The notes under the pieces are model-generated. The model had not been told where the DNA came from. It saw only the letters and a list, made by a program, of their open reading frames with translations, and searched no databases. 64,000 bases of DNA from Liolophura sinensis (lineage: Eukaryota; Mollusca; Polyplacophora; Chitonida; Chitonidae). Location of the stretch: positions 28,860,484-28,924,483 of the forward strand of contig NC_088307.1 of NCBI RefSeq assembly GCF_032854445.1, in the 5' to 3' direction. Shown one piece after another: positions 1-64,000 of this stretch. The first letter of the stretch is position 1. Each line of letters starts with the position of its first letter. The position numbers and the translations under genes are program-made.

Positions 1-42
1 TGCTTGTAGCTGCCCTGATATATATGTCCTGACTCTTATTTA

Positions 43-317
43 TTTATTTGTTGTGCGCCGTACTTAAGAATATTTCACTTGTACAACGGCAGCCAGCATT
101 ATAGTGGCTGGATACCGGGCAGAGAGGGGGGTGGGGGGGGGTGGGGGGGGAGGGAAGGAAACCCACGACAATCCGCAGGTTGCTGGCAGACCTTCCCACG
201 TACAACTGGAGAGGAAGCCAGCATGAACTAGACTTAAACTCACAGCAACCGCATTGGTGAGAGACTCCTGGGTCATTACGCTGCGCTAGCACGCTAACCA
301 ACTGAGCCAAAGAGGCC
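43..317 (-). mobile_element. tRNA-derived SINE, near full length (family 1)
   Basis: Read on the minus strand it begins GCCTCTTTGGCTCAGTTGG, an A-box-like tRNA head. A B-box-like GAGTTTAAGTCTA follows, then a body with CCACTATAATGCTGGCTG and a tail of AAATAAATAA. A G-rich expansion (about 126-150) sits in the middle. It is the most complete of the copies seen. Confidence 0.8.
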
Positions 318-2210
318 CCACCTAACTCTATTAAAATTACATGTACACTTTTACATGGAAATACATATCTATGAATTCAGTGAATGCCTGGCACATGTGC
401 GTGTATCTGTCAAGCAAATACCCTGATAATATATTTCTTTACTTGATAGGAGCTTGACTATTTGACAGATTAATCATCAAATAGGCAGATTTGAACAGCG
501 GCCTTTCCAAACAGACTTACATGTATATACGTCTCTAGCCAGGCCCTGGAGTGTTTGACCGTTTCCGTGGTCTGCACAAAGCAGCGTGTGGCTTGGATGA
601 CATTCCTGGTGAAAACATTCATCCGGGACTAAACCTAATGTGTGGATGAACGGCAAGACACTTGAAGTGTTAATACTCCCACAACAACAACACTTGCACA
701 AGAGCTGTAAGAGATGACCCGTGCATACATCTTTCCATTTTTAGCTTTAGCTACAAATATTGCAGTAAAATCCAAGCTGCACTGTGAGAGTAAGATGGTT
801 TTCAACATACAAATTCTGGGTTTAATTTCGACTGTAACACAGACATTCTGTCATGCCAAACAGTTCCAACAGAACTACATGTACATGCATCAAGCATTCA
901 TATGGTGCACACATGTGAATCCAGGTATGACTGTTTTCATCAGAGGAACACTCTATGAGGCATATCCACACATAAGCGTCTGTGCATCTATAATATGTCT
1001 ACACATCACCTCTCCGATGCAAGATTACAACATTATGTCCAGACCATCAAGAGAAATCACGGAAAACGCTCTGAGTCAAGTTACATGTAGGCAAGGCATC
1101 AAACTCATGTGTGCAGTAAGTTATCCACATGTAACAACTCAATACCATGGTATTCCTCACCCAGTCCAGTGCAAGAAGTCACAAGAAATCACCTACAGTG
1201 TAGATCACACCTGTTTCTAATTAGCAAATCTTAACGGGAGTGTTGGCTTAGAGCCTACAGGAGCATTATTAGGTAAGTAATGTATCTACAGGATGGTTTA
1301 CATGTAGATGTATGTGTTACCTCACCTGGCCGGACATGGTTATATGTAATTGATCATGGGTAATTAGTAGTGATGATATGACGTTCACTTGATTATTTGC
1401 AGATTACTGCCTTATTGCTGGTATGACTGCACTTATAGCTATAACCCTGAAGCTGCTTACTTTATTACAGGCGTCAGGTCAATCCTCATGCCATTACACT
1501 CAATACAAGTATTATTACGCCCAAATGTACAGGCTGTGGTCATTATTTGAAGCACAAATGTAGAACCAATAATAAAGATGTCTACACATACATGTACACG
1601 TGTTTGTCATAAGCTCTTGTCCATGACACAGTTGCTTATGTTACCAAATTGTCACAGTTCTACTTACCTTACAAAAGTGCTATGTCATTCTGTATCGAAT
1701 GTATGTACATGTAAGTGTACAGTAGGTTTCAGCACCAAATGAAATATTTAGTTACATGAACCTTTACTGGCTCCTAAAATGGACTAGATGGATGGAAATT
1801 TTACATGGCTCCACACTAGCAACGATGAGAAGAAGAAATCATAATATATGGCTTACGGGTATTCCCTCAGCCAGAGAGTAAAAAAGACTGCCTACTTTTA
1901 TTAGTCTACATTGTAAGTCATGCCTGGAGTCAGACTTGAACTCCTGCTAAGTGGGGTCTAACACTCCAATTATCCCGCCATTAAAGTGCTGGCTAGAGCT
2001 AATTCCTGGGCAAAACAAACATGTATACTTGTGCATAAACATGCCTGTCTATCCAGTTTGGAAATATTAGAAACTTCATTTTATTTTTTATTTTTACATC
2101 CTATATATTCAGACTTTGATCCATTTACTGCCAGAGTGTTAAATTTAAAGGAAAAATAAAGAACAATTTCAATTTCTGTCAGAATTATTCCGTAATGTTC
2201 ACATGTACAT

Positions 2211-2514
2211 GGCCCCTGTACTAACTGGCCCCTGTACTGACTGGACCCTGTATGATCAAAGAACTGGCCTCTGAATTAACTAGCCCCCATACTAACTGGG
2301 ATATGTATGATGAATGAACTGGCTGCTGTATGATCAACAAACTGGCCCCAGTATGATCAACAAGCTGGCCCCTGTATGATCAACAAACTGGCCCCTGTAT
2401 GATCAACAAACTGGCCCCTGTATGATCAACAAGCTGGCCCCTGTATGATCAACAAACTGGCCCCTGTATGATCAACAAACTGGCCCCTGTATGATCAACA
2501 AACTGGCCCCAGTA
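2211..2514. repeat. 23-bp minisatellite
   Basis: About eight near-perfect units carrying CTGGCCCCTGTATGATCAAC, preceded by degenerate units from 2,211. No coding potential. Confidence 0.85.
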
Positions 2515-4964
2515 CGAATATGACTAACATCCTGCTCTTTACAAAAGTCACACATGGCTTGCTTGAACATACATTTTCTGTATGACGATAAGCACTCAGC
2601 GTTAATTGATCACACAACTCATTAACAGGTGTCATTTAGGTTTGTTATGTCCATGAACACGCATCAGGCAAGCCACGAATCAAAAATCTGTTTGCTGAGG
2701 CAATCCTATCCATCCTGTAAAACCATGTTAACAGAAAATATTGTTTTATTTAAATCAGCATTTCAAATATTTGATTCTTTCCTTTTTTTTTTAGGCATGC
2801 TGTAGTTAGGCTACTATTACAAAAATGAGAAAGGTAACCTGTCTTGATTAAATTAGCCACTTACAGGTACAGGTACATGTAATCTTGTCATTAAACAGGA
2901 ATTCTTTAATACCTGTTAAAAATCTCTACAATAACTTTCAAATGGAATAGCTATTATCCATTAAATCCATTCTTCAGGAAAGAGTGGAGAAAACAAACAA
3001 ACAAAAAAAAACCCCAACCCAAACAAACAATTGTGTGTACCTGTGTTTCTTCTACCTTAATTGTTAATGGGCACACCTAGAGCTATCATTATCCTGTATA
3101 CTCATGTTCTCAGAAGCCATCTTTGTTGTACTATGATAATCACAAATCAATCTTGAGAACATGTACATGAATAAAACCAATTTGCTGGGTTTAATTTCCT
3201 TGAAGATTAGGTGGGTTTTTTGTAGCTAGTGAACCGTATCAGCCAATTTATCTGACACATACATGAATGATTGTCTATTTAAGGTTGGCATCCATATCTT
3301 GTCATTTCTAAATTCACAGTCATACATGTATTTGGATTCAAAGTGTGTGCAGTTATGAGTGCTATCAAATTATTAAAATGACAACATGTTTTAAAAAGAT
3401 ACTCAATACATGTAGTTTTATTATCCAGAGAGTTTTCAGTATTTATCCAGAATTTCGGAATTATTTGTACACGTATGTAAGTCGTACATCAAAGACTTTT
3501 GTAAAAGTTTACCAAACAAGGTAGTGCCAAGGTTACCAAGGTTACTGTATTGACTCGAGTCAGAATTGAACCACAGATGTACCATTTACATGGCAGACAC
3601 TTTATCCAGAACATGCACATGTAGCTGTATTATTGATACTGGCATCCAACAGGAAAAAACAGAACATTCCACTACAAGGGAAATCATCTAAAATAGCTGG
3701 GTGTAGGTGTACACCATCCGTCATGAAATCAAACTTTTCAAACTTTCTGTCTTTCGTTATTTGTTTGGTGTCATAATATTTTGCCCATGACAATAGATGG
3801 AGATTCTACCATGTGCTGAGAGTTCTACTGGTATTTGCTGGTTTGTTTGCAAAGTTAAGGTGATGTTAACAGACAAAATCTAGAAGTTTCAGCATCAAAT
3901 CAACATTTTATGCATTGTATGACATTTATCTGCCCTTAAAAATTCAATTTTTGTGTGCAAACTTTAGGTCATTTAGTGTGCACATGTACAATGACAGGAG
4001 AGGCAACTTCTGACAGCTGCTGCAGGGGACAAGTTTTCCAAAGTTTTGTGGGTGCACAGATTTACAAAATGGCTGCACACACAAACTTTTTTGGGGGTGC
4101 ACTGGATGAAAGCTGGGTGTGTGTACCTGTACCAAACCACCCATTAATGTCAAACCCTGAGAGCTACACCCCCGCTTTATTATACTACATCCCCATGATT
4201 ATCCAGTACATTATGGCCATGTATAATCGACGCTTCATTCATAATACACAGGATGCATAATGATCCCCCCTATTGTTGTTCAACATACCCCAAGCTCACA
4301 CCCCCTGCATCAATTTACTTTTAATTCCAGTGTCACCTATAGTGCTATTGAGTTCCCAACGGATATGCCTGTAAGGGACAACAATTTACGGACCAGCATT
4401 TCTCAGATAAACACAGATTGACCAGGACTATGGTCAGAGGATTTCCTGGTGTTAAGTTACATTTATAATGATGTGGTCAGTTGAGTCATACAGCCAGGCC
4501 ACGCTGGTCACTCAGCCATGACAGCAGGCCTATGAAATTCTGGCTTACATGTACCTCAAAGGTGTAGTCCTGCTATAGAGACCGTCAAGGAATTCATCTA
4601 AGCCAAATTTTACTTTGATTAATTTTATGTTGAGAATGTGTGATTTAATATTCCTCCTTAATACTCAATATAAATGATTAAAACACACATAAATAAACAG
4701 TAAAACCAGAGCTCCTGAGGTGACAGAGTTGCCAAATAGTTGGATTACGTTAGATATTTATTCTGATTGTTCATGTAAACGCATAAACAGTAACAATTTA
4801 AATTCCCCAAGTAACAGTTGGCACAAGCACAATTAAATAAAAGAAACTATAGTGCAGTGATGTTAATAACAATACATTAGATGTCAAGGTTCTGGAATTA
4901 CTCAAGAAATTTTGTTGTCATCACATTTTGTTCATGCATGAAAACAATCCAAAGGGGCATTACC

Positions 4965-6525
4965 TCGGGGATACTTAGTTCACTGGCAGGGACCATGCCT
5001 AGGGGATACTTAGTCAGCAGGATGAGTCAGGCCTCAGGGATACTTAGTCCACTAGCAGGGACCAGGCCTCGGGGAAACTTAAGTCCACTAGCAGGGACCA
5101 GGCCTTGCGGATTCTCAAGTCCACTAGCAGGGACCAGGCCTCGCGGATACTTGGTCCACCAGCAGGGACCAGGCCTCAGGGATACTTAGTCCACCAGTAG
5201 GGATCAGGCCTCGGGGATACTTAGTCAATCAGCAGGGACCAGGCCTCGGGATACTTAGTCCACTAGCAGAGACCAGGCCTCGGGGATACTTGGTCCACTA
5301 GCAGGGACCAGGCCTCAGGGATACTTAGTCCACCAGCAGGGATCAGGCCTCGAGGATACTTAGTCAATCAGCAGGGACCAGGCCTCAGGGATACTTAGTC
5401 CACTAGCAGGGACCAGGCCTCAGGGATACTTAGTCCACTAGCAGAGACCAGGCCTCGGGGATACTTAGTCAATCAGCAGGGACAAGGCCTCGGGGATGCT
5501 TAGTCCACCGCCAGGAACAAGGCCTCGGGGATACTTAGTCCACTAGTAGAGACCAGGCCTCGGGGATACTTAGTCAATCAGCAGGGACCAAGCCTCGGGA
5601 TACTTAGTCCACTAGCAGGGACCAGGCCTCAGGGATACTTAGTCCACTAGCAGAGACCAGGCCTCGGGGATACTTAGTCAATCAGCAGGGACCAGGCCTC
5701 AGGGATACTTAGTCCACTAGCAGGGACCAGGCCTCAGGGATACTTAGTCCACTAGAAGGGACCAGGTCTCGGGGATACTTAGTCAATTAGCAGGGACCAG
5801 GCCTCGGGGATACTTAGTCCACTAGCAGAGACCAGGCCTCAGGGATACTTAGTCAATCAGCAGGGACCAGGCCTCAGGGATACTTAGTCCACTAGCAGAG
5901 ACCAGGCCTCGGGGATACTTAGTCAATCAGCAAGGATCAGGCCTCGGGATACTTAGTCAATCAGCAGGGACCAGGCCTCAGGGATACTTAGTCAATCAGC
6001 AGGGACCAGGCCTCAGGGATACTTAGTCAATCAGCAGGGACCAGGCCTCAGGGATACTTAGTCAATCAGCAGGGACCAGGCCTCAGGGATACTTAGTCAA
6101 TCAGCAGGGATCAGGCCTCGGGATACTTAGTCAATCAGCAGGGACCAGGCCTCAGGGATACTTAGTCAATCAGCAGGGATCAGGCCTCGGGATACTTAGT
6201 CAATCGGAAGGGACCAGGCCTCAGGGATACTTAGTCAATCAGCAGGGACCAGGCCTCAGGGATACTTAGTCAATCAGCAGGGATCAGGCCTCGGGATACT
6301 TAGTCAATCAGCAGGGACCAGGCCTCAGGGATACTTAGTCAATCAGCAGGGACCAGGCCTCAGGGATACTTAGTCCACCAGCAGGGACCAGGCCTCAGGG
6401 ATACTTAGTCCACCAGCAAGGACCAGGCCTCAGGGATACTTAGTCAATCAACAGGGACCAGGCCTCAGGGATACTTAGTCCAGCAGCAGGGACCAGGCCT
6501 CGGGGATACTTAGTCAATCAGCACA
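4965..6525. repeat. 35-bp minisatellite, about 44 copies
   Basis: Core GGGACCAGGCCTCAGGGATA, with two alternating spacer variants TTAGTCCACTAGCAG and TTAGTCAATCAGCAG. Perfect head-to-tail units, not a CRISPR array. The largest array in the left half. Confidence 0.92.
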
Positions 6526-6884
6526 ATCCTGGTTTATGCAGGGATACAGTATAAACCTTGCTATTGAAGTTCTTAACTTTAGTCCAAATTTCGCTCAACG
6601 TCAAATGCTGAGCTTGACCTTCACAATGCAGATTACCCATTCTTTGTCGAGAGAGTGGTGACAGGAAACAAGAAATAACGTCTGACAAATCCCAATACGA
6701 TACAAATGTAGATGTATGCCTTGCTAATTCTGATTTGTCCATTTATTTTAGTGATTTGGGTCATGTCACGTTTGGCTGAGCGGGATATTTGGTTGTTTTA
6801 CAAACACACTGTCATGCAGTGTGGCCACACCTGCATTAATCTTACATATTACATGTGAGTTTTTGTCCAGCTCATGTATGTGGA

Positions 6885-7042
6885 AAAGTCTGCCAGCAAC
6901 CTGCAGACAGTTGAGGGTTTACCCTGGGCAAAGCCCGGTTTCCTTTCACCATAGTGCTGGCCTCCGTTGTATAAGTGAAATATTGTTGAGTACCAAGTAA
7001 AGCACCAACCAAATAAATAAATAAATAAATAAATAAATAAAC
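6885..7042 (+). mobile_element. SINE family 1, 3' part
   Basis: Plus-oriented body and tail (GCCAGCAACCTGCAGAC, GTATAAGTGAAATATT) ending in an AAAT microsatellite of about seven units. The tRNA head is missing. Confidence 0.75.
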
Positions 7043-7261
7043 ACTAAATGTACATGCACTTTACACTGAAGATTTACATACAAAAACATGTATATACTGT
7101 ACCAGAAGTCCATTAACTAGAAGTATGCAACTTCACTACAGCTAGTCTCCATAGCACTTTACACTTTTCTTTGATCTCTAACACATTATGTGACATATCT
7201 GCGCAGCCATGTATTTTTCTTTCTCTCTACTGTGCAGCAAACGTCTGAGAAAGGTTGATGC

Positions 7262-7462
7262 ATGATGGGTTCCAAACGCGTTGTGTAGAAATAACGACAG
7301 GCTCCAAACATGTTGTGTAGAAACTACAACAGGCTCCAAGCGTGTTGTGTACAAATTGCGACAGGCTCCAAACGTACTGTGTAGAAACTGTGACGGGCTC
7401 CAAATGTGTTGTGTAGAAATTACGATCGGTTCCAAACGTGTTGTGTACAAATTGCGACAGTG
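7262..7462. repeat. About 32-bp minisatellite, 6 copies
   Basis: Units carry GCTCCAAACGTGTTGTGTA with alternating AGAAATAACGA and CAAATTGCGA. Short ORFs across it on both strands are a repeat artefact. Confidence 0.8.
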
Positions 7463-7621
7463 GAAAGTTTTGTAAGAGGACAACAATATTTTTGACAGTT
7501 TTATAGTTGCTTGGCAATATTAACACAGTCAGTGGGTTCTTAAATGCATAGCAACAATGATCAGCGAAGTTGTAGTTTTTAAATACAGAGTATCGCTTTC
7601 AAGGTGTGGCCAATTCCTGTA

Positions 7622-7790
7622 GCAGCCGTTTACATTTAGATTTCCCACGATTCAGTTCAGAGTTTCCACCCAAGATGTTGACATATTTCTTCACCAGGTG
7701 GTGTGAGCGTCTACAGATCATGTAACAGGTGTACTGTGCTGTGGAGCTATATATGAAGCTGCATACTTCCAGGTAACAGACTTCTGACTG
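7622..7790 (-). CDS. Possible 3' coding exon (weak)
   Basis: On the minus strand, after a GTACAG candidate acceptor near 7,790, about 57 codons stay open. They include CYMICRRSHHLVKKYVNILG and GGNSELNRGKSKCKRLLQEL and end at TGA. The composition is more protein-like than surrounding chance ORFs, but the polypyrimidine tract is poor and I recognise no family. Confidence 0.2.
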
Positions 7791-9187
7791 TACATATAGT
7801 TATTTCCAAATTTCTCTGTCTGATACAGATCAGACAAAAAATGTTAGCTAAACTTTGCTATTCTTTTTTCAAAAATAGAAAACAGTTTCTGATCTTTCCC
7901 ATATTATAAGGTATGCATTGCGAGCATGACTTGCCACACACATACACACACAGTACAGGTATTATCATCACCACGGCCGCCCACCTGTACATGATGTCAA
8001 TTTTAGCTACCCTAATTCTTCAACAGCCTCTATTTTCAAGCAATATTTTGAAACATTCTGAGAGAACTACTGAGTGTAGAAAAATAATTGGCACAGTTTA
8101 ATGAAATTTACATTTTTCACTGGAATATATGAAACTGTGCCATTTTTATAATAACTGTGTGCATATCCTCCACTGAAAAATGTGCTTTGGACAATGAAGA
8201 TTTACATTAATCATACATTTACTGGGTGAAAACATTTCAAATATTGAAACTGAGGGCACACATGTACATCATGTACAGGCACCATAAACGTGTACTAGGG
8301 CCATACTGGTAAACTTATATACTGAAGAAAAAACTGAAGGTTTTGATCCCAAACATTCATTAAAGGTCGCATTGCGGCTGTGTGTTATAAATAATACACG
8401 CATTCACTAGGGAATGCATATACTATGGAATGATCACTGTAAATAAATAAGTAAAAAAAAAAACAAAAAAAAACAAATAAGACTAACAGTTGAGGAAATA
8501 TATATGTATATATATATATGTATTTACACAGGTATCAGAGTACATCCTTTAATTATGCATAAATAAATTAATACCTTACATGTAGAAAGATTATGTATCA
8601 GAAAAACCACTACAATCGTAATATTGTCACAACCATTTCACACCACACGCAACTCAATCTGCCACTGCTTGATCATGTTAGTCAGTAACAATGAAGTCTC
8701 CAGGTGAAGCTACATGGTTACTTTTACTTTTAGCGTTTTTACCTGGAGTCTTTATCTCTGGACATGTACTCGTTACTAATGAAGTGAATATTCATAAGGT
8801 TAATAATGGACCTGATCAATGCTACCTGTGTGTTTGTACCTGTGCTTAACTTAAAGGTGGAATGCTAATAAACCAAGATGTTTATCCAGTTGCATAAATT
8901 ACCTGACTAACGTTTTAATAGACTAAATATACTGTGTAACCAATATGTATAGCCTAGGTCAGGTGAAATCACTGACTATTCCAGCATATAAACTACACAT
9001 ACATAAACACACACATGTATACTGTGTTTGTTTTAGTGTACATAAATAAATGCTTCTCCTTCCACTGTATTAAACACACATGTACGCGTTTTCTTTGAAA
9101 AAATTATGTACCATATATTACACATGTGCCTGAGGAAAGATGATGAACTTCCATGCAAGCCAGGAAATTGTATGCTCCACATGTGTA

Positions 9188-9335
9188 TTGACTTATTTAA
9201 TTATTTGATTGGTGTTTTACGCTGTACTCAAGAATATTTCACTTATATGATGGCAGTCAGCATTGTGGTGGGAGGAAATCAAGCAGAGCCTGGGGGAAAC
9301 CCACGACCATCCGCAGGTTACTAGCAGACCTTCTA
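9188..9335 (-). mobile_element. SINE family 1, 3' part
   Basis: Minus-oriented copy with GATTGGTGTTTTACGCTG, CAAGAATATTTCACTTAT and GGGGGAAACCCACGACCATC. It is truncated before the tRNA head and lies just upstream of the 63-bp array. Confidence 0.75.
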
Positions 9336-9431
9336 TGTGTGCACGTTTAAAAACCGACCTGAGAAGCTCTGACATCATAACGTGTATTTGACATTTGTAC
9401 AGCCAAGGCAGTAATGCTCTTTTCAATCTTT

Positions 9432-9985
9432 GACAAAATTCGCTCCCCAAGCCCTAATCTAGTCAGAATAGGTGTGGTGGGAAATGATGATAGAGAGAAT
9501 TCACTCCCTAAGCCCTAATCTACAGCTAGAGTAGGTGTGGTGGGAAATGATGATAGAGAGAATTCACTCCCTAAGCCCTAATCTACAGTCAGAGTAGGTG
9601 TGGTGGGAAATGATGATAGAGAGAATTCACTCCCTAAGCCCTAATCTACAGCTAGAGTAGGTGTGGTGGGAAATGATGATAGAGAGAATTCACTCCCTAC
9701 GCCCTAATCTACAGTCAGAGTAGGTGTGGTGGGAAATGATGATAGAGAGAATTCACTCCCTAAGCCCTAATCTACAGCTAGAGTAGGTGTGGTGGGAAAT
9801 GATGATAGAGAGAATTCACTCCCTAAGCCCTAATCTACAGCTAGAGTAGGTGTGGTGGGAAATGATGATAGAGAGAATTCACTCCCTAAGCCCTAATCTA
9901 CAGCTAGAGTAGGTGTGGTGGGAAATGATGATAGAGAGAATTCACTCCCTAAGCCCTAATCTACAGCTAGAGTAGGTGTCGTAGT
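9432..9985. repeat. 63-bp minisatellite, about 9 copies
   Basis: Nearly identical units containing GAATTCACTCCCTAAGCCC and GTAGGTGTGGTGGGAAATG. Variation is limited to CAGCTAGAG versus CAGTCAGAG, which indicates recent expansion. Confidence 0.9.
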
Positions 9986-10595
9986 TTTTAGGTTTAGGTT
10001 TCCGATGATAACAATGTCCATATTTAAGGCCATGCTGCACAGCACACAAACACCTTCCATGTATACAGTGACATTCATAACTGCAACAACAGCCATCAGA
10101 CTTGACAGTCAGCTGTCTGGTACGTGTATATATGAGAATCTTTGAATGGTGTGCTTTTCCTTCTCTTGTGATGTTTTACATCCAACCTGTGCAACATGTA
10201 CATATACAGGTATGTGTGTGAATAGCAGGTGTCACCATGACAGATCTCCCAATTAATCCTTACACCTGTACCAGGCTAAATGCCCATACACAGTATAATC
10301 ACACCCACATGTACCTGATACAGATTCCACAGAAGCTCGAGCATAAGTATACTGAGGGATTTAAGCACAGGAAAAAAGATCAAGCTATTTGAAATAGGCT
10401 CATACATGTAACAACCATCACCCCCCCCCCCCCCACCATCCCCACTCCTCAGACTATGTTTAACAAATAATTTTCATAATGCTGAAATCCTAAGGGGATG
10501 TACACATGTAAATGTACACACTGACACATATGTATGTGATTACTGTTAAGGTGCTAAGACTACGATTACTACTGTAAAGATACCTATACACAAAC

Positions 10596-10655
10596 CTTAG
10601 ACAGTCGCATTATCTTGTTTCTGTTGCCGTCCCAGTCTATACTGTAGGATCCCAT
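10596..10655 (-). CDS. Possible short first exon with upstream promoter-like region (weak)
   Basis: A minus-strand ATG opens 20 codons (MGSYSIDWDGNRNKIMRLSK) ending AAG|GTTTGTG in phase 0. The sequence at 10,700-10,870 has CpGs (GGGCGACGGTCGCGG) and, on the minus strand, a CCACCAATCAG CCAAT box at about 10,855-10,864. The phase equals that of the 29,946 exon, so the two could be alternative first exons of one gene. The peptide is not recognised. Confidence 0.3.
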
Positions 10656-11079
10656 AATGTTCCGTGCTGCTATGTTATGTCAGGAAGTAGGGCAGCGGAG
10701 TGCCCACAACACTGGCCTCGTCCCAGCTGACTCAGGCAAGGTGTGTACTGCAGGGAGGGGGCGACGGTCGCGGACTGGCTTTACCTCACAGCTGAGAAAC
10801 CTCGACAAAACCCAGCCCCCTCACAGCATAGGCAACACTATGCACCTGTCCTCTGATTGGTGGAGACATAGCCCCTTCTACAGGGCACTTCCAGATTATC
10901 ACAGAGAGCCTTATTAACTCTGCGTACACATTATCTGAGCTGTGAGTGAAGACCTGTAAATAGCATGCCTGCCCTCTTGAATAATGAGCTCATTCAGCTG
11001 ATATGCGGAAGACAGTTCTCAGCAAAACAATAACAGATCTGTGCAGAGAAGCTAGCTCATGCTGGAGGCTCCAGAGGAT

Positions 11080-11990
11080 GGCCTCAGGTGTTGTGTTGAA
11101 ATTAGTTAGTTTAGTTGTACACGCTGTACAGGTGTTGAGTTGAAGTTGCTTAGTTTAGTTGTTTGCGCTGTACAGATGTTGAGCTGACGTGGCTTAGTTT
11201 TATTGTTCACATTGTAAAGACGTTGAGTTGACGTTGCTTAGTTCAGTTGTTCACACTGTACAGATGTTGAGTTGACATTGCTTAGTCTAGTTGTTCAACT
11301 TGTACAGGTGTTGTGTTGACGTTGCTTAGTTTAGTTGTTTACACTGTACAGATGTTGAGTTGACGTTGCTTAGTTTAATTGTTCACGCTGTAAAGGTGTT
11401 GACGTTGCTTAGTTCAGTTGTTCACGCTGTAAAGGTGTTGAGTTGACGTTGCTTAGTTCAGTTGTTCACGCTGTACAGGTGTTGAGTTGACGTTGCTTAG
11501 TTCAGTTGTTCACGCTGTACAGATGTTGAGTTGACGTTGCTTAGTCTAGTTGTTCAACTTGTACAGGTGTTGAGTTGACGTTGCTTAGTTCAGTTGTTCA
11601 CGCTGTACAGATGTTGAGTTGATGTTGCATAGTTAGTGCTTCAAGCGGCAAAGGTGTTGCTATTTACTTCTTAAAACTGTACAGATGTTGATGTTAGTTT
11701 GCTTAGTGGTCCAAGGTGGACAGGAGTTGTGTTCGTTTTGGCTAGTTTAGTGGTTTTCTGCTGTACAGGTGTTGTGTTGGCTAGCTTAGTGGTCCAAGGT
11801 GTACAGGTGTTGTGTGCGTTTAGTGGTTCATGTTGTACAGGTGTTGTGTCGATTTTGGCTTAAGTTTAGTGGTTCATGCTGTACAGGTATTGTGCTGGTT
11901 TTGGCTTAAGTTTAGTGGTTCATGCTGTACAGGTATTGTGCTGGTTTTGGCTTAAGTTTAGTGGTTCATGCTGTACAGGTGTTGACGCTG
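11080..11990. repeat. 44-bp minisatellite, about 20 degenerate copies
   Basis: Core GTTGAGTTGACGTTGCTTAG followed by TTCAGTTGTTCACGCTGTAC. Units become more degenerate toward the right end, where they shift to a TTTTGGCTTAAGTTTAGTGG variant. Confidence 0.88.
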
Positions 11991-12476
11991 ATTATTTTAG
12001 TGGTTCAAATTGAGACTTTGAAGGCCATACATGTAGGACGGGCCTCACAGGCAGATTCACACCAAATTTTAAAATACACATGTCAAAAAATGAAAAATGC
12101 TTTAAAAATGCAAGTGAACTATTTAGAGAGACAAACTATTCAAGGAAAAAAAAGTAAATACATGAACATCTTGGATGTAGATGTTGGACAAATCCAATCT
12201 ATGCAAATGCCTTCAATTATACAGAGCTTTAGACCATCATCTCTGTTGGCTCAGCTGTACAATCGTGGGTGATTCACTAACTACTCCACCAAGAGTCAGG
12301 AAATGCACTGATCTAACAATCAAGGTATGTGTGACGGTCAATATATGCAGCCCAAGTTAATTATGCCATCCACACATACCTGGTGCCCCTCACTGCTACG
12401 CATGATGATGACACAAAGTGTCGTATGCTGTGATCACATAATCACAGTGCATGTATGTGGAGGAGGCCAGGAGACC

Positions 12477-12577
12477 TGGGCCCAGTTTCACAACATTTGT
12501 TCCATCGTACATTAGTCGTACGTGTCCTATATGTGCGATTATTGTACATGTACGACATCCTTGTGAAACTGGGCGCA
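12477..12577. mobile_element. Palindromic MITE-like element
   Basis: Terminal inverted repeats GGGCCCAGTTTCACAA (12478-12493) and TTGTGAAACTGGGCGC (12561-12576). An inner palindromic ATCGTAC/GTACGAC follows. This GGGCCCAGTTTCACAA foldback class is common in marine invertebrate genomes. Confidence 0.65.
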
Positions 12578-12979
12578 GAGCCCTAACACACACTGATGCA
12601 TCTTGCCTATCAACACCTACATACATGTAGCATGACAGACGCAATCAGGTATACATGCCAACAATGCAATAATTTCCATAGTGCTTGTTTCTGGGTGAAT
12701 ATCACAGTGTCGAAAAGTTGATAATAATAACTGGATGTACTGTGATACCTACACATCTAACCTGGATAATCATTCTGGCAAATTCACAAAAAATAATCCT
12801 AAACTGGCTATAATTCTAGATTAAATCATCAATGCAATTACCTCATTTGAGAACAGAAAAACCCGAAAACTCAAGAGGATAGCTGGACAGTGGTCCACGA
12901 TTTACCTGAACAATGCTAATAAGTTCTTATTATCATTTTGCATCATCACATGTTACATCTGGGTCACCAGATGATTTTT

Positions 12980-13045
12980 GATGATTCAATTTATTTCACT
13001 GGTGTTTTATGTTGTACTCAAGAGTAGTTCACTTGAACTAGAATT
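12980..13045 (-). mobile_element. SINE family 1, tail fragment
   Basis: Only the tail-proximal segment remains: TTTCACTGGTGTTTTATG and ACTCAAGAGTAGTTCACTTG. Confidence 0.55.
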
Positions 13046-13604
13046 CTTCAACCCTTTCAACTACCTCAGTGATCTACAGAGAAATAATCTGCATGAAACT
13101 TCATCTTAGTGACACAAACAAATCGTTTTTGGCGTTCTTTTCATAATAATTATATGAAAAAAGGACTTAAGTTGTTGAAATGGTGGAAGATTTACAGCAT
13201 ATGATGCGGGCTCTATATATGGCCCCATAGTACAATAACAGAGTTGTAACAGATGAAGACAAAATGGCTTTACTAACATGGCTAAAGAGCCTGTGTGTAT
13301 GGGCGACCTTGGGAGGTGGAAGGGGAAAAGTTCAGCCATCAGCCATAAAACAGGAAGTCTTTCACTCAGATTCTCAAGAGAGAGGAAATCCTGTGAACTT
13401 GGACTTAATTAGACCACTCACAACACAGGACAAGTACATTTTTTGTACATGTATACTGTTCTTTCATGACTTATTGATTGTTCAAAGAAGAAAATGGGTT
13501 AATTATGGCTTTATGTAATACTCATTTAGAAATTAACCAAAGATGAAATGCAAGACGGATGCAGAGCTTGTTTCTCTCCTCCTTTGTGCACATATATGTC
13601 CAAC

Positions 13605-13765
13605 AGAGGGATTTGTTGAAGCCAGCATTACGGTGGGAGGGAAACCGAACAGAGCCCGCTGGAAACTCACCAACAGCCTAAGCTTGAAGACGCCCGGAGA
13701 GGAAGCCAGCATGAGCTGGTCTTGAACTCACACCAACCGCATTGGTGAGCGGCCACTGGGCCGGA
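13605..13765 (-). mobile_element. SINE family 1, body and head without tail
   Basis: Contains GAAGCCAGCATTACGGTGGG, GAGGAAGCCAGCATGAGCTG and the B-box side TTGAACTCACACCAACCGC. The tail half is absent, complementary to most other copies here. Confidence 0.7.
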
Positions 13766-13999
13766 TACATTACTTCAACTTGTACATGTAATTACACCTA
13801 TATGTAAACTTCTGTAGAACTGGCTCTATAATTTTACAGATCCAATTTCTTTTACCTGTGTCGCCACAACATGGCTGAAAATTACCAATGTGGCGTAAAG
13901 CCATAATCATTCATTCTTTTACCTGTGACTTGTAACAGAGCCGTGTGTTTGTACTATACATGTACATATAAGCCGAGCTGCTTTTACAAGCTTCCATTA

Positions 14000-14348
14000 C
14001 ACTAAAACAAACATCAGACAAAATACTTCGTTTTTCATTGGACAACAACCGACACTTGGGGTACAGATATATTCTCGAATCCTGCAGATGACATCAAATG
14101 CGTCTGCTGAGCAGGTTATCTCATTTTGTTGGGCTGTGAATACAGTGGTCACATCGCTGAAATGATTCACCTAAACAGCAGTCTTCTGCACTCACTTGAT
14201 GGATCTTTACAGGATAAATTTGTTACACAGTTACTCAGTGATAGGATACAGAAATATATGGTGTCAGCACACTTCATATTGGGCTCGGCGTCAATATGAG
14301 AATTATTGACACGATATATATCAGTGTCCTATCACTGAGTAACCATGC
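14000..14348. mobile_element. Foldback element, copy 1
   Basis: Left part shares CATCAGACAAAATACTTCG and TTATCTC-TTTGTTGGG with the copy at 19 kb. The right end is a long inverted repeat: GTTACTCAGTGATAGGA at 14,230 and TCCTATCACTGAGTAAC ending 14,343. No transposase is visible. It resembles a MITE or foldback element. Confidence 0.65.
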
Positions 14349-14394
14349 ACATGTAACTAACATTGTACAATGCCAGGGCAATATACAGTTTACA

Positions 14395-14832
14395 TCTGCC
14401 TGTACATAAGCACCTGCCCATGTCATGTTTACATGTACCTGTATGTAAGCACCTGCCTGTGTCATGTTTACATGTACCTCTATGTAAGCACCTGACAGTG
14501 TCATGTTTACATGTACCTGTATGTAAGCACCTGCCTGTGTCATGTTTACATGTACCTGTATGTAAGCACCTGCCTGTGTCATGTTTACATGTACCTGTTC
14601 GTAGGCACCTGCCTGTGTCATGTTTACATGTACCTGTACGTAGGCACCTGCCCGAGTCATGTTTACATGTACCTGTATGTAGGCACCTGCCTGTGTCATG
14701 TTTGCATGTACCTGTACATACGCACCTGCCTGTGTCATGTTTACATGTACCTGTACATAAGCACCTGCCTGTATCATGTTTGCATGTACTGTACATACGC
14801 ACCTGCCCGTGTCATGTTTACATGTACAATCC
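14395..14832. repeat. 39-bp minisatellite, about 11 copies
   Basis: Core GCACCTGCCTGTGTCATGTT followed by TACATGTACCTGTATGTAA. The 13-codon unit is open in several frames on both strands, so ORFs of 109-169 codons arise without implying a protein. Confidence 0.9.
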
Positions 14833-15934
14833 CAGGATGATTCAGGCCAATGACTTCATTGAAAGCCATTAAAGATGATTTGTCAAAGCACTTGACTAAA
14901 CAACATACATTTTGGCATACATTGTTAATGCACAAAAGATATTTTCTATGAACTGATAACATGATCTAATCAAGTATTTATACATGTAGCCTAAATTAGA
15001 AGACCTTTAACGTCCTTGATACTGGGCAATTTACAATGTACATGAGATTTCCTCCAGTTACAATTGTGCTCACACACAGTTCTTTGTCATTCATGCTTTA
15101 TAATAAAGCATTATGTACACCCCTCAAGACAAATGAGAAAAAAAAAAACGTTTGGGATTAACTTCATGGATCATTGTCCGTCATTTTATCTGATTAAAAC
15201 ACTTGTGTTTGGCAAAGCTTTTAGTCCACTAACTTCAGTTTTGAGCTTTTTGTTTTGTTGCCCATTGTACACAGATTCTTGCTTTTATCGCTACATCTTA
15301 AAGGCTGCTAATGATTGATACATAAGCAGATAAAGTTTCTTGCCTTTATCTTGATTGTAACACAGGTTAGAATGTGGCCGGCTTAGGGTTCACTCATCAC
15401 ACCAAAGTTGTGTTCATACCAGGAAAAGTTGGTGGTTCAAGGCCTGCTCAGATGCCTACACTAGTGAAAAAAGGGGACCTTAATCATCAGCCTCCATTTT
15501 GAGTGTCTTTCTGATCTGCCATCTTTGGTACACAGACCCTTTTTCAGATTAAAATCAGTCCCCAAATAAGAAGGGCAAGAAAACCAGCCAAGAAAATACT
15601 TCATAGAACACAAATTTTGTACTGACCGTTCTCAGACTTAATTGTACGGGTTGTTTTGTAAATTCTGATATGTTCTTGTAATTAATCTTACAAAATAATT
15701 CATGAAAAGTTTTCTGAAACTGAAAAAAAAAAATCACACTTGTGACGATAAATGAGGGTTTTAAATCTCTCTAATTACCTGCAATGGCAATTCTAGTGGC
15801 GGTACTTACTTCCAAGGTACAGTAAGTGTGTTTCATTGCTTTTTTCTTCATTTCAATTACTCTTTGAACAAGAGAATTACTCTATTAAAATGGTGGCACT
15901 AACAGCCCCAATTACATTGTTTTAAGAAAAACTA

Positions 15935-16205
15935 TTTATATTTATTTACTTGATTTTTGTATTATGCTGTACTCAAGAACATTCCACGTACATGTATACA
16001 ATGACGACAAAGCTATTTATACACAGTACAAAAAATGTATGCCACTTTGAATGAACCAACATGATTTTGACACCGATTAGCCAGTTTTATGCTTCACCTG
16101 ATCAATGACATTTCATAGTGCAGAATGTTTGGATTTATAATGTAATTTGGAACTGAGCAGAGCCCGGGACAAACACACGACCATTTGCACATTGCTCACA
16201 ATTGT
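15935..16205 (-). mobile_element. SINE family 1 fragments interrupted by other sequence
   Basis: Tail piece TTATGCTGTACTCAAGAACA near 15,961-15,980. About 130 bp of unrelated AT-rich DNA follows, then body piece GAGCAGAGCCCGGGACAAAC near 16,155-16,175. Old and diverged. Confidence 0.45.
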
Positions 16206-18074
16206 AACACAGGTACATTGTACTTTCATTTACAGGTATTTATATTAAAGGTATGGTACATGTTTTATTGCCTCTTTCTTTTAGTACTGCTTCAACAGCG
16301 CCGAATGCATGTACTAACAAAACTACATATATTTATACAAAGATGAACAGCATTTTGATTGAACGAACTTTGCTTTACGCCGGATTATAGATATTTTTTA
16401 TTTGTAAGAAAACGGAGTTGTTAAGGAGTTAATTATCCCTGGCATCCTGCTTGTCTGCCAGTGGTCTAGCTATAAGAGGGACGGTCAGGGATTAGTGACC
16501 AGCCGAACCATCAGAGGGATGGTCAGGGATTAGTGACCAGCTGAACCATCACAACAATCTGTGGAATGTGGCCCTGGCTGGACATTGTTTTTGTATCACT
16601 CACTGAGGCAGGGGACATGGCTCAGATTCTCTCAAGCACTTAGCCCACAGAATTATGCATGTACCTGCCCAGTATCACCTTACAGGACTGCAGTGAATAG
16701 TTTTGCGGTGTCGTCTCCACATACGTAACATTGCTGTCATTGAGTCAGCTGTGATTCCAGGACTACAGGTCAAAGCTTTTTCAAACATTTGTAAATGGTG
16801 TCATTCATACTGTGATTACTCCATTTCTTCAATCTTTTCACGTATAAAAGAGCACCTTTCAGAGCACTTTATGCACCTTTTTTAATATCATTCTGGAGAC
16901 ATCGTTCCATTGGTAGGGGCTGAACTTGTGCTTCCACTAAGAACACTGATCTCACCCATTTAAACAACCACCATCACAACACGCAGGTACTATACATGTA
17001 CACAAAGTATGTACGAATCTAAATGTACTCTAGAACCATGACATGCCAGCAAAACTCTCAGATGATCACAGATTAATTAGCTATTACTATTCAACAGAAT
17101 TATTCATGTGGTGTTGGCTCTTGTCATCGTGATTTAGCGCGGGGCAGATGTTGGGGGGGAGGTGGGGGGGAGACAGGTAGAGTAACTAGATCGAGCCCTG
17201 GTTGTTCCCTGGTGTATCACCCTGGGGTTAATGCAGGGGCATGCCTCCCTCTGACTGTCCCATTCTCATGGAGCGTGCCCACTCCTCATACCGCAAGAGA
17301 GAGAGAGAGAGAGGAGTGGCCAGTCAAGTGGCCAGGCCAAGGCTAACTACCTTCATAGGTTCACATGAGCATGAACTATCTGCATGGACTAACAGGTGAA
17401 ACTGGTATACTGAGACTTAATTAACTCCTGGTTTTCTACCACGACTGTTTAGGACAGCAATGCAACATGATTTAGTGGAAAAGGGAGGAAGTGGGTTGGG
17501 GGTGGGTCTGGATGCCTCATAAATTGTGTTTGAGAGAATGAAGAGTAACAGAATTTAAATTTGAAGTTGCTATTTTGTTTCTAAGTATACAAGTGCTTTC
17601 TTCACATTTGCACACGTATGCTTGTGTGACGGTGTATATGTTCAACACTCTTGAAACAAAGTCTTGGTATGCCTGTACATACCTGTCAAAATCAAAAGTG
17701 TGGGTAGAATGAATTTAGGTGTGTATATCACACACCTGGTCTTTTGCAAAAGTGAGGAAATCATACACCTGCTCAAGAAGAAGGCCTAAACCGAAAAAAA
17801 AAAAACCCTCATCATTTGCAGTGCCAAGCAACACAATAATCTGAACTACCATCATTTGTTGTTTAATACTGGGCAACTAAGAACATGAATATGGAGATGC
17901 TGGCGACTCATTTTCCACTACACAGGTACAGTACCAAGTTTATACATGTTGCGCACATGAAAAATTTAAAAGTTCAACGTAAAAACAATGCTCAGACATT
18001 GCTGTCTTAACACATGAAAAACCTAGGAAGTCATCCAAATGTGGAAAAAACATGCAACATACAAGTAATCTAAA

Positions 18075-18250
18075 ATGTAAATTTTCAACCATTTCCCCCT
18101 CTAAAGCACTTTTTGCAGTGACATTCACACAGACACTTATTACGAAAATGATGTTAAAATGATTTGCCTGTGTTACTAAAAAACCCATACTTCATAAAAA
18201 TGTACAAATTATTTCTGTACACCCCATAGTTCTCTCGTAATGTTGATTGT
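18075..18250 (+). repeat. Dispersed repeat D1, copy 1
   Basis: Shares TAAAGCACTTTTTGCAGTG, GAAAATGATGTTAAAATGAT, TACAAATTATTTCTGTACA and CCCATAGTTCTC with copies near 21.2 and 36.8 kb. No ORF or terminal structure was recognised. Confidence 0.55.
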
Positions 18251-19039
18251 AGGGGCAGTTGAGGAATTAGGGTGGAGCTAAGACTTTGCATGTGTTCATC
18301 ATGTGGAGATACATGCACATGAAGAACTCGGTGTAAGTTGGCATGGAATAACCCCACATCAATGATACTGATGTGTTCACAGGACAGCAAACATATTTCA
18401 GGAGATTTTGACACCAGTGAAAAGCCCATATGTCATCCATTAATCTGTTTAAAACTGGGAGGTCATGTACATACATATGTTTTTACTTTGCAAAATGAAC
18501 CTCAGAAATACTGTTTACAGACTTACACATACAGTGTACATGCATGTACATTTTTAGGGCTATGCAACACAACAGACAATTAAAACACAACAGAAAAAAC
18601 ACTGTTAAGGACTACTTGACCTAAAATTGTAAAGTGCATGTAAATTTAATGCAAATATCATGGTTAGAAAGTTCACTTATTTCCGTACGTGATATCTTTA
18701 TTACATCACTTTTAAAATTATTTCAAGCCATAATTACACATACTGTGCTCATATCCAAACAGTGACATCTGATCTTCCTGAATTATGGGGAAATGGTTTA
18801 CAATTAATATATCAAGCTTACAAGCATTTTTAGTTGTACTAAAAAAAACATGGGGGCAGGGAGGAGCTATTGCAACACTGAGACATTTACCATGGTGACA
18901 AATCTCTTCACTATATGCTGTCATGGAAGTCACGTAAGGTGTAATTTGCAACTGCGTAACAGCCCCTGAAGTCGGGTATGCAAGATGACCTAGAAATGGA
19001 GGACACCACTGTCATCTGTATGTACATGTACTTCCATTT

Positions 19040-19368
19040 ATCCTGCATCAGACAAAATACTTCGCTTCTGATTTGATGACAGCTGTCATGTGGGGTACAG
19101 AAATATTCGCGAATCCTGTAGACGACGTCAAATGTGTCTGATGAGTAGGTTATCTCCCTTTGTTGGGTTGTGAATACGCATCTGTATTCTGCACTGAACT
19201 CATGGGTCTTTGTAGGATAAATTCGTTACATGGTTACTCAGTAATAGGATATGGAAATATATGGTGTCAGTACCCTTCATATTGGACTCGGCTGACCCCT
19301 CGATCAATATGAGGATTAACAACGCCATATATCTGCGTATTCTATCACTGAGTAATCATGTAACAAAT
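19040..19368. mobile_element. Foldback element, copy 2
   Basis: The same arrangement as the 14-kb copy and the same orientation. Arms of about 27 bp, GTTACATGGTTACTCAGT at 19,225 and its complement ending near 19,365, enclose about 90 bp with secondary inverted CATATTGG/CAATATG. Confidence 0.65.
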
Positions 19369-20983
19369 ATTATTTAACGTTGGGGTGGCTGAGGTAAGCT
19401 ACAATTTTTCAATTCCATATTCAGATTTTTTTTTTTTTCTCTTGTAACAGAAACATTGTCAAACATCAATGTGTTCAGGTTAAACAAAGGGAGATAACTC
19501 ATGAAGATGAGTGCCCATGATGTTCATAATAACGTGCCCACATGTTCCGTCAGTGTATGAGTATCAGTCAAATAAAAACAGCTCAGATGGGCCGGGAATG
19601 TTGAGCGATGACATCCATAATGGGAATCCTATCAGTAGCTGCTGAACAACACTGACAGTTCACTGGGTAATCTAAGTCTCTAGGTCTAAAGTTTATTATA
19701 CCAATAAAAATTTATAGTTCATTAATTCCAACATATATATACATTACATACACACTGCTCCCAAGAAATAGCACGCTCATTCAAACCAAAAAGATTCATA
19801 TTGTGTTATAATTGAATCCTTGCAAAATCGAATCCTGACAAGGGAGATAATTTGTAATGGCTGGAATAAGCAGAATTCTGAACGTGACTTGATGACAAAT
19901 GCACACTAAGATACAAAATGTACATAAGTATTTCAGGTACTTGTGTTGATTGGGTTATTGTCTAATAAAACAATAACAATTATTAAAATTCTTGCATATC
20001 TCGCAATAAAGTCTTGAAATATTCGAACATTATCACAAGTAAAGTGATTTACCATTGCTTTATCTGCGAATCGAGAGTCTGTTATCTTTGAGAAAAGTGA
20101 ACTTTGAAGAAAACAAACCTTGATCTGCCGTGACAGCGTGTAAGAAAACAAAGATGGCCGCCACACAATGTTACATCTCTGGATTGGTGACAACAAATCT
20201 GTTGCTCAAAATAAACACAAAGGAGGGTTCTTACCAAGTCATGGTAGGTCAAGCAAAGGTCATTCCACAATAAAGATATTTCCCTTTTTTTTTTTACATA
20301 ACAGCTGAACGGGTTGATAATGTTTTTCAACCAAATTCCTACCGCTCAAACAGGCAAGTCTCACTGTGATTTAAAAGAAACATAACCTGTGAGGAGATTG
20401 CATTTTTTTCTGCACTGTCGAACTCTCCACCATTTGGTGTTTTCGTAAATGTACTGTAGACTAAATGCATCAAACGGACAGAGCCACTTACTAAGAAAAT
20501 TCATACATGTAATTATGTGTAGAATGTTGCATCACAAAATTGCCTGAACACATGTGCAACTGCTGATTTTCATCACTGAAGCTTTACGTATTAGAAAATA
20601 AAGGTAAAGACCTTTTAGTCAACGGCAGCATCATTTGTGGTGGGCTTTAATAGCGCCCAACAAGCTCGAAGGGAAGCAATTCAGCTGAAATCACGTTTGT
20701 TTCACAGCTCAAGCGTGTCTTATTGTTTACCCAGGTGTGGTTGGATTACGATTCTCAGCACAATTTTTATTTGTCAAAATACAAATATAAATGATTAAAA
20801 ACTTGACATACACTCAAATCTGGTCATACCTAAGCGATAGCTAAAGATGTACTTGTGACAGCAATTCTGCTGTTTTTCCCATGAATATTTTGACAGTGGT
20901 ACAAAAAAAAGTTGGGGGGCATCACACCATGGTGTTAATTCCGATTTCGCGGTAAATCGATACGCGTAAAATTTGAGGGAGTA

Positions 20984-21050
<67 letters not shown>

Positions 21051-21066
21051 CGCGTGTGTGTGTGTA
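20984..21066. repeat. Compound (TA)n(TG)n microsatellite
   Basis: About 23 TA units, then TG/CG dinucleotides. Potentially cruciform- and Z-DNA-forming. Likely polymorphic. Confidence 0.95.
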
Positions 21067-21194
21067 CATATGTACTAATTATAATTTTTTTATTTCATTA
21101 CATTCCTGGCTGGAGTTTAACAACACGCTATTTCACTACTTCTCTTTCAGGCAGTGATTTCACAATTTTCAAGACGCTCATGATCCAAGTATTG

Positions 21195-21378
21195 TAAATG
21201 TTCAACCTTTTCAACCATTAAAGCACTTTTTCCAGTGCGAGTTATGGATGCAATTATTATGAAAAGGAAGCTAAAAACGATTTGTTTGTGTCACTATTAA
21301 AAGATGCAAGCATCATACAACTGTGCAAATTATTTATCTATAGCCCATAGTGCAGAGGTGGTTGAAATGGCTTAAACT
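21195..21378 (+). repeat. Dispersed repeat D1, copy 2
   Basis: Contains TTTTCAACCATTAAAGCACT, AACGATTTGTTTGTGTCACT, GTGCAAATTATTTATCTATA and CAGAGGTGGTTGAAATGG, the last being the intact form of the SINE insertion site found at 36.9 kb. Confidence 0.55.
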
Positions 21379-22094
21379 TTATAGTACTAGGGTCACGAGG
21401 GTCTTGAAAATTATTTTCAGGCCTATGACTGCCTGAAAGAGATTTACGGTGGTCTTTCCAACGATTCCCCATACATATACGGCCAACATGTTCACTGGGC
21501 AGAACTGACTGGCTCTGCTCGAAAGTTTACAATGGAGCTTTGAAAAAGTCTTTTCTGTTTCTCAGAATATAAATCTGTTTAAACTTTCTATCTTTTTCAT
21601 CAGCTAAACCAAACAACGAACATGTTGTTTAAAGGCAGGTCCGCATGCTCAATCCACACATTACCCGTAAACTCGAAGATTTAATGGTAGTTATGGAAAT
21701 ACATGCGCATAATTAGAATGACCACGCCCTCTGCTAATTTGCCAATCTGCTAATTAGTGTACATGAAGCAGTGTACCCTGTTACACACGTGTAAATTCCA
21801 CAACAATGACCTCAGCAATATTTACCACAATCTCGTGTTAGTACAATGCAATGCACAATTCCACAAAGCAATTCTTAACTTACATCAAGCCTTAAGGCTT
21901 TGAAATGACATATACATGTATGTAGAATCTAACGGAAGTGAAAACAGTAGCAATAACTACATATATATATATATCAACTATAGAATCAATAGCTGTATAT
22001 GTATTCTCAGTTTCATACAGTTGGATTAGTACAGCTGACAACAGTTTGGCAGGGATCTCCACACTTTTTGAAACAACTGTGTGATGGGTTATAC

Positions 22095-22167
22095 CTCGGG
22101 CTGCTGTTGAGCTCAGCAAGGCAAGCATCAGCAAAAGAGCCTGGGGCCGCAGACACCCTGCCACCAT
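22095..22167 (-). CDS. Possible signal-peptide first exon (weak)
   Basis: The minus-strand ATG in AAAGATGGTG opens MVAGCLRPQALLLMLALLSS and then TAAR. That is a short N-region, a Leu-rich hydrophobic core and a small-residue cleavage site, like a secretory signal peptide. A GTATAA donor follows in phase 1. No downstream exon was recognised. It could be a chance ORF or an alternative first exon. Confidence 0.3.
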
Positions 22168-24224
22168 CTTTGCAACATGCTCTAAAATACATTCTCTGTC
22201 ATTTTAATCATGCTACTGTATAACACCAATTACAAATCAGTGTCATCGTACAGTGAATTTTTGATTTTCAAGACAATAAGTAAAACTGGAAACCATTCGT
22301 TGCTATTTAGTTTGAACGTCTGATAATGGTTCAGTCAGTTTAAAGAATGTACAAAAACATGGTCTGTGGGAAAAGGGGTTAGTACATGTGCATGTAAATA
22401 ACATTTGACTTCACACTCTACTTTACCTTATTCCACTTATGCCTTGGAGGATTCATAGGAGTTCAATTTAGACAGTATCAACAGTCTGCTAAATTCCAAC
22501 ACTGAAAGAAACTCAATCCTAAAACTACTTTTGAGCTTAACTTCAGAAAATTCAATTGAGACCTAAATGTTACAGTTGTGACATTTAGATGTAGTAATTA
22601 GTTATTCAGGTTTCCCGAAACAGCCAAAAACTGAACTCAATGCTGAAATAAACTCAATTCTGCAATATAAAAACTTAATTCTTTTACTTCTATTACTCCT
22701 TGCAACATGCAGTTTTTAATTTTGTAACAGAGCAATCCTCAAAATAAACTTTGACTACATATCCTAATATGGAAATGATTTTGTTGGATTGATTGGTTGT
22801 TCGCTTCTGCTTCTTTCAAAAGCATCTGCCAAAGTACAAATGTAATTTGGTGTAAAGTTGGCTTCATATTGTAAACACTTACAACAAAGGCGAAAGTCAA
22901 TGCAAAATGTAGCTAGTATAGGCTGAGTTCCCTGACTGGTTCGTCAACCATCGTGTAGCCAATCAGCGCGAACGTTATATTATTGTACAGTCTGGCAACG
23001 TGAATGACAGAATGGACTGCGATATGTGTACACACAAAGTAGGTCTAGCCAGATTTACTTCCAAAATTCCAACTAATTAAGACCAGCTATTGTCAAACTT
23101 TCAGCTGTCATAAGATAAGGACAACCGATTGTCTGTACATGTAGGTACATGTATATTATTTGATCAGTTAAAACTTTCTCCAATACACCGTGGTACGACC
23201 AAAAACAGGTGTATGTGAACTGCTGTCCGCCGGCTTTTATGGAGAGGCCTGGTTTAGGTGACTAAATACGTTCCGAAACTACAATGTGTAATGGCTGTAG
23301 ATAAGGCCCTGTGCAATAAAACTGCATGTACATGTATCAACTTGAATCAATGGGACACTTTTCTGGGAACAAATTCCCCAGTTTTGGTTTGTGGGAAAGA
23401 TGACCTCAGAGGATTGCGATCAGCATAGGTTTAGCCAGTGTCTCAGTGTCTTTGAGATGCCTTATTGTGACAAAATTGACATGGGACAATAGGAGAAAAT
23501 TGGAAATGAGACAGCCTGATTTCAAATTCTGGCTAAATCTCTGCCAATCAGAAAAAAAAGTCCTATAAATCAGGTTACTGATGGGGCTTGACACCACATG
23601 GGCAGAACCATGACAACACTAGTATCATGCAAGTACATCTAAACAACACAGACCTTCCTTAACACAGCCTAAACTAAAACAAGGCGTTAACTACACTTGA
23701 CAGTGACTCAATACCTAAACCAGCTGATAGTGTCTGCTTCTTCTCACATGACGCGACAGGGCTGCATCACTTGCAGAGCACTTAGGATAAACACTCAGTG
23801 CCTGTTGTCTGCTAACTCTTTAGTCTTACACAGTGTCTTGGCAACTTTACAACACCAACAAAACATACAGTGCACCACTGCAGTCTAAATACTACAGCAT
23901 TGTACACTACAGCAGCATGTAGTTGAACCTACGCCTCAATACACTGTGACTTTCCTCAAACATACAATTTGGTCGTTGTTGTTACTGAGAGTATAACATG
24001 TACTTGTACACAGTTTAATGTATTTAAAAAGTCACCGCGGCCTTAAATCCAAATTTTGCTGTTTTGAGTGCTGCCCTAAGTCAAGAAGTTTGTCAGGTAC
24101 CTGCCAGCAGTCAGTGGTTTTATACTCCTGACAATCTAGCATCTTCCATTCATAAACCTGACAGCCCTCACTTCCAGCAAGTTAAAGAAATTCTTGAGCG
24201 CATGCAACGAAAAGGCCTACAGTT

Positions 24225-24565
24225 AATCACACTGTGTTACTGTGCTGTCGTAACGCTGTGCCCTGTCACAGTGCCATCGTAACGCTGTGCTGTGTAACAG
24301 TGCTGTTGTAACGCTGTGCTGTGTCACAGTGCTGTGCTGTGTCACAGTGCTGTCATAATGCTGTGCCCTGTAACAGTGCTGTTGTAGCGCTGTGCTGTGT
24401 CACAGTGCTGTCGTAACGCTGTGCTGTGTCAGTGCTGTGTCACAGTGCTATCATAATGCTGTGCTGTGTCACAGTGCTGTTGGAACGCTGTACTGTGTCA
24501 CAGTGCTGTCTAATGCTGTGCAGTGTCACATTGCTGTTGTAATGCTGTGCAGTGTCACTGTGCTG
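24225..24565. repeat. 29-bp minisatellite, about 11 copies
   Basis: Degenerate units of CAGTGCTGTCGTAACGCTGT plus GCTGTGTCA. Confidence 0.85.
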
Positions 24566-24984
24566 TCATAATGCAGGTCTGGAAATCTGCAGCTGGACAA
24601 TATATAAACCAGTCTTCTCACCAGGACCAACTGTTTGGTACAGGACAAAACAGTCTTGTAAACAAGATTCAGAGATTCATAAAGTTCAAAGTTTTGCAAC
24701 CGGAACTCAAAATTAAGTCTTTTTTCTGGTCCAGATTGAGTTTACACCCGCTTTAACCTGGTACTTAGTTTAATTATGCTTAAGCGACCAGTAATTTTGC
24801 GAATGTGAAAGAATATATGATATACTGGTTTATATATATATGAGACAGAATAAGTTTAACAAACTTTTAATCAACTAGCAAAGTGACCTGTCACCTTTGG
24901 AGCAGTTCAACGTAAGGCACATAAATTAATTTACCATTATCAGAACCAGTCATTCACGCAGTAAAAGCAACATTATTTGCTTTC

Positions 24985-25065
24985 CGTTTTAATCGTCCCT
25001 TGTAGCCTTTCATAAACCTCTAACATGGCGTAGCTGTCAAACGGCTATTGCTTTGTTGCATATAG
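24985..25065 (+). repeat. Dispersed repeat D2, plus copy
   Basis: TTTCCGTTTTAATCG followed by GTAGCTGTCAAACGGCTATT and GCTTTGTTGC. It matches the reverse complement of 32,424-32,502 over about 80 bp. Confidence 0.55.
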
Positions 25066-26611
25066 TTCCTAACGCTCACTCATTGGTCCACAGAGTCACA
25101 GCCAATGGGACAGCATGTGTCAAAGCGACATTCACTGGAAACCAGCACATGTTGTATCTACTTGACTTTTACTTTCCTGCTATACTGCATTTATCAAACT
25201 AAATACGAAAGGACTCCCACTTTATTTTTTACCCATTAAACCCTATCACCACAGTTTGAATATATTTAAAGCCTAATTTTATTTCAATTACACCCAATAC
25301 ATGCATGACCACTTTGGCTTTTCATGGATACAGCCCTTGGCGACTGAAGTCAACCATTCATCGCTACGTACAAATTTTCGAATGCAATACAGTTTTTATC
25401 TAAAAATTTGAGAATCTGTACCAGACAAACACAGAATTGAGATTGTATGAATCCCTGAAGATTATACAGGTACATGTAACTCTTGAATTAAGTCAGTCAC
25501 TATGTTGCACACCAACCTAAAAATTATTTGCAGGCTAGAAATGTTATAACCGGGAAATCAGTTGCATGTCCACTCCAATAAAGTGGACGCACATTATCAG
25601 TATCAGCAGCCTGTAATGTACCATGGCAGGTCATACTATTTATATATATCACATATATCAATGTCATCAAAATGTTCCTCGTAGCCTTCGGACAAAAATC
25701 ATCTAATTAACGTGTAATAATCATGTCAGCCAAATTTTCTAATATTCGTACATCACAAAGCTACTTTTGTGTCAATGTTCCATCTATTATACCCCATCCT
25801 GCCTCTGGGTATCACCGTCTACTCTCTGATGCTCAACTATATACAGGATGTTCCTGGGCAATGATACCATAGAGTGAAAGCTGGCATGCTAATATCACAT
25901 ATGCACACACGAAACAGATATATAACAATATACAGTAATCACTGTAATGTGCCTAACGGACAGGTCTGCAGCCTGATGGGAAGCAACCATACCCCATGAC
26001 GTACATACACATGTAAAATATGACAGCCCATCCTGTAGTACTGCATGACACACAAATCCTGACAATAAAATAAGACTGTAGAATTTTAGACCTGATGTAA
26101 GAAAGCATCATTCACAGCAGTGCTGCAGCAAATATGAAATAACAAGCTGAATTGATGTATTTCACCTTAAGTTTAGCATTGTTTAAGTGACACATTTTGC
26201 TGGATTTGACTGATACATCTGACTTATACGGCCACTTCAGAGTTTCTTCTTAAGTTTGATTTCTTCTTATTTTTAGGTCTTCTGAAAGGGCATTTTTACA
26301 CACCAATTACAGGTGAAATGTACAGTACTACAATCTTTATCTGAAAACTCCGCTGAAGCAAATACATTTTTTCGTCATGTCAGGGTAATCTCAATATCTC
26401 AAATCTTGAGAATTTGGTGAAGTTTGCTGTAAAATAACGGTGAATTTTCAGACGCTTGATAGATCACATAAAATCTGCCTATGATACTTACGCATCAAGA
26501 CATAAGATTCTCTGACACTGGGAAATGCAGTGATGATAGGAATCTTGAAACTCCAAAATTCAAATCTGGAGAAGGTTTAAAACAACGATGAACCATTTCC
26601 CTCCTCATCTA

Positions 26612-26905
26612 TATGTGCACCTCACCCCAGACTCCTACATGTACACCTCACCCCAGACTCCTACATGTACACCTCACCCCAGACTCCTACCTGTACACCT
26701 ATACCCAGATTCCTACATGTACACCTCAACCCAGACTCCTACCTGTACACCTCACCCCAGACTCCTACCTGTACACCTCATCCCAGACTCCTACATGTAC
26801 ACCTCACCCCAGATTCCTACATGTACACCTCACCCCAGACTCCTACATGTACACCTCACCCCAGACTTCTACATGTACACCCCACCCCAGACTCCTACAT
26901 GTCTG
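26612..26905. repeat. 27-bp minisatellite, about 11 copies
   Basis: Units of CCTCACCCCAGACTCCTACA plus TGTACAC. The nine-codon period keeps all three forward frames open (88-107 codons) as an artefact. Confidence 0.9.
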
Positions 26906-29900
26906 GATTGATATATATGCATCTTAGTTGAGGGTTGTATCCATGTGCCTTACATCTGGGGCCACAACAGGTCTTTCCGCCAAGGTAAAACCAACACATG
27001 TCCATTAAGATTTATGGCACATGTGTACGAGTATCTCTTGATTCATACATGCAGATGTACTTTGTGGGCAAACATTGGGAACAGAATATCTTGTGTGGCT
27101 CTCCTTTCCTGTCTAGCAAAGACCACTGTACTACAACAAAACTTGATGCAGCACACGCAGTCTCTGGTCCTGTCTTGGTACATGTGTACTACAGATAGAA
27201 ATTTACTTTATGGCCCCTTGAGGAAAAAACAGGCCTGGGCTAAGGCCACACAAATCACACAGCTGAATTTATCAAGTCCTGTCCTGACCAACTATAAACC
27301 AGGGTACACACTGCCAAACACATACAACATGGGAGTGTTTTACTGTCCTGCAAGTATAAAAGAGGAAGATAACTATGTGAGAGTTCAGTCCCTGTGGTTT
27401 GTTTAGGGTTGCTACATGTATAGCTAGTGCATCCAGCCACATGTATTAGGTGAGTACAACATCTCAACCTGTGTGTATTAGCCTGAACCTGTTAATGTGT
27501 ACCCACATGTGTACTTGATACTTGATACAAACTATAGGTCTACCAAACACCATCTTGATAATCATCCCCATGCATTTAATTCTCGCTGTCGGCTCAGCCT
27601 TGTGGAGCAGAAAAAAAAAAATTGAGCTATTCATTCCCTTGAGGGAGAAAATTGTAAAAACACTTGCTCTGTAATATGACACTTATATACAAGCGATTAC
27701 CGAGTTACATGAAACATGTGCAAGTTGTGTAAAACATTACACAAGCAGCTGACATTAATTGCTATGTAACACTGTCTATCCCTAAACACAGTACATGTTA
27801 CTACTAAATCAAATCACAGTGATAGTACTGACTACCACCAGTGCACTTGTACTACTGATATATTATAAACAGACTTTCAGCAGATCAAAACCTTATCAAA
27901 ACAAAGCGAAATTAACAATGGCATACAACATACATGTACATGCTGTCATATGTACTTCCACCTACTGTACATGCGAAAGCTACATGTATATACTGTTCCT
28001 TGTTAACATCATAAATTTCCAAAGTATAAAGCGCTTTTCTTTAAAGGGATATAATATCGATGCTTATTGGCTGACAGTGTAGATATGATTTCCTGGGTTA
28101 ACTTAAAGCCTTCAGATATGGTCACACTTGAATAAATCTACCATACCTAATATCCAGCTTAGGCTTTGCTTATCTGCAGCCAATCAGTGATGATTCTTTA
28201 CCCCACTAACATGAATCTCTACTACATATACAATTATGAACTTTTTTTTTTCATCTTCAATTAAAATTTATGTATTTCACTGACTGTGGTCTTGTTATTT
28301 CACATGTCCTGAGAGAGAATACATGTCATGCTGATATATATGTGAGTTTTGTTGGGTATACCAAAACATTTACTTCATTTGATTAACCCCATAATCAAGA
28401 ATATTTCACATATATATAAATCCTCAAAAAAATTCACCATACCCTTGTGCGTGCTTTGATATCATACAGAAATTTGCCTGAGAAATACATATTGTTTTCA
28501 AAATCTTTATAATTATTTTCTCAAAATTCCACATGCCAAGTTATACTATACTAGTCCCATTTGTTGAGGAGTCATGGTAGATATACGATAAGTCAATTTC
28601 CTAGGTTGCAAAAAAACCTAAATACTACACATAATCAGCTTTCTGCAAGGCTTTTACTGTAACTTACAAACTTTCTCACACAGGATGCAGAAAACTTCAT
28701 CACCTGAAGTCCAATGTGCGTAATACATGGACATGCCATAATCAGGGCCATATCTAGGAAAAAAAATAAGGCTTTCATCCCAAACTTTACAGGTGACATT
28801 GTAGCGCTACCTAAACACATTTTATGAACTGCAACACAAACCTTTTAAGCTTCTAAGCCTGTGATTGAAGGCAGTTTGTACACCAACTTAAATTTTTGTT
28901 GGTAAACCATCATTTTTTTTGTCCAATTTACATGTTTGATTTAATACAGCTTCATTTGTTTGGGGGCCCAAATGTTTTCCAGAACTAAAATGGCTCTAGA
29001 TATGGTACTGATAATGACAGATGGTACATGCAAATGATGCTAAACAGACTCTATGCTGGACCATGGGAACAAATACTGTGGGGTCAGGGGAATTCACTGT
29101 TTTGAGGATTGCACTTTGGGGCCGAACATTTAGAAAGATGCCTCAGGATTTTGCTTCAACAATCTTAAGAGTCAGGTACCTAATAGCAAGCAATACCACA
29201 ATCTGGTTCTATAATATATTACCTTTGGTCATGAATAACTTGTTATCTTTTGAGATTGTTTGTGGTGATAGGCATATATTTCAAATCTTCATTTAAATCA
29301 CACGAAACAAGTCAACCGTCTTGACCATTTAGTCAGCCAACATGCTTCTCAAACAAATAGGAGGTACATGTAGGCCTACTGTAGCATATCAGTAGGCAGC
29401 GAACATACATAACACCTAATAATAATGATAATCAGAAATCTAACAACTCTCAAGGCTGAATATACCTGAATGTCATGAAAAAAGTCATTTAGAAAATGGT
29501 TTTAACGGCAGTATTGTCTGCATTGAGGATTGAGGACTGCATTTTCTTGATATTTTCTTGGTGTCATTCTTTGAGTTAATTTTAACACTCATGATCCCAA
29601 TCATCCAGGATTTTAACAAAATACCCCTAGCAAAACGAAGTTATGCTAACATTCCTTAGCTCACATTTTTTTTTAAATTTGGCATTCAAACAAACTAGCA
29701 TTAAGACCAGTAAAGTTTTGATGAAAGATTTCGAATTCAACATGATTGACATGCTCATTGATGTTTCGTTTCTCTGTCACAAGCAAAGAACAATCACAAC
29801 CAGCCAACACAACTCATCAGACCATATCCATACAAGGATGGACAACATCACGGTAGGTCAGTTTGAACGCTAATCAGGTTTAATTAGGAGAAACAATACT

Positions 29901-29910
29901 GCATTCCTAC

Positions 29911-29946
29911 CTGATAATAGTAGGAGGTGCCTGTTTCCGTCGCCAT
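29911..29946 (-). CDS. Probable first coding exon of an unidentified minus-strand gene
   Basis: On the minus strand AAG-ATGGCGACGG opens a 12-codon exon, MATETGTSYYYQ, ending at a GTAGGA donor in phase 0. The ATG has a good context, coincides with a YY1-like AAGATGGCG core and faces a CpG-rich divergent promoter. I could not find a convincing second exon, so the product is unknown. The gene may extend leftward through much of the window. Confidence 0.55.
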
Positions 29947-30606
29947 CTTTATTCCTAAAGTCGAATCGGAAGGACGATTCCCGTTCGCTCAGCTCTCACA
30001 AATCATTTATTTAGTTTCCCCGATGCAGCTATTGATTTCTGCACTTTGATCAAACCTTCGCCACAGACATTTCAACGGCAAAATTCTCCTAAAAACCATA
30101 AAAGCCCGATGTTTTTTAAACATCCATTCAGACAGTGTTGTCGGTTTGATTCCCAGCGAGTTCGCTCACAGGTCACGTGAGAGGTCATCAGTAACCGCAT
30201 CCAATCAAAGGGAGTTTCACAAAAACTTTTCGGGTCGTCTTTTCGTGTGGAGACGTTTCAGCGGATAATTATCTTATATTACGTATCTGACTTGGCACAA
30301 CACTCCGGCACGCAACCCCACGTTGTTTGGGCTTTGAAATGTGGAAATAGGGATGTGCAGCTTTTGATAATACTTTTGAATTCAACCTTTTTTTAACTGC
30401 ACAGACAGTTTTGCAGTCTCTGTAGCAGAGGTGATTCATCGTCGCTGTGAAGGAGAGCTGAGACAGACTGCATTCTGGGATACGTCGACATCAATTTGGC
30501 GGGATTGAGACACCTTGCCTTCTTTGCTGGACTTGGTCGCCATCATCACATCTTACATGTATATGTCTTTACGTTGGGAATAAACAGAGAAGTGTAGTTG
30601 AAGATA
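29947..30606. promoter_or_regulatory. Bidirectional promoter between unknown minus-strand gene and HMCES
   Basis: This 660-bp interval lies between divergent start codons and is richer in CpG than its surroundings. It contains a palindromic E-box TCACGTGA (30173-30180), a CCAAT box in ATCCAATCA (about 30199-30207) and an E2F-like TTTGGCGGGA (30495-30504) about 100 bp upstream of the HMCES ATG. No TATA box is evident. Start sites cannot be fixed from sequence. Confidence 0.6.
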
Positions 30607-30626
30607 ATGTGCGGGCGCACTGCTTG
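30607..30626 (+). CDS. HMCES: HMCES coding exon 1 (MCGRTA + split Cys codon)
   Basis: The exon is only 20 nt and holds the start codon and catalytic Cys2. It ends after TG of codon 7 at a GTAAAT donor. The start is fixed because Cys must be residue 2 for SRAP chemistry. It is too short for ORF-based detection. Confidence 0.93.
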
Positions 30627-33600
30627 GTAAATATCATGATCAGTGATACGAGCTTGAAATTGAGATTAGGCCTACATTTTTAAAATTTTTATGGTGTACA
30701 TGTACATAAATATATCGAGTACCGTTTACTGCAATTGCTGACATGAGTCTATGCGCCATATTATATGTTCCGGGTATCTCTTGGAATGAGCTTAAGCTTC
30801 TTTCGATAAAATAGGCTCGCCCTTAATAAAATATGTCTGTATTTCAACAAGGTAAATTCTTCCTTCAAATTTGATGCGTTCTGACGTTTATTCAAAGATC
30901 TAGGTTGATAGGTGATCGAGAAATTTTAAGAGTTCAGCTGTCACACCAAGCAAGGACTGTGAACAGGTAGCTGCATGTGTATGGCTCAACTGATCTGACG
31001 ATGTTCTAACATACCAAGCAGGACATGCTCAGTATGTTAGTACGTTGTTTAATCAGATGTTGGCTTCAGTGGTGGAGCTAGCAAACAGGGTGTCATTTAA
31101 TTAATTTAATAATGTACCGGTAACAAGAACAGTTGTAGTGATAAATTTGATGAGGTCTGACTTACAAAATAACCATCAAAATATATACAAAAGCTCATTA
31201 TTACCTACCTGTAGCAAACTGAAGACAGGTTGTCATAGCGATATGCTAAGTTTATCATGCATCTTCCAAAAAGATGACTGGAGTTGGAAACTCTTTCATG
31301 CACATGAATTCACCCATTATTAATCCCCTTCTGATTTTAACCTTGAATTCCTAATTGTCTTATCTTGTATCCTCACTAATGAGAGTAAAACTCATTGAAT
31401 TACGAAACAAAAATATAAGCTCGAACAAATTCTCTGTGCAACCCAGTAAACGATGATGTGGTTATAAATGCTTCCTGGGGCTGGAGATCAAGTTAAACTC
31501 AACAAGGTTAAATAGTTATGCTGAATTTGCTGAACGTCACTTTTATTTTATCCTAATTCCCAGTACCCTTGATCCTGGAGAAGTTAGAAGGGCCTGCACC
31601 TACAGAGATGGCAATGGTAAAAGACGTCAGCCCACGTGGAGAGATGCCCCAGGGGGAAAACAGTATTACCCATCGCACAATGTTGCCCCTGGCTCTTACA
31701 CGTAAGATATCACTGAAGGTTCAGCTGAGTTATCAAGTGAAAAATAAATAAAAACTTGGCCTACAAATCTATATGTCACATGTGGGACAGTTCACCAGTA
31801 ACTTGCCAATGGTCAGTGGTATATCCCTTGTTCCACCACCCATTAAAGTGATCATGACCGCCATCCCGTTCTATAGCAGTAAAAAATTCTGTTGTCTTGT
31901 GTTAAACGTCAGTTAATCGATCAAGCAGTCAGTCAAGGAGAATTGTTTGTTATATTTCACTGCAGTCCAGTCATGCTGTCCCACAGACATTTCCAGGGCT
32001 CAGGGGAGGTAACTGTGGGACGTGTGCTGATGCCCATGCAGTGGGGTCTCGTCCCTTCTTGGCACAAGGGAGACCCCAAGTCTGTGATGTACAACATGAA
32101 CAACTGTCGCAGCGATGGCATGTTGCAGAAAAAGAGCTTCAAGGGGCCCTTGGAGAAAGGAAGACGCTGTGTGGTTTTAGCCGATGGGTAAGTATTAAGA
32201 GAGCATGTGGTAAATTTTATCTCCTACGATTCAGACATGATTTTTTTCTGTTTTTAAGCAAAATTCCACTTTTTGTCTGGTCGATTCCTACTATTGTACT
32301 TGATTGCTCTATGCTGTGTTTCCAGTGAATGTCGCTATGATACAGGCTATCCCATTGGCTGTGTCTCTCCTGTGGACCAGTGAGTGAGCTTCTAACAGAT
32401 TGTTGGATATGCCGCTTACATGCAACAATGCAATGGCCGTTTGACAGCTACAGCAAAGGTAGCGGTTCTGATTGGCTACAGAGGACAATTAAAACCGAAA
32501 CTTATCTCAATCTAGTTGGAAGATTGCAACATAGTGCTATGAAAGGAGGCATGTGAAGACATTTTTGTAAACTGTTTCGATGGCTGTTAAGCATGATGGA
32601 TCATGGGAAGCGGTAGGAATCGGGATGACTTTAAAACTGAAAGTTTACTTGTAAATGTGTTCTCATCTACACTGGAGTTTTGAAACGGAGGAAAGATTAA
32701 ATTGTGACATTGAGTTTTGAAACGGAGGAAAGATTGAATTGTGACATGCTACTGTTGTCAAACATCACAACGATGTAGCAAATCCAGTACAAATACCAGG
32801 GTGTCTATCAGCTACAGGTGACTTCAGTCCTCTGTAGCTGAAGGCTTTGATCGAAAAATGGCTGATACTTTACTAATAGGGCCCATGCAAGGATTTAAAG
32901 TTCTCAGTGGATTACTTGATAACAAACCTCCAGCACCTCGACTTCTTAAAAAAAAAATTTCATGTCATCAGTAACCAGTCACATATAATTCTTCAAACAA
33001 AGACAATGATGCACTGTATATATCAGAACAACCTACATGTTAAAACTTATTGGCATGGTGCGTTTTTTTATTGTAAAGGCCTTTAAGATTTAGGAAAGCC
33101 TTTTCATTTCATTTTTACTACCTCTGTATGCCTAAAATAATCATGGCAGTAAAACATCTTATTTTGGGGGTAAAAAGTCCCATCTTCATGATGCCCTTCA
33201 GGGTTCGAAATTACCCTTGACTTGTTGGACATGTCCGGCAAAAAAATGGTGTTGTCCGGCAAAATTTTTATGCAGCACTGATAAGTGTCCGGTTGAATAT
33301 TTGGCGATGAAAATTAGCACATACATAAAGCTTTGCTCTTTTGATGAGTTTCCCAAACTGGCGTTTAAGTCGATTGATAGCAGCGCCTTTTATTGTATAA
33401 TAAACCGTCAAATTACTTCAAGACACCGCTTCATCGGAAAATCACGTTTCCATCAAATATACTTCCAGTACAAGACTTTCCTGTTTACGAAAATAGATTA
33501 CTGTGTTTCTGTGGCTTTTCATTGGGCAAAGAGGCGCATGTGGCAACCTTAAGTTCACGGGGACAGGAGGGCGACACTAGCAATATTGTTGTGGTTGTCA

Positions 33601-36600
33601 GTGAAACGAAAAATATTGATCGCTCCAAACGACCGACCACATACTTACATTTGTTTACCGTAAGACGCGTCCTGCTTGTGCACAGTTATGCACAAGTGGA
33701 AGACAGCTAGATTCACCACATGTGAAAATTACAGTGACAGCAACAGGTCAGTTATTAAAACAGCTACATGTCAAAACTGTTCAAACTATCTTAACTATCT
33801 GTCTTATTTTGTCTGCCACCAGATGTTAAATAATTCTCAAAGAAGTTCTTCAGAAGTGTTCTAGAAATGTTTTGAAAAATTAAGCGTATGTGATCATGCA
33901 TAAAAATTTGATGGAAAAGGAAAAAACAAACAAACTTGCTACATTCCTCACGGATAAGTTGTTTTCAAAAGAACGAAGTTAGTTTCAGTTTGTTAGGAGA
34001 AATATTTGTTTTCCTGTGTTGGAAAGACATTTCCTTAGTACATCTGACATGGTTTAAGAAAAATTATGTGGCAAAACAAAATCTTGCCATTGTTATTGGT
34101 TTTGTTGCCAACTCACCCTGACAAATCACTGCAGCCACCTGCCCAGAGCTTAGATATTGTGACACATGTAGCCGTTCTCAGATCCACATAAATGACTGCG
34201 AGCCTGTGTCAGTGGAGAAAAAATGCTTCATTTTAACACTTATGATGATTTCAAACTCTGAGTATTTCTGTCAGCGCCTGCCCACCTTAAGCCACACTAG
34301 CACTGAACATAACATGATTTCAAACTCTGAGTATTTCTGTCAGCGCCTGCCCACCTTCAGCCACACTAGCACTGAACATAACATGATTTCAAACTCTGAG
34401 TATTTCTGTCAGCGCCTGCCCACCTTAAGCCACACTAGCACTGAACATAACACTTAAGTTTTTGATGTCCCACCAGTCCTTCTGTGACACTTTCAGTGTT
34501 AGTGATCCACCAAATCTATAAGGGCAGGTTGTGGAAATGCCACAGTAGGACAGGAGAAGAGGCCAGCACCAAAAGTCACTCATACATCTCTTCTTACGGT
34601 AGGACAGGAGAGGAGGCCAGCACCAAAAGTCTCTGATACATCTCTTATTACGGTAGGACAGGAGAGGAGGCCAGCACCAAAAGTCTCTCATACATCTCTT
34701 GTTATGGTAGGACAGGAGAGGAGGCCGGCACCAAAAGTCTCTGATACATCTCTTGTTATGGTAGGGCAGGAGAGGAGGCCGGCACCAAAAGTCTCTGATA
34801 CATCTCTTCTTACTGTAGGACAGGAGAGGAGGCCGGCACCAAAAGTCTCTGATACATCTCTTATTACGGTAGGACAGGAGAGGAGGCCGGCACCAAAAGT
34901 CTCTCATACATCTCTTATTACGGTAGGACAGGAGAGGAGGCCGGCACCAAAAGTCTCTCATACATCTCTTCTTACGGTAGGACAGGAGAGGAGGCCAGCA
35001 CCAAAAGTCTCTGATACATCTCTTGTTATGGTAGGACAGGAGAGGAGGCCGGCACCAAAAGTCTCTGATACATCTCTTATTACGGTAGGACAGGACAGGA
35101 GAGGAGGCCAGCACCAAAAGTCTCTGATACATCTCTTATTACGGTAGGACAGGAGAGGAGGCCAGCACCAAAAGTCTCTGAATGACACTCTCTGCAATTT
35201 TTTCTTTTGCCGTGACTAAGCCATCACATATTGGCATTCACCTTTGGCATTTGCCAAATTGCCACGGTGAATTGTGTGAGTTGTGTCCTAGAGATAGAAA
35301 TGTACATGTATGTAGAGTAGTCTGAAAGTCTAGCCATATTAATAAACAAATAAATATTGACTTGCGGAGTTGAGATTTGTCAGGATTTCATATGTAAATT
35401 CAAAATACATGTATCTCTTTATTTTTGTCGTGAAGGTTTTTCGAATGGAAAAGAGACAAATCTGAAAAACAGCCCTACTACATTTACTTCCCTCAGCCAT
35501 CTTCAAAAAAGCTGGAAGGTGAGAAATGTGACATCAATGTAGATCTTAAAACAGAGGTCAAAGGTGAAGTCAAATCAGAGGTCGAAGTTGAAGTCAAACC
35601 AGATGTCAAAGTTGAAGTCAAACCAGAGGTCAAAGATGAAGTCAAATCAGATCAAGCCCAAAGCGGAGTGAAACTGGAGGTCAAAGGTGAAAATGATCAA
35701 GGTATAAAGAAAGAATTTGAAGAAGACAAGGATGACAATGTGAAAGTGGAGGAAGATTGTGGTGAAGGCTGTGATAATGGATCCAGCTGTCATGAAGAAG
35801 GTACAGTTGATTCTGACACGTCAGTCAAGGAAAATGTTTGGATAGTCATTTTAGTCTGATAAATTCCATTTTTGTTGCTGTGTGATACTGAAGTTAAAAT
35901 TAAAATTAGAATGAAAAAAATGACATGAGAAATGATTGAAATTTTTTGTACATGTCATTAGTAAACTATTCCATCTGATGATGAAACAAGGTGTGGTGTA
36001 ATTGCTAATATTTACTCGTATATATGCTGGCCGCCCTGTTACAAGAGAAATGTTCTTGAGTGTGGTATAAAGCACTAATCAGTAAATATATTTAAAGTAC
36101 ATGTACATGTTGCCAAGACCAAACAAAATGGATGTTTTATTTGATTTTGTGTCCCAGAATGGCAGGGTCCAAGGTTACTGACTATGGCTGGAGTTTTTGA
36201 TGTCTGGAAACCAGCTGAGGTAAGTATCTCCATGGCAACATGGTAATGGTATTGCAGTCAAGCAATCTGTCACTCTTGGCAGTAAACTGGAAGGGTGTCT
36301 TTGTGGCGGAGTGGTGAGCTTACCAGTGAGCTTTTCTACTTGGTACTGACTTTTTCTGTGGCCTAATGGTTAGAGCGTCCGCCTCAAATTCGGGAGACCC
36401 GGGATCAAACCCTGGTCAGGTCATACCAAAGACTTAAGTTGGTGCACAGCACTGAGAGGTTAGAGCAAGGACACATGACAGGTTGACCCAGTGTAATCAT
36501 CTGCACTAGCAGCATGGACTGGCCTTGCCACAAGAAGACACAGAATATGTACACGTTCCTAATGACTCCTCCTTGTCATCTGACTGAAAAATTGTTAAGT

Positions 36601-39600
36601 ATGGCGTTAAACCCCAAGCATCCATTCATTAATTCCCCTGTGCATTGGTTGGTTTCCTCCCAGTCTAGAGCCCAGAGGAAGGCTCTGGAATGATGTGTTT
36701 AAATATATGCACTGTAAATCTCAAACCTTTTTAACATCTAAGGCTCTTCTTTTGATTGAATTTTTGTATGAAAATGACGCTGAAATGATTTGTTTGTGTC
36801 ACCGAGACAAGTTTCTTGAACTGTGCAAACTGTTTTTCCACTTCTATAGTTCTCAAAGAATGTTTCAAGATATTGGTTGCAGAGGTGGTTAATTTATTTG
36901 ATTTGATTGGTGTTTTACAACGTACTCAAGAATATTTTACTTATACGACGGCGGCCAGCATTATGGTGGGAGGGAAACCGAGCAGAGCCCAGGGGAAATC
37001 CACGACCGTCCACAGGTTGATGACAGACCTTCCCATGTATGCCACAGGTGGTTGAAAAGGTTGATAAATTAAGGTACATGGATATATATTATGGACATTT
37101 GCTGAAGGTGTTTCATGATGTCATTGAATTTCTTACCGAAAGCTCAGTCTGTAAATTTGAATGCCTGTACGGAGCAGATATGTTATGTGTTCCCCGCAGT
37201 CTGCAGAGCCTCTGTACAGTTACAGTATTATCACAGTGGATGCTTCTCCAGCCATGGCCTGGATCCACGACAGGATGCCTGTGAGTATGACCAAAGGAAA
37301 ATAGAGCTCCACTCAATTACCTCTCATTAGTTAACTGTCATTTAAGTATTTGATTAGTGTTTTACGCCATGCTTAAGAATATTTCACTTATATGACGACT
37401 GCCAGCATTATGGTGGGAGAAAAAGAGACAGGACCCTGGGAGAAACCCGCAGTTGCTGACAGACCTTCCAACATCCGGCTGGAGAGGAAGCCAGCATGAG
37501 CTGGACTTTAACTCACACCGATTGCATTGGAGGGAGGCTCCTGGGTTATGGCACCCTAGTTAACTCTCATGGGTGGCTCATGGGTAATGGCATTACATTG
37601 GGCGCTAACCTATTCATGTCAGGGAGGCACCTAGTTAACTCTCATGGGTGGCTCATGGGTAATGGCACCACATTGGGCGCTAACCTATTCATGTCAGGGA
37701 GGCACCTAGTTAACTCCCATGGGTGGCTCATGGGTAATGGCACCACATTGGGCGCTAACCTATTCATGTCAGGGAGGCACCTAGTTAACTCTCATGGGTG
37801 GCTCCTGGGTTATGGCACCACGTTGACGTGCTATTCCACACGGTCAGGAAGGTCCCTAGTTAACTCCCATGGGTGGCTCATGGGTAATGGCACCACATTG
37901 GGTGCTAACCTATTCATGTCAGGGAGGCACCTAGTTAACTCTCATGGGTGGCTCATGGGTAATGGCACCACATTGGGCGCTAACCTATTCATGTCAGGGA
38001 GGCCCCTAGTTAACTCCCATGGGTGGCTCATGGGTAATGGCACCACATTGGGCGCTAACCTATTCATGTCAGGGAGGCACCTAGTTAACTCTCATGGGTG
38101 GCTCATGGGTAATGGCACCACATTGGGTGCTAACCTATTCATGTCAGGGAGGCACCTAGTTAACTCTCATGGGTGGCTCATGGGTAATGGCACCACATTG
38201 GGCGCTAACCTATTCATGTCAGGGAGGCACCTAGTTAACTCTGTTGTACGCTGTGAGAAGGTGGAACGTCTGAAAACGGAGAAAGGTCAATTTCAAGGTT
38301 AAAACATCAGATGAGGACCTATCTTGAAGACGAAAATGTGCTTTTTCGTGCACACCTTGACACTTGTGAGAAAACTACATTTATTTAATCAATTGTTTTT
38401 TGTTCAAACTGATTAGGAAAGCCCAGAATGCATGATATATGTTTTTTTTTTTCTTTTTTCTTTTTTTTTCTTTTTGTGGCTGCCTGGTGTGAGAAGTTTT
38501 AAAATTGTCTGAAACCCAACCAGAATACAACACACAGTTTTGTTGATCCTGGTCAGAAAAATAAATCTATCCAAAAACATTGAAAATCTGTTGACTTTTC
38601 CACAAGTCTCAAATTCAATGGTTGGTGTCATAGTTTTGTCTACATTCTTTTGACTAGAGAAGACTTGTTACTTTCTGGATTAACATAGATGGGTAGTCTT
38701 AAATTTAGATCTTGTTTGATCAATAATGCCTTTTCTGTCGGGTGAATTTAGGGGAGGGGGAAGGTGAATAACAAGACAAAAAAACCATATTGCTAGGTGA
38801 AAAATAGATTTGGGAGTTTCTTTTCAAAGGTCTGTCATTGGTCATTGTTTCTAGGCTTTGTTAATCAATGAGGAGGAGATAGAGCAGTGGCTGGAGTATG
38901 GGGAGGTCCCTCTGAAAAAGGTAAGTGGTTAGTAGGGTCTCCGGTTCATATCAAACTCTGCCCTATTTCTCATTTTCACCTACCACTAGTTAGGGAGAGG
39001 GATATTAGTGGAAAGAACATGTTGTCTTTGACAAGCCACAGTACCTTACTGAAGTTTACAGTACCTTACTGAAGTAAATATATCCTGAAAACATACCTTT
39101 CATGGTCATAAAGAAACATAAGTCATGAATAAACATCCCACAGGGCTGCTACAGTCATAAATGAATGGCCCACAGGGTTGCCACAGTCCTAAATAAATGG
39201 TCCACAGGGTTGCCACAGTCGAGAATAAACGTCCCACAGGGTTGCCACAGTCAAGAATAAACGTCCCACAGGGTTGCCACAGTCATAAATAAATGGTCCA
39301 CAGGGTTGCCACAGTCGAAAATAAACGTCCCACAGGGTTGCCAGAGTCATGAATAAACGTCCCGCAGGGTTGCCACAGTCATGAATGAACACTCCACAAG
39401 ATTGCCACAGTCGAAAATAAACGTCCCACAGGGTTGCCACAGTCATGAATAAATGTCTCGCAATGTTGCCACAGTCATGAATATACACTCCACAAGATTG
39501 CCACAGTCATGAATAAACATCCCACAGGGTTGCCACGGTCATGAATAAACGTCTCACAGGGTTGCCACAGTCATGAATAAATGTCTCGCAATGTTGCCAC

Positions 39601-42600
39601 AGTCATGAATATACACTCCACAAGATTGCCACAGTCATGAATAAACATCCCACAGGGTTGCCACAGTCATGAATAAACGTCCCACAGGGTTGCCACAGTC
39701 ATGAATAAATGTCTCGCAATGTTGCCACAGTCATGAATATACACTCCACAAGATTGCCACAGTCATGAATAAACGTCCCACAGCATTGCCACAGCCATGA
39801 ATAAAGGTCACACAGCATTGCCACAGTCATGAATAAATGTCCTACAGCATTGCCACAGTCATGAATAAATGTCCCACACCATTGTCATGAATATATGTCC
39901 CATGGTGTTGCCACAGTCATGAATAAATGTCCCACAGCAAAATGTTAGGCAACTATTGCGGGATCACATTCACTATAATATGGGCGTCTGAAAAATGTTT
40001 TGCAAAAAATTCTTTTCAAAAGTAGTGAGAGTAGACAAATGGTAGAGAAAACTGAGGGGCTTATCATTTGTGAACCTCTATAAGTGCTTATGTATTCTGT
40101 AAGCTTCTAAAGGAAAGATGTGTCATTTGTGCCTCTGGAATATGTGGAGACAAGTAATAGGTAAATTAATGTTAACAAAGGTTATCTGACATTTTCCACA
40201 AGCTATGTGATACAGGACTTTTTACCTTAAATATATGTGGAAGGATTGAGGAATTAAGGCATGTGTAGGGTATGCTGTTTGAAGAGGGTCACGTTCACAC
40301 TGACATGCACTTCCTTTACTTAATACTTGTGATATTTACATGCACAATATTACAAGATCAGTTAAAATGAATGTGGACTATTTTGTGTGGCTGCAGGCTG
40401 TAGAAGTGATCCGTCCTGTTGAGTGTGTACAGACTCACCCGGTGTCCACCATAGTTAATAACTCCAGGAACAAGTCACCTGACTGTGTAAGACCCATTGA
40501 CCTCACGTAAGTTCGTGCGCAAGTGTTTTTTTATGTTTTCGTCTTCTTGACTTCTTCAAGAGAAATTAAAAAATCGGATAGTATTGGAGGATTACAGGGC
40601 AAAGTGAAAGGGAAAGACAACTCAAGAATTTTGGTGATGGAATTATAGAATAACATATTGCTTGCTGGTTGTCAAAAATAGAGCCTGTTTATGGCCATTA
40701 ATCAAATTTTAACAAGTTTGTGAAATAATTAACCTATGCTTGTACATTGTATGTACACAGGTTAGCCATACGCAGGTGGACACATTTCTCAGTTGAGGTC
40801 TTACTTTTGGCCAATCATATTGCCACAATTCTTAATCTTCTGAATGATGGCTCTGATTAGCTGTTTCCTGTTTTCAGTATTGAGCCCAACCCAATGGATT
40901 TACCTTGAGCATTGGAAAGCTCAGGTGCATCAGCACTAGTCCATGTATGCAGTATCTGCCTGCATTACTTTTCACGTTACAGAATTTCATAGCATTTATA
41001 TTACTTTTGATTTTCGTTTCTTTATGATTATAAACTTCACTTTTATTCTATGCACAAGTATTTGTGTTTCAGGCATGATTGTTAGGCAATCCTTAACCTG
41101 CCGGTAGTGGAAGACTTAACAGCTTCTGCTGGAGGATCCTTAGCCCTAATTGACAAATAAGTGCGCTTGATGAAATCCAGCTCTGGCTGGTGTTGATGTT
41201 GTTTTATGTCAAACTACTGCATCCTCCATCCAATAACATGTCAACTTAAACATCAATTACCAAAAGAGATATTGGACTTTCAATTCAGTTACGTGGCAAA
41301 GTGTGGTGTTTTTTATCAAACTCCTTGGTTTCCTATACCTCTAAATCAATAGCCACTATCAGAAAAGCTCAAAATTCAACCGTCTGTCCAAAATCAAGTC
41401 ACCTTCCGAAAGTTTACTCCCAGATATTCACAAGAAATGGGGACCATCAAAGCTGTCAAATGAACCTGTAATCGAAGTGAACGAACCTTGAATCAGACAT
41501 CAAACACTGATCATAGAGATACATTACATTCCTGCATGATAAAATGTTTTCTGTGTAAAATAATGACAAAAAGTTGATCAGACATCAAACACTGATCATA
41601 GAGATACATTACCTTCCTGCATGATAAAATGTTTTCTGTGTAAAACAATGATAAAAAGTTGATCAGGCATCAAAGGATACATGAAAAGTTACAATAAAAT
41701 GAAGGCTATGATTTTAAAAAAATGAAGATACTTACAATAAAAAATAAAATACCGTTAATTACTGAATTCCTGACTTAGTGTATTGTCAGTGTGTATAAGA
41801 ATCATTGTTAAATTAAGTGTTAGGGGTGATTTCTCAAAAATTACAGGATGTATTGAGCTCAGGGTTTTCTCGCATGTAGAGCACAGTAACATGTGGGGGA
41901 TATTCCTTCATTGATTCGGTGGGTGCATACTGAACTCAGGGTTGGCACACATGTAGACCACAACAGCACGAGGGGAATATTCAGTATGATTCGGTGTGTG
42001 CATACTGAGCTCAGGGTTGGCACACATGTAGACCACAATAGTACGAGGGGGATATTCCATCGCTGATTCGGTGTGTGCATACTGAACTCAGGGTTGGCAC
42101 ACATGTAGACCACAATAGTACGAGGGGGATATTCCATCGCTGATTCGGTGTGTGCATACTGAACTCAGGGTTGGCACACATGTAGACCACAATAGTACGA
42201 GGGGGATATTCCATCACTGATTCGGTGTGTGCATACTGAACTCAGGGTTGGCACACATGTAGACCACAGTAGCATGAGGGGGATATTCCATCACTGATTC
42301 GGTGTGTGCATACTGAACTCAGGGTTGGCACACATGTTGACCACAGTAGCACGAGGGGGATATTCCATCACTGATTTGGTGTGTGCATACTGAACTCAGG
42401 GTTGGCACACATGTAGACCACAGTAGTACGAGGGGGATATTCCATCACTGATTTGGTGTGTGCATACTGAACTCAGGGTTGGCACACATGTAGACCACAA
42501 TAGTACGAGGGGGATATTCCATCACTGATTTGGTGTGTGCATACTGAACTCGGGGTTGGCACACATGTAGACCACAATAGCACGAGGGGGATATTCCATC

Positions 42601-43051
42601 ACTGATTCGGTGTGTGCATACTGAACTCGGGGTTGGCACACATGTTGACCACAATAGCACGAGGAGGATATTCCATCACTGATTCGGTGTGTGCATACTG
42701 AACTCAGGGTTGGCACACATGTAGACCACAATAGCATGAGGGGGATATTCAATCATTGATTCGGTGTGTGCATACTGAAGTCAGGATTGGCACATATGTT
42801 GCACGAGGGGGATATTCCATCATTGATTACGAAATAAAGACCAAGTATTTTATGTATCCTTTGAGGTACATTTGGTGTCGTACTCAAGTAATTGATGACC
42901 GTTTTCATGTGTTGATGACAGGAAGAAGAGTAAGCCGTCTGCCAGCAGCTCTTTCATGATGAACTGGCTAGCCAAAGGGAAGAAGGAATCTCCAGTGAAG
43001 AAATCAGATGATGGCCCTCCAGAGAAAAAATTGAAGATGGAACAGGCTTGA
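30607..43051 (+). CDS. HMCES: HMCES, SRAP-domain abasic-site DNA-protein crosslinking protein (9 coding exons)
   Basis: Coding exons are 30607-30626, 31564-31701, 31966-32187, 35436-35800, 36158-36219, 37200-37280, 38855-38920, 40397-40506 and 42922-43051. All introns are GT-AG, phases agree throughout, and the sum is 1,194 nt (397 aa; human HMCES is about 354). The protein begins MCGRTAC, the SRAP signature in which Cys2, exposed after Met removal, forms a thiazolidine crosslink with abasic sites in single-stranded DNA at forks. Further SRAP landmarks are PMQWGLVPSW (about 75-84), NNCRSD, GRRCVVLADGFFEW with the catalytic Glu at about 130, LLTMAGVFDVW, and IHDRMP with the catalytic His at about 292. 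Residues about 145-249 form a charged insertion rich in EVK repeats and much longer than the human equivalent. The C-terminus has a hydrophobic SSFMMNWLAKGKK motif placed like the human PCNA-binding segment. The gene is head-to-head with an unknown minus-strand gene and convergent with QTRT2. Identity is secure; boundaries rest on splice signals and family alignment from memory. Confidence 0.95.
31564..31701 (+). CDS. HMCES: HMCES coding exon 2
   Basis: 138 nt, entered after CAG at 31561-31563 and left at GTAAGA. It encodes CTLDPGEVRRACTYRD through YYPSHNVAPGSYT. This matches the human N-terminal SRAP stretch, including the Asn-containing PSHN turn near the active site. Confidence 0.93.
31966..32187 (+). 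CDS. HMCES: HMCES coding exon 3 (SRAP core)
   Basis: 222 nt between a TGCAG acceptor and a GTAAGT donor. It carries the conserved PMQWGLVPSW, NMNNCRSD, KKSFKGPL and GRRCVVLADG blocks of the SRAP fold. Confidence 0.95.
32422..32505 (-). repeat. Dispersed repeat D2, minus copy in HMCES intron 3
   Basis: Forward GCAACAATGCAATGGCCGTT and TGACAGCTAC through TTAAAACCGAAA, the inverse of the 25-kb copy. Confidence 0.55.
34242..34450. repeat. 69-bp tandem repeat, 3 copies, HMCES intron 3
   Basis: Units contain GATTTCAAACTCTGAGTATT and CAGCGCCTGCCCACCTTAAG. Nearly identical. Confidence 0.88.
34540..35185. repeat. 54-bp minisatellite, about 12 copies, HMCES intron 3
   Basis: Core GTAGGACAGGAGAGGAGGCC and AGCACCAAAAGTCTCTGATA. 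The 18-codon period gives a 235-codon minus ORF by repetition. It ends about 250 bp before exon 4. GTAGGACAGG resembles a 5' splice site in each unit. Confidence 0.9.
35436..35800 (+). CDS. HMCES: HMCES coding exon 4 (catalytic Glu plus EVK-rich insertion)
   Basis: 365 nt. The first residues complete GFFEWKRD (catalytic Glu; human has GFYEW) and PYYIYFPQ. A low-complexity charged segment follows, made of near-repeats of about 8-10 residues such as VKVEVKPEVKDEVK, then an acidic Cys-containing tail CGEGCDNGSSC. The donor is GTACAG. Confidence 0.92.
36005..36095 (+). mobile_element. HMCES: SINE family 1, tail fragment in HMCES intron 4
   Basis: Diverged piece with GAAATGTTCTTGAGTGTGG and TATAAAGCACTAATCAGTAA, lying between exons 4 and 5. 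Confidence 0.55.
36158..36219 (+). CDS. HMCES: HMCES coding exon 5
   Basis: 62 nt between CCCAG and GTAAGT. It encodes EWQGPRLLTMAGVFDVWKPA, matching the human WRLLTMAGIFDCWEP block. Confidence 0.94.
36345..36640 (+). mobile_element. tRNA-derived SINE (family 2) in HMCES intron 5
   Basis: Begins GTGGCCTAATGGTTAGAGCG (A-box) and GGGATCAAACCCTGGTC (B-box), a clear tRNA-like head. A long body follows, ending TGACTGAAAAATTGTTAAGT and GGCGTTAAACCCCAAGCATC. Confidence 0.8.
36712..37075 (+). repeat. Dispersed repeat D1, copy 3, interrupted by a SINE
   Basis: GAAATGATTTGTTTGTGTCA and GAACTGTGCAAACTGTTTTT match the other copies. The repeat resumes after the SINE at AGGTGGTTGAAAAGGTTG. Confidence 0.55.
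36891..37045 (-). mobile_element. SINE family 1 nested in an older dispersed repeat
   Basis: Minus-oriented copy flanked by AGGTGGTT at 36883-36890 and 37046-37053, a clean 8-bp target-site duplication. It lacks the tRNA head. The host is the dispersed repeat seen near 18.1 and 21.2 kb. It lies in HMCES intron 5. Confidence 0.75.
37200..37280 (+). CDS. HMCES: HMCES coding exon 6 (catalytic His)
   Basis: 81 nt, phase 0 to 0, between a CCCCGCAG acceptor and a GTGAGT donor. It encodes SAEPLYSYSIITVDASPA and then WIHDRMP, with the catalytic His at about residue 292. Confidence 0.94.
37345..37560 (-). mobile_element. SINE family 1 running into the 75-bp array
   Basis: Tail, body and B-box side are present (GTTTTACGCCATGCTTAAG, GGAAGCCAGCATGAGCTGG, CTCCTGGGTTATGGCAC). 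The tRNA-head end merges directly into the minisatellite at 37,545. HMCES intron 6. Confidence 0.75.
37545..38245. repeat. 75-bp minisatellite, about 9 copies, HMCES intron 6
   Basis: Units contain CTAGTTAACTCTCATGGGTG and GCGCTAACCTATTCATGTCA. The 25-codon period yields a 268-codon plus ORF that I regard as an artefact, because the array continues out of a SINE. Confidence 0.9.
38855..38920 (+). CDS. HMCES: HMCES coding exon 7
   Basis: 66 nt, phase 0 to 0, between TTTCTAG and GTAAGT. It encodes ALLINEEEIEQWLEYGEV, corresponding to the human EEAVSKWLDFGEV helix. Confidence 0.93.
39115..39945. repeat. 32-bp minisatellite, about 26 copies, HMCES intron 7
   Basis: Core CACAGGGTTGCCACAGTCAT plus GAATAAACGTCC. 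Several variants recur in blocks, showing higher-order duplication of about three units. Confidence 0.9.
40397..40506 (+). CDS. HMCES: HMCES coding exon 8
   Basis: 110 nt between CTGCAG and GTAAGT. It encodes AVEVIRPVECVQTHPVSTIV followed by NNSRNKSPDCVRPIDL, matching human [23 protein letters not shown]. Confidence 0.94.
41492..41682. repeat. 85-bp direct duplication in HMCES intron 8
   Basis: Two nearly identical copies starting ATCAGACATCAAACACTGAT, plus a partial third. Upstream of the 77-bp array. Confidence 0.85.
41870..42820. repeat. About 77-bp minisatellite, 12 copies, HMCES intron 8
   Basis: Units contain TGATTCGGTGTGTGCATACT, CAGGGTTGGCACACATGTAG and GAGGGGGATATTCCATCACT. It ends about 100 bp before the last HMCES exon. 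Confidence 0.9.
42922..43051 (+). CDS. HMCES: HMCES terminal coding exon 9 with PCNA-binding-like tail
   Basis: 130 nt after GATGACAG, ending in TGA. It encodes SKPSASSSFMMNWLAKGKK and then a basic KKSDDGPPEKKLKMEQA tail. The hydrophobic core aligns with the human LLEQWLKREK motif implicated in PCNA binding. Adjacent Lys-rich residues could serve as a nuclear localisation signal (inference). Confidence 0.9.
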
Positions 43052-43074
43052 TCAAGCAACTTGATAATCCTGCA

Positions 43075-44665
43075 GTATGTGGATTATATGACTTCATCAT
43101 TCTGCGGAATGTGAATTTATGGCCGTGTTGTTTGCTGATCATCTGACTTTATGGCCCTGTGGTTTCTTAATCATGTGACTTTATGGCCATGTGGTTTGTC
43201 GATTTGACTTTTTGGCCACGTGTTGTGCTGATCATGTGACTTTATTGTCACCTGGTATGTTGATCGTGAGACTGTATGGCCATGTGGTTTGTTGATCATG
43301 TGACTTTATGGCCCTGTGGTTTCTTAATCATGTGACTTTATGGCCATGTGGTTTGTCGATTGGACTTTTTGGCCACGTGTTGTGCTGATCATGTGACTTT
43401 ATTGTCACCTGGTATGTTGATCATGAGACTGTATGGCCATGTGGTTTGTTGATCATCTGACTTTATGGCCCTGTGGTTTCTTAATCATGTGACTTTATGG
43501 CCATGTGGTTTGTCAGTTTGACTTTATGGCCACACGGTATGTTGATCATGTGAATTTATGGCCATGTGGTTTGTTGATTATGTGACTTTGTGGCCCTGTG
43601 GTTTGTTGATCATGTGACTTTATGGCCATGTGGTTTGTCGATTTGACTTTTTGGCCACGTGTTATGTTGATCATGTGACTTTATTGTCACCTGGTATGTT
43701 GATCGTGAGACTGTATGGCTTTGTGGTTTGTTGATCATGTGACTTTGTGGCCCTTTGGTTTCTTAATCATGTGACTATATGGCCATGTGGTTTGTTGATT
43801 TGACTTTTTGGCCACGTGTTGTGCTGATCATGTGACTTTATTGTCACCTGGTATGTTGATCGTGAGACTGTATGGCCATGTGGTTTGTTGATCATGTGAC
43901 TTTGTGGCCCTGTGGTTTCTTAATCATGTGACTTTATGGCCATGTGGTTTGTCGATTTGACTTTTTGGCCACGTGTTGTGTTGATCATGTGACTTTATTG
44001 TCACCTGGTATGTTGATCGTGAGACTGTATGGCTTTGTGGTTTGTTGATCACGTGACTTTGTGGCCGTGTGGTTTCTTAATCATGTGACTTTATGGCCAT
44101 GTGGTTTGTCGATTTGACTTTTTGGCCACGTGTTGTGCAGATCATGTGACTTTATTGTCACCTGGTATGTTGATCGTGAGACTGTATGGCCATGTGGTTT
44201 GTTGATCATGTGACTTTGTGGCCCTGTGGTTTCTTAATCATGTGACTTTATGGCCATGTGGTTTGTCGATTTGACTTTTTGGCCACGTGTTATGCTGATC
44301 ATGTGACTTTATTGTCACCCGGTATGTTGATCGTGAAACTGTATGGCTTTGTGCTTTGTTGATCATGTGACTTTGTGGCCCTGTGGTTTCTTAATCATAT
44401 GACTTTATGGCCATATTATTTGTCGATTTGACTTTATGGCCATTTGTTATGTTGATCATGTGACTTTAGTGTCATGTGGTATGTTGATCGTGAGACTGTA
44501 TGGCCATGTGGTTTGTTGATCATGTGACTGTGGCCGTGTGGTTTCTTAATCATGTTACTTTATGGCCATGTTATTTGTCGATTTGACTTTATGGCCATTT
44601 GTTATGTTGATCATGTGACTTTATTGTCATGTGGTATGTTGATCATGTATGCGACTCTTTGATCA
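43075..44665. repeat. HMCES: Compound minisatellite in the presumed HMCES 3' UTR
   Basis: A basic unit of about 35 bp (TGATCATGTGACTTTATGGC plus CATGTGGTTTGT) is arranged in a higher-order block of several diverged subunits, including TTTTTGGCCACGTGTTGTGC and TTGTCACCTGGTATGTTGAT. Starts about 25 nt after the HMCES stop. Confidence 0.9.
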
Positions 44666-45014
44666 TGTGGCAGATGTCAAATTCTCAGTTGATTGCACAC
44701 AGTTTTTGTTGAAGCAGAGATGGTCACATGATTTAGAAAAGAGGACGAAGTCAGCTAAATCTGAAATTACACCAAAAAGAGACAAAAGTCTCTACCTGCT
44801 TAAGTAAAAACAAGTGGCTCATGTTGCAACTGATTTGTAAAACAGACCAGGCAAAGAAATTTGCACGTTTCAGAAAGACACTGTAGCCTTGCACAGTATT
44901 TGCTTTTTTTTTTTTTTTTTTTGAAGTCCAGTTACTTGTTACGGTTAGATATTTTGCTGGTATATCTTGTAGATTATTGTTACTGTAGTTTGAACATTTA
45001 CTTTTTTTTGTACA

Positions 45015-45200
45015 AGGCATTTATCTAGATATGTATGTATACAATAGCTCACGTTGTTACCAGGCATTTATCTAGATAACCATGTATGTATGTGTACAAC
45101 AGCTCGCGTTAGTACCAGGCATTTATCTAGATAACCATGTATGTATGTGTACAACAGCTCACGTCAGTACCAGGCATTTATCTGGATATACATGTATGTG
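45015..45200. repeat. About 60-bp tandem repeat, 3 copies
   Basis: Units begin CAGGCATTTATCTAGATAAC and include ATGTATGTGTACAACAGCTC. Confidence 0.8.
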
Positions 45201-45929
45201 CATTGTATGTGTACAATAAGTCACTTTTGTTGATCAGATATGTTCATGAATGCATCAGACCACTCTGTTGTCTAGTAGTTTGTTTTTTTATTCAGGTGTA
45301 CTTCAGTGCTATTTCAGATGTTTCATGCATATGACATTCACAGACATTAATAGTTTTCTGGATCCTAAATTATAAAAACATTGTGGTTTTAGAGTTTTAA
45401 CTGTTTTGGTTCTTTTTATCTGGCTTGTGTGACTATTTTTATTTCATTGTGGATGTTCTCATTACCATAATGAAAGCCATTCTCTGCCTTTTGTTTTAAA
45501 CATATTCTTGCCAAGATATGACTGAAATATTGCCGATGTGGCGTTCAGCCATAATTATTCATTTGTTTACATCATTTCTGGTAAATGACCTAAAATCTTG
45601 CCCCAAAAATGGTCTTCTGATAGATTCATATAATACTCAAGTACAAGTGGTGTAGAAACGAAAGGTTCATTTTGACTCAATACTTCAGAACTTTATTATG
45701 CCATTCTGATAAAATGCTGAAATATTGAGTCAGAATGAACCTTTTGTTCTTTTGAGTTACACTACGTGTGTATTACGTGAAATTGTCTTATTGCACATAA
45801 TGCTGAATCTTACAATGAGTACTGTGTAAAACACGAATCAAATAAATACAATTAGTATGGCATCCTGCCTCCCAAACAAACCTCAGAATGCCTGTTAAAG
45901 ATCATTATAATTATCAAAATTATTAAACT

Positions 45930-46068
45930 TCGTCATGGGTGAACCAGCCGATGATAATGGATTCACTTGGGGTCTCCGCAATTTCCTCCCACCATCATGT
46001 TGTCGGTCTTCATGAAAGTGAATTATTTTGAGTATGGTCGCAAAACACCAAACAAATAAATAGTTGTG
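45930..46068 (+). mobile_element. SINE family 1, 3' part
   Basis: Diverged plus-oriented copy: TTTCCTCCCACCATCATGTT, GAATTATTTTGAGTATGG and AAAACACCAAACAAATAAAT. Lies between the HMCES and QTRT2 3' ends. Confidence 0.6.
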
Positions 46069-46284
46069 GGTGAAATTTTGGGTCTTCTCCACACTTTCCA
46101 TCACCCATCAAACTCACGGCTGCTCTGTGGGGTAAATATTCCTGACTGAGAGATCAACAACCAATCCATCTGTCCATCAATCTGTATTCTGAACTTGTTC
46201 CTAAATATCAAAATCTTAACAACTTCATCCACAGAAAAACAAAACATCATTCCTGATGTACATATAAAATGTGTATTGTTATAC

Positions 46285-46300
46285 TTTATTATGTAATAAA
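46285..46300. terminator. Candidate bidirectional poly(A) signal between HMCES and QTRT2
   Basis: TTTATT at 46285-46290 reads AATAAA on the minus strand for QTRT2, about 420 nt past its stop. AATAAA at 46295-46300 reads on the plus strand for HMCES. Together they form the near-palindrome CTTTATTATGTAATAAAG. An alternative plus-strand signal lies in CAAATAAATACA near 45,840. Confidence 0.5.
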
Positions 46301-46387
46301 GTTTTAGAATTTTAATTTCTGTGTTTAGTCTGAATATTGATGGGAATTTCTGTACATGCGTTTATTGTTGACGAGAACCTGCAGATC

Positions 46388-46735
46388 TAGATATTCATTG
46401 CTCAGCCTTTGGCAACTGTTCGTCTCTGAGAGTGGTACCAGAATTCATCGCTGTCATCTCATCGTTGCCATCTCTCATTGCTGCCATCCGTCATCTCTCA
46501 GCCTTTCGCGACTGTTCGTTTCTGAGAGTGGTACCAGAATTCATCGCTGTCATCTCATCGTTGCCATCTCTCATTGCTGCCATCCGTCATCTCTCAGCCT
46601 TTGGCGGCTGTTCGTCTCTGAAAGTGGTACCAGAATTTATCGCTGTCATCTCATCTTTGCCATCTCTAATTGCCGCCATCTCTCATTGCTGCCATTGCCG
46701 CCATTGCCGTCATCTCTCAGCCTGTGGAGACTGTT
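46388..46735. repeat. QTRT2: 96-bp tandem repeat containing copies of the QTRT2 stop region
   Basis: Three units with CTCTCAGCCTTTGGCGACTG, GAGTGGTACCAGAATTCATC and GCTGTCATCTCATCGTTGCC. A fourth match, CATCTCTCAGCCTGTGGAGA, is the actual QTRT2 C-terminal coding end at 46,711. The array lies in the QTRT2 3' UTR. Confidence 0.88.
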
Positions 46736-46827
46736 TCTTTATGAGGTGTACAAGGTCATCAAACTTGTCCTCATCAATTGCTTGTCGGATGGTGTGGAAA
46801 AACTCAAAGTAGTGATGAAAATTATGG
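46710..46827 (-). CDS. QTRT2: QTRT2 terminal coding exon 11
   Basis: 118 nt after CTCTTGCAG. It encodes [38 protein letters not shown] and stop. The first His (of HNF) is the fourth zinc ligand in the family. It matches human HNFEHYFGFFHYIREALKSD. Confidence 0.93.
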
Positions 46828-49800
46828 CTGCAAGAGAAAGACGAGAAAGGTTGATTTGTTTGTTTATTTGATTGCAGTTTATGCCATCTCAAGAACATTT
46901 CAATTATATAGGGGCAGCCCGCATTACAATGAGAGGAAATTGCACAGATCAAGCCTGGTGGAAATCCACAACCATCTGCAGGTTGCTGCAGACCTCCCCA
47001 CTAAGGACTGGAGAGGAAACCAGCATGGACTACGCTTGAACTCGCAGGAATCGCATTATACATCATATGGATACTGAACAAAAATGTGAAACCAATCATG
47101 GGTTATTTCCAAACCTTTTTTGCCATTATTTGCCATGAGTTTGGGTTAGGAGTGATGCCATGAAGAGTTTTTCATTTTTTGCAAGCAATAGTTAAACAAC
47201 TGGGACTGTAATAATTAAATTCCAGTTGATATAATGATAATATATTGTGAAATTTAATCTTTCTGCCCCCAGCCCCAATTTCCCAAAATATTGCAGCCGG
47301 AAACAAGAAATTAAGTCGTTGGCATTAGCACTCTGTATAATTACATGTAACAGCTTACATCATGAGAAGAACGCTGGCCAGCAGTTCTGAGGTGTTGAGT
47401 AGATGATGGATGTACGACCGAGCGAATGTCTGACAACAGTAACACTGACAGGAAGGTAACACAGGTCTCGAGTCCTCGCGGTACCTGACAAACAGACAAC
47501 AGTAACACTGACAGGAGGGTAGCACAGGTCTCAAGTCCTCACAGTACCTGACAAACAGACAACAGTAACACTGACAGGAGGGTAACACAGGTCTCACGGT
47601 ACCTAACAAACAGACAACAGTAACGCTGGCAGGAGGCTAGCACAGGTCTCAAGTCCTCACGGTACCTGACAAACAGACAACAGTAACGCTGACAGGAGGG
47701 TAAGACATGTCCCAAGTCCTCACAGTACCTGACAAATAGACAACAGTAACACTGACAGGAGGGTAATACACAGGGCAGCCCTTATGTACTTGGCCAATCA
47801 CTGGTGCTGAAAGCGTCATAAAACCTATTAGCTCTCGATTGTCAGTGTGGTTTCTTATAGTGGATAGACAGATATCAGAGCATTAAATTGGATTTTGTGA
47901 TTAGTTTATGTGTTAAACTGGTGCAATGTTTGAACCAGACATTTATCAACAGGGAACTGAGATCGGCTGCCTGTGTCACAATGAGTACATGTTGGGCAGG
48001 ATCCCGCAGTAACTTGTCAGGGCAAGCTGGTAAGAAAACGATCTCGGGAGAGTCATTGTTTGAAGAGAAATATTGTGACTTTGCATCATTTTTCCTGAGC
48101 AAAGTCAGATTTATTAAGAAAATCTGAATGAAAGGGTCTGTTATCACTCAGAAGGTCCTGTGGCGTTTGGTAAATCCCCTGAACTCAGTACAGTCAGCTA
48201 GGCCTGATGCTTACACCCATACAGTTGAGGACTTCTAAAACACACTGCTTGTGTCCATGAAGATCTCTTTGACTGAGTACCAAACCAAACATCGGCCCTT
48301 TGAGCACGGAACAGAGCTGATACTCTCTGGTTGGGTATCAGGCGTTTTTGTTTGTATTTTCTCATTGTCATATTGTTGAATACCGATGGTATGGGAGAGC
48401 TCCTAGGTTTTGTGACGTCACTCTAATATCTATAACATGGCAAATGGTGTCACCAAATAAGTGGTTAGATGCTGACTTTGCTATTATTTTGTTGATAGAC
48501 AGTGTAGAATTTTTAAATATTTTTAGAACATTTCAGGAATACTGCTTTATTAATTCAGCTTTAGTGGCTGACTTTATGTTCACTTGAACAGACTTGCTAA
48601 GCACTCACCTTTTATCTTTAAGGTCAATTGTAAAACTTGCCCCAGTATATGTTTTTTCCTTGGTTTCCTCAGTTATCTCCCCTGATATGCCATGGCAGCT
48701 CTTGCTACTGCTGAACTTAAAATCAAACACTTGGGCTTCCCCTCTTTCGGTGACAATGTAGGGATACTTTTGCTATGTTAAGAAAATCTTAAACTTGTCA
48801 GGCTGTTGTATTTAAATGCATTAATGACTACACACCACAATGAATGGTAACCATGAATGAATGGTAAAAGAAGAACAAAGCTTTCACTCAAGTCAAACTT
48901 TTCCACTAAAAGTAGAGTTGAAGTTTATTTGGATTACTTTGTTGGTATCGGCAAAATGCTGTACTAAATAATAACTGACCTTCTACAATAGCAATCAATG
49001 TAGTGGAGGAAACCAGTTCCTATATGCAGATTAAACCACTGACCTTTGGCAAGTAACTGACAAACTTTTTCACTTGTAACAGAGATTTCACCAACTGTGC
49101 ATGCTCAAAACAACCACCATAATGGTGGAAGACAAGTGTCTGTGATATCCAGAGGACTTCGCGAAAGACCGCCTAAAAATCCCCTCAACCTGCGCTGTCA
49201 CTTTTACCCGTTGCCAAGCAACTAGAGCAGTACAGGCAGGAGAGTTTAGAAAATTCCCATCACCAAGGCGTCTGTTCTGGAATATCTGCGGAGGGATATA
49301 AGCTGTCCAGTAAGTCAACCAACAGCGCGAACACAGAAGAAATGTGTGTACCGTATGATATCCTCTGAACTTCATGCAAGACCACCCCAATGGCCTTCGT
49401 CATCGTTGTGGACACAGAGCAACAGTATGTATAGTGACTATCATGGCATATGCATAGAAGGATATGAGCTGTCAAGGATGTCCACCCCACAGCTGACCGC
49501 TGACAAGACGTGGTCAGGTCTCCAGCCACCCTGCATTAGGCGAGGACGGTCAGCAGATAATGCAGACTGAAAGCAGATTGGGAGAAGCACATGTTTGTAC
49601 GTGTATAGATACATGGGAGGAGCACTCCAGGTTTAGCCACTGACTGCTACTGGCGGGTACCCAAGAAATCTCCTGAATTAAAGCCGTGGCCAAGGAAACA
49701 AGACGTGAAAAATGCGACCTCAATGGTCAACGCCCAGACCATCACAACGAGTCAGTGGTTTAACTATCGGAGCCACCAAGGTGGGATTCCTTCTGATTCA

Positions 49801-52800
49801 TCTCCAAAATCAAATATATCTGATGGAAAAATCACAGATGTTCCAAAACTCACATCATGTCAAGATTTTATAATAAAAACAATGCAATAATCTAAATCTG
49901 ATATTCTACTTTCTAAACAAACTTACCACAGTTTTCTGCAAAATATCTTTGATCTCATCAAATTCAAAATCTTCTGTTTTTGGTCCAAAATTCTGAAACC
50001 CTTCAATAGAAAACCCTGGAATGAACAAAAAAAGTTATATTCTGTTTACACTCTCAAATGTTAAAGTGCAAGTAAGAAGGAGAAAGAGAGAGAGAGGAGA
50101 GATAGATAGAGATGGGGAGAGAGAGGGAGACAGACAGACAGAGGGAGACAGGTACAGAGAGACAGACAGAGAGATAGATGGAGGCAGACAGAGACAGGGA
50201 GAGAGGTGGGGAGACAGACGAACATGCAACTCCACATTCCCATAATAATCCTATACCTTACCTTGAACTGGCCTAGAAGAAGTTTCCTTTGCTGATTTCA
50301 GTCTTTCCTCTATCTGATACCCCCCTTCTATAGCTCCAAATATGGCAGCATTTTTCAACACCTGTAAATAGAAATCTAACAAGCCTGAGTACAATAATCT
50401 GACAGGAGATATGACTTGTAATCAGCACTTAGGTGTATAACCTACATGTACCAGTTTTATAACAAATATATTTGTCCCTTAGCTTAGACCTCTTTTCCAC
50501 TTGAGACTACTAGCTCCCCAGCAGTAAGGTCACCAGTTCAAATCCAGTTCTGGCTGGCTAAGCTGCTGCATTGTTCAGGCACTTTGTCAGGTGTCAGTCC
50601 ATTTGTTTCTTCATTGCTCATCTCATTTTCCTTCAGCTATAAACCTGACATTCATTCAATTACTGACGCATTCTTGAATGACATCATTCATATTTATAAG
50701 CAAATATAAATCCATAATATTTTCTTCTAAAATAATTTCTGCATGAAATTTCATCCATTAAATTAAGTACTTTAGTACTCAGTAATCAACAGAGGAGTTT
50801 CCAGTTCAAGCTCTTTTGTCAGTGAAGGTAAAAACAGTCCTACTGTATCATGTGACTTGTCCGAAATGTTAGGCAACCTTCACTGATATTTGTCTACAGA
50901 TCACCTGTCTCTTCGTGTTTCTCAAGCACAAATGAAAACTCTGTATTACGTGAACTTCTGAAGCTCACAGTCTTTCGGTTCCTGTATTTTAGTCATCATT
51001 GGCTCACTCTAAGTAGCTTTTTGTGAAACTTTTTCAGATGCCCATGTTACAGTAAATGTGAACAAATATAGTTGCCTAACATTTTTGACACGTCACATGA
51101 TACAGTAGGATGTTTTTTACTTTTAGAGATAAAAGAGTTTAAACTCGAAACCCCTCGTACTGACTACAAATTTATTTATTTATTTGATTGGTGTTTTATG
51201 CCGTACTCAAGAACATTTCACTTATATGACGGCGGACAGCATTATGATGGCAGTCAACCTGAACTGACTACAAATGTTTTAAGTCAGAAATAGAGGAAAA
51301 CATCACTGTTAAGCCATATGTCTGTTTTCTGGAATTCATTTTCCTTGGGAACCCTTTTCATATGTATGACAAAATGCTCTTTGAAAATACCTAATGGCAT
51401 CAGCTGGACTTCTTCTAAAAAGATCAACTTCAAACTCTCAGAAATCAACATCATATCTCTTAAACAAACAGGTTTTCAGAACTATATTAGTCCTGCACTT
51501 AAGTTTTAATTTTAGTCTGACTTGTAATATTTGTTTGTTTGAGATTATAATATAACTGTAGAAACAGACAAAGTTGTAACTTCTATTTTCTTTTTTTAAC
51601 TTATTTTCTTTTAACAGTATCCTCTAGAGTATGGCGTAAAACCCAAATAAAAAAACAAAACAATAAAATTGATAAATTTTAACAGTAAATAATCCTTTTC
51701 ATCAAACCTCTGAATTCTGATGTCTCTCCAAACACTCGTCCAAAAAACTGAGAGTCCTGTGGATGGACTTCTGCAGCCTTTTCCTGGTCGTGGTTTTTCC
51801 CACGTCTCCGTCTGACAAAGCCTGGTAAACATCTGGCTGAAAAGCTTCCTGTATGTCCATGTAGTGATCAGGCTCCAGCTGAAAATAGATCCAAACTCAA
51901 ATCACTGATTTTCTCCAGGTTTTTCAAAACACAAAATTCACATTTTCAATTCACAACGTACATACATACATTATGTGCCTATGTCATTCTCAATCTAAAG
52001 GTTTTTTCAGGCCCCAAAACAAAAACTCCTTATTTTTCAGGTTTTTCATGTCTGGGACAATTTTCTTCGAGTTGTGTGAGCCCTGTGAAATGTAAGTCTA
52101 TGTACAATATCATGATTAAGATGAGTTCCATATAATTTTTCACTTCTTGGATGCTTTGAAATCAAATTCAATTCCATATACTTTTCGACTGTTATACTTG
52201 ATGGAATCGACATTATTTTCCCATCATGCTTTGCAGCTGGACTGATGTTTAACGACACCACCAAGTATGGTATACCTCAAGTGAGTGATTTCTTACCCTG
52301 TGCATAATCCTGGCTGCTAGTATAAGTGAAATATTCTTGAGCATGGCATAAAACTCCACTGAAATAAATATTACACCCTACCCTGTATTTTCCCCCTTTT
52401 GCCCACACCGCCACACTCTGTTTATCGTTATACCCCTGGGGCAGTTCCATGGCTGAGTCTTGTATGGTTGAGAAAACAATGGATCCCTGAAACAGAAGAA
52501 AACAACAACATCAGCTGCAAATCATTTGTTTTCACGAACAAATCTCACCAGGCTGATCAGACAACTGTGCTTGACTTTCTCCACTCATAAAAGTGACCTC
52601 CCATCAAGAAATCTGTGCTCATACCTCAACCTGGTTTCTCCAACCATAAAAGTGACCTCCCATCAAGAAATCTGTGCTCATACCTCAACCTGGTTTTCTC
52701 CAACCATAAAAGTGACCTCCCATCAAGAAATCTGTGCTCATACCTCAACCTGGTTTCTCCAACCATAAAAGTGACCTCCCATCAAGAAATCTGTGCTCAT

Positions 52801-55800
52801 ACCTCAACCTGGTTTCTCCAACCATAAAAGTTACCTCCCATCAAGAAATCTGTGCTCATACCTCAACCTGGTTTCTCCAACCATAAAACCATTTAAATAT
52901 GTTTGAATCAGTCATTCAACCTCAATCAACACAACACAACAAATAGACTTTCTACAGGCTGCATCATTACAAAGTCGTGTTCACAAGACTTTTTGATTTA
53001 GGTACCATACTTGAATTTACTGAATAATGACAAATCACAGCATGTTCAGAATGGGGCTGCAGATGAGAAAAGGAGCTTGATTACTTTCACATGTATGTGT
53101 ATTCATTATTTTCACATGTGTGTGTATTCATTATTTTCACATGTATGTGTATTCATTATTTTCACGTGTATGTGTATTCATTATTTTTACTTGTATTTGT
53201 ATTCATTATTTTCACATGTATGTGTATTCATTTTTTCACATGTATGTGTATTCATTATTTTCACATGTATGTTTATTCATTATTTTTACTTGTATTTGTA
53301 TTCATTCTTTTCACGTGTATGTGTATTCATTTTTTCACATACAGGTGTATTCATTATTTCTACTTGTATTTGTATTCATTATTTTCACATGTATGTGTAT
53401 TCATTATTTTCACATGTATGTGTATTCATTTTTTCACACGTATGTGTATTCATTATTTCTACTTGTATTTGTATTCATTATTTTCACATGTATGTGTATT
53501 CATTTTTTCACACGTATGTGTATTCATTATTATCATATGTATGTGTATTCATTTTTTGACATGTATGTGTATTCATTATTTCTACTTGTATTTGTATTCA
53601 TTATTTTCACATGTATGTGTAGGCCTATTCATTTTTTCACATGTACGTGCATTCATTATTTTTACATGTATGTGTATTCATTATTTCTACTTGTATTTGT
53701 ATTCATTATTTTCACATGTATGTGTATTCATTTTTTCACATATATGTGTATTCATTATTTTACTTCAGATATCAACTCACATGCATCGCAGTGATACCAC
53801 CCAAGCCCTTCTGGAAACCTCTCACAGCTTCATGATGTTCAACCCTGTAAAGCATATAAATTCCAAATAAAATACTAAAAAATAGCTGGTGTTTACAGGA
53901 CACCACCAGGGTTAACACTGTTAAAAATCAACAGTATATGGGAAGGTCTACCAGCAACATTCAGATGGTCGTGAGTTTCCTCCCACCAACTTGCTGGCAG
54001 ATGTGTTACAAGTGAAATGTTCTTGAGTACTGTGTAAAATATCAATAAAATAAATAAATAAAATAAATAAAAATCAACTAAAGGGTCAGTATGTAAGGTG
54101 ACTATGAACTCGTAAGAATGGCTGACATGAAGAATTGAACCTGGGTCTCTTAGCTGTTAAACAGATGCTCTATGCAACCCCTCAGTCATTTATGGATATA
54201 TCAAATACATGTTCATGCCATGTACAAATAAATAGCAAAGAACTTACAGTAAAGGCATTGGCATCTGTACCAATGATGGCATATTTGTCAGCTTCTCCCA
54301 TATGTCGGGGGTGAGATGTGGCACGCTCCCTAACAAACACAACAAAAACAAATAAATACACGTTAACACAGACCGGGGGGGTGGATAGCCTTGCCTTCTC
54401 TCCATGTACATTACGTTATACTGTACAAAAATACACAGAAGAGTAATACATTATGATAAATCTAATTTTATGTGTGTGTGCTTGGGTTTTATGTCGTACT
54501 TAACAATTTTTTCCGTCATATTGTAAGGAGGAGTCATTAGGTGCGTGTACATACACTGTGCTTTCTTGTGTTGCCAAAGTGCTGTCACTGAAGTATCATG
54601 TCAAAGACACCAGACATGACACCCAGTCACATTATTACTGACACCAAGCCAACCAGTCCGGTTTCATTGCTCTAACCTCTCAGTGCTGAGCGCCAAACGA
54701 CGCAGCAAGAAGTACCATTTTTAAAGTAGATGGGTTTGATCACTAGTTTCTCAACTTCAAGGCGGATGCTCTAGCCATTAGGCCATTGAAGCAGTCTTAT
54801 CTACTGTTAGTAAAGAGCATACATGCATGTATTGTAATATATTTATTTATTTATTTGACTGTTCTTAAATACTGAAGGAGTTTTCACTTATACGACAGCA
54901 GTCAGGTTTACGGGTAGAGGAAACAATTATATAATAAACTAAAAGGAAACCATAAGATACTATAAGATATACATGTACTATAGCATAGACAGTATTGGTT
55001 TGTTTTAAAATCAAATTCTATGATTACTGTAAAATTATGTAATACTCAATAATATATTTCAGTTATACATGTATTTAACTGCAGTCAAGTCTATTACTGG
55101 ACGAAACCAGATCTACATGTAGTTTTGGGGAAACCACTATACATGACTAGTACATGTAACATGACTAGGTTCCTTGTATAACCCTCTAATTGCAGTTCAG
55201 TCTGAGGGGGAAACCAGGCTTAGTTATGAGGAAACCACCATCCATTACTAGCTTCCTTGTATAACCCTTTAATTGCAGTTCAGCCTGAGAGGGAAACCAG
55301 GCTTAGTTATGAGGAAACTACCATTCATTACTAGCCTACTGGTAATAGCTCTCTGATTGCAGTTCAGTCTGAGGGGGATACCAGACTTAGTTATGAGAAA
55401 ACCACCATACATTATCACATTCCTGGTAAAACCAACTAATTGTAGTTCAAACAGAGGGGAAAACCAGATATAGTAGTGGGAAAACACCTCATGGAAGCTA
55501 GCTAGATCATAGTTCCTCCACACCAATCAAGCTGGATTTGACAGCCATATTTAAGTCAACAGTTGGCATTATTCAGGCACCGAGGCAACATGAGTGCGGT
55601 AAATAACAGATGTTCAATTTCTATAAGTTATGGAGAGCTGACTGAGTTATATGGTCACTTTGTTGACTGACCGCTTATAATTACAAGCGTGGTCGCTGAG
55701 CGCTGTCAGTGACCACGCTTGACCAAGCTGATCTTACCTCCTCGGGTGTAGAGAGAACAAACTGGGGTTTCCACCACCTTGTCTGGGTGTCGGGCAAACT

Positions 55801-55858
55801 CCACCATCGCCCCGCGTCGGCAACCGCTTGCATGTGCGGCTCTGATCACAAACTTCAT
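46710..55858 (-). CDS. QTRT2: QTRT2, queuine tRNA-ribosyltransferase accessory subunit 2 (11 coding exons)
   Basis: Exons in coding order are 55858-55738, 54329-54248, 53844-53781, 52486-52382, 51878-51708, 50361-50262, 50015-49927, 49566-49466, 48767-48609, 47484-47359 and 46827-46710. They total 1,236 nt, or 411 aa; human QTRT2 is 415. QTRT2 pairs with catalytic QTRT1 to exchange guanine-34 for queuine in GUN-anticodon tRNAs and associates with the mitochondrial outer surface. Diagnostic matches are [77 protein letters not shown] and the zinc site CQCYCC...[18 protein letters not shown]...[10 protein letters not shown]. The catalytic Asp pair of QTRT1 is not expected in this subunit. All introns are GT-AG except intron 8, which looks U12-type. 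The gene is head-to-head with NELFE and convergent with HMCES. Confidence 0.94.
46857..47062 (-). mobile_element. SINE family 1 in QTRT2 intron 10
   Basis: Minus-strand orientation, the same as QTRT2. Contains TTATGCCATCTCAAGAACAT, GGTTGCTGCAGACCTCCCC and GAGAGGAAACCAGCATGG up to the B-box side. Confidence 0.7.
47359..47484 (-). CDS. QTRT2: QTRT2 coding exon 10 (zinc-binding CxCxxC exon)
   Basis: 126 nt, TGTTTGTCAG acceptor and GTAAGC donor. It encodes [40 protein letters not shown] and M. The Cys residues of CQCYCC are the family zinc ligands. The first part of this exon and its acceptor recur upstream as 63-bp tandem copies. Confidence 0.92.
47428..47772. repeat. QTRT2: 63-bp tandem repeat of the QTRT2 exon 10 acceptor and zinc motif
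   Basis: About six units with anchors (GACAACAGTAAC) at about 47432, 47495, 47558, 47613, 47676 and 47739. One interval is 55 bp, the others 63. Each unit holds a pyrimidine tract, an AG acceptor and [12 protein letters not shown] on the minus strand. Confidence 0.9.
48609..48767 (-). CDS. QTRT2: QTRT2 coding exon 9
   Basis: 159 nt encoding [20 protein letters not shown] and, at the end, [12 protein letters not shown], matching human FFPYQVTERGCALTFSFDY...ITSFEINLKEK. Donor GTGAGT. The 5' boundary is set by frame: only starting at the G at 48,767 joins exon 8 in frame. Confidence 0.82.
48768..49465 (-). other. QTRT2: QTRT2 intron 8, probable U12-type intron
   Basis: On the minus strand it opens ATATCCTTCT (U12 5' splice consensus ATATCCTTT). 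It carries TTTTCTTAAC (48777-48786; U12 branch consensus TTCCTTAAC) about 10 nt before the end CAAAA. Contains a ghost copy of exon 8. Confidence 0.65.
49268..49345 (-). pseudogene. Degenerate duplicate of the QTRT2 exon 8 3' end
   Basis: The minus strand reads [12 protein letters not shown], followed by ATATCCCTCC at the donor position. Aligned with exon 8 ([21 protein letters not shown]) the last 37 nt are roughly 70% identical. It lacks the [12 protein letters not shown] part and has no good donor, so it is probably a dead exon. Confidence 0.5.
49466..49566 (-). CDS. QTRT2: QTRT2 coding exon 8, followed by a U12-type donor
   Basis: 101 nt after CTTTCAG. It encodes [20 protein letters not shown] and [13 protein letters not shown], matching human [27 protein letters not shown]. 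No GT lies at the end of homology; instead the intron opens ATATCCTTCT, the minor-spliceosome 5' splice consensus. Confidence 0.82.
49927..50015 (-). CDS. QTRT2: QTRT2 coding exon 7
   Basis: 89 nt, TTCCAG acceptor and GTAAGT donor. It encodes [20 protein letters not shown] and [10 protein letters not shown], equivalent to human GGFLLDGFQGNPTTLEARL. Confidence 0.9.
50072..50218. repeat. Purine-strand GA/GACA microsatellite in QTRT2 intron 6
   Basis: About 145 bp almost purely A/G on the plus strand (GAGAGAGAGAGG, GACAGACAGACAGAGGGAGA). It abuts QTRT2 exon 6 and is a polypyrimidine stretch in the QTRT2 pre-mRNA. Confidence 0.92.
50262..50361 (-). CDS. QTRT2: QTRT2 coding exon 6
   Basis: 100 nt, TTTACAG acceptor and GTAAGG donor. 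It encodes [20 protein letters not shown] and [13 protein letters not shown], matching human [20 protein letters not shown]. Confidence 0.94.
51168..51262 (-). mobile_element. SINE family 1, tail fragment in QTRT2 intron 5
   Basis: Well-conserved tail: TTATTTGATTGGTGTTTTAT, CCGTACTCAAGAACATTTCA and ATGACGGCGGACAGCATTAT. A second tail scrap (GAGTATGGCGTAAAACCC) lies at 51,625-51,650. Confidence 0.7.
51708..51878 (-). CDS. QTRT2: QTRT2 coding exon 5
   Basis: 171 nt, phase 0 to 0, ATTTTCAG acceptor and GTTTGA donor. It encodes [30 protein letters not shown] and [17 protein letters not shown]. It is the strongest single family match (human [21 protein letters not shown]). Confidence 0.94.
52312..52375 (+). 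mobile_element. SINE family 1, tail scrap adjacent to QTRT2 exon 4
   Basis: TATAAGTGAAATATTCTTGA and CATGGCATAAAACTCCACTG end a few bases from the exon 4 splice donor at 52,381. Confidence 0.55.
52382..52486 (-). CDS. QTRT2: QTRT2 coding exon 4
   Basis: 105 nt, phase 0 to 0, TTTCAG acceptor and GTAGGG donor. It encodes [20 protein letters not shown] and [15 protein letters not shown], matching human PAGYVTNKSVSVWSVAGR. Confidence 0.9.
52585..52890. repeat. 59-bp minisatellite, 5 copies, QTRT2 intron 3
   Basis: Units contain CCATAAAAGTGACCTCCCAT and TCATACCTCAACCTGGTTTC. Almost identical. Confidence 0.9.
53083..53768. repeat. 24/25-bp minisatellite, about 28 copies, QTRT2 intron 3
   Basis: Core TTTTCACATGTATGTGTATT plus CATTA. 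Variants (TTTTTCACATG, TTTCTACTTGTATTTG) alternate in blocks. It abuts QTRT2 exon 3. Plus-strand ORFs of 182-259 codons are artefacts. Confidence 0.9.
53781..53844 (-). CDS. QTRT2: QTRT2 coding exon 3
   Basis: 64 nt, TTTACAG acceptor and GTGAGT donor. It encodes [20 protein letters not shown] plus MH, matching human LAEHHEVLTEYKEGVGKFIG. It lies right at the edge of a 24/25-bp minisatellite. Confidence 0.9.
53937..54078 (+). mobile_element. SINE family 1, 3' part in QTRT2 intron 2
   Basis: GGGAAGGTCTACCAGCAACA, TTTCCTCCCACCAACTTGC and CAAGTGAAATGTTCTTGAGT, followed by an AAAT-rich tail. Confidence 0.7.
54248..54329 (-). CDS. QTRT2: QTRT2 coding exon 2
   Basis: 82 nt, TTGTTAG acceptor and GTAAGT donor. 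It encodes [20 protein letters not shown] and VQMPMPL, aligning with human GSAPHLTHHTLHNIHGVPAM. Confidence 0.9.
54475..54795 (-). mobile_element. SINE family 2, minus-oriented, QTRT2 intron 1
   Basis: The tRNA head reads inward from 54,795 (fwd CTCTAGCCATTAGGCCATTG). The tail is TTGGGTTTTATGTCGTACTT near 54,485. It contains the shared body motif CTAACCTCTCAGTGCTG. Confidence 0.75.
54840..54925 (-). mobile_element. SINE family 1, diverged tail
   Basis: TTATTTATTTATTTGACTG and TTTTCACTTATACGACAGCA, in QTRT2 intron 1 just next to a family 2 SINE. Confidence 0.55.
55110..55490. repeat. About 83-bp tandem repeat, 4 copies, QTRT2 intron 1
   Basis: Units contain TATAACCCTCTAATTGCAGT, TCAGTCTGAGGGGGAAACCA and TTAGTTATGAGGAAACCACC, moderately diverged. 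Confidence 0.85.
55684..55721 (-). other. QTRT2: Perfect hairpin just inside QTRT2 intron 1
   Basis: CAAGCGTGGTC (55684-55694) and GACCACGCTTG (55711-55721) are exact complements. With the inner CTGA/TCAG and one wobble they give a 16-bp stem and a 6-nt loop, about 9 nt past the 5' splice site in the pre-mRNA. Confidence 0.75.
55738..55858 (-). CDS. QTRT2: QTRT2 coding exon 1
   Basis: 121 nt encoding [20 protein letters not shown] and then PVCSLYTRG, matching human MKLSLTKVVNGCRLG...CLLYTKTG. An in-frame upstream ATG at 55,957 exists. The 55,858 start is preferred because it matches the family N-terminus. Donor GTAAGA. Confidence 0.9.
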
Positions 55859-56616
55859 CCTTGAATGGTCACCGTGGACAAAATACAATTTCAATGAACT
55901 CTTATCGTGCCAATTAAATCCTATCTGGTCTATTATTTGGTCTTTAGACTCGCCCACTTTACATTAGGCAAATCCAACAGCTCTTAATCTCTCTTCTGAC
56001 GTCTCCAGAATTAATATATATATAGGCCCTATAGGCCCTATATACATTAATTTTTTTCAAAAGATTTCCAAATTAACACTAGGCCTACTTGATAAGTGAT
56101 CTCATTCGAAGAAGGCCTTTAAACTATCCAGGGACGGAGGATTCTTCTGCTAAAATACAACATGTATGAGGGATAATTTGCCTTGTTCAAGTGCCTAGTT
56201 GTTGATGTTGTCGTTCAACTATCTAATCTTGGACATTTCGTCACCGTTGATTTTAATCTACAGCGATGTACAGTTGGCAAATGTGAGACAATCAAGCATA
56301 TCGGTATATCATATCACAAACTGATGTCTGTTCTGAAACTATAAGGCACGTGGGGTAAACACAGGGAGAAGTTATTGACGCTCGTAAAAGCATGTTCAGG
56401 TCTGACAATATTACTAGTAAGGGGACCAAAAAAGGCAAAATTACTTTTTCAACACGTAAATCCTACATAGCTGTTACCCAAATCAATGTGTTAGAATGCT
56501 ATATTTTAGTTTAAATGAGTTTGATCAATTTACAATAACTGCTCCCCGGAAATCGGTCTATTTTCACCTTCCTTTTCAAAGAGCTCCAGTGCACGCCAAG
56601 TAGTCGTTTTGACAAA
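55859..56616. promoter_or_regulatory. Shared promoter interval of divergent QTRT2 and NELFE
   Basis: 758 bp separate the two start codons, so the interval must hold both 5' UTRs and both promoters. I see no TATA box at a sensible distance and no strong CpG island. A short AT run with a duplicated GGCCCTATA lies at about 56,015-56,045. Confidence 0.5.
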
Positions 56617-56697
56617 ATGGTATATGTAAATTTCCCTGTAAAACTCACAGAAGAAGAGGAAACACTACAGAAGAAATATGCTAAGCTAAGAAAAAAG
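56617..56697 (+). CDS. NELFE: NELFE coding exon 1
   Basis: 81 nt, phase 0 end, GTTTGC donor. It encodes MVYVNFPVKLTEEEETLQKK and YAKLRKK, the N-terminal coiled/helical segment that contacts NELF-B in the human complex. Confidence 0.92.
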
Positions 56698-59600
56698 GTT
56701 TGCGACGTGATAACTAACCTGAATTAATTGCATTTATATTGATTGGTGCATGTTGGTCTCACAAAACCAGGCAAAGGCACACAGACTTGACGGTCTAATT
56801 CATTGAGCCAACTTCATAGTGCTCATGTATGTAGGCTTAGCTGGTCGATCTTTATGTGCTATATCAAAATTCTGACATTCACCGTAACACAGAATCCATC
56901 ACTGCCTCACACACACACACGCCTTACTCCACTGAGGTGGTCTCTAGCCCAAAGCTAGCTGGACAATTGGCCAATTACGTATCGCCATGCATATGTCTAC
57001 GGGGACAATTTCTTTAAAAATAACAGCTCAAACTCTGCCTTACATGTGTCATGCACAGATTCTTAGAAACACAAAAAGTGTGAATATGTCAAATCCAGCA
57101 TGAGTAAACCATCTTGTATTAAATGTTTTAGCATAAAATCAAGCCATATCAATTTTCAAACTTTTGCGCATGAGCGTTGGATGATTGGGGTGTTTTTTTA
57201 ACCCAAAATTCTATGTGGAACTTCTGAGAACTCCTATCTCTCATAGGCCCAGTTGTCTTATTATCAGTAGCTTGTGAAAGGAGCGATAACCCAGGCATCT
57301 ACAAATTTTCCAGTTTTAATTTGAGTGACTTTGATTCACTTTGCAGCGGAAGTCTCTGCAGGCGCATAAGACCGGCAAACAGGACCATCAGCAAGGCAAC
57401 ACACCTCCTGTCAAGAGATGTGAGTTCACGGCATCCCTAGGTGAAACGGGAGCATTAAGTAAACTGTATGTTTGCTTATACTAATCTTTTAGCGTTGCAT
57501 TCAACGCTATATTTCTAATGAGCCTTATTGTAACAAGGATGTTACATTGTAGCAGGACTTTAAATGATTGCACCATTACAGATACATATGCTAGCCATTA
57601 CTTTGCTTACGTTCCACCTTCAGTGGCCTAATGGCTCGAGTGGCCTAATGGTTCGAGTGGCCTAATGGTTCAAATGGCCTAATGGTTAAAGTTACCTAAT
57701 GGTTAAAGTTGCCTACTGGCTCAAGTTGCCAAATGGTTCAAGTTGCCTACTGGCTCAAGTTGCCTAATGGTTCAAGTGGCCTAATGGTTCAAGTGACCTA
57801 ATGGCTCAAGTGGCCTAATGGCTCAAGTGACCTAATGGTTCAAGTGGCCTAATGGCTAAAGTTGCTTAATGGTTCAAGTGGCCTAATGGCTCAAGTGCCT
57901 GATGGTTCATTAGATATACCTGTAGGTGTACAGAGCATACAAGTCAGGTGCTTTATCATGTATCCAGTGCTCTACTGATGAAACATGACTGTACAAAACT
58001 GATGTTGAAATTATTTCTGTTTTTGGGCCAAAGCAGATAGACATTTCCTGTTGTTATCAATGAACTTTAAGGCCAATAGAGGAGTTAATCTAAATGAATG
58101 ATATGATACTTAACGAGATGATTTAAAAGCAGTCATAAATCCCCATGTGCATGGGTTCAGGGGCATGCACGTGGAAATGCTGAAAGCAATTTCGGGCCTT
58201 ATCCAGAAAGTTTAATATGAAACTATTAAACAGATAATTGATAGAATGTTGCCGGCTTATTCTTTGTTATGGTAGTACAGTTTCAGCCACGTTTGAGCAT
58301 CATGCTTCAAATATTTTGTTTTGCAAAGAAGATTAAAGTTTTGGACTTTGTGAAACACTCCTTCTAATGTTTAGCTGAGGCCAAAAAAATTTTCTTCGGC
58401 GAGTGAATTTCATGAGCCTAACAAACCATGTATTGATATTTAAATTCCATGGACAAAGTGAATTTAGGTCAGTTAGCTGAAGTTTTAAAGGAGGACCCAT
58501 TTTCACACTGCTTTGGAAATCAGTATTTCATAATTTTTCTCATATATCGTGTTGCTTTGTGGTGCTAAAATCCATACAATATTATGTGTGAAAAAAGTTG
58601 AGAAATTTGATATATGCTATTATGTTTTGTGAAAGTGGGTCCAGGCTTATACAACATGTCTAAGTTTACCAGTAAAGATTTGATGAGGTTTTTGTCTATT
58701 TCAGTGGCCTCTGAGGCCTCAACAGAAGAGGCCAAGGAAGCAGCTAAAAAACTTCTCAAGTCAGGGGTGAGTTATGAGTGATGAGATCAAAGATGGATAG
58801 TTCATCTATAACTTGTTAAAAGGTTTTACAAACCGTCAAAAGTTTCCCTTAAGACATTGATTTCTCGAAGCAATCAACTTTCAAATCAACTAATATGATG
58901 CCGAAAGTTGATCTTAGACGAATCACACTTGATTTCTTGTTTCCTGTCACTACTAGCATATCATTTTATTAGAACCGAGTATTTCATTTTTTTTTTGCCT
59001 GAAATTTTCTCCGATGGTGAGTTTTCTCAAAAGATGTCAAATGGTGAGATTATTAAGATCATCACCAATACGCTAAAACAATCATTGGAGTATGAATTAG
59101 TTTTGAAAGTTGAAAGTTTGATTACAGATCAGTTTAATTTTATTAATTTGACAACTATTTCAACCTGAATTCCAGATCTCATTGGTCTATCATACATATA
59201 ACAAATGAATGCTTAAATTGATACAATGTTTGTTTCTTTGCCAGATAATAAAATTGAAAGATGATTCCAAAGACAAGCACAGTTTCAAAAGATCCAAAAA
59301 TTTTGAGAAGAAGATGAAGGTATATTAGAATCACATTATTTTTTCCTAAACTTTGGTGAATCTTTGAACTGCCTTTAAACCATTACTCCCTTTTTTCTTA
59401 TCTTCTCCCAAGATCAGCCACGATAGGTCAGTTGGTGAAGCATCAGCTTCAGGGACGGTAGATCCAGGGTCAATCCTGGGTCGGGTCATACCTAATACTT
59501 TAAAAGAGGAAGTTGTAACTTCCTCGCTTGGCTTTTAGCATAAAGGGGATAGTGCAACAACTGGTTGACCTGTATCAGTATAATGGCTCGGGTGGGCGGC

Positions 59601-62600
59601 TGACTTGCCTGTGTTAAGTCATCTCCGTGAAGCAGCACTAGATAAAAGAGTGGTGGAAATCCGTCCTGCAACACGGAGGTACTTTACATGCACTCCAAGC
59701 ACTCTTTCGTCGTCATATGACTGAAAAATTGTTGAGTACAACGTTAAACCCCAAGCACTTACTCACTCCCCATGCTTCCCTTGTTGATTTGATCAGAATA
59801 CTCTTTGGGTATTGGCTATACTGACTCAACAGCCTCTCAGCATGTGGAAACTGAGTTCAAGTCCAGCTTATGCTGGCTTGCTCCCTAGTCGTACATGGGA
59901 AGGTTTGCCAGCAATCTGGGATTGTTGTGGGCTTCCCCAAGGTTCTCCTCACTCACTCACTTTCCTCCCACCATAATGCTGGCCGTCGTTGTATAAATGA
60001 ATATTCTTCAGTGCAATGTTAAACTTTAATCAAATAGATAAATCAAGTGAATGGCAGTGCATGGAATACTCAATCTAGGATAACCCGTTGTCTTATTATT
60101 CAGGATACAGAGAAGACACCCACAGCTGTGGGCTTTCAGCCATTTGCCGCTTTTCACCAAGAAGAGGACGAAAGACGTGATGAGGTCAGTTATTGGTAGG
60201 AATGAACAGTGACCACTTCATGCCACCTGGTCTGTATTTCACCAGTATCGTGGCGATTTCCATGTATCAGCGTAGCTGGCACACTTCACCTAGTCATTTC
60301 CAAGCCTAGGAAGCCTTGAGTCAGTTTCTGGTAGGAATAAACAGAGACCATTTTATGCCACCTTGCCTATATTTCACCAATAATGTGGTGATTTCCATGT
60401 ATCAGCGTAGCTGGCACACTTCACCTAGTGATTTCCAAGCCCTAGATAGCCTTGGGTCAGTTTCTGGTAGGAATAAACAGAGACCATTTTATGCCACCTT
60501 GCCTATATTTCACCAATAATGTGGTGATTTCCATGTATTAGCGTAGCTGGCACACTTCACCTAGTCATTTCCAAGCCCTAGGAAGCCTTGGGTCAGTTTC
60601 TGGTAGGAATAAACAGAGACCATTTTATGCCACCTAGGCTATATTTCACCAGTATTGTGGTGATTTCCATGTATCAGCGTAGCTGGCACACTTCACCTAG
60701 TCATTTCCAAGTCTAGGAAGCCTTGGGTCAGTTTCAGGTAGGAATGAACAGAGACCATTTTATGCCACCTTGCCTATATTTCACCAGTATTGTGGCGATT
60801 TCCATGTATCAGCGTAGCTGGCACACTTCACCTAGTCATTTCCAAGCCTAGGAAGCCTTGAGTCAGTTTCAGGTAGGAATGAACAGAGACCATTTTATGC
60901 CACCTTGCCTATATTTCACCAATAATGTGGTGATTTCCATGTATCAGCGTAACTGGCACACTTCACCTAGTCATTTCCAAGCCCTAGGAAGCCTTGGGTC
61001 AGTTTCTGGTAGGAATGAACAGAGACCATTTTATGCCACCTAGGCTATATTTCACCAGGATTGTGGTGATTTCCATGTATCAGCGTAACTGGCACACTTC
61101 ACCCAGTGATTTCCAAGCCCTAGATAGCCTTGGGTCAGTTTCTGGTAGGAATAAACAGAGACCATTTTATGCCACCTTGCCTATATTTCACCAATAATGT
61201 GGTGATTTCCATGTATCAGCGTAGCTGGCACACTTCACCTAGTCATTTCCAAGCCCTAGGAAGCCTTGGGTCAGTTTCTGGTAGGAATGAACAGAGACCA
61301 TTTTATGCCACCTGGGCTATATTTCACCAGGATTGTAGTGATTTCCATGTATCAGCGTAACTGGCACACTTCACCTAGTGATTTACAAGCCCTAGATAGC
61401 CTTGGGTCAGTTTCTGGTAGAAATGAACAATAACGACTTTTAGAAAGTCAGTAACTGGTGTACATGAGTTCTTTTGTCTATATTTTGAATGGCTTGTAAG
61501 AACAGCAGGCCATTGAGGTGTACAGAGATTAGTGACTAGATAAGGGTGACCAATGTGTAAAACCATTTGCTGTAAGCAGGTTGTGTTTTGGGAGAACAAA
61601 CTAAATACACAGCAGGAGTCATCAACACTGGTAATGGCCAGGCAAGCGAGACGATTTTCCTCAGAGATGAAGCCACAGGAAAAACTTGTTCCTATTCAGT
61701 ACATTGTCAGACATAGTTTGTACTGTATGTGCAAAATGAAAATGAAAGTACATTGTCTGATATAAACCGGCTGCTGTGCTGGGCAAAGTGAAAATCAAAC
61801 TAAGTTGTCAGTATAGACCAGGTATTGTGTTGGGCAAAGGAAAAATTAAAGTATATTGTCTGATGTAGACCAGCTGCTGTTGGGAAAAGTGAACATGAAA
61901 GTATGTTGTCTGATGTAGACCAGCTGCTGTTGGGAAAAGTGAACATGAAAGTATGTTGTCTGATGTAGACCAGCTGCTGTTGGGAAAAGTGAACATGAAA
62001 GTATGTTGTCTGATGTAGACCAGCTGCTGTTGGGAAAAGTGAACATGAAAGTATGTTGTCTGATGTAGACCAGCTGCTGTTGGGAAAAGTGAACATGAAA
62101 GTATATTGTCTGATGTAGACCAGCTGCTGTTGGGAAAAGTGAACATGAAAGTATGTTGTCTGATGTAGACCAGCTGCTGTTGGGAAAAGTGAACATGAAA
62201 GTATGTTGTCTGATGTAGACCAGCTGCTGTTGGGAAAAGTGAACATGAAAGTATGTTGTCTGATGTAGACCAGCTGCTGTTGGGAAAAGTGAACATGAAA
62301 GTATGTTGTCTGATGTAGACCAGCTGCTGTGTTGGGCAAAGCGAAAATAAAAGTATTTTGTTTGATGAAGACTCGCTGCTGTATGGCAAAGTGAAAATGA
62401 AAGTATATTGTCTGATAGAGACCCGCTGCTTTGTTGGGCAAATTGAAAGTGAAACAAGAGGTCATTTATAACAGGCATATACATTTGCTGTATTTGTCCT
62501 AAATTTTGCTTATTCTTTTATTCTTGATTCTAGATTAAGGTATATTTTTCTTGGAATTGTTATTATATAAAAGTTTGTGTGGAAGGTAAGATGATATTAC

Positions 62601-63369
62601 ACTGGAAACGTATATTTCAGCAGCAACAGTAATATTTTATGACATATTATTTGCCTCTAAAAATGCATTTTTATTTCTGTAAAAACAAAGGTAAATTCCA
62701 GATACATATACATGTTTGGTGTTTGCTTGCAGTCTCGACCTCGTGTCAAGAAACTGTACGACAGCTTTGTAGGCTCACGAGAAGGGAGGGAATCCAGGGA
62801 TGGCCGTGAAGGGCGTGATTCCAGAGAAGGCAGAGACAGGAGAGACTCGAGTAAGGACAGAGACCTTCAACCTTTTAAATGCAATATTTCTGCCATCTTG
62901 ATTTGATTGTGGTAATTTATGTGTTTGATTGTGATAATTTATGTGTTTCGTGTGTTAGCTTTGATAGGATGTTTTCAAGAGCAGAGAAATGCTACACGAC
63001 ACCGTAGCGTAGATTTAGTGTAGATTTAATGACATTTTAATTTCTTCCAAGCTAGACTTAGAGAAAGGTGTTGTCAGGTTTGCTGGTTTGGAATTTTCTT
63101 ACATGTACATGTGCATTGTTGTGAGATGAATTAAAAGTTGTTGTTTTTTTCTGTAATCTGTATTACCTACCGACCATTTCCATTAAGACAAAGAAAACTG
63201 TCTTTTTGTTGTTCATAGGGTATGAGCGTGATGACAGACGTGAGAGAGAAGCGCCCAAAAAGGGCAACACAATCTACGTCCATGGTCATGGTGTGAATGA
63301 GGACCTGCTGAGGAAAGCCTTCTGTAATCTGGGCACTATCCTCAACATCTCAGTGGAGAAGGAGAAAAA
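56617..63369 (+). CDS. NELFE: NELFE, negative elongation factor subunit E (partial, 7 exons in window)
   Basis: Coding exons are 56617-56697, 57347-57419, 58705-58766, 59245-59319, 60104-60184, 62733-62850 and 63219-63369. GT-AG introns and phases agree, giving about 213 residues before the window ends inside the RRM. NELF-E is the RNA-binding subunit of the NELF complex that, with DSIF, holds RNA polymerase II in promoter-proximal pause. The N-terminus MVYVNFPVKLTEEEETLQKK matches the human helical region (LSEEEEALQKKFNKLKKK). FKRSKNFEKKMK and VGFQPFAAF match FKRSRTLEGKLK and PTFQPF, and KKLYDSFVGS matches KSLYESFVSS. An RNP2-like NTIYVHG starts the RRM. The Arg-Asp repeat giving the human protein its old name RD is short here, with imperfect GREGRDSREGRDRR units. 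Confidence 0.94.
57347..57419 (+). CDS. NELFE: NELFE coding exon 2
   Basis: 73 nt, TTTGCAG acceptor and GTGAGT donor. It encodes RKSLQAHKTGKQDHQQGNTP and PVKR; human has KKALLALKKQ...GGVKR here. The segment is polar and low in conservation. Confidence 0.88.
57625..57910. repeat. 17-bp minisatellite resembling the SINE A-box, NELFE intron 2
   Basis: About 16 units of GTGGCCTAATGGTTCAA, the same sequence as the A-box head GTGGCCTAATGGTTAGAG of the family 2 SINE. No other SINE sequence accompanies it. Confidence 0.88.
58705..58766 (+). CDS. NELFE: NELFE coding exon 3
   Basis: 62 nt, ATTTCAG acceptor and GTGAGT donor. It encodes LASEASTEEAKEAAKKLLKS plus G, matching human TATATEQAKQLVKSG. Confidence 0.92.
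59245..59319 (+). CDS. NELFE: NELFE coding exon 4
   Basis: 75 nt, phase 0 to 0, TTGCCAG acceptor and GTATAT donor. It encodes IIKLKDDSKDKHSFKRSKNF and EKKMK, matching human AISAIKAETKNSGFKRSRTL. Confidence 0.92.
59410..59772 (+). mobile_element. SINE family 2-like element with a different head, NELFE intron 4
   Basis: Ends TGACTGAAAAATTGTTGAGT and AACGTTAAACCCCAAGCACT like family 2. Its head is GGTCAGTTGGTGAAGCATCA with B-box-like GATCCAGGGTCAATCC, so a related but distinct subfamily. Confidence 0.65.
59820..60050 (+). mobile_element. SINE family 1 in NELFE intron 4
   Basis: Plus-oriented, from the B-box side (GAGTTCAAGTCCAGCTTATG) through CCTCCCACCATAATGCTGGC to GTATAAATGAATATTCTTCA and an AAATAGATAAAT tail. 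It ends about 55 bp before exon 5. Confidence 0.7.
60104..60184 (+). CDS. NELFE: NELFE coding exon 5
   Basis: 81 nt, phase 0 to 0, TTCAG acceptor and GTCAGT donor. It encodes DTEKTPTAVGFQPFAAFHQE and EDERRDE, matching human DPEKGPVPTFQPFQRS. The donor itself begins a 136-bp tandem array. Confidence 0.92.
60185..61432. repeat. NELFE: 136-bp minisatellite, about 9 copies, NELFE intron 5
   Basis: Begins exactly at the exon 5 donor. Units start GGTCAGTTTCTGGTAGGAAT and contain ATTTTATGCCACCTTGCCTA and TTTCCATGTATCAGCGTAGC. Confidence 0.93.
61765..62448. repeat. 50-bp minisatellite, about 13 copies, NELFE intron 5
   Basis: Near-identical units of TGATGTAGACCAGCTGCTGT, TGGGAAAAGTGAACATGAAA and GTATGTTGTC, with diverged end units. 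It follows the 136-bp array directly. Confidence 0.93.
62733..62850 (+). CDS. NELFE: NELFE coding exon 6 (short RD-like region)
   Basis: 118 nt, TTGCAG acceptor and GTAAGG donor. It encodes SRPRVKKLYDSFVGSREGRE followed by SRDGREGRDSREGRDRRDS, an imperfect Arg/Asp/Glu/Gly repeat replacing the long human RD tract. Confidence 0.92.
63219..63369 (+). CDS. NELFE: NELFE coding exon 7, start of the RRM
   Basis: 151 nt, TTCATAG acceptor and GTAAGC donor. It encodes YERDDRREREAPKKGNTIYV, HGHGVNEDLLRKAFCNLGTI and LNISVEKEK. NTIYVHG is the RNP2 strand of the RRM. The exon ends in phase 2 where human continues NCAFVTYE, so the next exon lies outside the window. Confidence 0.92.
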
Positions 63370-64000
63370 GTAAGCTCATTGTCTGAGAAATAAGTCTTCT
63401 TTAATTTTATATATTGTGATTCAGTTAACTGGCGGCTAAAAGATTAGTAAGTCTTATTATTTGTCAGCATGAATTTGATGCATGCGAGGGTTTATACGGA
63501 AACAGGGAAAAAAACACAGAGAAAATGTAGGCACAATTGTCGTGGAAAAAGTGTGCTGGCCAAGTATATCATATTACTCTTGTGATTGGTGGTTAATTGA
63601 TTATCATTATCAAAGTTTATTTTTTTTATACTATTTATAGCTGGATCATGCTTGACCGTTAAAAAATACATTCATAATTTTTTTTTGTGAGGGCAGGGGT
63701 TTATAAAAGTCGCCTGGATGAGCCGGTATTCCATCTGTCGATTGAATGAAGAACTTAATATCTTGTTATGTTTATGTAGTTTAGGTTGTTTTTCTTTTTT
63801 GAAAGAAAAATTCTAAATTTTTACATAAACTCAATTTGAACATCTCCAAAGTTCTGTGAAGCAACCTGTTTGCGTTAGGAGTTATCTCCCTTGTATGGAA
63901 ATCATGTGCGTTGATTTGACTTAAGGCCGGCCTCACACCGTCAAGTTTACTAGAGCCAGAATGTTGCGCAAGAAATTTAGCGGACCGTCACACGTGAGGC

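Follow-up and report, generated by a model that had tools for sequence, protein, structure and literature searches.

Intron 8 of QTRT2, the gene of a tRNA-modifying enzyme, very probably belongs to the A-type (AT-AN) class of minor, U12-type introns and is cut after a terminal AA. It lies on the minus strand of the window, the whole 64-kb stretch of DNA analysed, in a gene of 11 exons whose nine other introns all have GT-AG termini. The initial annotation had proposed a candidate AT-AA U12 intron in this gene, and its motifs, frame and coordinates are borne out; the span given for it, 48768-49566, does contain the element but covers exon 8 plus intron 8, the intron itself running from 49465 to 48768. 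The features are as follows.

46710..55858, minus strand: QTRT2 coding span, 11 exons, CDS 1,236 nt, 411 aa, assembled from sequence
55858-55738, 54329-54248, 53844-53781, 52486-52382, minus strand: QTRT2 exons 1-4
51878-51708, 50361-50262, 50015-49927, 49566-49466, minus strand: QTRT2 exons 5-8
48767-48609, 47484-47359, 46827-46710, minus strand: QTRT2 exons 9-11
49466..49566, minus strand: exon 8, 101 nt, ending ...GTGGACATCCTTGACAGCTC and leaving phase 2
48768..49465, minus strand: intron 8 (698 nt), predicted from motifs, frame and pairing to be a minor (U12) A-type intron, termini AT-AA
49456..49465, minus strand: putative U12 5' splice site ATATCCTTCT of intron 8, from matrix score and U6atac pairing
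49278..49346, minus strand: decayed copy of the exon 8 end and U12 donor inside intron 8, GACAGCTTATATCCCTCC
48777..48786, minus strand: putative U12 branch site TTTTCTTAAC of intron 8, from matrix score and pairing with the genome's own U12
48768..48769, minus strand: 3' terminal AA of intron 8, read directly from the sequence
48609..48767, minus strand: exon 9, 159 nt, starting GTATCCCTACATTGTCACCGAAAGAGG (10-residue translation)

The encoded protein matched PF01702 with 254.8 bits, and its best PDB chain was 7nq4_B, "accessory subunit 2" (335 bits), the chains of that name scoring 330-335 bits. In the printed alignments with four accessory-subunit-2 sequences, the exon 8/9 junction was ungapped from DRPRL to VFDF; furthermore, the spacing between GCDMFD and GSA was equal in QTRT2 and in the catalytic subunit 1, represented by one sequence in the alignment. 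Ending the intron at AA keeps the frame and gives both the CDS of 1,236 nt and the 15-residue junction product described initially. Elsewhere in the gene, the donor of exon 5 (51698-51707) is a weak-looking GTTTGATGAA.

The last bases of exon 8 are GACAGCTC, and they are followed directly by the U12 donor reported in the initial annotation, which carries the extended motif [AG]TATCCTT of U12-type introns. Position +5 of this donor is C, not the G that characterizes the U2-type AT-AC form (PMC2831892). The branch site, located earlier at about 10 nt from the junction, was found at 48786-48777; within it, TTCTTAAC follows the consensus TCCTTAAC with one mismatch, a G-U wobble. The two candidate branch adenosines, 48779 or 48778, stand 11 or 10 nt before the intron's final base and 12 or 11 nt before the first base of exon 9, a short interval as in U12-type introns and close to the optimum of 11-13 nt given in PMC3584512. 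The interval from branch site to junction, ATAGCAAAA, contains no polypyrimidine tract; the 3' end of the intron reads ...TTTTCTTAACATAGCAAAA, and an AG ends one base downstream of the terminal AA. With its AT start and AN end the intron would fall in the A-type class, an assignment based on frame, protein continuity and donor register.

Both motifs were scored with a hand-written U12 donor and branch-site matrix, the type of scoring suggested at the outset. On both strands of the 64 kb, three donors and five branch sites scored at least as well as those of intron 8, these being counted; the other strong donors, at +42854 and -41680, are accompanied by no exon recognisable by eye. We put the probability that a donor and a branch site of this quality would both occur by chance where the protein demands them at roughly 1e-8 to 1e-7 for each junction. 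The motifs also pair with the snRNAs of the same genome. The guide GTAAGGAAA of its own U12 (nucleotides 18-26) forms 9/9 pairs with the branch site, one A being bulged, as did only 4 of 20,000 random 9-mers from the window. Its U6atac forms all five pairs with donor positions +4 to +8, while U11 forms 4/5 pairs over positions +5 to +9, against 5/5 at the STX6 control intron described below, because position +9 of the intron 8 donor is C.

We then enumerated the possible junctions between donors 49480-49451 and acceptors 48800-48741, that is 1,800 pairs, those with GT-AG, GC-AG, AT-AC, AT-AG, AT-AA, AT-AT or GT-AC termini being printed in full. Open and in-frame joining was obtained for 320 pairs. 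None of the 1,800 was a GT-AG solution keeping the QTRT2 frame, in line with the earlier remark that no GT is available at the end of exon 8. Among the seven printed terminus types, only the AT-AA pair combined the U12 donor with the whole conserved 12-residue stretch. It had been claimed that AT-AG or AT-AC ends would break the frame; in-frame AT-AC junctions do exist, but none joins the U12 donor to the whole conserved stretch. The in-frame AT-AC pair with the U12 donor and acceptor 48749 deletes YPYIVT, the AT-AT junction with acceptor 48755 deletes YPYI, and AT-AG and AT-AC pairs using the U12 donor lose residues. AT-AG and AT-AC pairs in which exon 8 ends at 49456 bring in extra or altered residues and lack a U12 donor, and two GC-AG pairs keep the frame but drop conserved residues. 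The DNA search with exons 8-10 for a spliced retrocopy recording the junction returned eight matches, all at the QTRT2 locus.

These pairs bear directly on the alternative that the intron is of the ordinary U2 type and its flanking exons end elsewhere, for which we found no argument in favour. Such an intron is very hard to reconcile with the absence of any in-frame GT-AG among the 1,800 pairs, with the loss of conserved residues in both frame-keeping GC-AG pairs, with a 3' end that lacks a pyrimidine tract, or with a C in place of G at donor position +5. Even harder to sustain is an AT-AC intron with exon 8 ending at 49456 and exon 9 starting at 48757, which reads DSSYPSIVTERG. It is open, in frame and of unchanged length (411 aa), with S in place of Y; however, the residue replaced is the Y of PY, kept in four accessory-subunit chains, and the strong ATATCCTT would stay unused inside the exon. 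We consider this junction barely conceivable because its donor ATGCATATGC fits neither spliceosome, resembling neither the U12 consensus nor the AT-AC form of U2 introns, which has G at +5 (PMC2831892), and because its 3' end lies 20-21 nt from the branch site. The protein by itself fits seven registers, since TATCC is present on either side of the exon 8/9 junction. One of them, in which the U12 intron is shifted by one base to TA-AG termini and serine is encoded by TCA instead of TCG, leaves the protein unchanged owing to this repeat, but it would throw the U12 donor out of register, and U at +2 is treated as highly conserved in a mutational study summarised in PMC2831892; we therefore hold it to be highly unlikely. 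Of the seven protein-equivalent registers, register 0 alone sets the donor motif at the cut; the assignment of AA therefore depends on donor register and frame and not on the protein alone.

Two further explanations concern the AG that adjoins the AA. A one-base assembly error, or a rare allele, near the junction could mask an ordinary AT-AG (or AT-AC) U12 intron, AT-AA and AT-AG differing by a single base in frame. This seems improbable: the missing base would fall in AGTAT or CTCATAT, neither of which is a homopolymer, and the genome yielded no further copy of exons 8-10 for comparison. AT-AG termini are moreover described as disfavoured in PMC3584512, although AG is listed among A-type ends in PMC8280824. 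Compatible with the AT-AA reading is an imprecise 3' cut, in which AA would give the productive mRNA and AG a frameshifted, unproductive one, so that QTRT2 output would be lowered or tuned. The AG sits one base from the AA, and 3' splice site choice in U12-type introns is error-prone according to PMC3584512, but the same source's account of AT-AG as disfavoured speaks against such a cut, which we regard as unlikely. A stronger form, in which the AA/AG pair acts as a frame switch with AA leading to active QTRT2 and AG to a decayed mRNA, is a speculative proposal to which we give little credence; if true, the minor spliceosome together with CENATAC would set the AA/AG balance and thereby control tRNA queuosine modification.

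An ancient U12 intron common to QTRT2 and its paralogue QTRT1 was also considered and rejected: a QTRT1 intron lies about six codons further on, after PTRTA, and has a GTAAGT donor.

The machinery for a U12-type cut is encoded in the same genome. Each of the four minor snRNAs gave at least one match above the Rfam cut-off, namely 4/5 matches for U12, 2/2 for U11, 2/2 for U6atac and 1/1 for U4atac, and the CCDC84/CENATAC gene was represented by four exon matches above cut-off within one 7-kb stretch. A region of about 18 kb (C1:65318678-65336263) carries four of the five U12 snRNA matches, of which two score weakly, at 54 and 52 bits. As a control we used STX6, which in human and fly contains a U12 AT-AC intron (PMC2831892). 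The N-terminal family STX6/10/61 (PF09177) had one match in the genome, at C13:17050345-17050563, which was taken to be STX6. It contains the intron GAAACAATTG|ATATCCTTTA ... TTTTCCTTAATTGTTGCAC|GTATTGTTGAAAAG, 867 nt long, AT-AC and in frame, and the following exon begins GTATT. Its position is presumably that of the human U12 intron. An A-type intron of ordinary form is therefore present in this genome. When the whole genome was searched by pattern for short AT-AC U12 introns, with 60-90 nt separating the exact motifs, one match was obtained against 3+3 for the reversed-pattern control; there is no excess, and this search adds nothing in support of the intron 8 reading.

Copies of exon-intron edges were found around several splice sites. 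The decayed copy of the exon 8 end within intron 8 scored 42, compared with a maximum of 31 in 200 shuffles, and a shorter query placed it at 49291-49346 with a score of 40 against a shuffle maximum of 33. Twenty QTRT2 exon edges were tested, and two had copies in the neighbouring intron that exceeded all 200 shuffles: the exon 8 end and the 3' edge of intron 9, the latter with a score of 118 versus 35. The intron 9 copies belong to a 63-bp minisatellite (47432-47770) made of the 3' splice site and the start of exon 10. In this array, five copies of TTTGTYAGGTAC are spaced by 63, 63, 55 and 63, the last being the real 3' splice site; splicing to the closest copy upstream of it would lengthen the protein by 21 in-frame residues and duplicate the CQCYCC motif. 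Likewise, in QTRT1, the partner gene of the same enzyme, an intron contains at C13:2778729-2779969 about 34 copies of a 36-bp unit derived from the end of its exon together with the 5' splice site, CCCAACCAGAACAGCGGTAAGT, with seven stretches fitting the strict pattern of exon end plus GTAAGT. For the 3' edge of intron 8, no copy in a neighbouring intron stood out (score 23, shuffle maximum 32), so mirage-like repeats of this kind do not explain the AA end. Other tandem arrays lie in intron 3 (52576-52888, 59 bp; 53080-53761, 25/74/99 bp) and in intron 1 (55159-55467, 83 bp), and in the shuffle test neither of these introns yielded an outstanding copy of its edges. Dispersed repeats are present as well: one of about 70 bp at 48520-48600, just behind the exon 9 donor, with at least 39 other genome matches at 86-94%, and a short one within intron 8, at about 48980-49130, with at least 40 other matches.

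From motifs, spacing, frame, protein continuity, machinery and control intron, we infer how intron 8 may be excised. U11 and then U6atac would read the donor ATATCCTT, and U12 would pair with TTTTCTTAAC, the bulged A serving as the branch nucleotide. The second step would cut after AA, 10-11 nt downstream of the branch A, and join GACAGCTC to GTATCCC, which would restore the full conserved 12-residue stretch. The AG one base beyond the AA is presumably passed over: AT-AG ends are disfavoured, and this choice would put the downstream codons out of frame. By its class, the intron would presumably depend on CENATAC. Gene prediction with standard tools would probably overlook this junction and yield a wrong QTRT2 model. 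Intron 8 adds a well-supported AT-AA example in which frame and protein continuity leave room for no canonical junction at the U12 donor. Since AA has to win over an AG one base downstream, it also offers a clean natural case for testing how the minor spliceosome chooses 3' ends. Our literature search returned no paper on QTRTD1 with U12 or on QTRT2 with a minor intron.

Several known systems resemble what is described here. AT-AA is reported as the commonest non-canonical minor terminus in animals and in plants alike, in a survey in which molluscs are enriched in minor introns (PMC10639083); this agrees with the initial statement that non-canonical U12 3' ends are known but rare. The termini are identical to those of intron 8, but that survey counts introns conserved between species, whereas QTRT2 intron 8 was read in one genome. 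AT-AN introns are a recognised CENATAC-dependent subtype with AA and AG among the listed A-type ends, and CENATAC depletion affected 92% of A-type introns (PMC8280824). Intron 8 shares with them the AT start, the U12 donor, the branch site and the AA end; the gene and species differ, and for CENATAC it is the presence of the CCDC84 gene that was read here. Since AT-AA is documented in animals and AT-AN is a recognised subtype, intron 8 would be a sound further instance of an established type. The copies of exon-intron edges found in two QTRT2 introns (8 and 9) and in a QTRT1 intron recall the amphioxus 'mirage' minisatellites, which are likewise built from such edges (PMC3087553, PMC3902484). 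A search for the GFP family, expected to give matches in a lancelet, had none in this genome and none in 14 controls either, which makes it a weak test of a lancelet origin. Within the same genome, the STX6 control intron has the same donor core as QTRT2 intron 8, a similar branch site and, as read from the sequence, a branch-to-end spacing within one nucleotide; the STX6 intron, however, ends in AC and QTRT2 intron 8 in AA.
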